A stretch of DNA of 64,000 bases, from contig NZ_OZ061318.1 in the NCBI RefSeq assembly GCF_964063345.1, positions 558,001-622,000 on the forward strand, in the 5' to 3' direction. The notes below the pieces were generated by a model, which did not search any database, was not told the DNA's origin, and was given only the letters and a program-made list of their open reading frames with translations. Made by a program: the position numbers and the translations under genes. This DNA is from Pseudomonas lini (GTDB lineage Bacteria; Pseudomonadota; Gammaproteobacteria; Pseudomonadales; Pseudomonadaceae). Below are positions 1 through 64,000 of the stretch, one piece after another. Position 1 is the first letter of the stretch. Each line of letters begins with the position of its first letter.

Positions 1-340
1 CCTGTTACAGCACAACTGCCTGCGCTTCAACTTCCGGCGTGCCGAACCCAACTGGCCGTTCATCCGCGATGGAAAAGAGTTTTCCCTAAAGGTCAGCGGC
101 AACATCGAATGCAGCAGTGGTGAAGCGCTGGCACAACTCGCGCGAGTAGGTGCCGGCATTGCACGTATCGGTGAGTTCAGCGTGAGCGAGGATCTGCAGC
201 GCGGCGACCTGATTCCGCTGTTGGAAGCCTGGAACCCCGGGGACCAGGAACCGATTCATGCGGTGTTCGTCGGCGGGGCGACAATGCCGGCGCGGGTGCG
301 ATTGTTCGTGGACTTCTTGCTGGAACATCACCGGATGTAA
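1..340 (+). CDS. LysR-family transcriptional regulator, C-terminal part (cut by window edge)
   Basis: The reading frame is open from the window start (codon phase begins at base 2) and stops at 338-340. The visible 112 residues read like the end of a LysR effector-binding domain: a strand rich in F/R/W, then 'SGEALAQLARVGAGIARI', the usual 'lasGlGia.lp' segment of these co-inducer domains, then a short helix ending the protein. The HTH lies outside the window, so the target cannot be inferred. It is co-oriented with nothing nearby and is separated from the moc-like cluster by a repeat. Family assignment is fairly safe; function is unknown. Confidence 0.7.
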   Translation, partial: LLQHNCLRFNFRRAEPNWPFIRDGKEFSLKVSGNIECSSGEALAQLARVGAGIARIGEFSVSEDLQRGDLIPLLEAWNPGDQEPIHAVFVGGATMPARVRLFVDFLLEHHRM

Positions 341-475
341 GCGGAGGCGTAAGCTGATATTTCCGGGTACTTGTGATGTTGAAGTGACCAAAACATTTTT
401 GGGTGCACTATCAATAGATGGTTTGCCTTACTGGAACAATCGTGAGCTCTGGCATTGATGGGTCGTCCGCACGTC

Positions 476-545
476 TTAAATGGCCGTCGTGAAAGACCGC
501 TTTTGGCCGTTTTCTGCCTTTCGCCACCGCCAGCTATGGGTCCGA
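476..545. repeat. Degenerate copy of a pseudomonad intergenic repeat (GCTTTTGGCCGNTTTCTGCC type)
   Basis: The stretch containing GCTTTTGGCCGTTTTCTGCC followed by a GGGTCCGAAAGC block resembles, in opposite orientation, the copies near 13570, 15565, 18621 and 19718, which share CAGGCAGAAATCGGCCAGAAG. It sits between the LysR gene end and the convergent isomerase gene. Nothing else is seen in 341-579. Confidence 0.4.
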
Positions 546-579
546 AAGCTGTCCGCCCCTACACCACTCCTGCGTTAAA

Positions 580-1428
580 TCAACCCTCATCGTTTGACCC
601 TGCCCGACAGTCATTCCAAACCTCACGCATCACCTCCTTAAGCATCAGCGCCTCCGCCCACCGATCGGTGATGTCGCGTCCGTCGGCACCCGTAATGGCA
701 TAAGGTGGCGGGCCAAGTTCACAGGTGAAGGACAGGCTGTCGGGCGTGTTCGGTCGGGCCAGCCAATCTTTGATCCCATAACGCCACCAGCCCAGGAAAC
801 GCTCCAGCCAAGGTCGATGCTGAGCAAAGCTCAGGGGCACCTGGACCTGTTCGCTGTTGGCGACACGACCATGAAAACCCCAACTGTGGCGCAGGATGGT
901 ATGGATCTGTTCGTCGTCCTCGGCGGTGGCCGGCTCTGGCAGTTCGCGGCCCACGACATAGTGGGACAAGTCGGCCAACAGTTTGAGATCGGGCATTTCA
1001 GCGAGAATGTCGAGGGTGAACAACAGGTCATTGGTGAGGCGATAACGGTGGGTTTCCAGCAGAACGGGAAAGTCCACCTGCTCGGCCAGACGCTGCCAGC
1101 CTTCGATCAGTTCGATAGCATGCTTCAGCGTGCGCGGCCTTACGTCTGCTTGCAGCGTGAGGTGGTGGCAGCCGTAGCGGGACGCGATATCGATCGCTGC
1201 CGCCAGATCATCCACGGTGCGAGGGAACACCTGCCCTTCGATTTGCAGGCCCTGCGCCTTGGCGGCGGCATGCAGGCGTGCGGCATGTGGCGCGACCCAG
1301 AAATGGTCGGTGATGCCGTCGAAACCGGCGGCGGCGATTTTCTCCACTTGCGCTTCCAGGGGAAGGTCGCATTGGCCGCGGTGATCTTGCATGGCCCACT
1401 GGGACTGAAAGACCAGGAATTCACGCAT
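580..1428 (-). CDS. Sugar phosphate isomerase/epimerase-like TIM-barrel protein (xylose isomerase-like fold)
   Basis: This 282-residue protein looks like an AP-endonuclease-2/xylose-isomerase-like TIM barrel. Candidate metal ligands of the family are visible in order: Glu in 'VLLETHRYR', Asp in 'LLADLSHYV', His in 'SWGFHGRV' and Glu near the end in 'SFTCELGPPPYA'. It starts one base after the stop of the ferredoxin reductase gene and closes the leftward operon desaturase - Rieske - reductase - isomerase. By analogy with MocC/IolE of inositol and rhizopine catabolism it may isomerise or dehydrate a keto-cyclitol or sugar formed by the oxygenase. The substrate is inference; the fold is secure. 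Confidence 0.8.
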   Translation of the reverse strand: MREFLVFQSQWAMQDHRGQCDLPLEAQVEKIAAAGFDGITDHFWVAPHAARLHAAAKAQGLQIEGQVFPRTVDDLAAAIDIASRYGCHHLTLQADVRPRTLKHAIELIEGWQRLAEQVDFPVLLETHRYRLTNDLLFTLDILAEMPDLKLLADLSHYVVGRELPEPATAEDDEQIHTILRHSWGFHGRVANSEQVQVPLSFAQHRPWLERFLGWWRYGIKDWLARPNTPDSLSFTCELGPPPYAITGADGRDITDRWAEALMLKEVMREVWNDCRAGSNDEG

Positions 1429-1429
1429 G

Positions 1430-2671
1430 TCAGTTCCTCAGCAGTTGTTTGAGCGGTACATCGGCGTCAGCCAGAGCGTTCACCGAAAGGAAGTTACGGT
1501 GAGCGATCAGCCGTTCGCACAACTTGATGTCCTTGGCGACGCTATTCCCCAGCCCCCAGCCGCAAGCGCCTTGCAGACATTGCTCTGCATCAAGGTAGAA
1601 CAACAGGAAACCGCCACCGGGGGTTGGCCGGCTCGCGGTGGGTTGTGTGTTTGCGATCACGCCCACGGTCTGCAAACCCCAGTCGTATTGATCGGACCAA
1701 AAACCGGGAGTGACCTCGAAGGGCAACTCGCCGCCCAACAGATTCAGGGCGGCGTGACGACCTTGGGTCTCGGCGTTGCGCCAGGTTTCCTGACGCTGGA
1801 AAACGCCTTGCGGGTGCAGCCGAAACTCACAGACATCGCCCGCCGCAAAGATGTCCGGCGCACTGGTGCGCAGTTGGGCATCGACGCGGATGCCCTGGCC
1901 GACCTCGAGTCCTGCGGCCGCGGCCAGTTCAGTGTTGGGTTGCATGCCGATACCCACCACCACCAAGTCGCAGGGCAGCAACTGGCCGTTGACCAGTTGC
2001 ACGGACTCAACATGAGTAGCGCCCTGCACCGCCTCAATGGCCACATTCAGTCGGACATCCACGCCCTGACTGCGATGCAGTTCCAACAGGACACTGGACA
2101 GTTGCTCCGGCAATACCCGCCCCGCGAGACGCGGCCCGGCCTCGAGCAAGGTCACGGTGCAACCCAAGGCCCGGGCGGTGGCGGCAACTTCGAGTCCGAT
2201 AAAGCCGCCGCCGATGATTACCACCCGCGCGTCCGGCTGCAACGAAGCGCGCAGTGCCAAGGCCTCGTCATGGGTGCGCAGATAAAGCACATTGCCCAGA
2301 TACTCGGGCACCGAGGCGAGTCTGCGCGACCGCCCTCCCGTCGCCAATAACAGCCGGGCGTAATGTAGCCAGCTGCCGTCGGCCAACTGCAGACGATGCT
2401 GCTGCGGATCCAGCCATTTCACCGGGTTACCCGCCAGGTGTTCGATGTCCAGATCAGCGAGCTGAGCGGTGTCGCACAGGCTGTAACCCGCCAGATCGAC
2501 CGTACCCTGCAACAGCCCCTTGGACAGCGGCGGACGTTCATAGGGAGGATGGGACTCATCGCCTATCAGAATCAGGCGACCGCTATAACCTTCGCCCCGT
2601 AAGGTCAGGGCCGCGCGGCCACCCGCATGCCCGGCGCCGACGATGATCAATGGTGCATTGGCAGGATTCAT
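1430..2671 (-). CDS. FAD-dependent ferredoxin reductase (MocF-like)
   Basis: At 413 residues this matches the usual length of BphA4/rubredoxin-reductase-type enzymes. The FAD Rossmann motif 'IIVGAGHAGGRAA' lies at residues ~9-21, the NAD(P)-binding 'VVIIGGGFIGLEVAATA' near residue 150, and the second FAD contact 'APDIFAAGDVCEF' near residue 270. A C-terminal reductase domain follows. It would pass electrons from NAD(P)H to the adjacent Rieske ferredoxin (18-bp gap) for the desaturase-type oxygenase upstream. S. meliloti mocF is described as such a reductase in rhizopine use. Function as an electron-transfer flavoprotein is strong; the specific pathway is inferred from neighbours. Confidence 0.88.
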   Translation of the reverse strand: MNPANAPLIIVGAGHAGGRAALTLRGEGYSGRLILIGDESHPPYERPPLSKGLLQGTVDLAGYSLCDTAQLADLDIEHLAGNPVKWLDPQQHRLQLADGSWLHYARLLLATGGRSRRLASVPEYLGNVLYLRTHDEALALRASLQPDARVVIIGGGFIGLEVAATARALGCTVTLLEAGPRLAGRVLPEQLSSVLLELHRSQGVDVRLNVAIEAVQGATHVESVQLVNGQLLPCDLVVVGIGMQPNTELAAAAGLEVGQGIRVDAQLRTSAPDIFAAGDVCEFRLHPQGVFQRQETWRNAETQGRHAALNLLGGELPFEVTPGFWSDQYDWGLQTVGVIANTQPTASRPTPGGGFLLFYLDAEQCLQGACGWGLGNSVAKDIKLCERLIAHRNFLSVNALADADVPLKQLLRN

Positions 2672-2689
2672 GGCACAGACTCCGCTCAG

Positions 2690-3010
2690 TTAAACCGTGA
2701 TAGCGAGCAGCACACGCCCCGCCTCGACCCGGACTTCATAGGTCTTGAGATTGACGCACACCGGTGCGCCAAGGGCTTTGCCGGAGCGGTAGTCGAAACG
2801 TCCGTTGTGCTTGGGGCACTCGATGACGTGCTCCATCACCAGGCCATCGGCCAGGTGGATGGACTCATGGGTACACAGGCCCGCGGTGGCGAAAAACTCG
2901 CTGTCGGCGGAGCGGTAGACGGCATAGGTGTGCTGGCCATGATCGAAACGAATGACATCTTCGTCGTCGATATCGCCCACGGCACATACATCGATCCATT
3001 GCTCGGTCAT
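2690..3010 (-). CDS. Rieske [2Fe-2S] ferredoxin, MocE family
   Basis: A 106-residue soluble Rieske ferredoxin. The cluster ligands are visible as C-x-H ('LCTHESIH') and, about 17 residues later, C-x2-H ('ECPKHNGRFDY'). There is no signal peptide or membrane segment, which fits a cytosolic electron carrier rather than a bc1-type protein. It lies between the desaturase gene and the FAD reductase gene on the same strand, with short gaps, so the three form an oxygenase electron chain: NAD(P)H to reductase to ferredoxin to diiron oxygenase. This gene order and the MocE-type sequence recall rhizobial mocDEF. Confidence 0.9.
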   Translation of the reverse strand: MTEQWIDVCAVGDIDDEDVIRFDHGQHTYAVYRSADSEFFATAGLCTHESIHLADGLVMEHVIECPKHNGRFDYRSGKALGAPVCVNLKTYEVRVEAGRVLLAITV

Positions 3011-3093
3011 GGCGTTTTCTCTTGTAGTGGTGCAGACAGGAAGGTGTCATGTGGGAGCAAGCCCGCTCCCACAGGGGTTGCGCCTATTGGATG

Positions 3094-4206
3094 TCAGCCG
3101 GGCATTGCTTCAGGTTGTGCCCGGACGGTTGCGGCGGGTTTGGTGCTTTGTGGCAAAGGACGAGAGACGAAATAAGTCGGGGCTTTGCGCTGCTTCCAGA
3201 TGGTCGGGAGGATTTCCTTGAAGGCCTCGAACAGGCTGGTGTAAGGCGGCGGGCAGTCGTTGCGGATCTCCTCGTGAAGCTGCGCCAGCGCGTGAAAAGG
3301 CACCATCGGATACATGTGGTGCTCAAGGTGATAGTTCATGTTGAGGTACATGAACCGCAGCACCGGGCCCATGTAAATCGTACGACAGTTGCTGCGGTGA
3401 TCGAGTACGTCCTCAGCCAGGCCAACATGCTGCGACAGGCCGAACAGGTAGGACAACCAACCGCCATAGAGCGTCGGCAGACCAATAAACATCAGCGGCA
3501 ACCAGCTCTGCAGATAAAGCGCAGTGCCCACGGTAAGCGCATAAATCGTTAGCCAGACGCGTGCGTCCCTCACAACCTTAGGCCACTCGGACTCAGGGAT
3601 GAACGTCTGTTCTTCTTCACCCATCCGCCCTACCGCATGCTTGCAGACTGACCCCATCGTCTTCAACGCGTAAGGCATTCTGAACAGGCTCAGCATCATA
3701 TTGATCAGGCTTGGCGGACGTGGTTCGACGATCTCCGGATCGCGGCCGACGATAACGGTGTCGGTGTGGTGCCGTGCATGGCTCCAGCGCCAGACTTGGG
3801 GCTCGAACATGAACATGAAGCTCGACAGCTGGTAGACCGCATCATTCATCCAGCGGGTTTTGAACGCTGTACCGTGACCCGCTTCGTGCCAACGGGCATT
3901 GGACGCGGTGCCGTAGAGCATCCCGTAGACGAAGAAGAACGGAACGCAGGCCCAGGAGCCCCAGAACCAGTAACCGCCGAACCCGGTGACGACCATCGCC
4001 GACAGCCAGATCGCGGTATCAAGCAAGGCCGGGCCATCGCGGCGCTGCATCAATTCCTTCATGCGTTTACGAGAAATGGGGGATTGGTACCAGCTTGCCG
4101 ATACCAGGCCTTTTTGCGCCGCTCGGGCGGCTTCGGGACCGGTCAATCGATAATCCCGAGGCATGGGTTTACCGGGGTTTTCAAAGGCTGCGTTTTGTTC
4201 AGGCAT
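3094..4206 (-). CDS. Membrane fatty-acid-desaturase-fold diiron oxygenase (MocD-like)
   Basis: The protein has the three histidine clusters of membrane diiron desaturases/hydroxylases: 'HEAGHGTAF', 'HARHHTD' and 'NYHLEHHMYP'. Hydrophobic segments lie between them. I start at the ATG 4206 (370 aa) because GGAG stands 9 bases upstream; an in-frame GTG at 4242 has no ribosome site. In the company of a MocE-type ferredoxin and a reductase it is more likely a small-molecule hydroxylase or demethylase than a lipid desaturase. Rhizobial MocD is credited with O-demethylation of 3-O-methyl-scyllo-inosamine. First gene of the leftward operon, divergent from a LacI regulator. Confidence 0.85.
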   Translation of the reverse strand: MPEQNAAFENPGKPMPRDYRLTGPEAARAAQKGLVSASWYQSPISRKRMKELMQRRDGPALLDTAIWLSAMVVTGFGGYWFWGSWACVPFFFVYGMLYGTASNARWHEAGHGTAFKTRWMNDAVYQLSSFMFMFEPQVWRWSHARHHTDTVIVGRDPEIVEPRPPSLINMMLSLFRMPYALKTMGSVCKHAVGRMGEEEQTFIPESEWPKVVRDARVWLTIYALTVGTALYLQSWLPLMFIGLPTLYGGWLSYLFGLSQHVGLAEDVLDHRSNCRTIYMGPVLRFMYLNMNYHLEHHMYPMVPFHALAQLHEEIRNDCPPPYTSLFEAFKEILPTIWKQRKAPTYFVSRPLPQSTKPAATVRAQPEAMPG

Positions 4207-4349
4207 TTTATTGTTCTCCGCAAGCTTGATTGTTTTAGGCACTTTTCGACGCGGGATCTCATCGCTGGAGAAAATATAGAGAGCGCAGAAATCACCCTCA
4301 AGCCCTTGAATACATTCCCTATCAAGCTATCATCCAGGCCCATTGAAGC

Positions 4350-4374
4350 TTGATAGTTTTCTATCAAAGCGCTT
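4350..4374. promoter_or_regulatory. Probable operator between moc-like operon and LacI regulator
   Basis: TTGATAG-TTTT-CTATCAA (4350-4367) is a perfect 7-bp inverted repeat. It runs directly into AAGCGCTT (4367-4374), a palindrome with the central CG typical of LacI/GalR operators. The site ends 12 bases before the regulator start codon. A further CTATCAAGCTATCA stretch lies near 4318. This suggests autoregulation and control of the divergent oxygenase operon. Confidence 0.55.
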
Positions 4375-4386
4375 GCGGGGCCCGCC

Positions 4387-5436
4387 ATGAACAACACTAA
4401 ACGCCCAACCATAGCCACTGTTGCCGAACACGCTGGCCTGAGTGTCGCCACCGTGGACCGCGTACTCAACGCCAGGGCTCCGGTCAACCCGGACACTGCC
4501 GAGCAGGTATTCCAGGCCGCCGAAGCGGTCGGTTATTTCGCCGCCCGGCTGATCGGTCAACGGATCCGCGAACGGCGTCCCACCTATCGTTTCGGCATCC
4601 TGCTGCTCGGTACCGCCCAGGCGTTTTATGGCAACGTGGCCGCCGCCATCACCGAGGCGGCGCAGCGTCAGGCCGGCGCCAACCTGAGCATTCAATTCGA
4701 GTACGTTTTCGATCGCACGCCCAGCGCGATCATTGCCCAGATCGAACAACTGGCGGTGCAGTGCGATGGTCTGGCGGTGGTCAGCTTCGCGCATCCGCTG
4801 ATCAATGCCGCCATCGCGCAGATCAGAGAGGCCGGCGTGCCGGTGATCGCCCTGCTGTCCGACATTCATGAGGCGGCGGATGAGCCTTACGTCGGCCAGG
4901 ATAATCACGAGGTCGGACGTACCATGGGTTGGCTGATGGCGCACACCTGTGGCGCCCGCAAAGGCTGTGTCGGGGTGTTGCTCGGCGGTCACCGTTTTCT
5001 TGGCCATCAGGCGCGGGTCGAGGGGTTGCGCAGCTACCTGGCGGAACGCGCCCCAGGGTTGCGGCTGCTGGAAGCGGTGATCAATCTGGACAACTGCGAC
5101 ATCACCGAAGAGGCGACGCTGGACCTGCTGGCGCGGCATGACGACTTGCGCGGTTTGTGCGTGGTCGGTGGTGGCGGCGACGGGGTCATCAATGCCCTGT
5201 CGCAACTGCCGAAGCAGCCGTCGCTGTGCTGCATTCTGCAGGAGTCGACCGAGCTGTCGCGACAAGCCCTGGATCAGGGATTGATCAGTCTGGTGATCGA
5301 CTCCCAGCCGCAATTACTGGCAACCGCGCTGGTCGATTTGCTGGTCGAACTACAGACCACGCCGGACTTCGATCCGATCCGGCATCGAATCCATATTCCA
5401 TTGCAGATCATCACCTCAGAGAACGCCCGACACTGA
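4387..5436 (+). CDS. LacI-family transcriptional regulator of the moc-like operon
   Basis: A 349-residue LacI/GalR protein. The N-terminal HTH reads 'TIATVAEHAGLSVATVDRVL', followed by the hinge helix and a periplasmic-binding-protein-like sensor domain ('FGILLLGTAQAFYGNVAAAI...'). Such regulators usually bind a sugar-like ligand, here plausibly the cyclitol or sugar handled by the neighbouring enzymes. It is divergent from the desaturase operon, and an AAGCGCTT palindrome sits in front of its own start. The ligand is not identifiable from sequence. Confidence 0.88.
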   Translation: MNNTKRPTIATVAEHAGLSVATVDRVLNARAPVNPDTAEQVFQAAEAVGYFAARLIGQRIRERRPTYRFGILLLGTAQAFYGNVAAAITEAAQRQAGANLSIQFEYVFDRTPSAIIAQIEQLAVQCDGLAVVSFAHPLINAAIAQIREAGVPVIALLSDIHEAADEPYVGQDNHEVGRTMGWLMAHTCGARKGCVGVLLGGHRFLGHQARVEGLRSYLAERAPGLRLLEAVINLDNCDITEEATLDLLARHDDLRGLCVVGGGGDGVINALSQLPKQPSLCCILQESTELSRQALDQGLISLVIDSQPQLLATALVDLLVELQTTPDFDPIRHRIHIPLQIITSENARH

Positions 5437-5476
5437 ACCTGTGAGTGGTACCGAGTTTCGCAGACACACTAAACCT

Positions 5477-5606
5477 GTGGCGAGGGAGCTTGCTCCCGCT
5501 GGGTTGCGCAGCAGCCCCAAAACCAATCAGTGAGTTCTTTCTGAAAAACTGCGGCAGCCTTATTGGGGCCGCTGCGCGACCCAGCGGGAGCAAGCTCCCT
5601 CGCCAC
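5477..5606. repeat. Paired REP-type repeat (GTGGCGAGGGAGCTTGCTCC family)
   Basis: GTGGCGAGGGAGCTTGCTCC at the left end is mirrored by its reverse complement at the right end, with a second GCGCAGCGGCCCC-like internal palindrome. Further copies of the same family occur at 36359, 57055 and 60999. The element fills the gap between the convergent LacI and sigma-54 activator genes. Confidence 0.85.
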
Positions 5607-5624
5607 AAGATCGTTTTCAGCCTG

Positions 5625-7649
5625 TCAGAGGTCGGGTTCCGAACGGAAAACATCGGCACTCAGCCCGAACCGATTCATCTTGTTGTACAACCCACCGCGA
5701 GAAACATTCAGCTGCCTCGCGGCCAGGCGGATGTTGCCACGGGTATCCCTGAGGGCCGCGATGATCGCATTCATTTCATGGGTGCCAAGGTCCAGGGCAA
5801 CTCGGGGTTCGGGCACACTTCCCGGCGCCGGCTGACGTAGCCTTTGCTTGATTTCAAGCGGTAGATCAGCTGGCTGGATCAGTTCGGTCACCGCCAGATT
5901 GGTCGCGCGCTCGATGGTGTTTTCCAATTCACGAACATTACCCGGCCAGCTGTAGGCCGAAAGAATATCCAACGCCTCTGGCGAGATGCCCTGCACCGAT
6001 TTGCGCAGCGACCGGGTGCAACGATCTAGAAAATGTCGCGCCAGCAATGGAACATCTTCCCGGCGCATCCGCAGCGGCGGAACCGTCAGGTTCAGCACAT
6101 TGAGCCGGTAGTAAAGATCCTCACGGAAGGCGCCATCGGCAACCGCCTGGCTCAGGTTACGGTGGGTGGCGGCGATGATGCGTACATCCACTTGCTGCGA
6201 TTTTTTCGCGCCCACGCGAGTCACCTCGCCTTCTTGCAGGACGCGCAGCAGGCTGACCTGGGCATCGAAAGACATGTCACCGATTTCGTCGAGGAAGATC
6301 GTTCCGCCATCGGCCAGTTCGAACTTCCCGGCAGAGCCTCCACGGGCCGATCCAGTGAAGGCGCCCTCGACATGACCAAACAATTCGCTCTGCACCAGAT
6401 CTCGCGGAATGGCCCCGCAATTGACGGCCACAAACGGACCGCTGCAACGATCGCTGGCGTTATGGATTGCCTGGGCAAACAGCTCCTTACCGGTACCGCT
6501 TTCACCCAGGATCAGCGTGGTCGAATCACTGCGACTAGCAATCCGCCCTAGGTGTAACGCGTCCTGTATGGCTCGCGAACTGCCTTGAATGGTCTCGAAG
6601 GTGTAGCTGGCTTGAGTGCCGATAATCCGCCGGGTAATTTCCCGGATGCGCCGGTTCTCGCGCAACGAAACAATGCGCCCACCCTGCTCCAGTGGGCACA
6701 CCGACACCAGACACGCCAAGAGGCTGCGATCATGCAACTCGAAGGTGCAATCCAGATCCCTTATCCCTTCATACGGCTGCCCTTCCCCGCCACGCAGCAG
6801 AATCTCATCGGTCAGTTCGCTCTGACCCAGACGCTGGAACGGGCTGCCCAACAGGTCCCGACCGACGCGGAACAATTGGCGGGCATAGCGGTTGAGCGCC
6901 TTGATGCAACCCCGCTCATCCAGCACCACAAGACCCTCGTTGAGCACTTCGAGGACGGTTTGTTGTTCCTCCAGCAGCGCTTGCAGCGCCATCTGTCGCG
7001 AGACCGCTTCGGCCGCCGCCTGGACGGTGCCCAGCGTATGGAAATGAAACCAGCCCGGTTCGGCGGTCAAGGTCAGCATGGCCAGCGTCCTGCCCTGCGC
7101 ATCCCTGATCGGCGCGGCGGCACAATGCATGCGCCGGCGACGCAGGCCGATCCCGAAATTCTCCTCGGCCAGCACATACACCAATCGATCTTCGGCAATC
7201 GCCAGCCCCGTGCAGTTGGTGCCCTGCACCGACTCCAGTAGCCGACTGCCCACAGGCGTGAGGTCCAGGCCACAGAAATACAGGGTCGTGCCTGCGGCAT
7301 CGGTCAGATTGATATGGCCCCTGGGGTTGTAAGCCAGCAATCCCTTCATGACCTCCGCCGCCGCGGCGATCAAGGCGCGATTGGCCGCCAGCGTTGCGGT
7401 CAGAACGGCCGGGGCGACGAACCGGTATTCGCCATCCTCAGGATCGAGGCCGGCACTGACGCTGCGCAGCCAGGAGTCCCAGATAACCTGCCGGACGCCG
7501 GCCGGTCGCTCGATGCGCCCTTTCAGGCAAGCCAGCCAAGCCTGGTCCAGCTCGGCGATCGGCCCTTCGTTCAACGATGCAGGCCCTAGCGCGGTGATGT
7601 AATCGAGGTCTTGCGCGCTGAAGGCTGTCAGCTGTGGATTCACCATCAT
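5625..7649 (-). CDS. Sigma-54-dependent activator, AcoR type (GAF-PAS-AAA+-Fis HTH)
   Basis: About 674 residues from ATG 7649, or 689 from an ATG at 7694. The N-terminal third is GAF-like and is followed by a PAS segment ('EGLVVLDERGCIKALNRYAR'). The AAA+ domain has Walker A 'GESGTGKELF', the sigma-54-contacting loop as GAFTGS (not the usual GAFTGA), and Walker B 'GGTIFLDEIGDM'. It ends in a Fis-type HTH ('GNIRLAARQLNVSRGGLYNKM'). I prefer the inner start because the outer ATG lies inside a palindrome pair that looks like this protein's own binding site. It is divergent from the dehydrogenase operon, which has a -24/-12 promoter, so it is almost certainly that operon's activator. The inducer is unknown. 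Confidence 0.88.
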   Translation of the reverse strand: MMVNPQLTAFSAQDLDYITALGPASLNEGPIAELDQAWLACLKGRIERPAGVRQVIWDSWLRSVSAGLDPEDGEYRFVAPAVLTATLAANRALIAAAAEVMKGLLAYNPRGHINLTDAAGTTLYFCGLDLTPVGSRLLESVQGTNCTGLAIAEDRLVYVLAEENFGIGLRRRRMHCAAAPIRDAQGRTLAMLTLTAEPGWFHFHTLGTVQAAAEAVSRQMALQALLEEQQTVLEVLNEGLVVLDERGCIKALNRYARQLFRVGRDLLGSPFQRLGQSELTDEILLRGGEGQPYEGIRDLDCTFELHDRSLLACLVSVCPLEQGGRIVSLRENRRIREITRRIIGTQASYTFETIQGSSRAIQDALHLGRIASRSDSTTLILGESGTGKELFAQAIHNASDRCSGPFVAVNCGAIPRDLVQSELFGHVEGAFTGSARGGSAGKFELADGGTIFLDEIGDMSFDAQVSLLRVLQEGEVTRVGAKKSQQVDVRIIAATHRNLSQAVADGAFREDLYYRLNVLNLTVPPLRMRREDVPLLARHFLDRCTRSLRKSVQGISPEALDILSAYSWPGNVRELENTIERATNLAVTELIQPADLPLEIKQRLRQPAPGSVPEPRVALDLGTHEMNAIIAALRDTRGNIRLAARQLNVSRGGLYNKMNRFGLSADVFRSEPDL

Positions 7650-7675
7650 CGATACGCTTCTATGTTCACGTTTTA

Positions 7676-7697
7676 GACATGTCAGTGTAGACATGTC
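7676..7697. promoter_or_regulatory. Candidate upstream activator sequence for the sigma-54 activator
   Basis: Two copies of the perfect palindrome GACATGTC stand at 7676-7683 and 7690-7697, 14 bp apart, so the pair is itself symmetric. They lie about 70-90 bp upstream of the -24/-12 promoter, a normal distance for an enhancer. A further ACACA-N8-TGTGT inverted repeat follows around 7709-7725. Confidence 0.55.
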
Positions 7698-7760
7698 ATG
7701 CGAATGAACACACTTTTCAATGTGTATTAATTAACTCCTTAAATATCAATGACTTAAATA

Positions 7761-7777
7761 TTGGCACAGCCCTTGCT
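7761..7777 (+). promoter_or_regulatory. Sigma-54 (-24/-12) promoter
   Basis: TTGGCAC-N5-TTGCT matches the RpoN consensus TGGCAC-N5-TTGCW at every conserved base, with the GG and GC doublets correctly spaced. It sits 70 bp ahead of the dehydrogenase start codon. Confidence 0.85.
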
Positions 7778-7846
7778 CCCTTGATTGACGCCAGCGAGGA
7801 CATTCCTGCTGTGAGTCATTGAACAACAATAAAAGGGAGTCATTTC

Positions 7847-8869
7847 ATGAGTACGTCCAAGATCATCCGCCTGGGTCTCATCGGTGCCGGCCGCATGGGC
7901 AGCTTTCACGGCCTGACTGCCGCCAGACACATTCCCGGCGCCTGCCTGGCCGCCATCGCCGACCCTACACCCGGTCAAGCCGCCCGCCTGGCCGCAGAGT
8001 TGGGTGTGCAACGGGTCTATACCGATCCACAGCAACTGCTCGATGACCCGGAAATCGACGCTGTCTTGATCGCCGCCCCCGCCCGCAGCCATGCCGAACT
8101 GGTGATCAGTGCGGCCCGCGCCGGCAAAGGCGTGTTTTGTGAAAAACCCATGGCCATCACCCTCGACGAGGCCGACCGCGCCATCGCCGCAGCTGCCGAT
8201 GCGCGCGTGCCGCTACAGGTCGGCTTCAACCGCCGCTTTGCCAAAAGCTTCAGGGCTGCCCATCTGGACGTGGTCGCCGGCCGTATCGGTACGCCGCAAC
8301 TGCTGCGCTCGCTGACCCGCGACCCGGCGTTGAACAATCCGGCGGCCTCACCGCAGTGGGTGATTTTCCTCGAAACCCTGATCCATGACTTCGATACCCT
8401 GCGCTACCTCAATCCCGGCGCAGAAGCGGTCGAAGTTTTTGTCATGGCCGATGCCCTGATCGCACCGGACTACAAGGCCAAGGGCTTCCTCGACACCGCA
8501 GTGGTCACGATCCGTTTCGACAACGGTGCCATCGCGACGGCCGAGGCCAATTTCCAGGCCGTGTATGGCTACGATGTTCGAGGGGAAGTGTTCGGCAGCG
8601 CCGGCATGCTGACCATGGGCAGCCTCAATGACTCTGACCTGGTGCGCTATCTGGCCAATGGCATCCAGGCCGACACCCAACGCATGGACACCGACCTGCT
8701 GCGTGATGCCTATGTGGCCGAGCTCAATCACTTTGTCGACTGCCTGCGCACCGGCGGAAAACCACTCGCCAGCGGTGAAGATGCCCGGGCGGCACTGGCC
8801 ATTGCCCGCGCGTGTATCGAGTCCTTTCAGCAGGGCAAACCTGTGCGCGTGCAAGGAGCCCATTCATGA
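7847..8869 (+). CDS. Gfo/Idh/MocA-family NAD(P)-dependent dehydrogenase (inositol dehydrogenase-like)
   Basis: A 340-residue oxidoreductase. The Rossmann motif 'LGLIGAGRMGSFHG' is near the start, the family signature 'EKPMAITLDEAD' lies at ~residue 103, and a C-terminal alpha/beta substrate domain contains 'LIHDFDTLRY', which supplies the catalytic His/Asp region. GGGAG precedes ATG 7847. It resembles myo/scyllo-inositol 2-dehydrogenases (IolG, MocA), which oxidise a ring hydroxyl to a ketone. It is first in a three-gene operon under a sigma-54 promoter, and its stop overlaps the next start (ATGA). Family is certain; cyclitol specificity is likely but unproven. Confidence 0.88.
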   Translation: MSTSKIIRLGLIGAGRMGSFHGLTAARHIPGACLAAIADPTPGQAARLAAELGVQRVYTDPQQLLDDPEIDAVLIAAPARSHAELVISAARAGKGVFCEKPMAITLDEADRAIAAAADARVPLQVGFNRRFAKSFRAAHLDVVAGRIGTPQLLRSLTRDPALNNPAASPQWVIFLETLIHDFDTLRYLNPGAEAVEVFVMADALIAPDYKAKGFLDTAVVTIRFDNGAIATAEANFQAVYGYDVRGEVFGSAGMLTMGSLNDSDLVRYLANGIQADTQRMDTDLLRDAYVAELNHFVDCLRTGGKPLASGEDARAALAIARACIESFQQGKPVRVQGAHS

Positions 8870-9654
8870 GTTTCACACCGTTCAAACTGGCGATCAGTGC
8901 CGAGATGGTCTTCCTCGACTTGCCGTTCACAGAGCGCGTCAAACGCATCCACGCGCTGGGTTTTAGCGCGGAACTCTGGGACTGGACGAAGAAAGACATT
9001 GCGGCCCTTGTCGCCACGGGCGCTGACTTCACCTCGATGACCGGCTACATCTCGGGCAACCTGACCGACCCCGAAGACATCCAGCACCTGCTCGACAGCG
9101 CACGAGAATCGCTGGCCGTCGCTGCACAACTGAATTGCCCGAGCCTCAACCTGCATGGCACCGGTTTGGGTGACCAAGGCCTGCCGGTCAAACCCGTGGC
9201 CCACACCACCGGACGCATGTGGCTGAGCGCCTGTAAGACCCTGGAAAAAATCGCTCGCCTGGGAGAAGACGCAGGCCGGGTATTCTTGCTGGAAAACCTC
9301 AATACCGAGGTGGACCACCCCGGCACGCCCTTCGCTCGCGCCGACGATACCTTGGCGCTGATCGAGGCCGTGGGCAGCCCTCATTTGAAGATGAACCTGG
9401 ACCTTTACCATGCCCAGATCGGCGAAGGAAACCTGATCGAACTGATCCAGCGCGCCGGCAGCGCCATCGGGGAAATCCAGGTCGCTGATGTCCCCGGCCG
9501 CATGGAACCCGGCACCGGCGAAATCCATTATCCGGCCATTGCCAAAGCCTTGTTCCGCATGGGATACACCGGTGTCGTCGGGCTGGAGGGCTGGGCCAGC
9601 GGCGACAGCGAAGCGGCACTTGAACGCTTTCGGCAAGCCTTCACGCTGGATTGA
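8866..9654 (+). CDS. Hydroxypyruvate-isomerase/IolE-like TIM-barrel isomerase (MocC-like)
   Basis: The start ATG 8866 overlaps the upstream stop by ATGA, giving 262 residues. Features shared with hydroxypyruvate isomerases and relatives include 'FLLENLNTEVDHPG' with a metal-ligand Glu, 'MNLDLYHAQIGEGNL' with Asp and His, and 'VADVPGRMEPGTGEI' with the substrate-binding Arg/Glu. The protein probably acts on the keto product of the preceding dehydrogenase. It is the second TIM-barrel isomerase in the region and is not a close copy of the one at 580-1428. It could be a true hydroxypyruvate isomerase, but no glyoxylate carboligase or tartronate genes are near. Confidence 0.82.
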   Translation: MSFTPFKLAISAEMVFLDLPFTERVKRIHALGFSAELWDWTKKDIAALVATGADFTSMTGYISGNLTDPEDIQHLLDSARESLAVAAQLNCPSLNLHGTGLGDQGLPVKPVAHTTGRMWLSACKTLEKIARLGEDAGRVFLLENLNTEVDHPGTPFARADDTLALIEAVGSPHLKMNLDLYHAQIGEGNLIELIQRAGSAIGEIQVADVPGRMEPGTGEIHYPAIAKALFRMGYTGVVGLEGWASGDSEAALERFRQAFTLD

Positions 9655-9754
9655 TGACGCTGGCGCTCTCGGCGGGTTTGATTCAGAGAGCGCCAGAAAC
9701 CCTCACGTTTGATCTTGATGAATTTCAACTCATAACAAAAAAGGAAAAACCATC

Positions 9755-10681
9755 ATGCGTCGCTGCACACTGCTTTTTGCCACGCTGTTATTCCTCTTCA
9801 GCCAATGGGCCGCCGCCAGCTATCGCATCGGTGTCAGCATTGCCAGGGTTGACGACAACTTCATGACCTATGTGCGCAGCGGCCTGGAAGATGCCGCCAA
9901 GAAGGAGAACGTCCAGATCCAGTTCGAGGATGCCCAAGGCGATGTGGTTCGCCAGCTCAATCAGATTCAGGGCTTTCTCGGCCAGAAGGTGGATGCCGTC
10001 ATCGTCCTGCCCGTGGACACCGCCGCCACCGCCAACATGACGCGCGCCGCCGTCGAAGCGAAAATACCGCTGGTCTACGTCAACCGCCATCCGGACGAAC
10101 GCGTCTTGCCCAAAGGCGTAGTCACGGTGGCGTCCAACGACGTTGAGGCCGGGCAACTGCAAATGCGCTACCTGGCTGACAAAATGGCGGGCAAAGGCAA
10201 CATCGCAATCATCATGGGCGACCTGGCGCAAAACTCCACGCACGACCGCACCGAAGGCGTCAAACAGGTGCTCAAGGACTATCCCGGGATCAAGATCGTC
10301 GAACAACAAAGTGCCGAGTGGCAGCGCAATAAAGGGATGGACCTGACCAGCAACTGGCTGCTGGCCGGCACCGGCTTCGATGCCATCGTTGCCAACAATG
10401 ACGAGATGGCCATCGGCGCCGCCATGGCACTGCAGCAAGCTGGCAAAGCCAAGGGCGAAATTGCAATTGTCGGCATCGACGGCCTGCCTGACGGCCTCGC
10501 GGCCATCAAGCGCGGAATGCTCGTAGCCTCGGTCTTTCAAGACCCCAAAGCGCAGGCGACCAGCGCGCTGCAAGCGGCCATCAAAATGATCAAAGGGGAG
10601 CCGGTCGAAACGGATGTCTGGGTGCCCTTTCAGCTGATCACGCCGGAGCAGGTAGCGGTGTTTGAGCAGCATTATAAATAG
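9755..10681 (+). CDS. Periplasmic sugar/cyclitol-binding protein (RbsB/MocB-like)
   Basis: A 308-residue type-I periplasmic binding protein with a cleavable signal peptide (M-R-R, hydrophobic run, 'WAAAS'). Conserved features of the ribose/inositol group include 'DNFMTYVRSGLEDAAKK', the 'DAVIVLPVDTAAT' strand and 'VGIDGLPDGLAAIKRG' near the end. AAGGA precedes the ATG. It is last in the sigma-54 operon after a 100-bp gap. No permease or ATPase gene accompanies it in this window, so it must share an importer encoded elsewhere or act as a chemoreceptor ligand sensor. MocB of rhizobial rhizopine use is such a protein. Confidence 0.88.
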   Translation: MRRCTLLFATLLFLFSQWAAASYRIGVSIARVDDNFMTYVRSGLEDAAKKENVQIQFEDAQGDVVRQLNQIQGFLGQKVDAVIVLPVDTAATANMTRAAVEAKIPLVYVNRHPDERVLPKGVVTVASNDVEAGQLQMRYLADKMAGKGNIAIIMGDLAQNSTHDRTEGVKQVLKDYPGIKIVEQQSAEWQRNKGMDLTSNWLLAGTGFDAIVANNDEMAIGAAMALQQAGKAKGEIAIVGIDGLPDGLAAIKRGMLVASVFQDPKAQATSALQAAIKMIKGEPVETDVWVPFQLITPEQVAVFEQHYK

Positions 10682-10881
10682 CGTCAAACGGTTGCGGCCT
10701 ACTCCTCAAAGCGACCCGTGGCATCACGATGTTTGGCGCACGGATACGCGCCCTTGCCAACCAGGCACCGTGCAGATACTGTCAGCTTCATGAATCAACC
10801 ACGCATTGCCTCGACCACCACAACCACGACCGCCCAGGGCGGGTCGTGAGAGGTGTCGTGAGCCAATAACGCACGAACTTC

Positions 10882-10915
10882 AAAGGCCCGCCAGTGATGG
10901 AGAGGGCCTTTTCTT
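10882..10915 (+). terminator. Rho-independent terminator of the sigma-54 operon
   Basis: An AAAGGCCC / GGGCCTTTT stem is followed by CTTTT. It lies 200 bp past the binding-protein stop; a GC-rich ACGACC-CGCC/GGCG-GGTCGT hairpin comes just before it. Confidence 0.65.
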
Positions 10916-10955
10916 TTGCCCTTGTGTCACTGGTCCAAACGCAAGGAAAAGCACT

Positions 10956-11474
10956 ATGCATGCACTGTTGATTCTCGATATGCAGGTTGGATTGTTTCAT
11001 GGCCCGGATAAACCCTGGGCTGGCGAAGCGCTGTTAAATACCTTGAATAGCCTGCTGAGCAAAGCCCGGAAGGCAGACGCGCCAGTTTTCCTGGCTCGCC
11101 ATGTGGGTCCGCCTGGCTCGCCTATCGAGCCTGCGAGCCCGTTGACACAACTGGTGCAGGAACTGCTGCTACAAGGCGACGAAGTGATCTTCGAAAAAAG
11201 CCGACCCAACGCTTTCGCCATGACTGATCTGGCCGATCGGTTAAAAGCTTGTGGATCTCAAGGTGTGGTTATTGCCGGAATGAAGACCCAGTATTGTGTC
11301 GACAGCACCTGTCGCGCCGCACGAGATCTTGGGTTCGATGCAGTGCTGATCGCCGACGGTCATACCTGCACCTACACCCCTGCGTTGACGGCCGAAAATA
11401 TCGTCGCTCATCACAATGCAACCCTGGCGGGCCCATTCTGTCGTGTCGTTCACGCTGAGAACTGGCACTTCTGA
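10956..11474 (+). CDS. Isochorismatase-family cysteine hydrolase
   Basis: 172 residues from ATG 10956, with AAGGA about 8 bases upstream. The triad of the family is visible: Asp in 'LILDMQVG', Lys in 'VIFEKSRPNAF' and Cys in 'MKTQYCVDSTCRAARDLGF'. The cis-peptide region 'VIAGMKTQYCV' is typical. Such enzymes hydrolyse amides (nicotinamide, N-carbamoyl compounds) or the vinyl ether of isochorismate. No siderophore or pyrimidine genes adjoin, so the substrate is open. Confidence 0.88.
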   Translation: MHALLILDMQVGLFHGPDKPWAGEALLNTLNSLLSKARKADAPVFLARHVGPPGSPIEPASPLTQLVQELLLQGDEVIFEKSRPNAFAMTDLADRLKACGSQGVVIAGMKTQYCVDSTCRAARDLGFDAVLIADGHTCTYTPALTAENIVAHHNATLAGPFCRVVHAENWHF

Positions 11475-11482
11475 CCAACGTT

Positions 11483-11513
11483 GATAGATCGGCTCAGACT
11501 GGGTCGATCTATC
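11483..11513. terminator. Hairpin downstream of the isochorismatase gene
   Basis: GATAGATCG / CGATCTATC is a perfect 9-bp stem with a 13-nt loop. There is no clear T run, so termination is uncertain. Confidence 0.35.
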
Positions 11514-11611
11514 CTTCGTCGGCGTCGTTTCCGCTTGAACCGCGTGTCAGGCCGAGCGTGTCGGATATCGGGCCTGACATTACTCGCTCGTTCCATCTAA
11601 CGAGCCATTTT

Positions 11612-11911
11612 CTAATTTTTGCACTCCGACAAAACCACGTGGCAGGTATCCGGCGTGCCACCGGATCGGCCGGCATAGCGTATGCAATTAGCCAGGGATT
11701 TTTCGCGCGCCATGCTCAAGGTAGAGCCCCAAGCCAGGCCACCTTCGCCAGCGGTGGGGAGCGCTTTTGCATAGCAGCTTGAACCTGTGTTTGAGGCCGA
11801 ATAACGCGCCGTGGCAGCCTTGCTTGAACATCCCGCCGTCAGCGCCAGGTTGATGACTAACAGGGAGAGTAGGACCCATGACGAGCATTGGCACGCTGTT
11901 GTTCCGGTCAT
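11612..11911 (-). CDS. Small Cys-rich lipoprotein, DUF4189-like
   Basis: 99 residues from ATG 11911. A lipoprotein signal ends in 'NLALTAGC'. The mature part has paired cysteines and an 'A..KSLANCI......TCHVV' pattern that recalls DUF4189 proteins, in which a Cys-containing helix is followed by a strand with another Cys. It is likely anchored in the outer membrane or periplasm. It stands alone between two rightward genes. The start is chosen because the signal peptide begins there; an upstream ATG at 11944 would add 11 non-signal residues. Confidence 0.55.
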   Translation of the reverse strand: MTGTTACQCSSWVLLSLLVINLALTAGCSSKAATARYSASNTGSSCYAKALPTAGEGGLAWGSTLSMAREKSLANCIRYAGRSGGTPDTCHVVLSECKN

Positions 11912-12108
11912 CCCGTTTCCCCTGTAGCAAGAGGCATGAGCCACGTTTGTGCTCGTGTACTACTCAGATTAGACGGTGTTGTGCCTGCCCTTGGCTCCGT
12001 TCAGCGGACTGATTTGCGCTGGCCAGCCACCCTCCGCAAGTTGCCAAAATAACCCGGTTGCCTACGCTACTAAAATGTATGCATCAGTCCCTATTTTGGA
12101 GAACCGAG

Positions 12109-12588
12109 ATGATCAGCAAAAACACGATTTGTCTCTGGTACGACGGCACCGCGCTGGATGCTGCGACGTTCTATGCCGAGACGTTCCCGGACAGCGCTGT
12201 GGGAGCTGTCTTTCACGCACCGGGCGATTATCCGGCGGGCAAACAGGGCGATGTCTTGACGGTCGAGTTCACGGTGATGGGCATTCCTTGCCTTGGACTG
12301 AACGGGGGTTCGGCGTTCAAGCACAACGAGGCTTTCTCGTTCCAGGTTGCGACCGACGACCAAGCCGAAACAGACCGCTTGTGGAACGCGATTGTCAAAA
12401 ACGGCGGCCAGGAAAGTGCATGCGGCTGGTGCAAGGACAAGTGGGGACTGTCATGGCAAATCACCCCACGCGTTCTGACAGCTGCAATAACCGATCCTGA
12501 TCGAGCGGCGGCCAAGCGCGCGTTCGACGCCATGATGGGGATGATAAAGATCGACATCGCTGCGATCGAAGCGGCTCTGAAGGGTTAA
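12109..12588 (+). CDS. VOC-superfamily PhnB-like protein
   Basis: 159 residues from ATG 12109, preceded by TTGGAG. The opening 'NTICLWYDGTALDAATFYAETFPDSAVG' and the later 'GWCKDKWGLSWQITPRVL' are characteristic of the PhnB/'3-demethylubiquinone methyltransferase-like' VOC proteins. These are often of unknown function despite the old name. A single betaalphabetabetabeta-repeat protein of this size would work as a dimer. No operon partner is seen. Confidence 0.85.
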   Translation: MISKNTICLWYDGTALDAATFYAETFPDSAVGAVFHAPGDYPAGKQGDVLTVEFTVMGIPCLGLNGGSAFKHNEAFSFQVATDDQAETDRLWNAIVKNGGQESACGWCKDKWGLSWQITPRVLTAAITDPDRAAAKRAFDAMMGMIKIDIAAIEAALKG

Positions 12589-12699
12589 CCAGCGGTGCCT
12601 GGGGTTAGGCGCTGGACCTATCGGATGTGGCCGGTGCTGAAGCCGGGTACGGGACTGAAAAACTGTAACCGGCAGATATCGGCCAAAAAGCCTCCATGT

Positions 12700-13416
12700 T
12701 CAGGCCGCTTTGCACGTCAACCACGCCCCCCAGAAAAGACTGCTGAAGAAACGGGTGGCGTCCCCAAATCCGGCGTCATGCAACAGCTTTTGAACCGCCG
12801 CCTCGGAGTGTGGAGGGTCCGCACCTTGAAGGATTTTCCCAAGCTTGACCTTCACTTCATCCGGGCTGGCTCCATGCTGCCGCCACCGTTGCCCCCAGGC
12901 AGCAAGCAGTAACGGCTGGCTGGCATAAGCATATTGATTCCCCGCGACAATCAGCGGTGCACCCGGTTTTAGATGAGCCCGAATGGATCGTAAAATTTGT
13001 CGCTTGGTATCATCCCCATCGAGATGATGGAGTACACCGATCAAGGTGGCTGCGTCGTATGATTCGTCTGCTGCCAGGTCTTCAACATGCCCAAGATGCA
13101 TGGTCGTTCTTTCAAGCAAGTTGTTCGCCTCTAACTGCTGCTTTGCTGCCTCCAGCATCGGCTCGGATGGATCAACGGCAGTGAAGCGCCAACCCGGCTC
13201 AAGCTTGGCCATAGCAATAATCTCCTGCGCCGTGCCCCCAGCGCCAACTACCAGTATTTTTGCCATGCTTGTATTGCCAAGGCTTGCCGCCAGCATGCAC
13301 GCCGCCAAGTCTTGGCAAGCGTCATATCCGGCTAGTGCAATACGGCTCTGTCGTCCGTACTCATTGGCTCGTGAGGTATCAAATTTTTCAGCAGCGTTGA
13401 GAGGGTATGATTTCAA
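12700..13416 (-). CDS. Class I SAM-dependent methyltransferase
   Basis: 238 residues. Motif I is 'ILVVGAGGTAQEI', the acidic ribose contact is in 'FTAVDPSEPML', and 'AATLIGVLHHLDG' is the post-II strand seen in small-molecule methyltransferases of the UbiE/Methyltransf_25 group. There is no signal peptide. The substrate cannot be inferred: the gene is monocistronic, converging on the VOC gene. Confidence 0.82.
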   Translation of the reverse strand: MKSYPLNAAEKFDTSRANEYGRQSRIALAGYDACQDLAACMLAASLGNTSMAKILVVGAGGTAQEIIAMAKLEPGWRFTAVDPSEPMLEAAKQQLEANNLLERTTMHLGHVEDLAADESYDAATLIGVLHHLDGDDTKRQILRSIRAHLKPGAPLIVAGNQYAYASQPLLLAAWGQRWRQHGASPDEVKVKLGKILQGADPPHSEAAVQKLLHDAGFGDATRFFSSLFWGAWLTCKAA

Positions 13417-13569
13417 GGCGGTTCTCCATGTCCTTGAATCAAGCTACGTCATACCCAGCAATAATAAAAATTCATTAATTTTATGTATTGCATTCCCGTA
13501 AGGAATATATAGCCCAACCATTTTTCTCGTCTGTTTAAGCTGATTCAGCCTTGTGGCGACAGTTAGCTT

Positions 13570-13650
13570 TGGGTCGGTTGCAGCTCTTCCTGACAGACCG
13601 CTATCGGCCAATTCCTGCCTCTCACGACTGACCGAAATCCACAACCCAAA
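13570..13650. repeat. Pseudomonad intergenic repeat (GGCCGAAATCCACAACCC type), inverted copy
   Basis: The segment from CTATCGGCCAATTCCTGCC to GACCGAAATCCACAACCCA is the reverse complement of the motif GGTTGTGGATTTCGGCC.GTC.TGACAGGCAG.AATCGGCC at 19718. The rest of the 13417-14009 gap shows only the palindrome at 13962. Confidence 0.55.
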
Positions 13651-13961
13651 GCTGCCCCATCAGACATCTTCCTATGTCTAGCGAGACTGGGGCAATTACC
13701 TGTATGCGTCCGGCAAAGTCATCTAGCTAACTCCGCTGTCCAGCCATGGTGTCCACCTGATTTTGAGAAAGGACAGCTAACCCTTGGTCGATGAGAATAA
13801 CGAGACATTCGTTATTCGTTTGTTGCGCTCGCGTGAACATTTTTACCTGCTTCTGCAGCAGAAATTGGTAGGGAGTCTAAAATTGAAATGCCATAGATCG
13901 GTTCCATCCCATATCTGCGTAATGATGCGAGGGACCGTTGGCATGTAGGTGGCTTTGGAGT

Positions 13962-13980
13962 CAACACCGGACCGGTGTTG
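13962..13980. promoter_or_regulatory. Perfect palindrome upstream of the diguanylate cyclase gene
   Basis: CAACACCGG-A-CCGGTGTTG is a 9-bp perfect inverted repeat with a one-base centre, 29 bp before the start codon. The tight spacing and position suggest a dimeric regulator's operator overlapping the 5' end of the transcript rather than a terminator. Confidence 0.5.
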
Positions 13981-14009
13981 GCTAAATGGATTTGAACTTG
14001 GAGGGAACC

Positions 14010-15437
14010 ATGAGCAATCTCATCGCCAGCGGCGAGCCACCTGAAGCCGTTCGCGTCATGGTCAAGGTTTACGCCTACTTGCTGCTCGTCGGATTTGCGT
14101 TTGTTCCGGCCTTTTTGATTGGCTACTTATACGTCTTTCAAGACCCCACACTTATATTCGAGAACCACCTGTTCCATATCATTGCGATCGCGGCAGCCAC
14201 CTTGGAAGGATTGTTTGTGACGTACGTAACGTGGCGCTGCTATCAGTCATCGGGAGACCCGCTGCTGCGCTGGATGACGCTTGGCTTTCTCGGTTTTGTG
14301 CTGATCTACGCGTTGCATGGTGTGTTCACCGGGCTCGCACACCACAATATCTGGCTCTTCCTGCTTTATGGTCCGGCCTCTCGACTGGTCATGGCGACTC
14401 TGCTGTTAGTTGGAATGCTGTCGTACCACCGCCCACCTGATGCCGCGGACCAACGAATGAAGTCCCGCCCGTGGCTGACCTGGATAGGACTATTCCTGCT
14501 GGTTGACGTGGCAGTGGCGTACGTCGCAAATTCGCCGATCGCCGGTAACCTCGCGGTGCGGCTCTCGATGGAAGGTGGTGCCCTCGTTCTTTCCACGTTG
14601 ACCGTGGCAATGCTCCTGCTGCGTCGTATCCGTTCGCCGCTGATGATGATTTTTGTCATCTCGGTTACTGCGTTTGCGCTGTCATCTCTTGCCTTCATCC
14701 TTGCCCGTCCGTGGAACCACATGTGGTGGCTCGCTCATGCGATCTTCGCCGGTGGATTCTTCATGTTGAGCTATGGGGTAGTGCAAGCGTTCCTCACCAC
14801 GCGGTCGTTCTCGAAGATTTACAGCCAAGAGGAGTTGATGGTGCGTCTTGCCGAAGCGATGGCGTATACCGAGAACGCCCTGCAGGAGCTCCAGCGCACC
14901 AATCAAGAACTCGGGCACCTTGCGGCGACCGATCCACTGACTGGCGCTGATAATCGGCGTCGGTTCATGGAGCGGGTCGAAATCGAAATTGGTCGGGCCA
15001 AGCGCGGCGGTGAGCCGTTCTCCGTGTTGGCACTCGATCTGGATAATTTCAAGTCCATCAACGATCGCTTCGGGCATCAGGTTGGCGATGACATCCTGAA
15101 GAGTTTCGTGGATAAATGCCTCGATTCCATCCGGCCGTATGACGGCGTAGCCCGAGTAGGCGGAGAAGAATTCATGATACTGCTACCTCAGACTTCACTT
15201 GAAGGCGCGCACGTAATTGCCGAGCGTCTGCGAAGCACCGTTGCAAATAATTCTTTTCATGGCCTGCAGCGGTTAACCGTGGTCACAGTAAGCATCGGCG
15301 TATCGCAATTTGGTCGCGACGGCGACACCATCGAGGCAATTCTGCGTGCAGCCGATCAACGCCTATATCACGCTAAACACGAAGGCCGTAACCGCGTGGT
15401 CACTACCATCAAAACCAGCCTCCAGCCTCTGCCCTGA
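14010..15437 (+). CDS. Membrane-bound diguanylate cyclase (GGDEF)
   Basis: 475 residues from ATG 14010, which has GGAGG six bases upstream; an earlier in-frame ATG at 13986 has none. About seven or eight hydrophobic helices fill residues ~20-265, a short coiled coil follows ('YTENALQELQRTNQELGHL'), then a GGDEF domain starts at 'ATDPLTGADNRRRF'. The active site is GGEEF ('RVGGEEFMILLP') and the allosteric I-site RxxD is present as 'RPYD' five residues before it. It should make c-di-GMP with product inhibition. The sensory membrane domain's signal is unknown. Confidence 0.92.
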   Translation: MSNLIASGEPPEAVRVMVKVYAYLLLVGFAFVPAFLIGYLYVFQDPTLIFENHLFHIIAIAAATLEGLFVTYVTWRCYQSSGDPLLRWMTLGFLGFVLIYALHGVFTGLAHHNIWLFLLYGPASRLVMATLLLVGMLSYHRPPDAADQRMKSRPWLTWIGLFLLVDVAVAYVANSPIAGNLAVRLSMEGGALVLSTLTVAMLLLRRIRSPLMMIFVISVTAFALSSLAFILARPWNHMWWLAHAIFAGGFFMLSYGVVQAFLTTRSFSKIYSQEELMVRLAEAMAYTENALQELQRTNQELGHLAATDPLTGADNRRRFMERVEIEIGRAKRGGEPFSVLALDLDNFKSINDRFGHQVGDDILKSFVDKCLDSIRPYDGVARVGGEEFMILLPQTSLEGAHVIAERLRSTVANNSFHGLQRLTVVTVSIGVSQFGRDGDTIEAILRAADQRLYHAKHEGRNRVVTTIKTSLQPLP

Positions 15438-15564
15438 CCATCATCTCGAAGTCTCTGAAAGCGTCGGCATTGCGCCACAGCATTGGGCGCTATGGTTTTC
15501 TGGTGGGCATAGGCAAGCGCCGTCGCTCAGTCTCAATGTCCCCATAGGTTCGATAGCTGCCCTT

Positions 15565-15600
15565 CATGACAGGCAGAAATCGGCCAGAAGCAGACATCCA
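15565..15600. repeat. Pseudomonad intergenic repeat (CAGGCAGAAATCGGCCAGAAG type)
   Basis: CATGACAGGCAGAAATCGGC followed by CAGAAGCAGACATCCA; the same core recurs at 18621 and, altered, at 19718. It lies between the convergent cyclase and fabV genes. Confidence 0.55.
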
Positions 15601-15663
15601 TTTACAGCCCTCCACGACAGCAACTGCCTCAGAGGCGTCGAGGCAGCTTTCCACACTTGCGAC

Positions 15664-16860
15664 CTAAGCCTGAACCAGGTTGGAGATCTTGACGTCCGGA
15701 TCGACCTCAGCCTCGTAGTCCACCCCTTCGATCCCGAAACCGAAGAGACGCAGGAACTCCGTCTTGTAACCGACAAAGTCAGTAAGTTCATAAAGGTTGT
15801 CATTGCTGACCTGATCCCAGAGTTGCTTGACGCGATTCTGGATTTCGGGAGCCAGCTCCTTGTAGTCCGCGCGCAGGCGACCCTCTTGATCCATAACTGG
15901 AGAATGGCCGTACAAGCTGTCTTTGTAGAGCGCGTAGACCTGCTCGATACACCCCTCGTGTGTGCCCTGCGCTTTCATGACTTTAAACAACAATGACAGA
16001 TACAGCGGCATGATCGGGATAGCTGAACTTGCCTGGGTAACCACCGCTTTCAATACCGAGACCCGCGCATCGCCCCCCAGCACAGCCAACCGTTCACGGA
16101 TACCAAGGACTTTCTGATCCAGGTCCTTCTTGGCCGCACCAATGGAGCCATTCCAGTAGATGTCATGAGTCAGTTTTTCGCCCAGGTAAGTGAACGCGGT
16201 CGTTTTCGCCCCATCAGCCAAAACACCCGCTTCGTGCAGGGCATCGATCCACATCTGCCAGTCTTCGCCGCCCATCACGGCCACCGTGCCATCGATTTCG
16301 CTTTGGGTCGCGGGTTGTAGCGTGGTGTCCTTGACCACTTCCTTATCAGTATCCAGACCCCGCAAGGTCACGGCCTTGTCGAGCGGCTTGAGGGTAGAAC
16401 TGAATACTTCACCCGTCTTGGGGTGTGTCCGGCGCGGTGCGGCAAGACTGTAAACAACCAGGTCGACCTTCCCGAAGTCGCGCTTGATAACGTCGATAGT
16501 CTTCTGTTTGATCTCATCGGAAAAAGCATCGCCGTTGATGCTCTTGGCGTAGAGGCCGTCGGACTCGGCAAACGTGTGAAAGGCCGCTGTGTTGTACCAG
16601 CCGGCGGTGCCGAGCTTGCCCTCATCGCCTTCACGTTCGAAAAACACACCGAGAGTGCTGGCGCCACAACCAAAAGCTGCCGTTATCCGCGCAGCAAGTC
16701 CGTATCCGGTCGATGCACCGATCACGAGTACGCTCTTTGGCCCTCCGGTGATCAATCCTTTCGTAGTAACGTAATCGATCTGATTCTTGACGTTGGCTTC
16801 GCAGCCAGTGGGATGGGTAGTCACACAGACAAAGCCGCGAACGCGCGGTTCAATGATCAT
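15664..16860 (-). CDS. fabV: Enoyl-[acyl-carrier-protein] reductase FabV
   Basis: 398 residues, the expected length. It opens with '[20 protein letters not shown]', has the NADH-binding '[16 protein letters not shown]', and the FabV active site Tyr-x8-Lys ('[11 protein letters not shown]', Tyr near 235). It performs the last reduction of each fatty-acid elongation cycle and is insensitive to triclosan, giving pseudomonads natural resistance. It is monocistronic, and the start codon is followed directly by the conserved N-terminus. Very secure. Confidence 0.96.
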
Positions 16861-17072
16861 AAAAGTTCTCCCTCTTCCAGGATGAGAGCCAACCTTGGCT
16901 ACAAAGTTATAGACGCTTGGAAAGCTGGAACGTCACGATGGAAGATCTGCAGCGATTGGTGCCTCGCCAAGCAATGCTTGAACAAATCCTTCCTTCTGGT
17001 CATATGGCATTGGCCGACCTCGAGCCTGGCAAGAGACTGCGACGGTCTAGCCTCGACCGTTGCAGTGGGTGG

Positions 17073-17245
17073 TCAGACGTCCGTCTGTTCCGCCATTTCC
17101 AGGGCGTCATCGACCTCGATCCCCAGGTATCTGACGGTACATTCAAGCTTCGTACGGCCAAGCAGGAGTCGCACTGCTCTCAGGTTCTTCGTCCGCGATA
17201 GATTAGCGATACCTTGGTTTTCCGTAGCGTGTGGGTACCGTACAT
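17073..17245 (-). pseudogene. Tyrosine recombinase (integrase) C-terminal remnant, frameshifted
   Basis: On the minus strand one frame reads 'MYGTHTLRKTKVSLIYR' and then runs off into a stop. The next frame continues the same domain as 'RTKNLRAVRLLLGRTKLE', then 'CTVRYLGIEVDDALEMAEQT' and DV-stop. Together they match the end of a phage-type integrase, with the catalytic H-x-x-R ('THTLRKT') and Tyr ('TVRYLGI'). A single base is missing at the junction (about 17195) and no N-terminal part is found upstream. It is a dead fragment of a mobile element. The remainder of 16861-17298 shows nothing else. Confidence 0.7.
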
Positions 17246-17298
17246 GGTTGGTGTGTCCTGCATCGGCAACCTCTCTTCGGTAATCTCACGCACATTCA

Positions 17299-17775
17299 GT
17301 GCATAAAATGGTCGCGAGAATGGACACCAGCTCCCTCACATTTCAACAGTTGTTTCGTCCGGGGAGCTGCTCAAATGGCTGCACCGTGGCCGAACGATGC
17401 TCCATCGATTTTCTAATTGACGAACGCTCATTGCTCAATGCTCTCATCACAGCTGCTGGTGATCATTCAGACTATATGGGCTGTTTCGTCAAAGGCTTTC
17501 CGGAGCCAAACAACCTGTCTAACTCTCGCCTGCTTTTATGCGAACACGCTGAAACAGAAAGTGGTCGTATCCTCCTCTACATTTGCCCCGAGTGCGGCGA
17601 CATTGGGTGTGGTTCCTACTCGGTGCATGTTCGCCAAAACGATGACTGCTTTACGTGGGATTCCTTTGCTTACGAGAACGGTTATGAAGAGCCTTTAATC
17701 ATAGAAGGCGTTGGCCCCTTCACATTTGAGAAGCATGCATATGAGGCGGCTATCAACGATGCGGCGGGGATCTAA
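17299..17775 (+). CDS. Hypothetical protein with a CPxCG-like motif
   Basis: Up to 158 residues (starts possible at 17299, 17308 or 17320; none has a strong ribosome site). Cysteines are grouped: 'GSCSNGCTVAERC' early and 'YICPECGDIGCGSYSV' in the middle, the latter looking like a zinc knuckle. The C-terminal part is acidic and aromatic ('FTWDSFAYENGYEEP'). I do not recognise a named family. It neighbours an integrase remnant and could be part of transferred DNA. Confidence 0.5.
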   Translation: MHKMVARMDTSSLTFQQLFRPGSCSNGCTVAERCSIDFLIDERSLLNALITAAGDHSDYMGCFVKGFPEPNNLSNSRLLLCEHAETESGRILLYICPECGDIGCGSYSVHVRQNDDCFTWDSFAYENGYEEPLIIEGVGPFTFEKHAYEAAINDAAGI

Positions 17776-18056
17776 AAGGTGATTTAACTGCACTACTAAA
17801 GCGGGATCGATTGCAGACCTTTGCAACGGGCAACCATGGGCCATATTGCACCCCTCCCTGACGGGCAGCTACCAGCCGAGGGGCTGGTCAGTCTTCGAAG
17901 CCCGTCTCTCCCTTTCCGATAATAGAGCGCGCGCCCGGCAGCAATCTTGACCATTGCGGCTATCATTAATGTCACTGTACTTTTTACGATTAAGCTCAGA
18001 AATGGGAAGCGTCACAGCAGTTTGCAGTGTCGCCCAGCCTTCTGGGGGGTTGCATC

Positions 18057-18500
18057 ATGAAATGGACTTCGCACTTGGCACTCGCGGCCCTTTGTACCAC
18101 CATCGTCCAAGCTGCGGATGTGTACAAATGCACGACCCCGGATGGTCGTGTGGTTTTCTCGAACTCCGGATGCGGAACCGCAAACGGGAGTGCAGAATTA
18201 CAAGAGCTGAAAATCAACAACATGGGGGGGCCCATCAAACCATCTTCTGGGCAACGGAAAACCCAAAGCGTGGATTCGGATTCGCCTCATAACTCGCCGA
18301 CCGTAGTCCAAGATTCCGCCGATGAAGATACAAGGGATGGTCGTATCAAGCGACGTTTAAGGGCTCAGGAGGAGTATCTCGACAGTCTGAAACCGAAAAT
18401 CCCTGGCGTGACGGTGATCAAAAATAAGGGTAGCGAAACCAACCACGAAAAATCGATGCGTCTGAGAGAGGAGGCTCGAGAACTTTACTACCAACACTAA
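18057..18500 (+). CDS. DUF4124-type secreted protein
   Basis: 147 residues from ATG 18057. A signal peptide ends at 'IVQAADVYKC', followed at once by the DUF4124 pattern 'VYKCTTPDGRVVFSNSGC' (a Cys pair in a small beta domain). The C-terminal half is charged and probably helical. DUF4124 proteins are common periplasmic proteins of proteobacteria with no settled function. Monocistronic. Confidence 0.72.
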   Translation: MKWTSHLALAALCTTIVQAADVYKCTTPDGRVVFSNSGCGTANGSAELQELKINNMGGPIKPSSGQRKTQSVDSDSPHNSPTVVQDSADEDTRDGRIKRRLRAQEEYLDSLKPKIPGVTVIKNKGSETNHEKSMRLREEARELYYQH

Positions 18501-18620
18501 TTGTTTTGAATGACGAGTTTGAATTGATGGTCTCGCGTGACCGGACTTCGCGCGCTGCTCAAGCGCCTATCTAGCGAACAAGTGATACCGCTATTTCAGT
18601 CCATGGTCGAAGCAGCTTTT

Positions 18621-18650
18621 CGTCACAGGCAGAAATCGGCCAGAAGTGAC
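18621..18650. repeat. Pseudomonad intergenic repeat (CAGGCAGAAATCGGCCAGAAG type), short copy
   Basis: CACAGGCAGAAATCGGCCAG is shared exactly with the copy at 15565. It lies in the 18501-18795 gap, inside an open frame that I do not accept as a gene. Confidence 0.5.
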
Positions 18651-18795
18651 ACCTGGAATGCCCTCGACCTTTACATCGCTTTGGAAGAGATCGCACTGGC
18701 CAACCCAAAACGTGCCTTGAGCAAACGCGGCTAGGCGCGTTCACACCGCTATAGTCGATTCTATTGCCGACCGTACTTCCAGGAGTTTTTCCCCA

Positions 18796-19665
18796 GTGTC
18801 TGACATGCCGATCAACTTCGCTTACACAAAACGCTTCAACGCCGTACTCGCCTACATTGATGCCCATCTCGAAGGTGACCTGTCGGTGAAGACGTTGAGC
18901 CAAGTGGCGAACTTTTCGGCGTTTCACTTCCATCGACAATTCACCGCGTTCGCAGGCGTGCCTGTCTCACGTTATGTGCAACTGATGCGGCTACGGCGCG
19001 CGGCACATCGCCTGGCCGCCTCCGCTGATCACTCGGTATTGGACGCCGCACTCGGTGCCGGCTTTGAAAGTCCCGAGGCATTTTGCAGGGCGTTCAGGCG
19101 GGCGTTCGGTATGACGCCGAGTGCGTTCAGGAGGGAACCGAACTGGCAGGTCTGGAATGCGGTATTCGCAATCCCTCACTTTTCCAGGACTATCATCATG
19201 CAAGTACGAATCGTGGAATTCCCTGAAGTCAGGGTAGCAACGCTTGAGCACTGCGGGCCAGCCGGGCTCGTCAATGAGAGCGTGCGCAAGTTCATCGAGT
19301 GGCGTATGCAGAGCGGACAGTCGCCGGTGGCATCGAGTCGCACCTTTGGCATTCCCTATGGCAACCCCGATACGACACCGCCACAAGCATTCCGCTTCGC
19401 CATTTGCGGCGAGATTCACGAGGCGGTAGCGCCGAATGAGTTCGGTGTGCACGAGATCGTCATTCCTGGCGGTCGCTACGTCGTGGTGCGACACGCGGGG
19501 TCACCGGATCACATTGGCGAAACGATCTATCCGATTTACCGCGATTGGCTTCCCGCCAGTGGAGAGGAACTTCGTGACCAGCCACTGTTCTTTCATTACC
19601 TGAGCGTCTATCCCGAGACACCGCAGGATCAATGGCAAACTGATGTATATGTTCCGCTGCAATAG
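18796..19665 (+). CDS. AraC-family regulator with GyrI-like effector-binding domain
   Basis: 289 residues starting at GTG 18796, with AGGAG ten bases upstream. Two AraC HTH motifs occupy residues ~8-110 ('LSVKTLSQVANFSAFHFHRQ' and 'VLDAALGAGFESPEAFCRAF'). A C-terminal GyrI/SOUL-like ligand-binding domain begins at 'QVRIVEFPEVRVATLEHCGP' and ends 'TDVYVPL'. This is the Rob/SbmC arrangement: DNA-binding domain first, hydrophobic-ligand sensor second. Such proteins often control efflux or stress genes. No obvious target adjoins. Confidence 0.9.
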   Translation: MSDMPINFAYTKRFNAVLAYIDAHLEGDLSVKTLSQVANFSAFHFHRQFTAFAGVPVSRYVQLMRLRRAAHRLAASADHSVLDAALGAGFESPEAFCRAFRRAFGMTPSAFRREPNWQVWNAVFAIPHFSRTIIMQVRIVEFPEVRVATLEHCGPAGLVNESVRKFIEWRMQSGQSPVASSRTFGIPYGNPDTTPPQAFRFAICGEIHEAVAPNEFGVHEIVIPGGRYVVVRHAGSPDHIGETIYPIYRDWLPASGEELRDQPLFFHYLSVYPETPQDQWQTDVYVPLQ

Positions 19666-19717
19666 CGGAGCAAGCAGCTTTCGACCCTGAGCTGATATCG
19701 ACGAGTGTCCGCTCAGG

Positions 19718-19760
19718 GTTGTGGATTTCGGCCAGTCATGACAGGCAGGAATCGGCCTCC
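19718..19760. repeat. Pseudomonad intergenic repeat (GGTTGTGGATTTCGGCC type)
   Basis: GGTTGTGGATTTCGGCCAGT then CATGACAGGCAGGAATCGGC; an inverted copy is at 13570. The rest of 19666-20041 becomes AT-rich toward the next gene and shows no further feature. Confidence 0.5.
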
Positions 19761-20041
19761 CAAAGCCAAAGGTTACATTCAGTCTCTTCGCCCCCTATTG
19801 ATCGCGTTCTGTCATCGACTATTTATATTGACGCCAAAAAAAAGAAGTCGCGCGATTACAGCTGAGGTGTTGGGCGTGAAATATAGGCCAATGATTTATA
19901 TGGATTTTTAAAAAAAGTCGGAATGGGTAGCGCAGAGTTATCTAGAGACCACTATTATTTCGTTATCGCCGAACTCGCTCTAATCACTGTTATGCGTCAG
20001 CGACAAAGCAAGCCCTTAATCAATAATTATAGGAGAGTAAC

Positions 20042-21253
20042 ATGTCGATAAAAAAAATAACGGCTTTACTCGTGCTGGCTTTTAGCTTTTTCGGAGTTAC
20101 GAGTTGCGCCAACATAAGAAATTATTCAGAAATCTCAAGCGAAAGAGACAAGAGCATAGTTCCTGATATTGACTATTATGACTTTGCATACAATATAGAT
20201 ACCATTGTGCTTCCTGCAGAAATAAAAACCAAAGAAAATGTAAATATAGACAACAATTTTTCGGACGAATTACAAATTTCAAACTGGGGGAATGTTATCA
20301 AGAATGCGACCCAGAAAGAAATTCATAACAGTGATCGTTTTATCGAATTTGGAATTTACAGTGGCCGCATTGAAATAAGCGCAGAAGTATCTTCAGTGTC
20401 TATAAGCAACGCATGGGGTGGAATTCGATCGAAGTGCAATGTTGTTTACACATATAAAGATTTAGTGGCAGGAAAAATACTCTCCAAGCATGAGAGCGCC
20501 ATTGAAATAATGGCACTGTCCCCTACCATACCAAAATCCAGCAATAGTTCTTTTTACAGCTTTGATCAACTCACCTATGCAATTGCTCGCGAGGCGATTG
20601 TTGGGCTCATTCGATTGCCGCCTATTGCTGATATTCAGCTGACACAAAAGCAAGTGAAGTTTTATAATTCGAACATCAAAAAAAAGCCCAAGCAAATTAT
20701 TAGTTATGTTCCGATTGACAACCTCATCAACAAGAATAAAAAAGAACTAAACTCTGCTTTTTCAACGACGAAGAAAATTCAAAAAAATAGTAATAAATCG
20801 GGGAAGAAAAATAAATCAAAGATTAGAGTAGACACCGTCTCTGCTCCCGCCACACCTCCCCTGGAATCTAACACTACTAGTGATACCCCCACCGCAAACA
20901 TCGTTAAATCGAGTGAAAATTCTGTCAGTCAGAACTCAAGCCAGGCCGCGACTGAAACTAAAAAAGACGATAGTGATTTAAGAGGAATTGCTAGTTCAAC
21001 GGAGTATTTGAAGGATGGCACCGTTAAAAACGACGAGCCAAGTTATGACGGCAGTGGATATATAGCCACCCCTCAAATCAACGTATCAGTAGAGCAAGAA
21101 AGAGCAATGGACGAATGGCTAAAAGAGGAAAATGCAAAGTTACAAGGAGCGACTGGCAATGCCACTTCACGTACCGGATATACAGGTGCGCCGAGACTCT
21201 ATCAACCTAAAAACAAGGTAGAGGCAGCGCCAGAAAAAGCAATGGACGAATGA
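20042..21253 (+). CDS. AT-rich hypothetical lipoprotein, 403 residues
   Basis: AGGAG precedes ATG 20042. A lipoprotein signal ends in 'FFGVTSC'. The first ~220 residues look like a folded alpha/beta domain, residues ~225-320 are a low-complexity Lys/Ser/Thr linker, and the tail has two 'VE...(R/K)AMDE' motifs (the second ends the protein). Codon use is strikingly AT-rich (many AAA, AAT, ATA) compared with neighbours, which points to horizontal transfer. A hairpin follows the stop. I recognise no family. Confidence 0.7.
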   Translation: MSIKKITALLVLAFSFFGVTSCANIRNYSEISSERDKSIVPDIDYYDFAYNIDTIVLPAEIKTKENVNIDNNFSDELQISNWGNVIKNATQKEIHNSDRFIEFGIYSGRIEISAEVSSVSISNAWGGIRSKCNVVYTYKDLVAGKILSKHESAIEIMALSPTIPKSSNSSFYSFDQLTYAIAREAIVGLIRLPPIADIQLTQKQVKFYNSNIKKKPKQIISYVPIDNLINKNKKELNSAFSTTKKIQKNSNKSGKKNKSKIRVDTVSAPATPPLESNTTSDTPTANIVKSSENSVSQNSSQAATETKKDDSDLRGIASSTEYLKDGTVKNDEPSYDGSGYIATPQINVSVEQERAMDEWLKEENAKLQGATGNATSRTGYTGAPRLYQPKNKVEAAPEKAMDE

Positions 21254-21285
21254 AGGTCTCCGATATCCATAGGAGAACTAAAAAC

Positions 21286-21309
21286 GCAGCGGGCACGCTC
21301 CGCTGCTTT
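21286..21309 (+). terminator. Terminator-like hairpin after the AT-rich lipoprotein
   Basis: GCAGCGG-GCACGCT-CCGCTGC followed by TTTG, 33 bp past the stop. Confidence 0.55.
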
Positions 21310-21493
21310 GAATATTATTGGGCGTAATGCGTATTAAGATTTCAGCATGTCTTTCGCGATAGTGTGTAGGATTGGCGGGTGGCATTCCTGTCGATCAATG
21401 CAGTTCAGATGACTGCTATCCAGGCTTAATGTTCTCGCTGCAAAGCTGTATGAGATGAAACTGCATTCCTTGCCTAGAGCATCCAGAGGAATG

Positions 21494-21952
21494 TCATTCC
21501 AATAGCGAAACCAGACGCGGCTCAATCGAGCACGTAAGCACCTCAAGTAGAGCCAGCGTCACCGGTAGTTTGAAGCGCCGCCGGCCAGCGCTGCCGGGGT
21601 TGAGGTATAGCCGTTCGCCGCGCCATTCTATGCGTGGCTTATGCGAATGGCCGGTGATCACCAGCCTTATGTCTGCATCAAGCACGGCAGGGACATCGGC
21701 AATGTCGTGTACCAGCAAGGTCTGCCATCCATTCAGGTCGAAACATAGTCGGTCGGCGATATTTGCTGCCCAAGGGGCGTCCAGATCATTGTTCCCGCGT
21801 ACTACATGCAGTGGGGCAATAGACGCCAGTTGATCAAGGATTTCGAGCTTGCCGATGTCTCCGGCATGAATGATCCATTCACACCCCTCCAGGGCAGCAA
21901 GGGCTTCGGCGCGCAGTAAGCCATGGGTATCGGAGATCACGCCAACTTTCAT
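21494..21952 (-). CDS. YfcE/MJ0936-type metallophosphoesterase
   Basis: 152 residues; GGAG lies ahead of ATG 21952. Metal-binding motifs of the calcineurin-like fold are all present: 'GVISDTHGL' (D-x-H), 'IIHAGDIG' (GD), 'VVRGNNDLD' (GNND), 'LLVHDI' and 'VITGHSHKP' (GHSH). Small stand-alone enzymes of this type hydrolyse phosphodiesters such as bis-pNPP or cyclic nucleotides in vitro; the cellular substrate is unknown. Gap 21254-21493 holds only the hairpin above. Confidence 0.9.
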   Translation of the reverse strand: MKVGVISDTHGLLRAEALAALEGCEWIIHAGDIGKLEILDQLASIAPLHVVRGNNDLDAPWAANIADRLCFDLNGWQTLLVHDIADVPAVLDADIRLVITGHSHKPRIEWRGERLYLNPGSAGRRRFKLPVTLALLEVLTCSIEPRLVSLLE

Positions 21953-22034
21953 GCAAAGCTCCAGACCGGGCTCAAGTATGGGAATTCACCAGAACCAACG
22001 CAGCCGACTGAATACCGGGCTTTCAAGGTGAGTA

Positions 22035-22523
22035 TTATGGTCGGCCCGCTCTGCTGCGGGTCATATGGATGAGTGCTGATCTACGACTATCCAGAGAAGA
22101 TCGTTCTTCAACAGCAAAGGGCAAGAAGCCCAGTTTTGGATAAAGCAGCAAGCCTGCTGTGTTTTCATTGAAGCATGAGATCTGGACCTCTGTGGCGTCG
22201 TAGCGATTGAACGCCAGAGCTGTCATTGTCTCCACGATGAAGGTCGCCACACCTTTACCTCGTGCCTCTTGGGCAACGATGACATTGCCGATACAGCAAA
22301 CCCCACCCGTTTCAGCCCGATAAAAGTTAGCAAAGCCGACGACGCTATTCCCGCTCTCGACAACCGTCGAGTCGAATCGTTGAGTAATAGCGTTAGACAG
22401 CTGAGCTTCAGTCAGCGGGTATTGAGCTTTCGGAAACATATAAAACAGTTCCCGAGCATCAAGGGGAAAGCTACAAATAGTTTTGATGTCATCAGCCTTC
22501 ACTGGCCTGTGTTGCAATATCAT
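22035..22523 (-). CDS. GNAT-family N-acetyltransferase
   Basis: 162 residues from ATG 22523, which has AAGGA eight bases upstream; an earlier start at 22586 lacks one. The acetyl-CoA-binding motif A is 'VIVAQEARGKGVATFIVETM' (R-G-K-G-V-A), followed by 'ISCFNENTAGLLLYPKLGF', the usual N...A..LY.k.GF motif B. The acceptor is not predictable. It follows the amidase gene on the same strand by 74 bp and may be cotranscribed. Confidence 0.87.
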   Translation of the reverse strand: MILQHRPVKADDIKTICSFPLDARELFYMFPKAQYPLTEAQLSNAITQRFDSTVVESGNSVVGFANFYRAETGGVCCIGNVIVAQEARGKGVATFIVETMTALAFNRYDATEVQISCFNENTAGLLLYPKLGFLPFAVEERSSLDSRRSALIHMTRSRAGRP

Positions 22524-22597
22524 CGCGCGTCCTTGAGGTCTATGTTTACCGCTAACCAAGCGGGATTGGAGCGTGTTCTGCCCCAATCCCGGCCTTC

Positions 22598-24364
22598 CTA
22601 TTTCTGGCCACCCGACAATGGTGGGGTTCGAGGCGGAATCAATCGCTTCGTCCCCGTCGACTCAAACGCCGAAGCCAAGCGAAGCAGCGTCGAGTCGTCA
22701 TAAGCACGACCGGCAAAGGTCAGCCCGACGGGCATGCCGATGTCTGGCATGACACCCATTGGCACCGTGACCGTGGGAACACCCAAGTGGCGGATGGCGA
22801 GATTGCCGTTGGCGACCCAGACACCGTTACTCCATGCGATGTCCGCAGACTTCGGATCGACATCGGCATTCGCCGGCCCGACGTCGGCCACCGTCGGGAA
22901 GATCACCGCGTCGAGCCCCAGCCGGTCCATCCACTCTTCAAGATCAATCCGGCGCGTCTGCTCAAGGCCGCGAAGTCCGTCCGGCACCGTGGTGATCTGG
23001 TCCCAAGGGGTGATGCCGCGCTCGGCCATCCGTACATATTCGTCCATGCCAGCGGCAAGGTCGCCCTCACGGTTGGGCAGTGTCCCCGGGTCGTGCGGGA
23101 AAATCAGCGGTCCGTTCACATCGACCAGGCGATTGAGTTTTGGATCGCCGTTGGCCTGCAGAAAATCGTCGAACGCCCAAGCCGTCAGATCCCATAACTC
23201 ATGATGGAGGAACTCTTTGGACACCAGGCCGCGGTTAAACACCGTCGGTGCTCCAGGGCGATCACCCTCGCAATTGGAGACCAGCGGGAAGTCGACCTCG
23301 ATCACTTCGGCACCAAAGGCTTCGAGTGCCTTGCGAGCCTCTTCCCAGAGCCCGATAACCGAGGGACGGGTGTTGATTCGCTGGCCCGTCGGACCGCCGA
23401 TACCAGGCGCATCGCTGGTGCCTGCATCGGGATCCGCATTGATGTACATACGAGGAACGCCGAAGCGCTTTCCGGCGAGGGCATCGGTGTTCGCGGCAAG
23501 CGACCCATAGGAAGCGGGACGCACCGAGGCGACACTCGGGATGGGCACCCAAGGTTGCATCCGCCACAGATCGCCTCGTGTGTCGGGATCATCCGCCACC
23601 ACCACGTCGAGCACTTCGAGCAAGTCCGCCATGGTTCTGGCAAACGGCACGACAACGTCCATGGTCGGCGTCAACGGCCAGTTGCCGCGCACCGAGATCA
23701 CCCCGCGCGAAGGCGTATAGGCACACAAACCATTGTTCGAGGCAGGCCCTCGGCCGCTCGACCAAGTCTCTTCGGCCAGGCCGAAGGCTGCGAAACTGGC
23801 GGCGGTTGCCGTACCGGCGCCGTTCGATGAACCCGAGGCGAAAGGGGCGGTGAGATAGTCAGCGTTGTACGGGCTCTCGGCACGGCCATAGACCCCGCGC
23901 TGCATGCCGCCGTTCGCCATGGGCGGCATATTGGTCTTGCCCAGGCAGATCGCGCCGGCGGCACGAAGCCGTTCGATGGTGAACGCATCGCGATAAGCAA
24001 TCAGGTTCGCGAAGGCGGGGCTTCCGGAGGCTGCGGTAAGCCCCTTCACCAGATAACTGTCCTTGGCCGTATAGGGAATGCCATCAAGCGGCCCCAGCGT
24101 TTCGCCCTTGGCCCGACGGGCATCGGACGCCTGCGCTTCCTTGAGCGCATCGGGGTTGCGAACCACCACTGCGTTGAGGGCGGTGGGCGTGTCCGGGCCG
24201 TCGTAGGCATCGATCCTGGCGAGATAGGCCTGGACCAGTTCAACCGCCGTCGTCTGGCCCGATTCGAGCGCAGCACGCAATTGGGCAATGGAAACCTCGG
24301 TGACTTCGATCATGCTGTTACCGTCGGCGGCTGATGGGTGACTGGATCTTGGACTCAAAGGCAT
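22598..24364 (-). CDS. Amidase-signature-family amidohydrolase
   Basis: About 588 residues from ATG 24364; a second ATG at 24313 ('MIEVTEVSIAQL') is where homology to amidases usually begins. The Ser-cisSer-Lys triad region is visible: Lys in 'PYTAKDSYLVKG', then 'PFASGSSNGAGTATAASFAA' and 'ETWSSGRGPASNNGL'. The latter two are variants of the usual GGSSGGS and TDTGGSIR motifs, so it belongs to a divergent branch. It hydrolyses a C-N amide bond; the substrate is unknown. Upstream lies a 190-bp gap and a LysR gene on the same strand. Confidence 0.85.
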   Translation of the reverse strand: MPLSPRSSHPSAADGNSMIEVTEVSIAQLRAALESGQTTAVELVQAYLARIDAYDGPDTPTALNAVVVRNPDALKEAQASDARRAKGETLGPLDGIPYTAKDSYLVKGLTAASGSPAFANLIAYRDAFTIERLRAAGAICLGKTNMPPMANGGMQRGVYGRAESPYNADYLTAPFASGSSNGAGTATAASFAAFGLAEETWSSGRGPASNNGLCAYTPSRGVISVRGNWPLTPTMDVVVPFARTMADLLEVLDVVVADDPDTRGDLWRMQPWVPIPSVASVRPASYGSLAANTDALAGKRFGVPRMYINADPDAGTSDAPGIGGPTGQRINTRPSVIGLWEEARKALEAFGAEVIEVDFPLVSNCEGDRPGAPTVFNRGLVSKEFLHHELWDLTAWAFDDFLQANGDPKLNRLVDVNGPLIFPHDPGTLPNREGDLAAGMDEYVRMAERGITPWDQITTVPDGLRGLEQTRRIDLEEWMDRLGLDAVIFPTVADVGPANADVDPKSADIAWSNGVWVANGNLAIRHLGVPTVTVPMGVMPDIGMPVGLTFAGRAYDDSTLLRLASAFESTGTKRLIPPRTPPLSGGQK

Positions 24365-24552
24365 CACTTATCTCAAAAGGGGTTTTCATATCGGTTCTCG
24401 TTGCACTGCATCAGCGCGGTCGATTATTCACAATATGGGCTCAACATCTTTATTTCGGGGCGCTTGATGCAGTATCTGCGACCAAGTACGTCGTACCCGT
24501 GATTTTGCATAAAATTAAAGAAAGAGCCCACCCCATAAACAGCCCTGAAATG

Positions 24553-25440
24553 CTACGCATCCTGAAGCCGCTCACGCAGAAACTCGATAAACCGCTGGGT
24601 TTTCGCCGGCAACAGCCGCGTCTCGGTGAGGGCGTAAACCGAGACGGGTGAAGCCTGCCACTGCGGCAGGACTCTGCGCAGCGTGCCATCGGCGATGTCT
24701 TGCGCAACGATACCTTCCCCCAATAACGCGATCCCCAGATCCAGAGTCGCCAGACGTCGAATCATTCCCACGCTGTTGAGTTCGAATCGACCGGCAACCT
24801 CAACCTCCACCTCCCCTTCACTGCCGGAGAGTATCCAGCGGTCGGCGCGCGTGCCGCGCATACGCAGGCATTCGTGGCTGACCAAGTCCGCGGGATGAAT
24901 CGGCTCACCGTGAAGTTCGAGATAACGGGGCGAGGCATACAGGTAGCGGCGCAAACTGGCGAGCTTACGGGCAATCAGGTTCGAACTCGCTGGCTCGCCC
25001 ATGCGAATGACCACATCGACCGGCTCACTCACCAGATCGACCTGGCGTGGAGTCAGATCAAACTCGAAGTTGATACCGGGATACAACTGCGCAAACTCCG
25101 CAATCAGCGGTGCCAGGTAGATATTGGCGAAATCCACCGGCAGTGAAGCCCGCAGTACACCGCTGGGCTGGGCAAGCATTTCGCCGAGCTGCTCGTGCGC
25201 GAGCCGGGCTTCGTCGACGATGCGTTTGCAGCGATCGAAGTACAACTGCCCCGCCTCGGTCAGCTCGATTTTGCGCGTGGTGCGATGTAAAAGCCTTAAC
25301 CCGATTTCCTTCTCGAGGCCACTTATCCGGCGCGACAGTGTCGAGTTCGGCATCCCCATCGCCTCGGCCGCACGGCGAAAACTGCGCGCCTTCACGACTT
25401 CGACGAACAGCGCCATGTCGTTGAGAAACTCCAATGTCAT
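24553..25440 (-). CDS. LysR-family regulator, divergent from an old yellow enzyme gene
   Basis: 295 residues. The N-terminal winged HTH 'SFRRAAEAMGMPNSTLSRRI' and 'LTEAGQLYFDRCKRIVDEA' are canonical. The effector domain starts near residue 90 ('GVLRASLPVDFANIYLAPLI'). It is divergent from the alkene reductase gene across 96 bp that contain the palindrome ATTGATCAAT (25495-25504), a plausible part of its site. This arrangement suggests it controls the reductase, probably in response to electrophiles. Confidence 0.9.
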   Translation of the reverse strand: MTLEFLNDMALFVEVVKARSFRRAAEAMGMPNSTLSRRISGLEKEIGLRLLHRTTRKIELTEAGQLYFDRCKRIVDEARLAHEQLGEMLAQPSGVLRASLPVDFANIYLAPLIAEFAQLYPGINFEFDLTPRQVDLVSEPVDVVIRMGEPASSNLIARKLASLRRYLYASPRYLELHGEPIHPADLVSHECLRMRGTRADRWILSGSEGEVEVEVAGRFELNSVGMIRRLATLDLGIALLGEGIVAQDIADGTLRRVLPQWQASPVSVYALTETRLLPAKTQRFIEFLRERLQDA

Positions 25441-25536
25441 TGCTCCATCAGTGGATCAGTCAATTCCGTTTTACCAGGTTTATCCCGAATTCGGATTGAT
25501 CAATGATAGCCACATCGTTTCCTGAGGAGTACCGCA

Positions 25537-26607
25537 ATGCATTCGCTTTTTTCTCAAGTCCAGATCGGTCGCCTTACACTGTCCAACCGCATGGTCATGG
25601 CCCCGATGACGCGTTCGCGTTCCGATGACGCCGGGGTGCCTACCGAGCTGGTGCCGACTTACTATGCGCAGCGCGCCGGTGCCGGGCTGATTATCTCTGA
25701 AGGGGTGTTTCCTGCAGCCCTTGGCCAGGGTTACCTGCGCACTCCCGGTATCGAAACCGCCGAACAAGTGGCCGCCTGGAAGCAGGTTACCGAAGCCGTA
25801 CATGCTCGCGGTGGGCGGATCTTCATGCAGCTGATGCATTGCGGACGCATTTCGCACCCTTCGCTGTTGCCTGACGGCGCCCTGCCACAGGCCCCCTCCG
25901 CGATCAAACCCGCCGGCCAGACCTGGACAGCCACAGGCCTTCAGGACTTCGTTACCCCAAAGGCACTGAGCGTGGTCGAGATTGCCGCGGTTATCGAGGG
26001 CTACCGTCAGGCCGCTCGCCTGGCCATCGAGGCCGGTTTCGACGGTGTCGAGCTGCATGGCGCGTCGGGGTATCTGCCTGAACAGTTTCTCTCGACGGGC
26101 AGCAATCAGCGCACCGATGAGTACGGTGGATCGGTTGAAAACCGTGTTCGCTTTGTAGTGGAGGTGTTGAACGCCATAGCGACGGAAATTGGCAGTGATC
26201 GCGTCGGCATCAAGCTCTCCCCTGAAATGCACTTCAACGACATCGTCGATGCCAACCCGCAAGAAACCTACACCCATCTGGTCGAGCAATTGCGCGGGCT
26301 GAATCTCGCCTATCTGCACGTTGCCCTGTTCGGCGCCAGCGTCGATTACCACGCCTTGTTGCGTCCCCTGTTCGATGGCAGCTACCTGATCGGTGGCGGG
26401 CTCGATCAACGCTCCGCCGAATCGCTGATCGCCGGGGGCCAGGCCGACGCGGTGGTGTTTGGCAACGCATTCCTCGCCAACCCCGACCTGCCCGAGCGTT
26501 TTCGCACAGGTGCCGAGCTTAATGTGCCGGACAAAGACACGTTTTACGCACCGGGCGCTCAGGGGTATATCGATTACCCGGCCATGAGCTCGGCTCAAAG
26601 CGCCTGA
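25537..26607 (+). CDS. Old yellow enzyme family alkene reductase (NemA/XenB-like)
   Basis: 356 residues with AGGAG before ATG 25537. It is an FMN TIM barrel: 'NRMVMAPMTRSRSDDAGVPT' near the N-terminus, 'GAGLIISEGVF', the substrate-binding His pair in 'DGVELHGASGYL', and 'FLSTGSNQRTDEYGGSVENR', the family signature. It reduces activated C=C bonds, nitro compounds or N-ethylmaleimide with NADPH. It is regulated probably by the divergent LysR. Followed by a REP doublet. Confidence 0.92.
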   Translation: MHSLFSQVQIGRLTLSNRMVMAPMTRSRSDDAGVPTELVPTYYAQRAGAGLIISEGVFPAALGQGYLRTPGIETAEQVAAWKQVTEAVHARGGRIFMQLMHCGRISHPSLLPDGALPQAPSAIKPAGQTWTATGLQDFVTPKALSVVEIAAVIEGYRQAARLAIEAGFDGVELHGASGYLPEQFLSTGSNQRTDEYGGSVENRVRFVVEVLNAIATEIGSDRVGIKLSPEMHFNDIVDANPQETYTHLVEQLRGLNLAYLHVALFGASVDYHALLRPLFDGSYLIGGGLDQRSAESLIAGGQADAVVFGNAFLANPDLPERFRTGAELNVPDKDTFYAPGAQGYIDYPAMSSAQSA

Positions 26608-26642
26608 GTGGCGCTGCAAGGCTAAAAATCTGGTGCAAAACC

Positions 26643-26731
26643 TGTGGGAGCGGGCTTGCCCGCGATAGCGGTGTGTCAGCCAACATTAATTTCGACTGAC
26701 ACTCCCTAATCGCGGGCAAGCCCGCTCCCAC
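26643..26731. repeat. REP doublet (GTGGGAGCGGGCTTGCCCGC family)
   Basis: GTGGGAGCGGGCTTGCCCGC at the left is mirrored at the right with a ~45-bp spacer, giving a long imperfect palindrome between the convergent reductase and kup genes. Same family at 33938, 47912, 53910 and 58362. Confidence 0.92.
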
Positions 26732-26761
26732 ATGGAGGTGCGTTTGACTGACTGTTGCCGT

Positions 26762-28663
26762 CTACATCTCAACCTGCGTGCCCAGCTCTATCACGCGATT
26801 GAGCGGCAACTTGAAGTATTTGAGGTTGCTGTTGGCGTTCTTCAGCAAAAACGCGAACAGGGTTTCGCGCCAACGGGCCATGCCGATACGCTTGGTCGGG
26901 ATGACCGTCTCCCGGCTAAGGAAATACGTGGTGCGCATTGGACTGAAATCCAGCTCTTTCAAATGGCACAGGCTCAACGCCAGAGGTACGTCGGGCTCCT
27001 CGATAAAACCGAAGTGCAGACTCACTCGAAAGAACCCTTCACCATAAGCCTCGACTTCGAATCGCCGATCCGCAGCCACACGCGGGCTGTCTTCAGACAC
27101 TACGGTAAGCAACACCACCTGCTCGTGTAGTACCTGGTTATGCAACAGGTTATGCAAGAGCGCATGAGGAACCGCATCAGCCCTGGCCGTCAGAAATACC
27201 GCGGTACCCTGCACACGATGGGGTGGCTGCGAGCCGATGCTGCTGATGAACAACGGCAGCGGCAGCGAGGTTTCGTCCAGTCGCTCGACAATGATCTTTC
27301 GGCCCCGCTTCCAGGTGGTCATCAAAATGAACAGGGCAATACCGGCGATCACCGGGAATGCACCGCCCTGGAAAATTTTCGGAGCGTTGGCGGCGAAGTA
27401 CAGGCTGTCCACCACGAGAAAACCCAACAGCATCGGAATGGCCAGCCAACGAGGTGTTTTCCACAGCAGCAATACGACAGCCGAGGACAGAATGGTCGTA
27501 ATCAGCATGGTCCCCGTCACCGCCACGCCATAAGCCGCCGCCAGCGCACTGGACGATTCAAAGCCGATGACCAGCAACACGACGCCGACCATCAGCGCCC
27601 AGTTCACCATGCCGATATAAATCTGCCCCTGCTCCTGACTGGAGGTGTGCTGGATAAACATACGAGGCACATAACCCAGCTGAATAGCCTGGCGAGTCAG
27701 TGAGAACGCACCGGAAATCACGGCTTGGGAGGCGATGATGGTGGCCAGTGTCGAGAGCGCGACCATCGGCAGCAGCGCCCAGTCAGGTGCCAATAGATAG
27801 AACGGATTACGCACCGCTTCCGGGTTCCCGAGGATCAGCGCGCCCTGGCCAAAGTAGTTGAGTACCAGGCCGGGGAGCACCAGGATGAACCAGGCACGAG
27901 CAATGGGTTTGCGACCAAAATGGCCCATATCGGCATACAGTGCTTCAGCACCGGTCAATGCCAACACGACGGCGCCCAGAATGGCGACGCCGATGCCCGG
28001 ATGAACCACGAAAAATTGCACCGCCCACGCAGGATTCAGCGCTTGCAGAACCTCCGGCCGTTGCAAGATGCCGTAAATGCCGAGTGCACCCAACACCACA
28101 AACCACAGCACCATGACCGGGCCGAACAGGATGCCGATACGCGCCGTGCCATGTTTCTGTATCAGGAACAGTGCTACCAGGACAACCACGGACAGCGGCA
28201 CCACCCAATGTTCGATGCCATCGAACGCAAGCTGTAGCCCTTCAACCGCTGAGAGCACCGAGATGGCCGGGGTGATCATGCTGTCGCCGTAAAAAAGTGC
28301 CGCGCCAAACAAGCCAAGCAGTACCAGAACCCTGCTCATTTTAGGAAACGGCGCCGCGGCCCGACGTGCCAGGGCCGTCAAGGCCATGATGCCCCCCTCG
28401 CCCTGGTTGTCGGCGCGCAGGATAAACAGCACGTACTTGATCGAGACGACCCAGATCAGTGACCAGAAGATCAACGACAGAACGCCCAGTACACCGTCGT
28501 GATTAGCCTGGACTCCGTAGTGACCGGCGAACACTTCTTTGAGGGTGTAAAGAGGGCTGGTGCCGATATCCCCATAAACCACACCCACTGCGGCGACGAG
28601 CAAACCCACTCCCGAGGTTCTGGAATGGGATTCTTCATGGGCAGGGGTCGTTGTTTCGCTCAC
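26762..28663 (-). CDS. kup: Low-affinity potassium transporter Kup
   Basis: 633 residues from GTG 28663 (GAGAAG seven bases upstream); a further in-frame TTG at 28705 is less likely. The N-terminal '[20 protein letters not shown]' is the Kup/HAK signature, about twelve membrane helices follow to residue ~450, and a cytosolic C-terminal domain completes it. It imports K+ in symport with H+. Length agrees with E. coli Kup (622). Monocistronic. Confidence 0.95.
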
Positions 28664-28850
28664 GGGTAGCTTCTCTGAAACGGAAGGAAAAGGAATTGAC
28701 CTCAAGTCAGCTGGGGGACGAAGGATCGCAGGCTTTATTGATGATCAAGAAACGCGGCAAGTATCGTTGTGGGGAAGAACATCCACCGTAAAAAAACCGT
28801 AAAATTCTACCGGCAGCGCCCTCCTCCAATGCTCATCGAGCGATTCGCAC

Positions 28851-29471
28851 CTACTGCGCCTTCCCGCCACCAGGCTTATAGAAAAGAAACTTCCGGGTCT
28901 CGGCCGTCCTGGTGTATTTCTTTGCCCAGGCGGGCTTTACCGTTCTGTCGTGGAAATACAAAGCACCATGGGTGCGGTCCGTGAGTTGCTTGTTGAGTGC
29001 CTTGCGCGCGATTTCCTTGGCGAGGGCATATTCGTCGTCTTCCTTTACCTGATCCGCACGTCCGTCGCACCACCACGAAAACTGGCAGGAGCCCGTTTCA
29101 GAACCTTGCTTGACCACGGCGCACACCGTATCGGGAAACCCACCATGGCCGAGCCGGTTCATGACCACGTTGGCGACAGCTTCCATGTTGGCAGGTGCCA
29201 CACCTTTGGCTTCCCAATAGATGCTGCGTGCAAAGCAGGTGATTGCATCGTCCAGAGGGGCTGCGCCTGCCGGATCGACCGCCTGCGCTTCGGACGGGGT
29301 GATGACCGCGGACTTGGGCACCGGAAGTTCGCCGTCCTTCTCGGCGGCTTTCTCCTCCAGGACCTGCGCCTTGTCTTCGGCCACTTCCTGTTTTTTCTCT
29401 TGGTCAGCGGCCAATACCTGGCCGCACAGAAGGATGATTGCGAAGCAGGTGAGTACCCATTTTAATCGCAT
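28851..29471 (-). CDS. SleB-type cell wall hydrolase
   Basis: 206 residues from ATG 29471 (AAGGA upstream), beginning with a signal peptide that ends 'GQVLAADQ'. A charged Lys/Glu linker follows, then the hydrolase_2 (SleB) domain: 'CFARSIYWEAKGVAPANMEA' contains the catalytic Glu, followed by 'VANVVMNRLGHGGFPDTVC' and 'SCQFSWWCDG'. It should cleave peptidoglycan as a muramidase or transglycosylase in the periplasm. Such proteins occur in non-sporulating bacteria and are thought to work in wall remodelling. Confidence 0.88.
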   Translation of the reverse strand: MRLKWVLTCFAIILLCGQVLAADQEKKQEVAEDKAQVLEEKAAEKDGELPVPKSAVITPSEAQAVDPAGAAPLDDAITCFARSIYWEAKGVAPANMEAVANVVMNRLGHGGFPDTVCAVVKQGSETGSCQFSWWCDGRADQVKEDDEYALAKEIARKALNKQLTDRTHGALYFHDRTVKPAWAKKYTRTAETRKFLFYKPGGGKAQ

Positions 29472-29660
29472 GATCGATCCTTCCGATGACACTGGCTTGG
29501 GCAATGAAATGGCGATGTTGTAGCGCTGACCTGCTGTGATTGTAGTCGTCGCAAGTCATTCCAGCCGTCTGACAATAAACGCGTCTCGGCGCAAAAAGGC
29601 ATTGCGTCCGGAGGGGTGAAATCGCGCATCATGGATGCAGTCCGTTCAAGGGAGATTTTC

Positions 29661-30512
29661 ATGCGCAGCCTGTCATCCGTTTTGCATCTTGCCGTGTTGT
29701 CATTCGGGCTGGTGTTCAGCGTCGCCGCGTCGGCGGCCGATGAAACGCAACTGGTCGAGTCGATCAACGTTTACCGCAGCCAGGCGCAGCGCTGCGGTGG
29801 TCAGGCATCTTCGGAGTTGCCGCCGCTGGCGAGCGATCCGCGTCTGGTCCTGTCCGCCAACAGCATCGGCGACTTGCAGCAGGCACTGGCCCGCGCGGCT
29901 TATCCGATGGTCAATGTGCAGGCGATCAGCTTGTCCGGCCCGCGTGATGCGCCGTCCGCCATGAAGGCGATTCAGGAGAGTTTCTGCCAAGTGGTGCTGG
30001 ACCCGCAATTCGTCGACATCGGCGTCAGCCGCGATGGCCGTGAATGGCGCATTGTGCTGGCGCGTCCGCTGTTGACCGGGCGTCTGGGCGACTGGCAGGC
30101 GGAGGGACAGAAACTGCTTGAAGCGATGAACAGCGCTCGCGCTCAGACGCGCCAGTGCGGCACCCAAGCCTTTACCGCCACGACGCCGCTGGCCTGGAAC
30201 GCCACGCTGGGTTCCGCGGCCGAGACCCACAGCCGGGCCATGGCCAACAATAACTATTTCGATCACAAGGACCGCGATGGTCGCACGCCGGGTGATCGGG
30301 CTGAACTGGCGGGTTATGCCGGCCAGCAGGTCGGCGAGAACATCGCCGCCGGGCAAGACACCGTGCGCAAGGTGGTCGATGGCTGGCTGGCCAGCCCGGG
30401 CCATTGCGCCAACCTGATGAACCCACAATTTCGTGAGTTGGGGGCAGCTTATGCAGTGGACCCGAAGAGTGATGCGGGCATTTACTGGACGGCGATGTTT
30501 GGTACGCCGTGA
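29661..30512 (+). CDS. Secreted CAP-domain protein with a degenerate N-terminal repeat
   Basis: 283 residues from ATG 29661 (AGGGAG upstream). A signal peptide ends 'VAASAADE'. The C-terminal half is a bacterial CAP/SCP domain: 'WNATLGSAAETHSRAMANNN', 'FDHKDRDGRTPGDRAELAGY', 'QVGENIAAG' and 'WLASPGHCANLMNPQFRELG', with the expected His and Glu. The N-terminal half starts in the same way ('LVESINVYRSQAQRCGG' against 'LLEAMNSARAQTRQCG') but lacks the catalytic-like motifs, so it seems a decayed duplicate. Function unknown; likely periplasmic. Confidence 0.88.
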   Translation: MRSLSSVLHLAVLSFGLVFSVAASAADETQLVESINVYRSQAQRCGGQASSELPPLASDPRLVLSANSIGDLQQALARAAYPMVNVQAISLSGPRDAPSAMKAIQESFCQVVLDPQFVDIGVSRDGREWRIVLARPLLTGRLGDWQAEGQKLLEAMNSARAQTRQCGTQAFTATTPLAWNATLGSAAETHSRAMANNNYFDHKDRDGRTPGDRAELAGYAGQQVGENIAAGQDTVRKVVDGWLASPGHCANLMNPQFRELGAAYAVDPKSDAGIYWTAMFGTP

Positions 30513-30547
30513 AGGCTTGAATCGACAGTTGAAAAAGGAATCGCCAT

Positions 30548-31906
30548 TTGAATAAAGCCCCCTCTTCGACCGTCGAGCAGGACCTGTCGAAGCCTGCGGC
30601 CATCAGTCTGCGGGAAGCGTTTCTGTTCTGGCTGAAGCTCGGCTTCATCAGTTTCGGCGGGCCGGCCGGACAGATTTCGATCATGCACCAGGAATTGGTG
30701 GAGCGCCGACGCTGGATCTCGGAACGGCGCTTTCTGCATGCCCTCAACTACTGCATGTTGCTGCCTGGCCCCGAGGCTCAGCAGCTGGCGACCTACATCG
30801 GCTGGCTGATGCACCGCACATGGGGCGGCCTGATCGCCGGCGCGCTGTTTGTGCTGCCTTCGCTGTTCATCCTGATCGTGTTGTCCTGGGTGTACATCGC
30901 CTTTGGCGAAGTGCCGGCGGTGGCCGGTCTTTTTTATGGGATCAAGCCTGCCGTGACCGCCATTGTGGTGCAGGCAGCCCACCGGATCGGCTCGCGGGCC
31001 CTGAAGAACAACTGGCTGTGGGGAATCGCCGCAGCGTCATTCACGGCCATCTTCGTGTTCAATGTGCCGTTCCCGTTGATTGTGCTGGGCGCGGCCATCA
31101 TCGGTTATGTCGGCGGACGTCTGGCACCTGAAAGGTTCCAGACCGGGGGCCACGGCGCTGCGAAAAAATCCTTCGGCCCGGCGTTGATCGACGACGATAC
31201 CCCGCCTCCCGAACACGCCCGCTTCAGCAGTTTTAAATTGCTGCGCCTGTTGCTGGTGGGTGCTGTTTTGTGGGTCTTGCCGATGGGTATTCTCACCGCG
31301 CTGTTTGGCTGGGAAGGCACCCTCACTCAAATGGCCTGGTTCTTTACCAAAGCGGCGTTGCTGACGTTCGGCGGCGCGTATGCCGTGCTGCCCTATGTGT
31401 ATCAAGGCGCCGTCGGCCACTATGGCTGGCTGACACCCACGCAGATGATCGATGGCCTGGCACTCGGCGAAACGACTCCAGGACCGCTGATCATGGTGGT
31501 GGCTTTCGTCGGTTTTGTCGGCGCCTATATTCAGCAGGTGTTCGGCCCCGATCATGTGTTCCTGGCCGGCGCCCTCGCCGCCACGCTGGTGACCTGGTTC
31601 ACCTTCCTGCCTTCGTTCCTGTTCATTCTCGCCGGCGGCCCGTTGGTGGAATCGACGCACAACGAACTCAGGCTCACCGCGCCGCTGACCGCGATTACTG
31701 CGGCAGTGGTCGGCGTGATTCTTAATCTGGCGTGTTTCTTCGGCTACCACGTGCTCTGGCCCAACGGCTTCGGCGGTCAACTCGACTGGCCTTCGGCGCT
31801 GATCGCCATTGCGGCGGCCATTGCGTTGTTCCGCTTCAAGCGGGGGGTAATCGAGGTGTTGATGGGATGCGGGCTGATTGGACTGGCGGTGCATCTGCTG
31901 CGCTAG
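30548..31906 (+). CDS. chrA: Chromate efflux transporter ChrA
   Basis: 452 residues from a TTG at 30548, which has AAGGA at proper spacing; no ATG lies near the homologous start. Two CHR domains in tandem are seen: 'LKLGFISFGGPAGQISIMHQ' with 'LPGPEAQQLATYIGW', and 'TFGGAYAVLPYVYQGAVGHY' with 'ETTPGPLIMVVAFVGF'. This is the long-chain ChrA form with about ten membrane helices, which exports chromate. It follows the CAP gene by 35 bp on the same strand and might share its transcript. Confidence 0.93.
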   Translation: MNKAPSSTVEQDLSKPAAISLREAFLFWLKLGFISFGGPAGQISIMHQELVERRRWISERRFLHALNYCMLLPGPEAQQLATYIGWLMHRTWGGLIAGALFVLPSLFILIVLSWVYIAFGEVPAVAGLFYGIKPAVTAIVVQAAHRIGSRALKNNWLWGIAAASFTAIFVFNVPFPLIVLGAAIIGYVGGRLAPERFQTGGHGAAKKSFGPALIDDDTPPPEHARFSSFKLLRLLLVGAVLWVLPMGILTALFGWEGTLTQMAWFFTKAALLTFGGAYAVLPYVYQGAVGHYGWLTPTQMIDGLALGETTPGPLIMVVAFVGFVGAYIQQVFGPDHVFLAGALAATLVTWFTFLPSFLFILAGGPLVESTHNELRLTAPLTAITAAVVGVILNLACFFGYHVLWPNGFGGQLDWPSALIAIAAAIALFRFKRGVIEVLMGCGLIGLAVHLLR

Positions 31907-31921
31907 CCCATCAAGAGGGAA

Positions 31922-32320
31922 TCAATGACTTTGCCGTTGCCTCTGTAGCTCAGTCTTCAGCCAGAAGCTGGCCGATTGTACGCCTGCCGGACAACGCACT
32001 TCATAGGCGCGGCCACTCATACTGCTTTGGCTGGCCGCCAGATCGATGAAGTCCTCTGCGCTGTTTACCTTGTTCCGGTCTTCAAGATACTTCAGCTTCT
32101 TCTGCAGATGTACCCGGGCCTCAGCGCCCGGGTATTCGCTTCCATTACGCACAAACCGGCACTCACTGTGCTCGACAAAGTCCAGCAAGCTGTTTATTTC
32201 CTGAGTGGCTTGAGGTGGGGTTTGCGCCTGGGCATCGAGCGCCATAGCAGTCAGGCCGATACCCGTCGCGATCAGCCAATGGCTGAGGCGCCGAGCGAAA
32301 CCTCCAGGCAGAATTCCCAT
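31922..32320 (-). CDS. DUF5329-type periplasmic protein
   Basis: 132 residues from ATG 32320 (GAGGA upstream). A signal peptide ends 'DAQAQT'. The mature domain has 'INSLLDFVEHSECRFVRNGS', 'AEARVHLQKKLKYLED', 'SAEDFIDLAASQSSMSGRAY' and 'VRC', the pattern of DUF5329 with two cysteines that could pair. No function is known for the family. It converges on chrA with a 15-bp gap. Confidence 0.72.
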   Translation of the reverse strand: MGILPGGFARRLSHWLIATGIGLTAMALDAQAQTPPQATQEINSLLDFVEHSECRFVRNGSEYPGAEARVHLQKKLKYLEDRNKVNSAEDFIDLAASQSSMSGRAYEVRCPAGVQSASFWLKTELQRQRQSH

Positions 32321-32389
32321 AGTGATTCCTCGCATGACTGACGGCAGATCAGAGCGGTGGTACCCGCTCTGAAGGCTGACGGGCAAGTA

Positions 32390-32626
32390 TCAATCGTCGT
32401 CGCGGTCGTCACGGTCCCGATCGCGGTAACGACGGCGATCATCACGACGGTCGTAATCGCGGTCATACCCTCGATCATCACGTTGGTCATAGCCTCGGTC
32501 ATGGTCCCGACGGTATTCACGACGGTGATCCCGATCGTACCTGTCGTCATCTTCCCAGTGAGGAAAGCAACCTCCCAGCAGGAGGGTACTTGCAATGGCC
32601 AGGGTCATTATCGCGGTGCGCTTCAT
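32390..32626 (-). CDS. Small lipoprotein with Arg/Asp-rich repetitive tail
   Basis: 78 residues. A lipoprotein signal ends 'STLLLGGC'. The mature part is almost entirely Asp, Arg and Tyr in irregular repeats such as 'DYDRRDDRRRYRDRDRDD'. It is probably unstructured and bound to the outer membrane. GC content and codons are normal. It might bind polyanions, metals or water, but nothing in the sequence proves this. Repetitive coding could vary in length between strains. Confidence 0.72.
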   Translation of the reverse strand: MKRTAIMTLAIASTLLLGGCFPHWEDDDRYDRDHRREYRRDHDRGYDQRDDRGYDRDYDRRDDRRRYRDRDRDDRDDD

Positions 32627-32750
32627 TTGAACGTCCTAAAAGGTCAGAGCTGCGGGGATGAGGTGACGCTTCCCGCGAAATAAATCGCAGTGCGTTCAAA
32701 CCCATAACTACGACCTTCCAGCCAATCAATGATTCCGTTATCGCAGGGCC

Positions 32751-32987
32751 TTAGAGCGTTCTTTGGCTATTGCCGATGGTTTTGGCTTTTTCGATGGCCC
32801 ACTCCATCGCAGCTTCCATGTCCATCTGATGCGGCGACGGATGGTTGTCCTCAACGATGGCCGAGCCGTCCGGCCAGTAAACACCGATGAACATCCCCAG
32901 CGAACCGTCTCTCAATATCTCGGCCTTGACCTTGATCGTGCATCCGTTCGATAGCGTTTCCGAGTGGATCATATGGCGCTCAGTCAT
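32751..32987 (-). CDS. Hypothetical protein, 78 residues
   Basis: ATG 32987 has GGGAGG nine bases upstream, better than the open frame's earlier start at 33026. The protein has a beta-rich N-terminal part ('GCTIKVKAEILRDGSLGMFI') and a C-terminal helix ('MDMEAAMEWAIEKAKTIG'). It has no signal peptide or cysteine cluster. I do not recognise a family; similar short proteins are common in pseudomonads. Confidence 0.62.
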   Translation of the reverse strand: MTERHMIHSETLSNGCTIKVKAEILRDGSLGMFIGVYWPDGSAIVEDNHPSPHQMDMEAAMEWAIEKAKTIGNSQRTL

Positions 32988-33048
32988 GACTGCATTCCTC
33001 CCGTCGTAGCTATCAGCGTAACCCATGCAGCGCTGACCGCGATGACGC

Positions 33049-33837
33049 TCAAGCGTCTATCTGCACCACCTCGATCCCCAGTTTTTGATAATCCTCGACA
33101 TTGCCCGAGGCCACGTGACGCTCGGTGATCAGGGTGTGCACGCGGTTGCAAGGCGCAACAACGAAGGGCTCCACCGCCCCCAGTTTGTCTGCGGTGGTGA
33201 CGGCAATCACATGAAAAGCGCTGGCGAGCATCGCCTGTTTCACCGGCACCTCATCGAAATGCAGCGAGCTGATGCCGACTTCCGGATGAATGGCGCAAAC
33301 CCCGGTGAACACCAGGTCGGCCTTGATGCTCTCGATCAGCCGCAGCGCTTCGTGGCCGCCGGAAGACATCGTCGCGGGATTGAGCTGACCACCGGCGACA
33401 ATCACTGTGATGCCAGTGTATTCAGCCAAGGTAATCGCGATCATCGGCGACGCGGTAATGGCCGTGATGCAGATGTCTGCGGGCAGCGAGCGCGCGATTT
33501 GCAGCGTGGTGCTGCCGGAATCGAAAATCACGATCTGGCCGTTTTTGACCCGGCGTGCGGCGAGTTGGGCCAGCCGGGTTTTCACTTCATCGGTTTCGCC
33601 GACCCGAGTGAAGTAGTCCTTGCCCGTGTCTTTGGGCCGCGGCAACGCCCCGCCATGCACCCGCTGCACCAGCCCGGCGCTGGCCAGTTCCGACAGATCC
33701 CGGCGGATGGTGTCCTCGGACACGGCGAAATGCTGGCTCAATTCGGAAGCCATGACCTTACCGTCGCGTTCCAGGATCAGCAGGATTTTCTGACGGCGTA
33801 GCTGCGGGAGTTCGGCGTTGGAATGCTCGGCTTGCAT
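33049..33837 (-). CDS. DeoR/GlpR-family transcriptional regulator
   Basis: 262 residues. The DeoR HTH is 'MASELSQHFAVSEDTIRRDL' with 'RVHGGALPRP' after it; the sugar-phosphate-sensing domain has 'IVIFDSGSTTLQIARSL' and 'FTGVCAIHPEVGISSLHFDE'. Such regulators repress carbohydrate operons and respond to a phosphorylated sugar. No sugar operon adjoins it here, so the target is elsewhere or lost. Confidence 0.9.
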   Translation of the reverse strand: MQAEHSNAELPQLRRQKILLILERDGKVMASELSQHFAVSEDTIRRDLSELASAGLVQRVHGGALPRPKDTGKDYFTRVGETDEVKTRLAQLAARRVKNGQIVIFDSGSTTLQIARSLPADICITAITASPMIAITLAEYTGITVIVAGGQLNPATMSSGGHEALRLIESIKADLVFTGVCAIHPEVGISSLHFDEVPVKQAMLASAFHVIAVTTADKLGAVEPFVVAPCNRVHTLITERHVASGNVEDYQKLGIEVVQIDA

Positions 33838-33937
33838 GGTTATGCCTGTTTTTGCGTGTTTGTGCGAGATTAGCCAAACACCGGGATGAGCACAACCGGC
33901 AGCAGAAGAATGCAGGCTTATGCCAGGCGCAGAACCT

Positions 33938-34025
33938 GTGGGAGCGGGCTTGCCCGCGAAGGCGGTGTGTCAGACGACATCAATGGTGGATGTGCAACCG
34001 CCATCGCGGGCAAGCCCGCTCCCAC
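33938..34025. repeat. REP doublet (GTGGGAGCGGGCTTGCCCGC family)
   Basis: Two opposed copies of the palindrome separated by ~44 bp, between the DeoR gene and a candidate small RNA. Confidence 0.92.
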
Positions 34026-34112
34026 ATGGGTTGTGCTAGCCGAACGCAGCCTTCGGCACCTGCTACAACGAACGCGTCGTGGTTGAAATGGTTTCACCGA
34101 CTCGCAAACACG

Positions 34113-34138
34113 AAAAAGCCCGCACAAGGCGGGCTTTG
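34113..34138 (-). terminator. Rho-independent terminator, minus strand
   Basis: Read on the minus strand: AAAGCCCGCC-TTGT-GCGGGCTTTTT. The T run lies only on this side, so it ends a leftward transcript, although no leftward coding gene precedes it. Confidence 0.75.
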
Positions 34139-34347
34139 AAAATCGATGTAGGTGGCCAGCGCTGGTCTCTGGCTTACAAGGTTTATCGGGCCTCTCACAG
34201 AACAGGATTTTTTGCTTTAGGCTGTTCTGCCTCACACGGCATAAGGGCTGGATCTCAGCGCGGAGATCTTTCTAACCGTGTACCCTTGGGAGCGCGCCCC
34301 ACGCTTCCTCGCTATCCCTTTGCGCATCAGTCTGCGTCTTCACCTAC
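34113..34347 (-). ncRNA. Candidate small RNA ending in a strong terminator
   Basis: No credible gene lies between 33838 and 34448, yet the minus strand has a promoter-like CTATTCT (34354-34360, resembling a sigma-S/sigma-70 -10 box without a clear -35) and, about 230 nt on, an intrinsic terminator with a T run. The span contains several GC-rich short stems (for example GATCTCCGCG/CGCTGAGATC). I cannot match it to a known family from memory (it does not read like 6S, RsmY/Z or PrrF). Confidence 0.35.
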
Positions 34348-34448
34348 AGCTTCAGAATAGCAAATCGTTCGAGGCCTGGGTCGGGGTTTTTAGACCGATT
34401 CTTTTCTAAGGAAATGACAGGTAAATGGAAAAATACTAACGCTGCGGG

Positions 34449-34574
34449 ATGAGCAACAAACTTGTGTGGATGGTGGTGATCGTGTTTGTGCCGCTATTCG
34501 GGCTGATAGCGTGGGCCTTGGCGGGACCGAAGCACATCACACATAACCCGCACTCACCGCAGGCCAGGCAATAA
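34449..34574 (+). CDS. Small membrane peptide, PLDc_N-like
   Basis: 41 residues, one hydrophobic helix: 'KLVWMVVIVFVPLFGLIAWA' then 'LAGPK' and a polar His-rich tail. The pattern (hydrophobic run, P-x-x-G, W/Y, G-x-K/R) resembles the PLDc_N (phospholipase-D-nuclease N-terminal) mini-domain found alone in many bacteria. The ribosome site is weak. Function unknown. Confidence 0.45.
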   Translation: MSNKLVWMVVIVFVPLFGLIAWALAGPKHITHNPHSPQARQ

Positions 34575-34656
34575 CGCCGATCTGCGGGCTCCGACAAGCA
34601 TCGCGCAATCACCGACTATACTCATGAGCCACATCTACGAAATTGGAGATTGAGCT

Positions 34657-35163
34657 ATGCCGTGGGGAACTGTAGATAACAACTCATTAGGAATCATTGG
34701 GTCTTTTCTCAGCACATCCGACAGATCGAGCTTGCAACTCACTGAAAGACGCGCCCGACACGACCCCACTCCGCAAATCAGAGAGCGATTCGATCCTGTT
34801 GTTGACCGATTGGATCAGAGTGTGGATCAACTGAGAACACAGGTGGCCGCGTACCTGACGGCCACAGTCCCTGTGATTGCAGTGAACGACCATCCTCAAA
34901 GAGATTTGTACGAAGCCGACGGCCAGCGCATCCAGGTACTCGTTGACAGGCTTAGACTTGAACAAACTCAAGCGATGACCGCGTTTCAATCCCTGCGCCG
35001 ACCTGGAGATGTTGGCACGATGGTGATCACCAACATTCAAAATTCCTTGACCGGTGTTGGGGCGGCAGTCGGAGTGCAAGACTGGAGGCTCACTGCAAGG
35101 CGAGATGCAGTCGCAGCGGCCAGGACTCTTGGTTTCATGGAGGCCCTGAACCAAGCCCTATAA
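34657..35163 (+). CDS. Hypothetical protein, 168 residues
   Basis: TTGGAG lies upstream of ATG 34657. The protein is soluble and mostly helical, with a possible coiled-coil stretch ('FDPVVDRLDQSVDQLRTQVA' and 'RIQVLVDRLRLEQTQAMTAF'). There is no signal peptide and no motif I recognise. It stands alone; the following 208 bp before the convergent HD gene show nothing notable. Confidence 0.6.
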   Translation: MPWGTVDNNSLGIIGSFLSTSDRSSLQLTERRARHDPTPQIRERFDPVVDRLDQSVDQLRTQVAAYLTATVPVIAVNDHPQRDLYEADGQRIQVLVDRLRLEQTQAMTAFQSLRRPGDVGTMVITNIQNSLTGVGAAVGVQDWRLTARRDAVAAARTLGFMEALNQAL

Positions 35164-35371
35164 AAAACTCCGGGACAGACCACGATTTCAAAAACCGTTG
35201 AATGGAAAAACCGTGGACTGCCCCAAATCCAAACGCCGACCCGATCAGCGTAGGAGCTGCCGAAGGCTGCGATCTTTTGATCATGATGCCCGCAAATCCC
35301 GTAATGATCAGAACTCGCCAACAACCCCGCGACCATCACGGCTTGATGGACTCCGAACCCACACCCACCCG

Positions 35372-35794
35372 CTACGAACGCAACACCCCGATCGCCCGCC
35401 GATACTTCTCAACGCGCTCCAGATCCTCCCAGGACGGCTGGGCAATCCGCGACAAGTCGCTGTTCTCTTCCAGATCCGCCAGTTTCACCACCCGCCCGAT
35501 CGGGTTCTGCGCCACGCGCTCGACAAACGCCTCGTAGGACTCGCCCGGCACCTTGGTCACCGACGCAATCGCCATCAGCACCGTTTCGCTAAAGCCTTCG
35601 TTACGCAGATCGTCGAAGCTGATGCCGCAGTCCTCGACCACGTCATGCAACACCGCGACGATGCGCTCTTCCAGAGTGTTCACCCGCAGCATGACCTTCA
35701 GCGGATGCAGGATGTAAGGCGCGCCGCCCTTGTCCACCTGCCCCTCATGCGCCGCCGCGGCGATGGCAATGGCGCGTTCCAGTGTCTGACTCAT
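35372..35794 (-). CDS. Small HD-domain (p)ppGpp hydrolase-like protein (SAH/Mesh1 type)
   Basis: 140 residues, only the hydrolase domain of RelA/SpoT proteins. The first His is in 'AAHEGQVDKGGAPYILHPL', the HDxxED motif is intact ('VLHDVVEDCG'), and 'VVKLADLEEN' supplies the later Asp and Asn. All residues for Mn-dependent pyrophosphate removal from ppGpp seem present; there is no synthetase, TGS or ACT domain. The substrate could also be another nucleotide. It is followed leftward by no gene and preceded by a hypothetical gene 15 bp away, likely cotranscribed. Confidence 0.82.
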   Translation of the reverse strand: MSQTLERAIAIAAAAHEGQVDKGGAPYILHPLKVMLRVNTLEERIVAVLHDVVEDCGISFDDLRNEGFSETVLMAIASVTKVPGESYEAFVERVAQNPIGRVVKLADLEENSDLSRIAQPSWEDLERVEKYRRAIGVLRS

Positions 35795-35809
35795 GGGATT
35801 CTCCTCGGG

Positions 35810-36211
35810 TTAAACGCCGTAACGGCCGGTGAAATGAATGTTGCGCTTGAACCAACCTGCAATCGCTTTCCACCGCCCCACAGGCTTGGCGCCCTCGGCG
35901 TGGCGTTCGAGAATCATCGACGCCAGCGTCGCCTGATCGACGCCCGGATGGCCATCCATCAGTTCAGCGACCCAGCCACAACCAGACTTCTGCAAATGCT
36001 GACGCCACTCACCCGGCCAGGCCTCAAGCTCCGACACCGCCAACCACGCCGCCCCACCCTGCTCGCAATGACCGCCACCGATGGACTGCTCGAAACAAAA
36101 AGGCGTATCCGGCCGGGAAAGGTCGATGTGGAAGAGGTAAATGTCCTGGGTTTTGTGCTGCGCCGTGGGGGCGTTGTTGCGGCTGCCGATTTCGATCATG
36201 GGTGCGTCCAT
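35810..36211 (-). CDS. Hypothetical protein upstream of the HD hydrolase gene
   Basis: 133 residues from ATG 36211 (another in-frame ATG at 36199; both ribosome sites are weak). It has no signal peptide. Motifs such as 'DIYLFHIDLSRPDTPFCFEQ', 'QSIGGGHCEQGGAAWLAVSE' and 'WVAELMDGHPGVDQATLASM' are distinctive but I cannot name the family. Its 15-bp spacing to the HD hydrolase gene suggests a two-gene operon. Confidence 0.6.
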   Translation of the reverse strand: MDAPMIEIGSRNNAPTAQHKTQDIYLFHIDLSRPDTPFCFEQSIGGGHCEQGGAAWLAVSELEAWPGEWRQHLQKSGCGWVAELMDGHPGVDQATLASMILERHAEGAKPVGRWKAIAGWFKRNIHFTGRYGV

Positions 36212-36358
36212 TCTTGAATTCCCGTTGGCGTTCAGTCTACGACGGTGGCGGCGCTGAACGGAAGCAAGCGACCTCTCCACCGAAAACCCGCGCCTGATCG
36301 TTCGATGAACGCGCGCCAGGATTTTGAAGTCCGAAAATCTCGTAGGAAATAACCGATT

Positions 36359-36489
36359 GTGGTGAGGGGGCTTGTCCCCGTTGGGATGCGAAGCAGGCCC
36401 AAACCCTGCTAGCCCGTTTCCTCAGACACACCGCAACACCCGGTTTTGCGGCGGCTGCGCCACCGAACGGGGGCAAGCCCCCTCGCCAC
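36359..36489. repeat. Paired REP-type repeat (GTGGCGAGGGAGCTTGCTCC family variant)
   Basis: GTGGTGAGGGGGCTTGTCCC at the left and its approximate reverse complement at the right, with the same internal GCGGCTGCGCCACC type arm. It occupies part of the 36212-36793 gap. Confidence 0.85.
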
Positions 36490-36582
36490 AGTGACCGCGT
36501 GTGGTCCTACAGCCCGGTTGCAGCTATCAAAATCGCTGCCTAGAGTGGGTCTGTCACTGACCGCATTCAGCGATAGGGTTTC

Positions 36583-36793
36583 GCAGCCCCACAGAATAGA
36601 ATCATCCTGCACCGTCATAAGACACCCGGGCGTGCTACACCTGCGCCTCATTTTATGGCGACTGTGCGTGGGAGACCTTCGGGTCTGCCGGGTTTGATTC
36701 TTCCCTGGTCTGCGAACCCGCGCATAGTTGCCACCCATCTTGTTTCGCAGCAAAAAGGTGGCAGTTCATTCCCCTCATAAAGAATCTTATCTA
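36583..36793 (+). promoter_or_regulatory. Conserved-looking leader region of the DUF6124-like gene
   Basis: The 210 bases before the small gene contain GGGAGACCTTCGGGTCTGCC (hairpin GGAGACC-TTC-GGGTCT) followed by CTGGTCTGCGAACCCGCG. I recall closely similar text in front of many DUF3077/DUF6124 genes in other pseudomonads. It probably forms RNA structure or acts as a shared promoter module; no function is established here. Confidence 0.4.
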
Positions 36794-37084
36794 ATGACAA
36801 TGAACAAGCCGCTCCGCCACTACACCCCAATGTCCCACTTCGCCACCGACCACCCCGTCCTCCTCATCGACGCCGACGCCCCACTGCGCGAACTCCACAA
36901 CTGCCTCAGCGAACGCCTCAACGCCGTCCTCAAATACCTCAACCTCATGGCCTGCACCAGCCTCCCGGACTACGCCGAGCACGACATCAACACCGTCACT
37001 AACATCGCCCGGATCATGGTCCAGGATGTGAGTGATGTGTTTCGGGTGATTGAGCAGCGTGGGTTTGATATGCCTAAGGTTTAG
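36794..37084 (+). CDS. DUF6124/DUF3077-like small pseudomonad protein
   Basis: 96 residues from ATG 36794 (or 36800). It is helical, ending 'IARIMVQDVSDVFRVIEQRG'. The arrangement 'APLRELHNCLSERLNAVLKY' followed by 'INTVTNIARIMVQDV' resembles the small DUF6124/DUF3077 proteins found in many copies in Pseudomonas genomes. Codon use in the first 60 codons is extremely C-ending (ACC, CTC, AAC), which is unusual next to the AT-rich neighbours downstream. A strong terminator follows. Function unknown. Confidence 0.65.
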   Translation: MTMNKPLRHYTPMSHFATDHPVLLIDADAPLRELHNCLSERLNAVLKYLNLMACTSLPDYAEHDINTVTNIARIMVQDVSDVFRVIEQRGFDMPKV

Positions 37085-37101
37085 TGAGCACATATCAGCC
37101 T

Positions 37102-37130
37102 AAAAAACCCGCATTGCTGCGGGTTTTTTA
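37102..37130 (+). terminator. Rho-independent terminator
   Basis: AAAAAACCCGCA-TTGC-TGCGGGTTTTTT, an almost perfect hairpin with A and T runs on both sides, so it may work in both directions. It marks the left border of the AT-rich island. Confidence 0.88.
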
Positions 37131-37340
37131 CAGAAAAAGCACTGATAGATTACATTTATTGAAGATCTTCTGATTTGAAAAATCGCGGAACGCTCCTCGA
37201 AAGGATGGCCGGGATTAAGTTTTTCCCGATTTCAGCCAAAGCGGAAGGTGACGGCCCGCCTACTCTGTAGTAGCTTTGAGCTATCGCGATACAACAAACA
37301 AAAAGATAGAACCATGGGTAGCAACTGAGGAATGTTGATC

Positions 37341-38267
37341 ATGGCAAAACAGCTTTCACCTGCCGGAATTATGGCGCTCAAGGAAGCGTTGTGCTCCGTG
37401 TACTGGTATAAATCAGAGCTTCGTGGATTCCTTCAGCTTTGTCTGTCGAACCCCGGTATCTTGAGCAAATTCAACTGGGAGAATTATAAACGCCAGATTG
37501 CCTCTGACATCGTAGATCACCTCGTCGCAAACCCAGTGATACATCTAGGAGACTTGACGAAAATCTGTTATGAAATCTGCAAAATTAAAGACTTTTCCCA
37601 TCTTCGACCTTTAGATGACGGCACACAAAAAGTTGAAAAAGCCAGGAGTGCCGTAAACCAACTAAAGCAATTAGTCGAGCCGCATCAAGACTTTAAAAAA
37701 GAACAAGATGATATCAAGCTCCGTCAAGATGCAGCGGCGAAAAAACTGCGAGAGAACGCTGCAGTACGTCAAAAGTTAGAAGCAATCAATACCCGTTATA
37801 TGGCCTTAGTCAGTTCCGATAACGCACAGAGTCGTGGTTTCGAGCTGGAGCGTGTAATGTATGAACTCTTCGAGCTGTTCGATCTCGACCCCAAAGCGTC
37901 GTTCAAAAATCTTGGGGAACAAGTGGATGGAGCGTTTTCCCTAGAAGGAACAGAATATCTTTTCGAAGCCAAGTGGCAGAAAGAACTCGTTAACAAAGCG
38001 GATCTAGTCATATTCTCCGACAAAGTCAAGACAAAACTAGAGAACACTTTAGGAATATTCCTATCCATAAATGGATTTTCGTCTGATGGAGTATCAGCAC
38101 ATCAAGCTGGTGGCTCTTCAATACTTCTATTAGATGGGGGAGACCTTATGGCAGTCCTAGAGGAACGAATCGACTTCACTAGCCTATTACTTAGAAAGAA
38201 ACGTCACGCCGCCCAGACAGGAAATATTTATCTAAGCTATTATCAGATGGTTACCTCAGCTAAATAA
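37341..38267 (+). CDS. Putative PD-(D/E)XK restriction-type nuclease with an N-terminal effector-associated-like domain
   Basis: 308 residues from ATG 37341 (GAGGA upstream). Three parts are visible. Residues ~8-90 form a helical domain ('VYWYKSELRGFLQLCLSNPG' to 'EICKIKDFSHL'), which I recall at the N-terminus of other predicted nuclease or defence proteins. Residues ~100-145 are a charged coiled coil. The C-terminal part is nuclease-like: 'FELERVMYELFELFDLDP', 'GEQVDGAFSLEG' and 'EYLFEAKWQKEL', that is E...D...E-x-K. It is AT-rich. Together with the next two genes it looks like an anti-phage or anti-plasmid cassette; this is inference. Confidence 0.75.
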   Translation: MAKQLSPAGIMALKEALCSVYWYKSELRGFLQLCLSNPGILSKFNWENYKRQIASDIVDHLVANPVIHLGDLTKICYEICKIKDFSHLRPLDDGTQKVEKARSAVNQLKQLVEPHQDFKKEQDDIKLRQDAAAKKLRENAAVRQKLEAINTRYMALVSSDNAQSRGFELERVMYELFELFDLDPKASFKNLGEQVDGAFSLEGTEYLFEAKWQKELVNKADLVIFSDKVKTKLENTLGIFLSINGFSSDGVSAHQAGGSSILLLDGGDLMAVLEERIDFTSLLLRKKRHAAQTGNIYLSYYQMVTSAK

Positions 38268-38474
38268 TTTTCTGAAGAGCTTGGCGATAGATAGAGCCAC
38301 TCTATAATTCTGAATTGATCATCGAAAATACAGAACCGCAAATCAAGACCAATCTATAGATTTTATATTTAATAAGACGCACATCTAGAATGCGCCCTCG
38401 CTTGATGGCAAAGAATTCCATCCTTAACAACCGGACTCTTAGATGACCATGAACCATTAAAACAAGAGAACCAG

Positions 38475-39773
38475 ATGAAAGCTAGACTATTACCACCAAG
38501 AGATAATCACAACGGAAATCTAGTATGGCGCCGAGACGCCTTCCTAGATAAAAACTCTCAAATATCGCAATCACTTGATGAGATTAGAACATTAGGATAT
38601 TGGGCAAGCGCTTTTCCAGAAGGCGACGGAGTGGTCTTTAGACTACTAAGTGATACGATTATTAAAAGCAATGACGATATACTTGACGACTTCAGAAGGT
38701 GCTTCGACTGGATCAATATAGAAAAAGCGCAAACTCTAGGCTCAAATATCGAAATAGCGGATCTAGAAACAGAAAATAGAACATTAAGCTGCGCCGTAAT
38801 AATACCTCTAGAAAAAATTTTTATACAAGACACTTTAATCCTAGGCAAATATACTTATTTTTGCCGACGAGAGTTCGATCAAGAACCCCACGAGCGGTTA
38901 TCAGATTTAGAAATCGAGTACGTACAATTCACCTGCGATATAAGTTATCGCGACCTGCTGAGACTCAATCACACGATAGACCATAATGACCATGTTATAA
39001 ACAAATGCTTATCTCTCGGTGAGCATGCGCTGGATCTCGTAAGGTACTCACACAGCTCTTTTAAAAATAGAGCATTTACTCCCAATCCAGCAGGTCAACG
39101 TGAAGACGGTTTTTATGACGTTGAAATCATCCCCCTTGAGAAGACTCACTTAAAACCACTAAGACTTAGTGGAATATCGAAGCCAGTATCTGCAAGTAAT
39201 AATTGGCTGGGACCTCAAGTTGACCATCTATTCTATCCCGGCATCGAATATCTAGCTTGTATTTATAGTGAAGAAATCACAGACGAGATATCCGCTTCTG
39301 TAATTTCATCGTTACGCTCTTGCAGGCAGTCTTTTTACTCAGTTGGCAGCGAGTCACAATTTTTGAACTTAGTGTTTACACTTGATGGCCTTGCCAATCC
39401 TGAAAAAAAATGGGTGTCTTGGAAACACCGGAGTTACGTAGCAGCTCTCCTCTGCGAGGAGTCCCCTATTAAATTTCACTCGATTTTGGAAGAGTACGAC
39501 CGTCTATATATAGATGTCCGAAACAAACTGGTGCATGAAGGCAAAGACTTTTATCAAATAACTGAAGATCCAGATGAAGCTTCCGAAACTATATTTTGCT
39601 ACATAAAAACTCTAATTCAACTAATCGCCAACAAAGGAATCTCAAGTAAATCCGAATTAAAGCAATTTGCTACAACCCTACTCAGAGAACAGAGTTACAA
39701 AGAAAAATACTATGAAGTAATACTGAGAGTATCAACAATCAGGGGAAAACCCCCCGAGTACCCCATTTGGTAA
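38475..39773 (+). CDS. Putative HEPN-domain protein (ApeA-like C-terminus)
   Basis: 432 residues, AT-rich. Residues 1-~290 have no motif I can name. The C-terminal ~140 residues are helical and contain 'YIDVRNKLVHEGKDFY', an R-x4-H motif of the HEPN ribonuclease fold in the 'R..LVHEG' form seen in Apea-type HEPN defence proteins. If active it would cleave RNA after sensing infection. It follows the nuclease gene by 207 bp and precedes the ATPase gene by 113 bp on the same strand. HEPN assignment rests on the motif and its position only. Confidence 0.65.
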   Translation: MKARLLPPRDNHNGNLVWRRDAFLDKNSQISQSLDEIRTLGYWASAFPEGDGVVFRLLSDTIIKSNDDILDDFRRCFDWINIEKAQTLGSNIEIADLETENRTLSCAVIIPLEKIFIQDTLILGKYTYFCRREFDQEPHERLSDLEIEYVQFTCDISYRDLLRLNHTIDHNDHVINKCLSLGEHALDLVRYSHSSFKNRAFTPNPAGQREDGFYDVEIIPLEKTHLKPLRLSGISKPVSASNNWLGPQVDHLFYPGIEYLACIYSEEITDEISASVISSLRSCRQSFYSVGSESQFLNLVFTLDGLANPEKKWVSWKHRSYVAALLCEESPIKFHSILEEYDRLYIDVRNKLVHEGKDFYQITEDPDEASETIFCYIKTLIQLIANKGISSKSELKQFATTLLREQSYKEKYYEVILRVSTIRGKPPEYPIW

Positions 39774-39886
39774 ACTTGCCATCAAGAGGCCGATTTAAAA
39801 ACTGTGGATATATACAGTTCAACTGATGAAGTCACAATGATATCATCAGCACAGCGACCCGCCGCGATGGATAGTGGAGAATATAA

Positions 39887-41287
39887 TTGAGCACTCGAAT
39901 AAACCCTCACCTTCTCGAACTGAATGATGATGAAGTACTTTATTACTGCACGGCACAAGAGGACGATTTTTTTGACCGGAAAGCGTTTGGTGTAAAAGGC
40001 GATAAGTTACAAAAAATTGCAGTCGCTTTCGCAAACGCAGATGGCGGTGAAGTATTGATAGGAATAAAGGATGAAGGGGACGAGCAAGAGCCACTAAAGC
40101 GTTGGGCAGGACCGGATAGAATTGAAGATTTCAACTCCGCACTTCAGGCAATATCAGAAGTAAGACCAGCAATTGATTTTCGTCATGAATTCCTAAAAAA
40201 GCCTGGTATAACCGCAAACTACGTTCTTAAAATAAAAATCAATAAAGGATTGACCGTTCACTACACAGCGAGTGAGGAAGTTTACATTAGGCGCGGTGCA
40301 AGTAGCCAAAAATTAAAATCACCTACCCAGATCCTAGAGCTTTCACACGCTAAAGGCCATCAATCTGCGGAAGACCTAAATGCACCTGATGCAAATCCGG
40401 ACGAAATTGTTTTTGGGACTGCTCTTAATGAATATCTAGAGCAATTACCCATCAAAAATAAAGATCCACTAGACTTTCTGCTGCAAGAAAATCTTATAGA
40501 TCGAGAGAATTTAACTCCGAGAACTGCGGCGGTTTTATTGTTTTCCCAGTCACCAGAAAGTGCGCTATCAAAGCAATGTTCGATTCGAATCGCTAAGTAT
40601 GACACAAGGGAGGAAGAGTCACGTGACACCCTCGTCGAAAACCACTTAGTAGAAGGCCCATTGTACGAACTAATCCATAACTCTTACTTAAAAATAGAAG
40701 AGATACTTGGGAGAAACGATGTTTGGACAATGGAAGGTTTAAGGTCAATAGAATTCCCCAAGGAAACAATTTGGGAAATCCTAGTTAACGCAGTCATCCA
40801 TCGCGACTACTTGATTTCCGACAATGTACTGGTCAGCATTTTCAACAACAGAATCCAATTCAAAAGTCCAGGTCGATTCCCTGGCTTTGTAACAAAAGAA
40901 AACATCTTGGAAAATAGGTTCTCGAGAAATTCAAAAATAGTAAGATTACTGGCGAAATATAGAAATGCGCCAAACCAAGAAATGGGCGAAGGAATGAATA
41001 CCGCGTTCGAAAAAATGGCAGTCAGAGGACTAAGGCTCCCTGTCATTTCCGAACATGAAAACTACGTAACTGTCAGCCTCTACCACTCACTAAACCTAGA
41101 ACCTGAAACAGTTGTATTGAACTTCATAGAAAAATTTGGGGAAATCAATAATCGACAGGTTAAAGATCTACTAGGACTTGAAAAGTCAGAACAGGCGACA
41201 AATATTTTGACAAAACTTAGAATTCAAGGCTCTATCCAAAGGAAGGGCGATTCTACGGGAGTTAATGTATCATGGATAAGGAGCTAA
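39887..41287 (+). CDS. Schlafen/AlbA_2 domain ATP-binding protein
   Basis: 466 residues starting at TTG 39887, with TGGAG upstream. The N-terminal AlbA_2 (Schlafen-like nucleic-acid-binding) domain reads 'FFDRKAFGVKGDKLQKIAVA' then 'FANADGGEVLIGI' and 'VYIRRGASSQKLKSP'. Next is a GHKL-type ATPase region ('ETIWEILVNAVIHRDY', a Bergerat-like N box, and 'QEMGEGMNTAFEKM'). A C-terminal winged helix ('INNRQVKDLLGLEKSEQATN') closes it. Such proteins occur as regulators or effectors next to defence genes. AT-rich like its two upstream neighbours. Confidence 0.8.
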   Translation: MSTRINPHLLELNDDEVLYYCTAQEDDFFDRKAFGVKGDKLQKIAVAFANADGGEVLIGIKDEGDEQEPLKRWAGPDRIEDFNSALQAISEVRPAIDFRHEFLKKPGITANYVLKIKINKGLTVHYTASEEVYIRRGASSQKLKSPTQILELSHAKGHQSAEDLNAPDANPDEIVFGTALNEYLEQLPIKNKDPLDFLLQENLIDRENLTPRTAAVLLFSQSPESALSKQCSIRIAKYDTREEESRDTLVENHLVEGPLYELIHNSYLKIEEILGRNDVWTMEGLRSIEFPKETIWEILVNAVIHRDYLISDNVLVSIFNNRIQFKSPGRFPGFVTKENILENRFSRNSKIVRLLAKYRNAPNQEMGEGMNTAFEKMAVRGLRLPVISEHENYVTVSLYHSLNLEPETVVLNFIEKFGEINNRQVKDLLGLEKSEQATNILTKLRIQGSIQRKGDSTGVNVSWIRS

Positions 41288-41414
41288 TCACTCACAACAA
41301 TACTCCCTGAGCAGCGGATCGGAAAAGTATTACACTCAACCTTACTCGACAAAAAATTAGTGCTTTTTTTAAAACTGTAGATTAATTTTGAGCGGTGGCT
41401 GATTTTTATCAAAT

Positions 41415-41615
41415 GCAGAACCCATCGTTCATACTGAAGAGGAGGAGTGCGGACTCGTTACCCGTGGTACGGTTGAGTTCACTGTTGATGATCAAATTAG
41501 TGTGCTGAATGCCGGGGATGGGTATTATTTTTCGACGACGTTGCCGCATCTGTTTAGGAATATTGGAGCGGATGAGGTGGAGATAATTAGTGCGGATACT
41601 CCGGCGAATTTTTGA
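41415..41615 (+). pseudogene. 3' fragment of a PuuR-like cupin regulator gene
   Basis: An open frame without start encodes 66 residues, including 'EECGLVTRGTVEFTVDDQIS', 'VLNAGDGYYFSTTLP' and 'IISADTPANF'. These match, with a few substitutions, the C-terminal cupin of the intact regulator at 47163-47711, which is on the opposite strand. The HTH half is missing. The nucleotide match is clearly diverged, so the fragment is an old paralogue or a relic of recombination, not a recent copy. Confidence 0.85.
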
Positions 41616-41650
41616 TGAAGTAAAGCGGTAGGTGGCGTATCGAACACTCG

Positions 41651-42202
41651 GTGGTCATCGGCCACGACATCGGCACCATGGTCGCCTACGCCGCGCGTTA
41701 TCCGCAGCTCACCGATCGCTTGGTGGTGATGGATGCGCCGGTGCCGGGTATTCCGCCCTGGAACGAGATTGTCCGCTCGCCGATGCTGTGGCACTTCGAC
41801 TTTGGTGGGCCGGATGCTGAACGCTTGGTCGCCGGCCGCGAGCGTATTTACCTGGACCGGTTCTGGAACGAGTTCGCGGGCGATCCCAGCAAGGTCGATG
41901 AAGAAACCCGTCAGCATTACGCCACGCTTTATACCCGCCCCGGCGCCATGCGCGCAGCCTTCGCTCAGTTCCGCAGCATTCGTCAGGATGAGGTAGACAA
42001 CAAGGCGTCGATGGCGACGCGATTGACGATGCCAGTGCTGGCCATCGGTGGTGAAAAATCCTTTGGCAGCAATGAAGCGATCGTAATGCGCAATGCGGCG
42101 GACAAGGTCACGGAAGTCGTGATTCCAGGGGCAGGACATTGGCTGATGGAAGAAGCGCCAACGGAGACTATCCAAGCGATTCGGAACTTCATCGCGCAGT
42201 GA
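41651..42202 (+). pseudogene. 5'-truncated alpha/beta hydrolase (epoxide hydrolase-like)
   Basis: 183 codons from GTG 41651. The sequence begins exactly at the nucleophile elbow 'VIGHDIGTMVAYAARYPQ' (G-x-D-x-G with Asp as nucleophile, as in epoxide hydrolases and dehalogenases), so ~100 N-terminal residues including the oxyanion-hole HGxP are missing. The rest is complete: cap domain, 'MPVLAIGGEKSFG' with the late acid region and 'VIPGAGHWLMEEAPTET' with the catalytic His. It lies 36 bp after the truncated PuuR-like gene; both are broken at the same junction. Confidence 0.8.
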
Positions 42203-42256
42203 TGGGAAAAGGTCTCGAAGAAGGCCCTGTCTCCAAGGCCTCCCAGACAACAGCAA

Positions 42257-44017
42257 TCAGTAAACCTGCACCCGCCACAACTCCCGCAACGAAGAACCCG
42301 CCGACATCGGCAACCGCCCATGCAACGTCCGATAGTTATCAATCAGCACCAGATCACCCTCACTCCACTCATGGGCAATCATGCACTCCGGGTCATAAAC
42401 CAGCGCATTGACCTGTTCCAGCAACGCCTGTTGAGCCTGCTCATCATGATCCTGCACAGCCTGGCTCAGCGTCTGCAGTGTCGAGTCAGTGCCCTCTTGG
42501 TAACGCAGGATAAGTTCGCCGCTGCGGGGGTGATGATCCACCAGGCTGTACATGCGCGGCGAGCCGCCGAAATAGGTCATTTTGGTGTAGTAAGTGATGT
42601 TCACATCCTGCCATTGTCGGGCGACTTGCTGCCCGACTTTGCGCAGTACGTTTCGGCTGTCAACGACGGTGGTCTGGCCCTCGCCCGGCTGCGGCGCGGT
42701 CTTGCAATACAGCATGAATTTGCTGGCGCAGAATTTCGGGTTGCGTTGAACCTGTGCATCGCTGTCGGGCAGCATGTTCAGGTCCCAGTGCAACGGCGTT
42801 TTCTCCAGCGAGTGCACCACGCCTTGGGGTTTGTCCGCAGGTTTGACCACGTGCACGGCGCCGAAGGCCCATTCGTACAGCGTGCCGAAGCGTTCGCAGC
42901 TGCGAGCAAAACTGTCCTGATCGTCGAAGCGACAGCCCTTGAGGCAGACGAAACCAAAGGTTTCCACCAGTGCTTCGAGCAGGCCGGTGGACAGTCGTTC
43001 GAAACCCAGCCCCAACGGGTCTCGCACCACCAGGCCAAAGAGCGGAAGCTTTTGCAGTTCGTATTCGAAGCCTTGCGCCTGTGGGTTTTCTGTTTGGTGG
43101 TAGAGCCACGGCCGCCCGTCATAGGTGACCAACACGTGGTGGTCGAGGTCGACCTGGGCGCGGGTGCGAAGGGTTTGGCTGCCATCGAGGCTGCACACCG
43201 GCACGGCATGCCAAGGGCTGTAAACACGGGTCAGCCCCTCGGCCAATCCGAAGGTGAATTTGGGCCCGGCATTGCTGTACTGGTGGACCGACAAGCGAAT
43301 GTCATCGCCGAAGAAACGGTCCACTGCCGCATTCAAGGCCTGCCCGCGATACATCATTTGGTAGGCTTTGAAATTGATTTGTTGCAGGTACTCGTCCTCG
43401 CTCTGCCCGTCTTCACGGCACAGACGCAGGTCGTTGTAGAGGTGACTGCAGAGGTGGTCATGCGCCTGGCTGAGGGATTCATCTTCGCGGCTCTGCTCGA
43501 TCAGATCCCCAAGGTTTTTCCAGGGCAGACGGGCCTGCTTGATCAGGCTGGCGCGAACCGACTCGGCACTTTGGGCCTGTGGGAACAGGTCTTCCATGCT
43601 GACCCACTGAATCGTGTGGGTGGTGCACAGTTCACGCAACGACCGGTTGTAGGCGACGCGAACGTCGTCGGCAACGCCAACGATGTCATTGAAGGTCGTG
43701 CCGTCACTGAGGATCGACACCACACAACCCGGTGCGTGCAACGCGGCGATGGTCTGGCCGAGCTGGTCGAGGCGTTCGATGGCGATGACCTCGCCGTAGT
43801 CCGGCAGCACGCCGAATGTCTGGTCAATGGCGTTTGGTGACTTGCAGGGAAAACCTGGCAGTACCAAACGCACCGGCAGGCTCTGATCGAAGCAATGCCC
43901 CAGGCGTAGCGCGAGATGCGCCCTGCCTTGTGCTTCGAAATAATCATCCGTGCCTTTGAGCAAATAACCCGCGAGCAAATCGCTGACGGCAGCGATCCAT
44001 GCGTCTCTATGTTCCAT
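42257..44017 (-). CDS. Isonitrile synthase (PvcA/DIT1) fused to a TauD/PvcB-type Fe(II)/2-oxoglutarate oxygenase
   Basis: 586 residues; AAGGA lies upstream of ATG 44017. Residues ~10-300 are an isonitrile synthase domain: 'LVLPGFPCKSPN' (conserved P.FP.KSP motif), 'SILSDGTTFND' and 'SVHQYSNAGPKFTFGL'. From ~residue 330 a TauD/PvcB oxygenase follows, with the iron ligands H-x-D in 'PLHWDLNM' and the distal His in 'YRTLHGRLPM', plus an Arg near the end for 2-oxoglutarate. In Pvc/Isn pathways PvcA converts Tyr or Trp to an isonitrile and PvcB desaturates or decarboxylates it; here the two steps are joined in one chain. Last gene of a three-gene operon. Confidence 0.88.
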   Translation of the reverse strand: MEHRDAWIAAVSDLLAGYLLKGTDDYFEAQGRAHLALRLGHCFDQSLPVRLVLPGFPCKSPNAIDQTFGVLPDYGEVIAIERLDQLGQTIAALHAPGCVVSILSDGTTFNDIVGVADDVRVAYNRSLRELCTTHTIQWVSMEDLFPQAQSAESVRASLIKQARLPWKNLGDLIEQSREDESLSQAHDHLCSHLYNDLRLCREDGQSEDEYLQQINFKAYQMMYRGQALNAAVDRFFGDDIRLSVHQYSNAGPKFTFGLAEGLTRVYSPWHAVPVCSLDGSQTLRTRAQVDLDHHVLVTYDGRPWLYHQTENPQAQGFEYELQKLPLFGLVVRDPLGLGFERLSTGLLEALVETFGFVCLKGCRFDDQDSFARSCERFGTLYEWAFGAVHVVKPADKPQGVVHSLEKTPLHWDLNMLPDSDAQVQRNPKFCASKFMLYCKTAPQPGEGQTTVVDSRNVLRKVGQQVARQWQDVNITYYTKMTYFGGSPRMYSLVDHHPRSGELILRYQEGTDSTLQTLSQAVQDHDEQAQQALLEQVNALVYDPECMIAHEWSEGDLVLIDNYRTLHGRLPMSAGSSLRELWRVQVY

Positions 44018-44044
44018 AGAACAATTTCCTTGAGAGTGTGTGTA

Positions 44045-44764
44045 TCAATAGGATTTAACGGTGTCGCCAAGCTCGGTGAACGCATGCGCTGTAGCGCAGA
44101 CTTGCTGCAGAATGCGCAGTAATCCGGCCGGCTGTTCGCAGCAGAAGTTCGGGGCCTGGTCCTGCAATGCAGGGGTCAGGCCATACCCCCAAGTGACCGC
44201 CGCCGAGTACATGCCTGCAGCACGGGCGGTCTTCAGATCGATCTCGGTGTCACCGACGAACAAACAGCGTTGCGGATCAACCGACAATCGCCGGGCAGCT
44301 TCCCATGCCACCTCCGGCTGAGGTTTGAGCGCCCTGCCCGCGCGATGCCCCAGAATCGTCCCGAAGGTATTCTGTGGAAGCAGCGCATCGGCTACTTGCA
44401 GGGCCATTTCCTCGGTCTTGTTGGTCACGATTGCCAGCGGCACTTTTAACTGGCGACAGCCTTCGAGCAAGGCAAGCACACCGCTGAATGGCCGGGAAAA
44501 TTGAACAAGGTTGTTTTGATACAACGCCACATAGCGCTGGTGCAGGGCGACCGTATCGGCTATGCCAAACTGCGTGGCAACCTGCTCGATCATCGCCGTG
44601 ACCCCGCCGCCGATATAACCCCGCACGGTTTGCGCTGTCTGCGCCGGGCAACCGTGTTCGAGCATCACCTGGTTCAGGCACCAGGTGATGTCAGGCAAGG
44701 TGTCGACCAGGGTCCCATCCAGATCGAAGAGTACGGCTTCGACCCGCAACCGAGACGCCATCAT
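44045..44764 (-). CDS. HAD-superfamily phosphatase (phosphoglycolate phosphatase-like) in the isonitrile operon
   Basis: 239 residues from ATG 44764, whose first bases overlap the stop of the isonitrile synthase gene (ATGA). HAD motif I is 'VLFDLDGTLVDTLPD', motif II 'LAIVTNKTEE', the Lys region 'LKPQPEVAWEAARRL' and motif IV 'LFVGDTEIDLKTARAAG'. It resembles Gph/PPase type enzymes. Because PvcA-type enzymes take the isonitrile carbon from ribulose 5-phosphate, the phosphatase might process a sugar-phosphate by-product or a phosphorylated intermediate; this is inference. Tight coupling shows it belongs to the pathway. Confidence 0.87.
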   Translation of the reverse strand: MMASRLRVEAVLFDLDGTLVDTLPDITWCLNQVMLEHGCPAQTAQTVRGYIGGGVTAMIEQVATQFGIADTVALHQRYVALYQNNLVQFSRPFSGVLALLEGCRQLKVPLAIVTNKTEEMALQVADALLPQNTFGTILGHRAGRALKPQPEVAWEAARRLSVDPQRCLFVGDTEIDLKTARAAGMYSAAVTWGYGLTPALQDQAPNFCCEQPAGLLRILQQVCATAHAFTELGDTVKSY

Positions 44765-45756
44765 TGAGCACTGGCGTAGTGACAAGGACGCCCCTTGCGG
44801 AACACCAGGCGGTGGTAGCGCTCATCGACATTGCTGCGTTTTTCGAGGGTGACCACACCCCGTCGATTGATGGCCACCGAATGCCAGGGCGTACGCCACA
44901 GGTCACTGGTTGGCACCAACCGGATACCGATCTTCGTCGACACCGCCAGTTGCGGGTGAATCGACAGGCGCAGGCAATGTGGGTAGCGCGCCTCTAACAG
45001 AGCACTCCAGGCTTCACTGCGCTGGATCACCCGCTGCGACGCCGGTTTGGCGACTTTCTTCACCGCATTAAGGCTCATGCCGGCGAAGACTTTGAGGCCC
45101 GAGTAATCCTCGGAAAGAAAGCGATGGATGCCGCAGTACATCAACATCATGTGCGGATCATCCTTGAAACGCTGCTGCAACAAGACCAATGACTGACCGT
45201 GCTCGATCATCATCTCCTCACGCATGGCGTCCAGACAATCAAGCGGAGGATAGGCATCCCGGAGGTCGAAATGGGCAAACGTGCCGGGATAGTGCTGTTC
45301 GGCGTAGTCCTGGATAGCGTCGGTGTAGGCTTTGACGTCTGCATCGGGAACATGCACCAAGTCAGAGAACACATAGCCATCGGAGCAGATATGAATCAGC
45401 GCTCCCGGTGCGTAGATCTCCTGGATCTCCTTGCACAGGCGATATAACTCGTCGATTGCGTGATGTTCAGCAAGATCAGGCAGATGGCTGAGGGTTTTCT
45501 TGCGGCTAGGCGATTTGCCGGGAAAGGCTGGCAAGACCATTTCGACCTTGCGACCACTCTCGACCGCCTGCATTACCTTGGTCAGATGGGGTTCCAGCAC
45601 CTGCAACGAAAGTTCGTGATCTTGCCCTGGTGCAAGGTTACGACGGCGGAACAGGCATTCGAGGATTTGCTGGGCAATGTTCATGTGTGGAGTGTTCTGA
45701 TGCTCGTGCACCAGCTGACCGCACACCTGTTGAGCAACGGTGTTTGAACCTTGCAT
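44761..45756 (-). CDS. Isonitrile (isocyanide) synthase, PvcA/DIT1 family
   Basis: 331 residues from ATG 45756 (AAGGG seven bases upstream). The family motifs are present: 'MVLPAFPGKSPSRKKT', 'IHICSDGYVFSDLVHV', and the C-terminal 'LRLSIHPQLAVSTKIGI' with 'WRTPWHSVAINRRG'. The enzyme should convert the amino group of an aromatic amino acid to an isonitrile using ribulose 5-phosphate. It leads the operon, and a GGCCA-T5-TGGCC palindrome lies just upstream (45784-45798). Having a second PvcA domain in the same operon is unusual and suggests two substrates or one specialised copy. Confidence 0.87.
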   Translation of the reverse strand: MQGSNTVAQQVCGQLVHEHQNTPHMNIAQQILECLFRRRNLAPGQDHELSLQVLEPHLTKVMQAVESGRKVEMVLPAFPGKSPSRKKTLSHLPDLAEHHAIDELYRLCKEIQEIYAPGALIHICSDGYVFSDLVHVPDADVKAYTDAIQDYAEQHYPGTFAHFDLRDAYPPLDCLDAMREEMMIEHGQSLVLLQQRFKDDPHMMLMYCGIHRFLSEDYSGLKVFAGMSLNAVKKVAKPASQRVIQRSEAWSALLEARYPHCLRLSIHPQLAVSTKIGIRLVPTSDLWRTPWHSVAINRRGVVTLEKRSNVDERYHRLVFRKGRPCHYASAQ

Positions 45757-45853
45757 AGACAATCCCTTGTATGGTGAATAACGGCCATTTTTTGGCCATC
45801 AGCAGATATTCCTTACCTGCGGGCGGCTAAATTCCTACAAGTCGCGAGGGCTG

Positions 45854-46393
45854 TCAATCGTGGCGATCCGGAATATTGCGGCCTGCACGAGCTCCTCCGG
45901 GTCTGCCGTCGGTGAAGCAATCAATCCTGTCTAGCGCTTTCACCATCGGCACACAAGCCAGCTGAAGCCCGGAGGGCGAATGGTAAATAGCAGGTTTGTC
46001 ACCCACGAAACCGCAGCGCCGGTAAAAGTCAGCGGCGTTCAACGTGGCGTCCAGGTTGACTTCCCTCAGCCCCAAATCCCGCGCCAGGCATTCAAGGTAG
46101 TCCAGGACTCTCAAGCCAATGCCTTGTTGCATAAAGCTTGGGAGCACGAAGATCGCGCCGATTTCGCTCCTCTCCAGATCAAGCATTCCTGTCGCCACTG
46201 GCTCACCCTGAATACAGCCCAGATAAAAGTGTTTATCCATCAGGTCGCTATACCCGTCCTTGGCTGATCCTGCCGTCCAGGCCAGCATTTGCTCCGTGGT
46301 ATAGGCTCCGATGCATTGATGCCGTATCGCTTGAAGGCGAATGTCGAACGCCGTTTGGGCATCGCTGTGCGTGGCGCGTCTAATCTCGAACAT
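45854..46393 (-). CDS. GNAT-family N-acetyltransferase
   Basis: 179 residues. The N-terminal 'MFEIRRATHSDAQTAFDIRL' is a common GNAT start, motif A is 'IFVLPSFMQQGIGLRVLDYL' (Q-Q-G-I-G), and 'VNLDATLNAADFYRRCGFVG' is motif B. The acceptor is unknown; it could be linked to the isonitrile operon that follows on the same strand after 97 bp, or be independent. The last ~20 residues are Arg/Gly-rich and may be an extension. Confidence 0.85.
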   Translation of the reverse strand: MFEIRRATHSDAQTAFDIRLQAIRHQCIGAYTTEQMLAWTAGSAKDGYSDLMDKHFYLGCIQGEPVATGMLDLERSEIGAIFVLPSFMQQGIGLRVLDYLECLARDLGLREVNLDATLNAADFYRRCGFVGDKPAIYHSPSGLQLACVPMVKALDRIDCFTDGRPGGARAGRNIPDRHD

Positions 46394-46427
46394 TTCATTC
46401 TCCGTTAACCATCGGTAGACGGAGAAC

Positions 46428-46459
46428 TAAAAAGCCCCGTCCATTTCTGGCGGGGCCTT
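46428..46459 (-). terminator. Rho-independent terminator, minus strand
   Basis: Minus strand: AAGGCCCCGCC-AGAAATG-GACGGGGCTTTTTAG. It ends leftward transcription shortly before the GNAT gene, so it terminates the NUDIX transcript or works as an attenuator for the GNAT gene. Confidence 0.7.
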
Positions 46460-46517
46460 GGGTAATTACGTCAAATTCTACGAACGCATGACCTCATCGC
46501 CCGCCAGAGGCGGTCAT

Positions 46518-46551
46518 GGAGGAGCACATCATGTTCATGCGGCGCGTATAG
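46518..46551 (+). other. Isolated strong ribosome site with six-codon open frame
   Basis: GGAGGAG, then seven bases later ATG and a short frame encoding MFMRRV before TAG. A GCCCGCC-AGA-GGCGG hairpin stands just before it. It could be a leader peptide or chance; no gene follows on the plus strand. Confidence 0.2.
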
Positions 46552-46636
46552 ATCATGGGTCGATAGTGTTTTGGATGATCCGGGTTGTCAATCGTGGAGC
46601 GGAAGGACCAGGAGAAGTCCCCTCAAGTCACTCATA

Positions 46637-47098
46637 TCAATCCAGCAATGCGACTTTCTTCAGTAGCTCGTAAAGTCCATCTGGAACCAAAGGTGACCCA
46701 TTGGTGAAACTTGCGACGCCATGCCATTTCGCTATGAAGGCCGTGCCGTCACTCTCACACGCCTTCAACTGCGGCAATTCGTAGACGTTCGCATCCACAA
46801 ATTTTGCATCGTACACCTGAACAATTTCATGCCCTGGAGTGCCGGCATAAGTGAAGATGCTCTCAAGCGTACCGAGTAAGCGAACATCAGAGATGGATAA
46901 CCCGAGTTCCTCTTGTACCTCTCGCACAACTGCCTGGTCACTGGTTTCGCCGAACTCGATGCCTCCACCGACCGGGCGGAAAAACGTCTGTTTTTTTATT
47001 GAGTCGTAAGCTTCGTTGACCAGAATTTTTCCGTTGTGATGGAAGACGCAGAGTGCGAGGGGGCGGATGCGTTGTGTGGTCATGAGGGTGAAGTCCAT
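46637..47098 (-). CDS. NUDIX hydrolase
   Basis: 153 residues from ATG 47098 (a second ATG at 47083; neither has a clear ribosome site). The Nudix box is complete: 'GGGIEFGETSDQAVVREVQE' followed by 'ELGL'. It hydrolyses a nucleoside diphosphate linked to another group. The substrate is not inferable. Gap of 64 bp to the PuuR-like gene, separated from it by a terminator. Confidence 0.9.
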   Translation of the reverse strand: MDFTLMTTQRIRPLALCVFHHNGKILVNEAYDSIKKQTFFRPVGGGIEFGETSDQAVVREVQEELGLSISDVRLLGTLESIFTYAGTPGHEIVQVYDAKFVDANVYELPQLKACESDGTAFIAKWHGVASFTNGSPLVPDGLYELLKKVALLD

Positions 47099-47104
47099 TT
47101 ACTT

Positions 47105-47141
47105 TGAAAAAGCCCGTAGCAGCTACCGATGGCTGCTACAG
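47105..47141 (-). terminator. Rho-independent terminator of the PuuR-like gene
   Basis: Minus strand: GTAGCAG-CCATCGGTAG-CTGCTACGGGCTTTTTC, 20 bp past the regulator stop. Confidence 0.75.
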
Positions 47142-47162
47142 GTTTGTTGTTCGCTATCGATA

Positions 47163-47711
47163 TCAGAAGTTCGCCGGGGTGTTGGCGCTGATGATTTCAG
47201 CCTCATCCGCCCCAATATTGCGAAACCGATGCGGCAGCGTCGTCGGAAAGTAATACCCATCCCCGGCATTCAGCACACTAATCTGACCATCAACGGTGAG
47301 CTCAACCGTCCCACGAGTAACCAGCCCACACTCCTCCCCTTCCGAGTGCACAATCGGCTCTTCCCCCGAACTCGCCCCAGGCGCGTATTGCTCGCGCAAA
47401 AGTCGCATCTGCCGACTCGGTACCGAAGCGCCAATCAGCAGTAACCGCAGCCCATGACGCCCGAGATCTGGTTGTTCATTGGCGCGGAACACGTATTGAT
47501 GCTCACGCGGCGGTTGGTCGAAGGTGAAGAAGTCCGCCAAGGACATGGGGATGCCTTCGAGCAGTTTTTTCAGGGAGCTGACAGAGGGGCTGACGCGATT
47601 CTGTTCGATCAGGGAAATGGTGGCATTGGTGACGCCGCTACGCCGGGCCAGCTCGCGCTGGGACAGTTTGTAGCTTTCGCGTACTAATTTGAGTCGTGAG
47701 CCCGTGTCCAT
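47163..47711 (-). CDS. PuuR-like XRE-cupin regulator of putrescine use
   Basis: 182 residues, the size of E. coli PuuR (185). The HTH is 'LSQRELARRSGVTNATISLI' with 'EQNRVSPSVSSLKKLL'; a cupin follows ('SEGEECGLVTRGTVELTVDG', ending 'SANTPANF', as PuuR ends '..SAHTPTTF'). PuuR represses puu genes and responds to putrescine. Its location beside puuBCA supports the same role. A diverged fragment of a paralogue sits at 41415-41615. Confidence 0.87.
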   Translation of the reverse strand: MDTGSRLKLVRESYKLSQRELARRSGVTNATISLIEQNRVSPSVSSLKKLLEGIPMSLADFFTFDQPPREHQYVFRANEQPDLGRHGLRLLLIGASVPSRQMRLLREQYAPGASSGEEPIVHSEGEECGLVTRGTVELTVDGQISVLNAGDGYYFPTTLPHRFRNIGADEAEIISANTPANF

Positions 47712-47911
47712 GACAGCCTTATGCGAAGAATACTTAAGGGGTAATGGGGGTGGGTGGCGGGCGACTGGTGGCCGCGGATTACGCCGTTTCCCGTCCCGGA
47801 ACCGTGGAAGGCGGGTATTAAATCACGTTTGCTGGTGTCGCTCAGCAGGTTCGATAAACGGCAGATAAATCAAATAGGTGAATGATAGTCGTCCGCCCAT
47901 GTACGCAACCT

Positions 47912-48269
47912 GTGGGGGCGGGCTTGCCCGCGATGGCGGTGTGTCAGGTGACATCAATGTTGACTGCGCTGGCCTCATCGCGGGCAAGCCCGCTCCCATA
48001 GTTTTGGTCCCGGTGACCACCAATTTCGTGTTCGGCATAAATCCCTGTGGGAGCGGGCTTGCCCGCGATGGCGGTATGTCAGGTGACATCGATGTTGACT
48101 GTGCTGGCCTCATCGCGAGCAAGCCCGCTCCCACAGTTTTGGTCCCGGTGACCACCAATTTCGTGTTCGGCATAAATCCCTGTGGGAGCGGGCTTGCCCG
48201 CGATGGCGGTATGTCAGGTGACATCGATGTTGACTGCGCTGGCCTCATCGCGGGCAAGCCCGCTCCCAC
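47912..48269. repeat. Tandem array of three REP doublets, 135-bp period
   Basis: Units start at 47912, 48047 and 48182. Each has GTGGGAGCGGGCTTGCCCGC, a ~45-bp spacer (GATGGCGGTATGTCAGGTGA...) and the inverted arm, followed by a 47-bp link (GTTTTGGTCCCGGTGACCAC...). Units 2 and 3 are nearly identical; unit 1 differs at a few bases. The remaining gap (47712-48345) shows nothing else. Confidence 0.93.
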
Positions 48270-48345
48270 AGGGGTTACGGTGCCTTGCGATGACTGGCAT
48301 TGGTCCGGCGGCGCATTTTTGGGATGGCCGCCGGTAAGGTTCTAC

Positions 48346-49629
48346 TTAGATGCCGAACCGGTCGCGTAGCGCGTAATACGCGGCGCCCATGGCGGTGAGT
48401 GGGGCCTGGAAGGTGCGGCCGCCGAGCATGGGCATGTGTGGCAGGGAGGCGAAGGCGTCGAAGCGTTCGGCGTCGCCGCGGATCATTTCCGAGATGAGTT
48501 TGCCGGCCAGGTGTGAGCAGGTGACGCCGTGGCCGCTGTAGCCTTGCATGTAGTAGGCGTTTTTTTCGATGCGGCCGAATTGCGGCATGCGTGACATGGT
48601 CAGTAGGAAGTTGCCGGTCCAGCGGTAGTCGATTTTCACGTCTTTGAGTTGCGGGAAAGTCTTGAGGATTTTTGGTTTGATCAGTTGTTCGATGTCGTCC
48701 GGCTCGCGAGCGCCGTAGACCACGCCGCCGCCGTACAGCAGGCGGTTGTCGGCGGTGAGGCGGTAGTAGTCGAGCAGGTAGTTGCAATCTTCGACGCAGT
48801 AGTTGTTTTTGATCAGGCTGCGCGCAACCTGTTCGGACAATGGCTCGGTGACGACGATTTGCGAACCGCAGGGCATGCTTTTGCGCGTGACCCGATTGTC
48901 GAGATCTTGAGGCAGGTAGGCGTTGCCGGCGATCAACAGGTACTTGGCCCGCACCACGCCTTTGGCGGTGCGCACGGTGATCGGTTCGCCGTAGGTGATT
49001 TCCACGGCGGCGGATTGTTCGTAGATTTTGCCGCCCAGGCTGACGATCGCGGCGGCTTCGCCGAGGGCCAGGTTGAGCGGGTGGACGTGACCGCCCTGCA
49101 TGTCGAGCAGGCCGCCGACGTAGTTGTCGCAACCGACTTCGCGCTTGATGTCAGCCGCGTCGAGCATTCTCAGGTTTTTGTTGCCGTAGCGCTCCCAACT
49201 GCTCTTTTGCTCGGCCAGGCCGTTGAGTTGTTTCTTGTTTAGGGCAGCGAAGATGCCGCCGGGGCGGTAGTCGCATTTGATGTCGTACTCTTTGATGCGC
49301 GAACGGATGATGTCGGCGCCTTCAAAGATCATGCTGCCGAGCACTTCGGCGGTTTTGTCGCCGTAGTGTTCTTCGATGACATCGACGTCGCGGCTGTAGG
49401 AATTGACCAGTTGGCCGCCGTTGCGACCGCTGGCGCCGAAGCCGACTTTGGCGGCTTCCAGTACGGTGACGCTGTAGCCCGCTTCGCTGAGGAACAGCGC
49501 CGAGGACAGACCGGTGTAGCCGGCGCCGATCACGCAGACGTCGCACTCCACCAATTCTTCAAGAACCGGGTAATCACCGATCTGATTACGAGTCGCAGCG
49601 TAGTAGCTGTTTACATGAGTCTGTTTCAT
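48346..49629 (-). CDS. puuB: FAD-dependent gamma-glutamylputrescine oxidase (PuuB/OrdL)
   Basis: 427 residues (E. coli PuuB has 426). A DadA-type FAD motif 'DVCVIGAGYTGLSSALFLSE' is at ~29-48, with 'VGFGASGRNGGQLVNSYSRD' after it. Late motifs are 'YYMQGYSGHGVTCSHLAGKL' and 'LGGRTFQAPLTAMGAAYYAL'. It oxidises gamma-glutamylputrescine to the aldehyde, releasing NH3 and H2O2. It is followed upstream by the matching dehydrogenase and ligase genes on the same strand, which makes the assignment strong. Confidence 0.88.
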   Translation of the reverse strand: MKQTHVNSYYAATRNQIGDYPVLEELVECDVCVIGAGYTGLSSALFLSEAGYSVTVLEAAKVGFGASGRNGGQLVNSYSRDVDVIEEHYGDKTAEVLGSMIFEGADIIRSRIKEYDIKCDYRPGGIFAALNKKQLNGLAEQKSSWERYGNKNLRMLDAADIKREVGCDNYVGGLLDMQGGHVHPLNLALGEAAAIVSLGGKIYEQSAAVEITYGEPITVRTAKGVVRAKYLLIAGNAYLPQDLDNRVTRKSMPCGSQIVVTEPLSEQVARSLIKNNYCVEDCNYLLDYYRLTADNRLLYGGGVVYGAREPDDIEQLIKPKILKTFPQLKDVKIDYRWTGNFLLTMSRMPQFGRIEKNAYYMQGYSGHGVTCSHLAGKLISEMIRGDAERFDAFASLPHMPMLGGRTFQAPLTAMGAAYYALRDRFGI

Positions 49630-49681
49630 ACGTTTCTCCGAGGGCCGCCGGCACGCGCCGGCGACCGCCGCTGTAAAGGTG

Positions 49682-51172
49682 TTAAAGCTTGATCCAGGTC
49701 GCTTTGAGTTCGGTGTATTTGTCGAACGCGTGCAGCGATTTGTCCCGACCGTTACCCGACTGCTTGAACCCGCCGAACGGCGCGGTCATGTCGCCGCCGT
49801 CGTACTGGTTGACCCAGACGCTGCCGGCGCGCAAACCACGAGCGAAGGTATGGGCCTTGCTGAGGTTGCTGGTCCACACGCCGGCGGCCAGACCGAAGAT
49901 GCTGTCGTTGGCGATCTGCAGGGCTTCTTCAGCGGTGTCGAAGGTGATCAGCGACAGCACCGGGCCGAATATTTCTTCCCGGGCGATGGTCATGGCATTG
50001 GTCACGCCGTCGAAAATCGCTGGTTCCACGTACAGGCCACCGGTGCCTTCGAGGGTACGATTGCCGCCAGCGATCAGTTGCGCGCCCTGGTCTTTGCCGA
50101 CCTGGATGTAACGCAGCACGTTGTCCAATTGGCGCTGATCGACGACCGCGCCGACGGTGGTTTCAGGATCGAGGGCATGCCCCGGTTTCCAGGCTTGCAG
50201 TGCTTCCACCAGCAACGGAATGAACTGCTCGCGAATCGAGCGCTCCACCAGCAGGCGCGAGCCAGCGGTGCAGACTTCGCCCTGGTTAAAAGCAATCGCA
50301 CCAGCCGCTGCTTGTGCTGCCGCGCGCAGATCCGGTGCGTCGGCGAACACCACGTTCGGGCTCTTGCCGCCCGCTTCCAGCCAGACGCGTTTCATGTTGC
50401 TTTGCCCGGCGTAGATCAGCAGTTGCTTGGCAATCGCGGTGGAGCCGGTGAAGGCCAGCACGTCAACGTCCATGTGCAACGCCAGCGCCTTGCCGACGGT
50501 GTGACCGAAGCCTGGCAGAACGTTGAACACGCCTTTGGGGATGCCGGCGTCCAGGGCCAATTGCGCGATGCGAATGGCCGTCAGCGGTGACTTTTCCGAA
50601 GGCTTGAGGATGAACGAGTTGCCCGCCGCGAGGGCCGGGGCGAACTTCCAGCTGGCCATGATCAGCGGGAAATTCCACGGTACGATGGCGGCGACCACGC
50701 CTGCTGGTTCGCGGGTGATGAGACCCAATTGGTCGTGCGGCGTGGCGGCGACTTCGTCGTAGATTTTGTCGATGGCCTCGGCGCTCCAGCGAATCGCGTT
50801 GGCGGTCGCCGGGATGTCGATGCTCATGGAATCGCTGATCGGTTTGCCCATGTCCAGGGTTTCCAGCAGCGCCAGTTCTTCCTGGTTTTGCAGAATCAGA
50901 TCAGCGAAACGAATCAGGATGCGCTTGCGCTCGGCCGGGGGCAGTTTGGCCCAGATGCCGGATTCGAATGTGCGGCGTGCAACCTGTACGGCGGCATTGG
51001 CGTCGGCTTCGTCGGTGCTGGCGATGTTCGCCAGAAAGCGGCCGTCTACCGGGCTGATGCATTCGAAGGTATCGCCGCTGAGTGCCGGGCAGTATTGACC
51101 GTCGATGAATGCGCGGCCTTCTAGTGTGAGGGACTGGAAGCGTTGTTCCCAGTCGCTGCGAGTGTTTGTCAT
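49682..51172 (-). CDS. puuC: Gamma-glutamyl-gamma-aminobutyraldehyde dehydrogenase (PuuC-like ALDH)
   Basis: 496 residues from ATG 51172 (E. coli PuuC 495); the frame extends 37 codons upstream without homology. ALDH motifs: 'VVAAIVPWNFPLIMASWKFA', Glu in 'RVWLEAGGKSPNVVFADA' and the catalytic Cys in 'FNQGEVCTAGSRLLVE'. It oxidises the aldehyde from PuuB to gamma-glutamyl-GABA using NAD(P)+. It lies 52 bp upstream of puuB, and 142 bp downstream of puuA. Confidence 0.9.
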   Translation of the reverse strand: MTNTRSDWEQRFQSLTLEGRAFIDGQYCPALSGDTFECISPVDGRFLANIASTDEADANAAVQVARRTFESGIWAKLPPAERKRILIRFADLILQNQEELALLETLDMGKPISDSMSIDIPATANAIRWSAEAIDKIYDEVAATPHDQLGLITREPAGVVAAIVPWNFPLIMASWKFAPALAAGNSFILKPSEKSPLTAIRIAQLALDAGIPKGVFNVLPGFGHTVGKALALHMDVDVLAFTGSTAIAKQLLIYAGQSNMKRVWLEAGGKSPNVVFADAPDLRAAAQAAAGAIAFNQGEVCTAGSRLLVERSIREQFIPLLVEALQAWKPGHALDPETTVGAVVDQRQLDNVLRYIQVGKDQGAQLIAGGNRTLEGTGGLYVEPAIFDGVTNAMTIAREEIFGPVLSLITFDTAEEALQIANDSIFGLAAGVWTSNLSKAHTFARGLRAGSVWVNQYDGGDMTAPFGGFKQSGNGRDKSLHAFDKYTELKATWIKL

Positions 51173-51314
51173 GGTTGTGATTCTACGCAGAGGAATAGTT
51201 GATCGTTGGACTGACTGCCAGTCAGTTAAAGATTTGAAATGCAATCCCTGTGGGCGGGGTACACATGATCTGTGTACGCCCACCTTTCATCCTTGACTGA
51301 CGGTTTTTAACCAA

Positions 51315-52691
51315 TCAAACCGTATGCAAATACCAGTTGTACTCAAGGTCCGAGATGGAGTTTTCGAACTCGGCCAGCTCACTTTCCTTGCACGCCACGA
51401 ATACGTCGATGTACATCGGGTCGATGTAGCGCGCCATGACTTCGCTGTCGTCCAGCTCACGCAAAGCATCGCGCAGGTTGTTCGGCAGGCTTTGCTCGTT
51501 CTGCTCGTAGCTGTTGCCTTCCACCGGGGAGCCCGGTTCGATTTCGTTGGTCAGGCCGTGGTGAATACCGGCCAGCACCGACGCCATCAACAGATACGGG
51601 TTGGCGTCGGCGCCTGCAACGCGGTGTTCGATGCGCACGGCATCCGCCGAACCGGTGGGCACACGTACTGCCACGGTACGGTTATCGATGCCCCAGCTTG
51701 GCGAGTTCGGCACGTAGAACTGCGCGCCGAAACGGCGGTACGAGTTGACGTTCGGACAGAGGAACGCCATCTGCGCCGGCAGGGTCTCGAGCACACCGCC
51801 GATCGCGTGACGCAGTGCGGCGTTCTGCTCGGGATCCTCGCTGGCAAAGATGTTGTTGCCTTCTTTGTCGAGAATCGAAATGTGCACGTGCAAACCATTG
51901 CCCGCCTGGCCCGGATACGGCTTGGCCATGAAGGTGGTGTCCATCTCGTGGTCGTAGGCGATGTTCTTCACCAGACGCTTAAGCAACACCGCGTAGTCGC
52001 AGGCCTTTATAGGGTCGGAGACGTGATGCAGGTTCACTTCGAATTGCGCCGGGGCGCTTTCCTTGACGATGGCGTCGGCAGGAATGCCCTGCTCTTTCGC
52101 GCCTTCGAGGATGTCTTGCAGGCAATCGACGTATTCATCCAGATCGTCGATCAGATACACCTGAGTCGAGTGCGGACGTTTGCCGGACACCGGCGAGCGT
52201 GGCGACTGCGGACGACCGTTCACGTTGTCCTGGTCGATCAGATAAAACTCGAGTTCGAAGGCTGCGCAAATGGTCAGGCCCATGTCATCGAACTTGTTCA
52301 CCACCTGGCGCAACACTTCACGCGGGTCAGCGAAGAACGGCTGGCCTTCGAGTTCGTGCATGGTCATTAACAGTTGCGCGGTCGGGCGCTTCTGCCAGGG
52401 TTCGATGCTGAGGGTATTGGGGATGGGGAAGCAGATTCGATCCGAGTCGCCGATGTCCAGACCCAGGCCGGTGCTTTCCACCGTAGAACCGTTGATGTCC
52501 AGGGCAAACAGTGACGCCGGGAGGTTGATGCCTTTTTCGTAAACCTTATGAAGACTGGTGCGTTCGATGCGCTTGCCGCGCACCACACCGTTCATATCCG
52601 CAATCAGAAGGTCGACGTACAAAACCTCAGGATATTTCTTAAGGAATGCGTTTGCTTCGTTGAGTTGAACGGCACGCAGAGGGACCGACAT
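51315..52691 (-). CDS. puuA: Gamma-glutamylputrescine synthetase (PuuA, glutamine synthetase family)
   Basis: 458 residues with the glutamine synthetase fold: metal-binding 'CAAFELEFYLI', 'SAPAQFEVNLHH', 'GNGLHVHISILDKEGNN' and the ATP/glutamate region 'DNRTVAVRVPTGSADAVRIE' then 'HRVAGADANPYL'. It lacks the adenylylation loop typical of GlnA. It ligates glutamate to putrescine, the first step of the Puu route. Its 5' region with TTCAC repeats separates it from the divergent puuD/potGHIF genes. P. aeruginosa SpuI/PauA proteins are related, so the polyamine specificity may be broader. Confidence 0.9.
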   Translation of the reverse strand: MSVPLRAVQLNEANAFLKKYPEVLYVDLLIADMNGVVRGKRIERTSLHKVYEKGINLPASLFALDINGSTVESTGLGLDIGDSDRICFPIPNTLSIEPWQKRPTAQLLMTMHELEGQPFFADPREVLRQVVNKFDDMGLTICAAFELEFYLIDQDNVNGRPQSPRSPVSGKRPHSTQVYLIDDLDEYVDCLQDILEGAKEQGIPADAIVKESAPAQFEVNLHHVSDPIKACDYAVLLKRLVKNIAYDHEMDTTFMAKPYPGQAGNGLHVHISILDKEGNNIFASEDPEQNAALRHAIGGVLETLPAQMAFLCPNVNSYRRFGAQFYVPNSPSWGIDNRTVAVRVPTGSADAVRIEHRVAGADANPYLLMASVLAGIHHGLTNEIEPGSPVEGNSYEQNEQSLPNNLRDALRELDDSEVMARYIDPMYIDVFVACKESELAEFENSISDLEYNWYLHTV

Positions 52692-52719
52692 GATGCACCT
52701 ATTAGCTGTTAATTATTAT

Positions 52720-52766
52720 GTTCACTTCACGTTCACGAGCCCAGTCAACCCGAACGGCAAAGTGAA
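52720..52766. promoter_or_regulatory. TTCAC repeats between puuA and puuD
   Basis: TTCAC occurs at 52721, 52726 and 52732 (GTTCACTTCACGTTCAC) and inverted as GTGAA at 52762-52766. The cluster sits 30-75 bp before the puuA start codon. It could be a binding site for the PuuR-like or another regulator that acts on both directions. Confidence 0.4.
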
Positions 52767-52971
52767 GTCAATAGCGAACACTTGGCCTTTCAACCTTTAT
52801 TTTCTGGCCTTTTTTGGGCTGTAGAGTGCCATATCAGTCTTGCTCACCGCGTAAACCCTGAAGACCTGACGCGTAGCGTTTAGAATTTTTTACATGAGAG
52901 TTGTTAATTAAAATCAACAAGGCTAAGCTCCGGAAAAGCCCGTTCAAGTGTGAAACTTCGAGGTGATAAAA

Positions 52972-53733
52972 ATGGCATTCAAGCCATTGATCGGTGTTAC
53001 TGCGTGCGTCAAACAGATTGGCCTGCACCCCTATCACGTCAGCGGCGACAAGTATTTGCGTGCTGTCAGCGTCGCGGCTTTGGGGTTGCCAGTGGTCATT
53101 CCTTCCTTAGGCGATCTGACCGAAATCGATGACCTGCTCGCGCAGCTCGACGGTCTGTTGCTGACCGGCTCGCCATCAAATGTGGAACCCTTCCACTATC
53201 AAGGCCCGGCCAGTGCCCCCGGTACGGATCACGATCCGCAACGGGACGCCACCACCCTGCCCTTACTGCGCGCAGCCATCGCCGCCGGTGTGCCGGTGCT
53301 TGGCATCTGCCGGGGCTTTCAGGAAATGAACGTGGCGTTCGGCGGCAGCCTGCATCAGAAGCTGCATGAGCTGCCCGGCATGCTTGATCACCGCGAAGCG
53401 GATCATCCGGACCTGGCCGTGCAGTACGCGCCTGCTCATGTGGTGAATGTGCAGCGGGGTGGCGTGTTTGAAGCGCTGGATTTGCCGCAGGTGTTCCAGG
53501 TCAATTCGATTCACAGCCAAGGCATCGACCGGCTCGCTCCCGGCCTGCGCGCTGAAGCTATCGCACCGGATGGTTTGGTCGAGGCGATTTCGGTCGAGCA
53601 CAGCAAGGCCTTCGCCGTCGGCGTGCAATGGCACCCGGAGTGGCAGGTGCTTTCGAATCCGCCCTACTTGAGTATTTTCCAGGCGTTTGGCGAAGCGTGC
53701 CGGCAACGGGCGGAGCTGCGTAATACGCGCTGA
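52972..53733 (+). CDS. puuD: Gamma-glutamyl-GABA hydrolase (PuuD, class I glutamine amidotransferase-like)
   Basis: 253 residues from ATG 52972 (GAGG upstream); E. coli PuuD has 254. The nucleophile elbow 'VLGICRGFQEMNVAFGG' holds the catalytic Cys, and 'VGVQWHPEWQ' holds the His and Glu. It releases GABA from gamma-glutamyl-GABA, ending the Puu sequence. It is divergent from puuA and leads toward the importer operon, though a 368-bp gap with a REP doublet separates them. Confidence 0.92.
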   Translation: MAFKPLIGVTACVKQIGLHPYHVSGDKYLRAVSVAALGLPVVIPSLGDLTEIDDLLAQLDGLLLTGSPSNVEPFHYQGPASAPGTDHDPQRDATTLPLLRAAIAAGVPVLGICRGFQEMNVAFGGSLHQKLHELPGMLDHREADHPDLAVQYAPAHVVNVQRGGVFEALDLPQVFQVNSIHSQGIDRLAPGLRAEAIAPDGLVEAISVEHSKAFAVGVQWHPEWQVLSNPPYLSIFQAFGEACRQRAELRNTR

Positions 53734-53909
53734 CGTCAAAAAGCATTCAACGATTTAACTGCCCCCGTGAGTCTGGCGGGCGTGCCTTTGCGCGCCGGTC
53801 GCTCACGTAATAGATGAACCGCAATAACAACAAGTACGACCAGGCAGCCAGGATGGCGGTGCCGAATAAGCCCGATGGGGTGCGTGCCAGTGAGTCCAAC
53901 GCAAATCCT

Positions 53910-53997
53910 GTGGGAGCGGGCTTGCCCGCGAACGCGGTGTGTCAGGTAACGATGATGACGACTGACACACCGCCATCGCGGGCAAGCCCGCTCCCAC
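53910..53997. repeat. REP doublet (GTGGGAGCGGGCTTGCCCGC family)
   Basis: Two opposed palindromes with a ~44-bp spacer in the 53734-54101 gap. No other feature is evident there apart from the ribosome site of the next gene. Confidence 0.92.
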
Positions 53998-54101
53998 AGG
54001 GATCACCGTTGAATTGACTGACATCGTACGGCTTGGGCCTGCAATCAACTACTAAGTCAGGCCGTGTTGGCCCGACGACTGAAACCTGTTGGGAGTTTCA
54101 T

Positions 54102-55244
54102 ATGGCAAACGCCTCCAGCATTTACAGGAAGGCTCTTGAAGGTCACCAGGCACCAAAAAAGGTGTTGGTGAAAGTCGACCGCGTCACCAAGAAATTCGAC
54201 GAAACTACCGCCGTGGACGATGTGTCCCTGGAGATCCATCAAGGCGAAATCTTCGCCCTGCTCGGCGGTTCCGGCTCGGGTAAATCGACGCTGCTGCGCA
54301 TGCTCGCCGGCTTCGAGCGCCCGACCGAAGGGCGGATTTTGCTCGATGGGGTCGACATCACCGACATGCCGCCGTACGAACGGCCGATCAACATGATGTT
54401 CCAGTCCTACGCATTGTTCCCGCACATGACGGTGGCACAGAACATCGCCTTCGGCCTCAAGCAGGACCGTTTGCCCGCCAGCGAAATCGACGCCCGTGTC
54501 GAAGAAATGCTGCGGCTGGTGCACATGACCCAGTACGCCAAACGCAAGCCGCATCAGTTGTCCGGCGGCCAGCGCCAGCGTGTGGCACTGGCGCGCTCGC
54601 TAGCCAAGCGACCGAAGCTGCTGTTGCTCGACGAACCGATGGGCGCACTGGATAAAAAGCTGCGCTCGCAGATGCAACTGGAGCTGGTGGAAATCATCGA
54701 ACGGGTCGGAGTGACTTGCGTGATGGTGACCCACGATCAGGAAGAAGCCATGACCATGGCCGAACGCATCGCGATCATGCACCTCGGCTGGATCGCCCAG
54801 ATCGGCAGCCCGGTCGACATCTATGAAGCGCCGGTCAGCCGCATGGTCTGTGAGTTCATCGGCAACGTGAACGCTTTCGACGGCACCGTGGTCGAGGATC
54901 TGGAAGGTCACGCGATCATTCACAGCCCGGATCTGCAACAGAAGATCTACGTCGGCCACGGCGTGAGTACGTCGGTGCAGGACAAGTCGATCACCTACGC
55001 CATTCGCCCGGAAAAAATGCTGGTCAGCACCCTCAAGCCCGAGACTCGCTACAACTGGTCCGAGGGCAAGGTGCATGACATCGCTTACCTCGGCGGCCAC
55101 TCAGTGTTTTACGTGGAATTGCCCGGCGGCAAGATCGTCCAGTCGTTCATGGCCAACGCCGAACGCCGTGGCGCGCGCCCGACCTGGGACGATCAGGTCT
55201 ACGTGTGGTGGGAAGACGACAGCGGCGTGGTACTGCGCTCATGA
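54102..55244 (+). CDS. potG: Polyamine ABC importer ATPase (PotG/SpuF)
   Basis: 380 residues from ATG 54102 (GGGAG upstream; E. coli PotG 377). Walker A is 'FALLGGSGSGKSTLLRML', the signature 'QLSGGQRQRVALARSLAKRP', Walker B 'LLLLDEPMGALDKKLR' and the switch His in 'CVMVTHDQEEAMTMA'. A C-terminal TOBE domain ends the protein. It powers putrescine uptake with the two permeases and the binding protein that follow. Its stop overlaps the potH start (ATGA). Confidence 0.94.
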   Translation: MANASSIYRKALEGHQAPKKVLVKVDRVTKKFDETTAVDDVSLEIHQGEIFALLGGSGSGKSTLLRMLAGFERPTEGRILLDGVDITDMPPYERPINMMFQSYALFPHMTVAQNIAFGLKQDRLPASEIDARVEEMLRLVHMTQYAKRKPHQLSGGQRQRVALARSLAKRPKLLLLDEPMGALDKKLRSQMQLELVEIIERVGVTCVMVTHDQEEAMTMAERIAIMHLGWIAQIGSPVDIYEAPVSRMVCEFIGNVNAFDGTVVEDLEGHAIIHSPDLQQKIYVGHGVSTSVQDKSITYAIRPEKMLVSTLKPETRYNWSEGKVHDIAYLGGHSVFYVELPGGKIVQSFMANAERRGARPTWDDQVYVWWEDDSGVVLRS

Positions 55245-56155
55245 GAACCTTCAATCAGCAGTTCCTGCGCCTGGTGCCCAGCGGCCGCAAACTGGTCATC
55301 GGCATTCCGTTCCTGTGGTTGTGCCTGTTTTTCCTGTTGCCGTTCTTCCTGGTGATGAAGATCAGCTTCTCGGAAGCGGCCCTGGCCATTCCTCCCTACT
55401 CCGAGATTTACACCTTCGCCGAGCAGAAATTTCAGATGCTGCTGAACCTCGGCAACTACTCGCTGCTGACCGAAGATGAGCTGTACATCTCGGCCTATTT
55501 TGGCTCATTGAAGGTCGCGTTTTTAAGCACGCTGATGTGCCTGGTGATCGGTTTCCCGATGGCCTACGCAATCACCAAGGCCAACAAGGAAACGCAGAAC
55601 GTTTTGCTGCTGCTGATCATGATGCCAACCTGGACCGCGATCCTGATCCGCGTCTATGCGTGGATGGGCATCCTCAGCAACAACGGTTTGCTCAATGCGT
55701 TCCTGATGTGGACCGGGCTGACGTCGCAGCCGATCGAGATCCTCAACACCAACACGGCGGTGTACATCGGCGTGGTCTATGCCTACCTGCCGTTCATGGT
55801 GTTGCCGCTGTACGCCAACCTCGTCAAGCACGATCAAAGCCTGCTGGAAGCCGCGTCGGACCTGGGTTCGAGCAACTTCAACAACTTCTGGAAAATCACC
55901 GTGCCGCTGGCCAAGAACGGGATCATTGCAGGCTGCATGCTGGTGTTCATTCCAGTGGTCGGTGAGTTCGTGATTCCAGAACTGTTGGGCGGCCCGGAAA
56001 CCCTGATGATCGGACGCGTGCTGTGGCAGGAGTTCTTCAACAACCGCGACTGGCCGGTGGCGTCCGCCCTGGCGGTGGTGATGCTGGCGATCCTGATTGT
56101 GCCGATTCTGCTGTTCAACCGCAGCCAGGCCAAAGAGATGGAGGGACGGGGATGA
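55241..56155 (+). CDS. potH: Polyamine ABC importer permease (PotH/SpuG)
   Basis: 304 residues from ATG 55241, overlapping potG by four bases. Six membrane helices; the coupling EAA motif is 'LLEAASDLGSSNFNNFWKIT'. The cytosolic N-terminal 'FLRLVPSGRKLVIGIPFLWL' is PotH-like. It forms the channel with PotI. Its own stop overlaps the potI start (ATGA). Confidence 0.94.
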   Translation: MRTFNQQFLRLVPSGRKLVIGIPFLWLCLFFLLPFFLVMKISFSEAALAIPPYSEIYTFAEQKFQMLLNLGNYSLLTEDELYISAYFGSLKVAFLSTLMCLVIGFPMAYAITKANKETQNVLLLLIMMPTWTAILIRVYAWMGILSNNGLLNAFLMWTGLTSQPIEILNTNTAVYIGVVYAYLPFMVLPLYANLVKHDQSLLEAASDLGSSNFNNFWKITVPLAKNGIIAGCMLVFIPVVGEFVIPELLGGPETLMIGRVLWQEFFNNRDWPVASALAVVMLAILIVPILLFNRSQAKEMEGRG

Positions 56156-57036
56156 AACGCTTCGGATTTTCAAAGTTCATGCTGATTTTCGGCCTGTCGT
56201 TTATCTACCTGCCGATGCTGATTCTGGTGATCTACTCGTTCAACGCCTCGAAACTGGTGACGGTGTGGGGCGGCTGGTCGGTGAAGTGGTACGTCGGTCT
56301 ACTCGACAACTCGCAACTGATGGGCTCGGTGGTGCGCTCCCTGGAAATCGCCTGCTACACCGCGATTGCCGCCGTGGCATTGGGCACCCTCGCCGCTTTC
56401 GTGCTCACCCGCGTTACGCGTTTCAAGGGGCGTACGCTGTTTGGTGGTTTGGTGACGGCGCCATTGGTGATGCCGGAAGTGATTACCGGTCTGTCGTTGT
56501 TGCTGCTGTTCGTGGCCATGGCGCAATTGATCGGCTGGCCGCAGGAGCGTGGCTTGGTGACGATCTGGATCGCCCACACCACGTTCTGCGCAGCGTATGT
56601 GGCGGTGGTTGTATCGGCGCGCTTGCGTGAGCTGGACCTGTCGATTGAAGAAGCGGCCATGGACTTGGGTGCGCGTCCGCTCAAGGTGTTCTTTCTGATC
56701 ACCATTCCGATGATCGCGCCGTCACTGGCGGCGGGCGGCATGATGTCGTTTGCCTTGTCGCTGGATGATCTGGTGTTGGCGAGTTTCGTCTCTGGCCCGG
56801 GCTCCACGACGTTGCCGATGGAAGTGTTCTCGGCGGTGCGCCTGGGTGTGAAGCCTGAGATCAATGCCGTGGCCAGTCTGATTCTGCTGGCGGTATCGAT
56901 CGTCACGTTCATGGTCTGGTACTTCAGCCGCAAGGCCGAAGCCACCCGCAAACGGGCGATCCAGGAAGCGATGGACCAGACTGCCAGCGAGTCGTGGCAG
57001 CAGCCGAAAAACCAGCGAGTCGAAGCGACGGCTTAG
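56152..57036 (+). CDS. potI: Polyamine ABC importer permease (PotI/SpuH)
   Basis: 294 residues from ATG 56152, overlapping potH by four bases. Six membrane helices; EAA motif 'SIEEAAMDLGARPLKVFFLI'. The start 'FLIYLPMLILVIYSFN'-like segment (actual text 'SFIYLPMLILVIYSFNAS') is typical of PotI. E. coli PotI has 281 residues; the extra is a polar C-terminal tail. Followed by a REP-type repeat before the binding-protein gene. Confidence 0.94.
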   Translation: MKRFGFSKFMLIFGLSFIYLPMLILVIYSFNASKLVTVWGGWSVKWYVGLLDNSQLMGSVVRSLEIACYTAIAAVALGTLAAFVLTRVTRFKGRTLFGGLVTAPLVMPEVITGLSLLLLFVAMAQLIGWPQERGLVTIWIAHTTFCAAYVAVVVSARLRELDLSIEEAAMDLGARPLKVFFLITIPMIAPSLAAGGMMSFALSLDDLVLASFVSGPGSTTLPMEVFSAVRLGVKPEINAVASLILLAVSIVTFMVWYFSRKAEATRKRAIQEAMDQTASESWQQPKNQRVEATA

Positions 57037-57052
57037 TGCTGCGATTCAGTAA

Positions 57053-58318
<1,266 letters not shown>

Positions 58319-58361
58319 TTCAAAATCGGACACAAAATATCTGAACACCACGGACCAAAAT

Positions 58362-58553
58362 GTGGGAGCGGGCTTGCTCGCGAAGGGGCCATCACATTCA
58401 ACATCATTGGTGACTGCCCCACCGCTTTCGCGGGCAAGCCCGCTCCCACAGGTATCTGCTTCGATCAAAGGGTTTGTGAACGACACTGATCACTGGAGCG
58501 GGCTTACCCGCGAAAGCGGTGGGGCAGTCAACATGGAACCCGGCTCCCACAGG
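58362..58553. repeat. REP doublet plus a degenerate third copy
   Basis: A doublet at 58362-58449 (left arm GTGGGAGCGGGCTTGCTCGC) is followed by a worn copy around 58493-58553, whose left arm reads GGAGCGGGCTTACCCGCGA. It separates the convergent potF and thpR genes. Confidence 0.88.
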
Positions 58554-58560
58554 GGTGGGC

Positions 58561-59100
58561 TTATGCAGAGACCAGCGGCCATTCGGCCAGTGCCCGGTAG
58601 CGGCCTTTATGGGACTCGAACAAGGTGAAGCGGTCAGCGCGCAGGAAAAACTCTGGCGGCGTCGCAGATTCGGGGGCTGGAGCCCGGTAGTCGCGCATGA
58701 GGGTTAAATGCGGGCGAAATTCCCGACGGGTGTCCTCGAAGCCGAACGGCAACATGGCTTGCTCCAGCGCATACACCAACCGCAGCAACGGCGGTTCTGC
58801 CTGCTCGGGCGCCAGCAACAAAACCCCGGAGCGACGCCAGACTTCCAGTCGATCAAGCACAACCGTCAACGGCATGCCGGGCATCTGGACATTGGCGGCG
58901 GCCTCGCAGACGCCCGCTATCTGCGCCATCCCCACCGTACCGAGAAACAGCAGCGTCAGGTGAAAGTTTTCCGCCGGTACCGGGCGCCCGACGTTGAGCC
59001 CCAGCGCGTTGCGCCATTGGGCGATGGCCCGGCGTTGTTCGGGGGCGCAGTTCAGGGCGAAGAACAGCCGTTTGAACGGCACACGATTTTCATCGCTCAT
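58561..59100 (-). CDS. thpR: RNA 2',3'-cyclic phosphodiesterase (ThpR/LigT)
   Basis: 179 residues from ATG 59100 (GAGGTG upstream). The two H-x-T-x motifs of the 2H phosphoesterase family are present ('ENFHLTLLFLG' and 'RPHLTLMRDY'). It opens 2',3'-cyclic phosphates on RNA ends; older names call it 2'-5' RNA ligase. 'RLFFALNCAPEQRRAIAQW' is the typical start. Monocistronic. Confidence 0.93.
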   Translation of the reverse strand: MSDENRVPFKRLFFALNCAPEQRRAIAQWRNALGLNVGRPVPAENFHLTLLFLGTVGMAQIAGVCEAAANVQMPGMPLTVVLDRLEVWRRSGVLLLAPEQAEPPLLRLVYALEQAMLPFGFEDTRREFRPHLTLMRDYRAPAPESATPPEFFLRADRFTLFESHKGRYRALAEWPLVSA

Positions 59101-59225
59101 GTCTGGCACCTCAAGGCTTCGGGACCCTTTGATTTTACAAAGGGATACCACACCAGCAAGTGCATTTCTGGCACCTGCCGGCATGCGCGTTATAGTTGAA
59201 GCAACCGAATCGACGGGAGGGCGCC

Positions 59226-59420
59226 ATGCGTCAGATCATCAGTAAAGAGCCATGGTGGGCCGTGCCACCGAAACCCGGCCAGGATGAGTCCGAGCTGGAA
59301 TGGGGCTGGCTGGTTCACTACAACGAAGGCGAGCCGCGCTTCGAGTTCATCAAGGAGCGCCCCTCGGACAGCGAGATTCGTAACCGCAAGAGTTGCAGGA
59401 CCGCCCCGACGCCGGAGTGA
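59226..59420 (+). CDS. Hypothetical protein, 64 residues
   Basis: GGGAGG stands well placed before ATG 59226. The protein is small, soluble and rich in Trp and charged residues ('EPWWAVPPKPGQDESELEWG', then 'WLVHYNEGEPRFEFIKERPS'). I know no function or family name. It converges on the DUF1428 gene. Confidence 0.65.
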   Translation: MRQIISKEPWWAVPPKPGQDESELEWGWLVHYNEGEPRFEFIKERPSDSEIRNRKSCRTAPTPE

Positions 59421-59434
59421 TCCTGCGACTTCCG

Positions 59435-59788
59435 TCAGGCTTTCACGATCATTTCGAAACCGCCAAAAATCATGCGCTGACCGTCAAACGGCATTGGATT
59501 GACGTCGGGTTGCATCCGCGGATCGCTCATGAGTTTCGCCATTCCGGCGTCACGGGTGGTCTTGTCGGGCCAGACGATCCAGGAAAACACCACGGTTTCG
59601 TCTTCCTTGAGTTTTACCGCCATGGGAAATGAGGTCACTTTGCCATCAGGGACATCGTCGCCCCAGCATTCGGCGAGGCTGATTGCGCCGTTTTCCTTGA
59701 AGATTGCGGCAGCGGATTGGGCGTGTTGCTTGAATTTTTCGCGGTTGGCGGTGGGCACCGCAAAGACGCAGCCATCAACGTAAGCCAT
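59435..59788 (-). CDS. DUF1428 family protein
   Basis: 117 residues from ATG 59788 (GAGGAG upstream). 'MAYVDGCVFAVPTANREKFK', 'AECWGDDVPDGKVTSFPMAV' and 'MPFDGQRMIFGGFEMIV' are the hallmarks of DUF1428, a ferredoxin-like (dimeric alpha/beta barrel) fold of unknown activity. It is followed upstream by the lipoprotein gene on the same strand, 16 bp away, so cotranscription is likely. Confidence 0.9.
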   Translation of the reverse strand: MAYVDGCVFAVPTANREKFKQHAQSAAAIFKENGAISLAECWGDDVPDGKVTSFPMAVKLKEDETVVFSWIVWPDKTTRDAGMAKLMSDPRMQPDVNPMPFDGQRMIFGGFEMIVKA

Positions 59789-59804
59789 GATCGTTCTCCT
59801 CGGG

Positions 59805-60866
59805 TTATGGGTTGATCTGATGGGTAGTCGAATCAGCGTGGCTAAAATCGACAGTTCCTGCATCCAGACCGACCGACGGCTCGACGGTTTCCTCCAGGCT
59901 GCCCTCGATCTGCCTGGCCATGTACAACGTTCCGGCCATGACGCCGGTGGCGGGGTTATCCACCAGCTTCACCCATGCCTTGTCGAACGAATTGCCCAGG
60001 CTGCTGCGAATCAGCGCCTCGCTGTCAGGCCTATCGTTGGCCTGAATAATCGCGCGCACCCCGGCTACTCCTACGGAAATCAATGCCCCGGCAGCCTTAC
60101 CCGCCATTGCCGCCACCGCACTGGCCGCACCTCGGGGGGCCATTTCGGCTTCTATTCGCTTACTGGCGCGCTTGGCCACCGGTGTCATGCCTGCGTCCGT
60201 CGAGGCAATACCCTTCTCGCCGCCCGCCGTGTGGATCTTGTCGATCAGCGCCTGGTAAGCCGGCAATTTGCTCAGCTCGGCGTGCACCACCTGATACAAC
60301 GAAGCTTCACGGATGGGCGGCGGGCCCAGGGAAATAGCCGGAATTTTCTGAATGCGACTGTTGAGCTGCGCCATTGGCACGCCATGCCGTTTGGAAATAA
60401 CTTCAAGTTGCTGCCCCATCAGTTGCACATAAAACTCTGTCGCCTGGCCGAGGATCGCGTCGGGATCGATCTCCACTGCCACGGGTTCCAGCACGCGCTG
60501 GTGATATTGCTCCAGCAGATAGGCCGCCAGGCGTTTGGTCGTCGCGTCCTGCTCGTCCCCGGCATTGATGGCGTACCAGCTGACTTTCATCGACAGCCAT
60601 TCCTGAGTCCAGTAGCTGCTGAACCACGGAATGAAGACTTCTTCGGTCTGCTGATAAACCCGCGTGCGCCAGTGCTCCATGGACCCGCGGGCGTAGACCC
60701 TGGCCTGTTCGGTGGCCTGTTGCGAAGCGGCGACAATCTCCCGGTCCACTTGCTGCCAGGTGCTCTGGGACACCACCACCGGCACCACAATTACCGGGGC
60801 AGGCGTGTGCGTGGCGCATCCCGCCAATACCACCAACACAGCGACGATCAGCGAACGCAGGTTCAA
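59805..60866 (-). CDS. Hypothetical lipoprotein, 353 residues
   Basis: A lipoprotein signal ends in 'VLVVLAGC'. The mature protein is helical; a region at ~residues 240-275 is Ala/Gly-rich and hydrophobic ('ASAVAAMAGKAAGALISVGV'), possibly a membrane-associated hairpin. Repeated aromatic stretches ('VFIPWFSSYWTQEWLSMKVS') occur around residue 80. I cannot name a family. It precedes the DUF1428 gene. Confidence 0.7.
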   Translation of the reverse strand: MNLRSLIVAVLVVLAGCATHTPAPVIVVPVVVSQSTWQQVDREIVAASQQATEQARVYARGSMEHWRTRVYQQTEEVFIPWFSSYWTQEWLSMKVSWYAINAGDEQDATTKRLAAYLLEQYHQRVLEPVAVEIDPDAILGQATEFYVQLMGQQLEVISKRHGVPMAQLNSRIQKIPAISLGPPPIREASLYQVVHAELSKLPAYQALIDKIHTAGGEKGIASTDAGMTPVAKRASKRIEAEMAPRGAASAVAAMAGKAAGALISVGVAGVRAIIQANDRPDSEALIRSSLGNSFDKAWVKLVDNPATGVMAGTLYMARQIEGSLEETVEPSVGLDAGTVDFSHADSTTHQINP

Positions 60867-60998
60867 GATCGCGGTGTCCTACAGTCTTCGCCGAACGGGG
60901 TGTCCGACGCTAAAGAACGTGCTGATTTGAGTATAGGTCGGGGGCGGACTCCGTCCGTCAGATGATTGGATGGTGCCCTCAAAGCCTGGGTTGTTCTT

Positions 60999-61129
60999 GT
61001 GGCGAGGGAGCTTGCTCCCGCTGGGGCGCGGAGCGGCCCTGAAACCTGCCACTGCGGTGGTTCAGATAGAACACTGGCGTCTTTATTACGACTGCTTCGC
61101 AGCCGAGCGGGAGCAAGCTCCCTCGCCAC
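60999..61129. repeat. Paired REP-type repeat (GTGGCGAGGGAGCTTGCTCC family)
   Basis: Opposed copies around a degenerate inner arm, in the 60867-61281 gap. The rest of the gap holds no clear gene. Confidence 0.88.
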
Positions 61130-61281
61130 AATGGATCACCTGGGCCCCTATTTTCCCTGCGCAGATCACCACCATCATTCACATCAATATTCATCATCGC
61201 CACGAATGCCTTCCGCAAAAAAACCGTCAGGTGCAGGATCAACCTCATCCCCATTTGAACCCCGCACCGGAGGGGCAAATC

Positions 61282-61386
61282 ATGTTGATCCATCTCCTGA
61301 CCTGCCTGGCCCTGACGGCCGTCACCCTGACCCTGTTTTCCCGCTTGGTGCTGGATATCGGTAAAACCGAGGAGCCGAAATCATGA
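61282..61386 (+). CDS. Small membrane peptide coupled to the next gene
   Basis: 34 residues with a strong GGAGGGG site seven bases before ATG 61282. It is one hydrophobic helix ('LIHLLTCLALTAVTLTLFSR') and a short charged tail. Its stop overlaps the start of the following gene (ATGA), so the two are translationally coupled. Function unknown. Confidence 0.6.
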   Translation: MLIHLLTCLALTAVTLTLFSRLVLDIGKTEEPKS

Positions 61387-61652
61387 TTCATTCCGTCAGC
61401 CTCGCCGTGAGTTTTCCGGTGTTCGGCAGCAACTACTATTCGCAGCAGGTCATGTCTCGCAAAGCAGTCGCGCTGGTGTTCGACAAGCATTTCGAGGCCT
61501 TGCTGATGCCGGCAGCGGCCAACCACTTCAGTAACGAAGTGGTCGGGCTCAACGATCAGTTCCGCTTTTTGAATGATGTGCTGGTTGAGCATCTGCTGGA
61601 AACGGAAATGGCTCAGCATCCGTCACGGGCGGGACAAGCGTTCACCTTCTGA
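61383..61652 (+). CDS. Hypothetical protein, 89 residues
   Basis: The start overlaps the upstream peptide's stop. The protein looks soluble; 'VSLAVSFPVFGSNYYSQQVM' and 'LLMPAAANHFSNEVVGLNDQ' are distinctive but unknown to me. Its 3' end overlaps the end of the convergent DUF2238 gene by 11 bp, which argues that both frames are tightly packed rather than spurious. Confidence 0.5.
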   Translation: MIHSVSLAVSFPVFGSNYYSQQVMSRKAVALVFDKHFEALLMPAAANHFSNEVVGLNDQFRFLNDVLVEHLLETEMAQHPSRAGQAFTF

Positions 61653-62313
61653 CATGCTGGGTGATGCTGTCTGATGACGCGCTTCGATGAAACAACCGTC
61701 GCCGGCACCAGACAACCCATAACGTGAAGAACGCACCTCCCACTGCCAGTGCCATGTCGGCCTGAGAGTCCCATGGGTCATTTTGTGCAGCGACAAATGC
61801 CTTCGCCGTGTCTTTTCCCAGGAATTGCCCACCTATCCATTCCACGATTTCATAGACCGCCGAGGTCGACAGCACGATGTTCAGCGCGACAAAACCAACC
61901 CAGAAACCGCGCAGCGGAGTGATTCGCACAAGCACTTCCCGAATCGGATACACCATCAAGAGTCCATACGTCAGATGGACCAGGCGATCGTAATGATTGC
62001 GTTCCAAACCAAGGGTTTTGTTCAGGCTGACCCCGGTCAAGGCCGAGCACCAGCGGTCGTAGGGCACCAGCGCATAGGTGTAGTGCGACCCCAGTTCATG
62101 AATACAGAGAAATACGAACACCAGACTGATGGAAACGGCAGACAGACGGAATCGTCGGGAGACGCCCACCAAGACCATCACCAGCAGCAGGGCCAGCAGA
62201 TTCTCCAGGACCCAATCCACTCGGCTATGGGGTGAAATACCCAGCGCTGCGACGATCAAAAGAAACGCGATCAACAGCGCCAGGTCGTATCGCGGATGTT
62301 CCTTCGGTTGCAT
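61642..62313 (-). CDS. YjdF/DUF2238 inner-membrane protein
   Basis: 223 residues from ATG 62313 (GAGGGG upstream). About six membrane helices. The conserved core 'CIHELGSHYTYALVPYD', 'RNHYDRLVHLTYGLLMVYPI' and 'YEIVEWIGGQFLGKD' with 'NDPWDSQADMALAVGGA' is characteristic of DUF2238. Several His, Asp and Glu in membrane helices suggest a metal or proton role, but none is established. Confidence 0.9.
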   Translation of the reverse strand: MQPKEHPRYDLALLIAFLLIVAALGISPHSRVDWVLENLLALLLVMVLVGVSRRFRLSAVSISLVFVFLCIHELGSHYTYALVPYDRWCSALTGVSLNKTLGLERNHYDRLVHLTYGLLMVYPIREVLVRITPLRGFWVGFVALNIVLSTSAVYEIVEWIGGQFLGKDTAKAFVAAQNDPWDSQADMALAVGGAFFTLWVVWCRRRLFHRSASSDSITQHVRR

Positions 62314-62403
62314 GGCTGAGCCCCTCAAAAGGTCTCGTTTGGCCACTGTAGATTAGTTCCATTCGCGCACCGCGGTACGACCCGAGACTTGCGCCGCAAA
62401 GGC

Positions 62404-63036
62404 TTATTCAGGCCGGCGCACTGCCCTCACCTTCCCGCTGTTGCCGCCACCACAGAAAAACCGGTCGCGGCCATCGAACTCAAGTCCCGAGACGCCGACA
62501 CCAGCCGGCATCTGGACGCTCTCCAACACCTCGCCCGTGGCCGGGTCGACTCGCCGCAACTCACTCTCGTCACCCTCCCAGGTGCCGTGCCATAGATCGC
62601 CCTCAACCCAGGTCACCCCGGTGACGAAACGGTTGGATTCGAGCGTGCGCAGTACTGCCCCGGTCTGGGGATCGACCTGATGAATCTTGCGCTCGCGATA
62701 CTCGCCGACCCAGAGCGTCCCTTCAGCCCATGCAAGCCCTGAGTCACCACCGCCGCCGGGCGCGGGGATGGTGGAGAGCACGCGGCCGGTCTGTGGGTCG
62801 ATTTTCTGGATGCGATCCTCGGCGATCTGAAACAGGTGCTGACCGTCGAAGGCTGTGCCGGCATGGGCGGCGACATCGATCGAGCGCAGCGTCTTGCCGC
62901 TCGCAGGATCGAGGGCGTTGAGTTTGTCGCCGGAGGCAAACCAGACCTGCTGACCGTCATGGGTGACGCCATGCACGCTGTCGACGCCTGGAAAAGGTCC
63001 GTATTCGCGGATGATTTCGGCTGTTGAATGTTTCAT
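62404..63036 (-). CDS. Beta-propeller protein (SMP-30/Vgb or glutaminyl cyclase-like)
   Basis: 210 residues from ATG 63036 (GAGGAG upstream), with no signal peptide. Four or five repeated blades share 'VDP.TG.VL..(I/L)' ('IDPQTGRVLSTI', 'VDPQTGAVLRTLES', 'VDPATGEVLESVQM'). This resembles Vgb/SMP-30-like propellers. No hydrolase metal site is obvious, so it may only bind a ligand. It follows the HTH regulator gene by 37 bp on the same strand and is probably its target or partner. Confidence 0.78.
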   Translation of the reverse strand: MKHSTAEIIREYGPFPGVDSVHGVTHDGQQVWFASGDKLNALDPASGKTLRSIDVAAHAGTAFDGQHLFQIAEDRIQKIDPQTGRVLSTIPAPGGGGDSGLAWAEGTLWVGEYRERKIHQVDPQTGAVLRTLESNRFVTGVTWVEGDLWHGTWEGDESELRRVDPATGEVLESVQMPAGVGVSGLEFDGRDRFFCGGGNSGKVRAVRRPE

Positions 63037-63073
63037 GTCTTGCTCCTCGTTCACTGGGTGGGTGAAGTCGATG

Positions 63074-64000
63074 CTAGTCACTCGGCAGCAACCCTGTGAG
63101 TAACAATACCGTCGCGAATCCCGGAACCGGCGGGGTCATCCAGCGACGGGCGCGGCCGTGACCGAATGACTGCACCTTGGCGGCAGCCGCCAGCATGTCG
63201 AGGGCTCGTTGCACGGTGCGTTGACTGGCGCCAAGCGCCAACGCCAGGGCCGAACTCGACCACGATTCGCCGTCGGCGAGGAAGGCGAGCAGCGTCGCAT
63301 GCTGCTCTTCGACAGGTCGCGCCAGCACCACGACGTCACGCGCATCGTGCGGCACCAGCGCAAACCCTCGCGGGGTCGCGACGACATCAGCGATCAAGTG
63401 CAGCGCCGCGCGCAACCGCCCGAGTTCGACGCGCAACCGCGCGCGATGGGAGTCATCCGCGCACTTCATCCGAAAGGCGCGCGCAATCAGCGTCTCCCTC
63501 GGCACGTCAGCGGGCCACGCTTCGCCCAACGCCCGGGCGAGCGCAAATAACACCGGCCGCCGGGCGAGCGGAACCGACGAGCCTGCGTCGCGCACGACAT
63601 ACCGGCACGCGTCCACGACCAGTGTGGGGGATGCCAATAACGCTTCAATTTCATCAAGCAGCAGCGGCCGTTCCTGGCCACCGACAATCAGCCGCGCCGC
63701 CGGTGTGTCGAGGATACGGGCGGCGCTTTCGACCTCGGCCGTCAACGCGGGGATAGCGGCGTGTTGTGCCGCACGCTCGGCCCGTTCGAGTGCAGCGCGC
63801 GCCGTTTTTGTTTGCAGGCGACGCATTGCGATACCCGCCACGACCAGTTCGTAGGCTGCCCTCGATGCGGGCGGTAACGGCGTCGGATCGAGTTCGGCGA
63901 GCCGGTGTTCAGCCTCGTCAAGGTGCCCGATCAGCAACAAGCGGCGGGTCTCGAGGTACCGCGCATGAGCAGCATTGACCCCATCGCCGTGCGCCTGAAG
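63074..64000 (-). CDS. HTH regulator with helical repeat region, N-terminus outside the window
   Basis: The frame is open from the window end (base 64000) to the stop at 63074-63076, 308 residues visible. The N-terminal visible part is helical and TPR-like ('ARYLETRRLLLIGHLDEAEH'). The middle has a DNA-binding-like region ('LIARAFRMKCADDSHRARLR', then 'VELGRLRAAL', as in winged-helix activators). The C-terminal 'WSSSALALALGASQRTVQRA' is an HTH. It likely controls the downstream propeller gene. The exact family is unclear. Confidence 0.7.
   Translation of the reverse strand, partial: LQAHGDGVNAAHARYLETRRLLLIGHLDEAEHRLAELDPTPLPPASRAAYELVVAGIAMRRLQTKTARAALERAERAAQHAAIPALTAEVESAARILDTPAARLIVGGQERPLLLDEIEALLASPTLVVDACRYVVRDAGSSVPLARRPVLFALARALGEAWPADVPRETLIARAFRMKCADDSHRARLRVELGRLRAALHLIADVVATPRGFALVPHDARDVVVLARPVEEQHATLLAFLADGESWSSSALALALGASQRTVQRALDMLAAAAKVQSFGHGRARRWMTPPVPGFATVLLLTGLLPSD

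Follow-up and report, generated by a model that had tools for sequence, protein, structure and literature searches.

A conserved three-gene module pairing two diverged isocyanide synthases with a phosphatase and a fused oxygenase in Pseudomonas

In the present study, a three-gene operon was characterised on the reverse strand of a 64,000-nucleotide stretch of the Pseudomonas lini genome (hereafter, the window). The operon and its upstream block comprise the following features.

45757..45857, minus strand: conserved upstream block running from a TTGACA-like stretch to the start codon, a probable promoter region (alignment with 20 loci)
45802..45820, minus strand: imperfect dyad GCAGGTAAGGAATATCTGC within the upstream block, a possible regulator site (alignment with 20 loci)
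44761..45756, minus strand: PvcA1, a stand-alone isocyanide (isonitrile) synthase of the classical-like clade, 331 aa (PF05141, 254.5 bits, scored on the 333-aa frame)
44045..44764, minus strand: HAD-IA phosphatase (HAD), phosphoglycolate-phosphatase-like, 239 aa (HAD_2, 116 bits, scored on the 246-aa frame)
42257..44017, minus strand: PvcA2-TauD fusion, 586 aa (PF05141, 187.5 bits; TauD, 117.2 bits)
43130..43894, minus strand: second synthase domain (PvcA2), residues 42-296 of the fusion
42269..42988, minus strand: TauD-type Fe(II)/2-oxoglutarate oxygenase domain, residues 344-583 of the fusion (TauD, 117.2 bits)

A sequence-only reading of this DNA had described an operon of the isonitrile type in which one of two synthase domains is fused to its oxygenase, in a layout different from that of pvcABCD and isnAB. 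The profile matches bear this description out, as two PF05141 matches and one TauD match fall at the positions given above in the order PvcA1, HAD, PvcA2-TauD fusion. Both synthase scores (254.5 bits for PvcA1 on the 333-aa frame and 187.5 bits for the fusion) are above the PF05141 cut-off of 26.4, and a profile search of the genome found this family in two places only, namely PvcA1 and the fusion. PvcA1 begins with an ATG at 45756, a frame also opened by a TTG at 45762, and this ATG is kept in all 20 Pseudomonas loci aligned, two of which are identical copies. The first ATG of HAD (44764) lies on the PvcA1 stop in an ATGA overlap, and 27 bases separate HAD from the fusion.

The gene order PvcA1, HAD, fusion was complete in 42 of the 42 loci tested with tblastn. 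These comprise the 20 aligned Pseudomonas loci, 18 further Pseudomonas loci and four loci from one other genus, and correspond to about 35 genomes, given six likely same-genome pairs and two identical stretches of one assembly. The latter are identical 21,758-base operon stretches of P. frederiksbergensis 36C6 (L006 and L007), which lie in opposite orientation on one joined contig; this doubling is perhaps an assembly artefact. The fusion of the four loci outside Pseudomonas (L078) pairs with the Dickeya dadantii fusion P0010. Among 398 Pseudomonas genomes drawn, 44 match the fusion at E <= 0.001; 19 of the 44, the window's own included, carry a full-length fusion of at least 70% identity, and a second synthase adjoins it in all 19. 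The remaining matches are other synthase genes (6/44) or weak matches to the oxygenase domain only (19/44). Beyond the genus, nine of 392 genomes in the family draw match at E <= 1e-60, four of them with uninterrupted, Dickeya-like fusions, and seven of 394 genomes in the order draw had matches, none with such a fusion. Four of 369 genomes in the class draw and four of 398 in the phylum draw match at E <= 1e-30, the window's own included in each, and in these two draws no fusion in one open frame was found outside the window's genome. At least 24 of 70 fusion clusters (P0039 left out of the typing) apparently share a contig with a PvcA1 homologue, judged by a proxy drawn from the 120 listed of 1949 PvcA1 matches.

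Silent changes dominate the divergence in every part of the operon. Against three strains, L013 (P. fluorescens FW300-N2E3, an environmental strain), L016 and L020, PvcA1 gave a dN/dS of 0.067-0.074, HAD 0.168-0.231, the second synthase domain 0.087-0.107 and the TauD domain 0.042-0.063; across seven Pseudomonas loci, the corresponding ranges were 0.067-0.128, 0.168-0.375, 0.087-0.254 and 0.033-0.152. HAD is thus the fastest-evolving part of the operon. Against the Dickeya-like L078, dS is saturated in both synthases. The low dN/dS in all parts, together with a gene order that recurs in every locus tested, is more than chance would give, and the three-gene set is confirmed as a real, conserved module.

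The flanking genes vary between lineages, while a stretch of about 100 bases just upstream of PvcA1 stays conserved between two different genomic sites; the operon therefore appears to move together with a promoter of its own. The exact degenerate pattern of the dyad occurs once in the genome, as would be expected anyway for so specific a pattern. Two sets of neighbours were considered as members and rejected: the GNAT gene upstream (45854-46393), the family of which is present, at no fixed distance, in 10 of 21 flanks, and the PuuR-type regulator, NUDIX and abhydrolase genes, as the flanks differ between loci. A 200-base inverted repeat, 82% identical, flanks the operon region (41417-41616 and 47162-47361); it represents the 3' end of a PuuR-type regulator gene, repeated downstream beside an apparently truncated alpha/beta hydrolase gene.

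Phylogeny of both PvcA domains, which the sequence-only reading had proposed as a check, placed the two synthases in separate clades, with about 27% identity between them, and this tree rules out a recent tandem duplication. The closest PDB chains to PvcA1 are PvcA 3e59 and the chains 9dh4/9dhm (titled PIsnA). Against the PvcA equivalog model NF045653 (L-tyrosine isonitrile synthase), PvcA1 scored 217.3 and the fusion 71.1 bits, both below the cut-off of 600. Loss of key active-site residues, named beforehand as one of two observations that would speak against the reading, was checked by sequence: each domain keeps 28 of the 29 family-universal residues, which leaves the reading standing but not wholly cleared. 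The exception in PvcA1 is Ser86 for Asn. In PvcA2 it is Gln66 for Lys, found in the window and in all 20 aligned Pseudomonas loci, and since this Lys is near-universal, PvcA2 may have lost its activity or changed it. At the sites where PvcA2 deviates, PvcA1 agrees with the classical enzymes, and PvcA2 retains other conserved basic residues that might bind a sugar phosphate.

The fusion joins PF05141 and PF02668 in one protein, in agreement with the ICS-DOX definition, and its structural model comprises two folded domains (pLDDT 90.9, pTM 0.90). The nearest PDB structures to the TauD domain are those of PIsnB and PvcB, with PIsnB 7tcl as the best match. H410, D412 and H566, which form the metal triad, are invariant across 23 aligned sequences, as are R578, R582 and W383; of these, R582 corresponds to R265 and W383 to W74 of 7tcl, residues that hold the substrate carboxylate in PIsnB. 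At the proposed selectivity positions (Leu and Cys, or Lys/Arg and Asn/His), the fusion has Leu416, of the PvcB type, and Gln507, of neither type.

HAD carries the motifs DLDGT, VTNK, KPQP and GDTEID. It scored 133.8 bits against TIGR01449 (bacterial phosphoglycolate phosphatase), below the cut-off of 180, and 149.3 bits against NF009695, below the cut-off of 225. In all 42 loci it is a separate gene between the two synthase genes. Among 71 fusion homologues, seven have a HAD fused on and 13 have an N-terminal PTP-like domain with an HC..NYR loop; the phosphatase survey covers a part of the relatives, with many, such as the Shewanella-type fusions (about 610 aa), outside it. All 20 phosphatase-like fusions sit in front of PvcA2-TauD, and never on PvcA1. 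A plasmid of Burkholderia stagnalis carries a PTP-like gene (homology in two frames) between the two synthase genes, beside a transporter. The PTP-like domain is related to the DUF442 structure 3gxg (3.6e-17) and weakly to Blh. PF22741 was above cut-off in one of the six PTP-type fusions scanned (P0044), and the N-terminal domain of a PTP-type fusion was unmatched among the best 50 Foldseek matches; the kinship to DUF442 rests on sequence. Four residues separate Cys and Arg in the PTP-like loop and five in the textbook PTP loop, and the phosphatase activity of this domain is therefore putative only. The tight coupling of a phosphatase, as claimed beforehand, is well seen in the ATGA overlap, the 42 loci, and the fused HAD or PTP-like stand-in of relatives.

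On a core-enzyme tree of 14 HAD and 14 PTP rows, the phosphatase label changes four times, and at least three of these changes are forced by well-supported branches. In this tree, P0004 took its HAD label from its kin L035-L041, that of P0001 and P0035 came from the same-contig proxy, and nine rows of uncertain phosphatase type were excluded from the count. Thus, unrelated phosphatase-like partners have come to join one core on more than one occasion, and the simplest reading is that a phosphorylated species would need dephosphorylation; the repeated exchange fits a requirement of this kind for some Ru5P-derived species. Of eight regions with other PF05141 genes, searched over their whole length, seven (L056, L082, L083, L086, L087, L088 and L092) had no phosphatase match and one (L085) had. 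In L085 (7408-10118), a distant HAD (25% identity) comes after a PvcA-TauD pair in classical order, a hint that the phosphatase association could extend past the fusion family. L088, from another Pseudomonas, encodes a distant 618-aa synthase-oxygenase fusion (7642-9498; 25-28% identity) outside the family of the present fusion, and neither a second synthase in the flank examined nor a phosphatase match was found there. The short contig L084 gave no phosphatase match either; it holds an unusual cluster (4583-11306), where one of two PF05141-type proteins occupies an 862-aa frame and a TauD match lies in a frame of 697 aa.

Herein, we propose that the operon encodes a self-contained pathway to an amino-acid-derived isonitrile, in which the phosphatase would act on a species derived from ribulose-5-phosphate (Ru5P), a reading to which we give about an even chance. 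First, PvcA1 would form an alpha-isocyano acid from an aromatic L-amino acid and Ru5P. Second, the PvcA2 domain might catalyse a related reaction, with another or a modified acceptor. Third, the TauD domain would desaturate, or decarboxylate and desaturate, an alpha-isocyano acid, as do PvcB and PIsnB. The phosphatase may strip phosphate from a Ru5P-derived species made by a synthase, either a by-product or an intermediate. We infer the substrates, the products, the order of steps, the activity of both synthase domains and the place of the phosphatase in the pathway from several lines of evidence: the match of PvcA1 to the classical enzymes and the 28 of 29 residues kept in each synthase domain; an oxygenase nearest PIsnB and PvcB, in which the metal triad is intact, as are the Arg and Trp for the substrate carboxylate; a phosphatase gene between the synthase genes in 42/42 loci, a fused HAD in 7/71 and a PTP-like domain in 13/71 homologues; four changes of phosphatase label on the tree, at least three of them forced; a phosphatase match in only 1/8 regions with other PF05141 genes; and the report of Ru5P as the known carbon donor of the isocyanide synthase family (PMC7949033). 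Against the proposal stand Gln66 in PvcA2, the score of only 71 bits for the fusion against the PvcA equivalog model, the faster evolution of HAD relative to the other parts, and the PTP-like loop, one residue shorter than the textbook loop.

In a rival account, synthesis might be split by an obligatory dephosphorylation, with PvcA1 making a phosphorylated adduct of amino acid and pentulose, the phosphatase acting on it and PvcA2-TauD finishing; in variants of this scheme, the PvcA2-TauD product keeps part of the sugar, or the isonitrile is formed from the dephosphorylated adduct. The retention together of two anciently separate synthase clades points in this direction, as do the phosphatase gene placed between the synthases, or fused before PvcA2-TauD and never to PvcA1 (20/20 fused cases), and the deviation of PvcA2, without one Lys, at sites common to PvcA1 and the classical enzymes. 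However, PvcA2 retains other conserved basic residues, possible sugar-phosphate binders, and in classical enzymes one synthase without a phosphatase suffices for the isonitrile. We hold this scheme to be unlikely. The same standing applies to a further reading, a two-stage pathway in which two diverged synthases and a required dephosphorylation would lead to an unseen product class, with part of the Ru5P skeleton or a second isonitrile. If this were true, the dephosphorylation step would have left its mark in the way unrelated phosphatases were recruited and fused again and again.

The phosphatase might instead be a housekeeping remover of an inhibitory phosphorylated Ru5P fragment, with PvcA2 a synthase for another amino acid. 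HAD is phosphoglycolate-phosphatase-like and evolves fastest, and an unrelated domain has several times taken its place, which would suit a clean-up enzyme of loose specificity. But the classical clusters examined do without a phosphatase (7/8 regions), and fusion to the enzyme suggests a role beyond clean-up. We take by-product clearing alone to be improbable. Least probable by far, an N-formyl or other non-isonitrile product would follow the formyl tyrosine reported for yeast Dit1 of the same family (PMC7345447), a precedent set against a 2026 paper describing a Dit1-type isonitrile as a stable product (PMC13005658), the classical PvcA residues retained by PvcA1 and an oxygenase nearest the isonitrile oxygenases.

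The proposed pathway to an isonitrile bears on a gap in the available text of the isonitrile papers cited here, where the fate of the Ru5P remainder after one carbon goes to the isonitrile is unstated. A phosphatase kept beside or fused to a synthase, and several times replaced by an unrelated one, is natural evidence for phosphate removal from a pathway species and hints at an unrecognised phosphate-removing step in isonitrile chemistry. Judged from its sequence, this compact three-gene set of soil Pseudomonas probably makes an isonitrile, and a cassette of three genes with an apparent promoter of its own might give access to a new isonitrile of plant-associated bacteria.

Among known systems, Pseudomonas aeruginosa PvcA/PvcB and Photorhabdus-type PIsnA/PIsnB match the individual domains best, by structure as well as by sequence. 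Both pairs consist of separate proteins with a single synthase, and the 17 kb surrounding four classical pvcA-type genes gave no phosphatase match. The fusion has precedents in bacteria and fungi: V. cholerae IsnAB and the fungal XanB and IcsB are reported as two-domain isocyanide synthase-dioxygenases that combine, as in the window, a synthase and a TauD-type oxygenase in one protein (PMC5974471); likened by description only, they differ in that a second synthase or phosphatase partner is not mentioned in the available text of that paper. The hapalindole-type I1, I2 and I3 likewise provide two synthases and one oxygenase per cluster (PMC4236562). However, I1 and I2 are reported to be at least 78% identical, with AmbI2 called redundant, whereas the pair in the window, at 27%, falls short of that identity and divides between separate clades; a phosphatase is unmentioned in the available text of that paper. 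Thus, the arrangement read from the sequence as unusual is present, but neither the fusion alone (PMC5974471) nor the doubled synthase alone (PMC4236562), as described there, is new.

The nearest precedent is P. corrugata CFBP 5454, in which DIT1_1, gph_2 and DIT1_2 are reported to be activated via PcoR and RfiA with logFC 3.15-3.57; these quorum-sensing regulators co-activate lipopeptide and alginate genes (PMC5890197). As here, the adjacent, co-regulated trio comprises two DIT1/PvcA proteins, one bearing an added CAS-like domain, and a phosphoglycolate-phosphatase-like gene, and it was published as a regulated gene list, with no pathway proposed in the available text (PMC5890197). The module is present in the related strain P. 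corrugata DSM 7228 (L020), and from this and from the gene types described we infer that the CFBP 5454 trio is of the window's operon type, which is thus already in print, as far as the available text goes, without a function. The window's genome contains one AHL synthase gene and three LuxR autoinducer-binding domain matches, so that, by analogy, a quorum control like that of P. corrugata is possible. Among the matches listed in a literature search that covered few subscription papers, this gene list was the only one to set a phosphatase gene beside genes of the isonitrile synthase type, and what looks new in the present operon type is an exchangeable, sometimes fused phosphatase that accompanies two anciently separate synthases.
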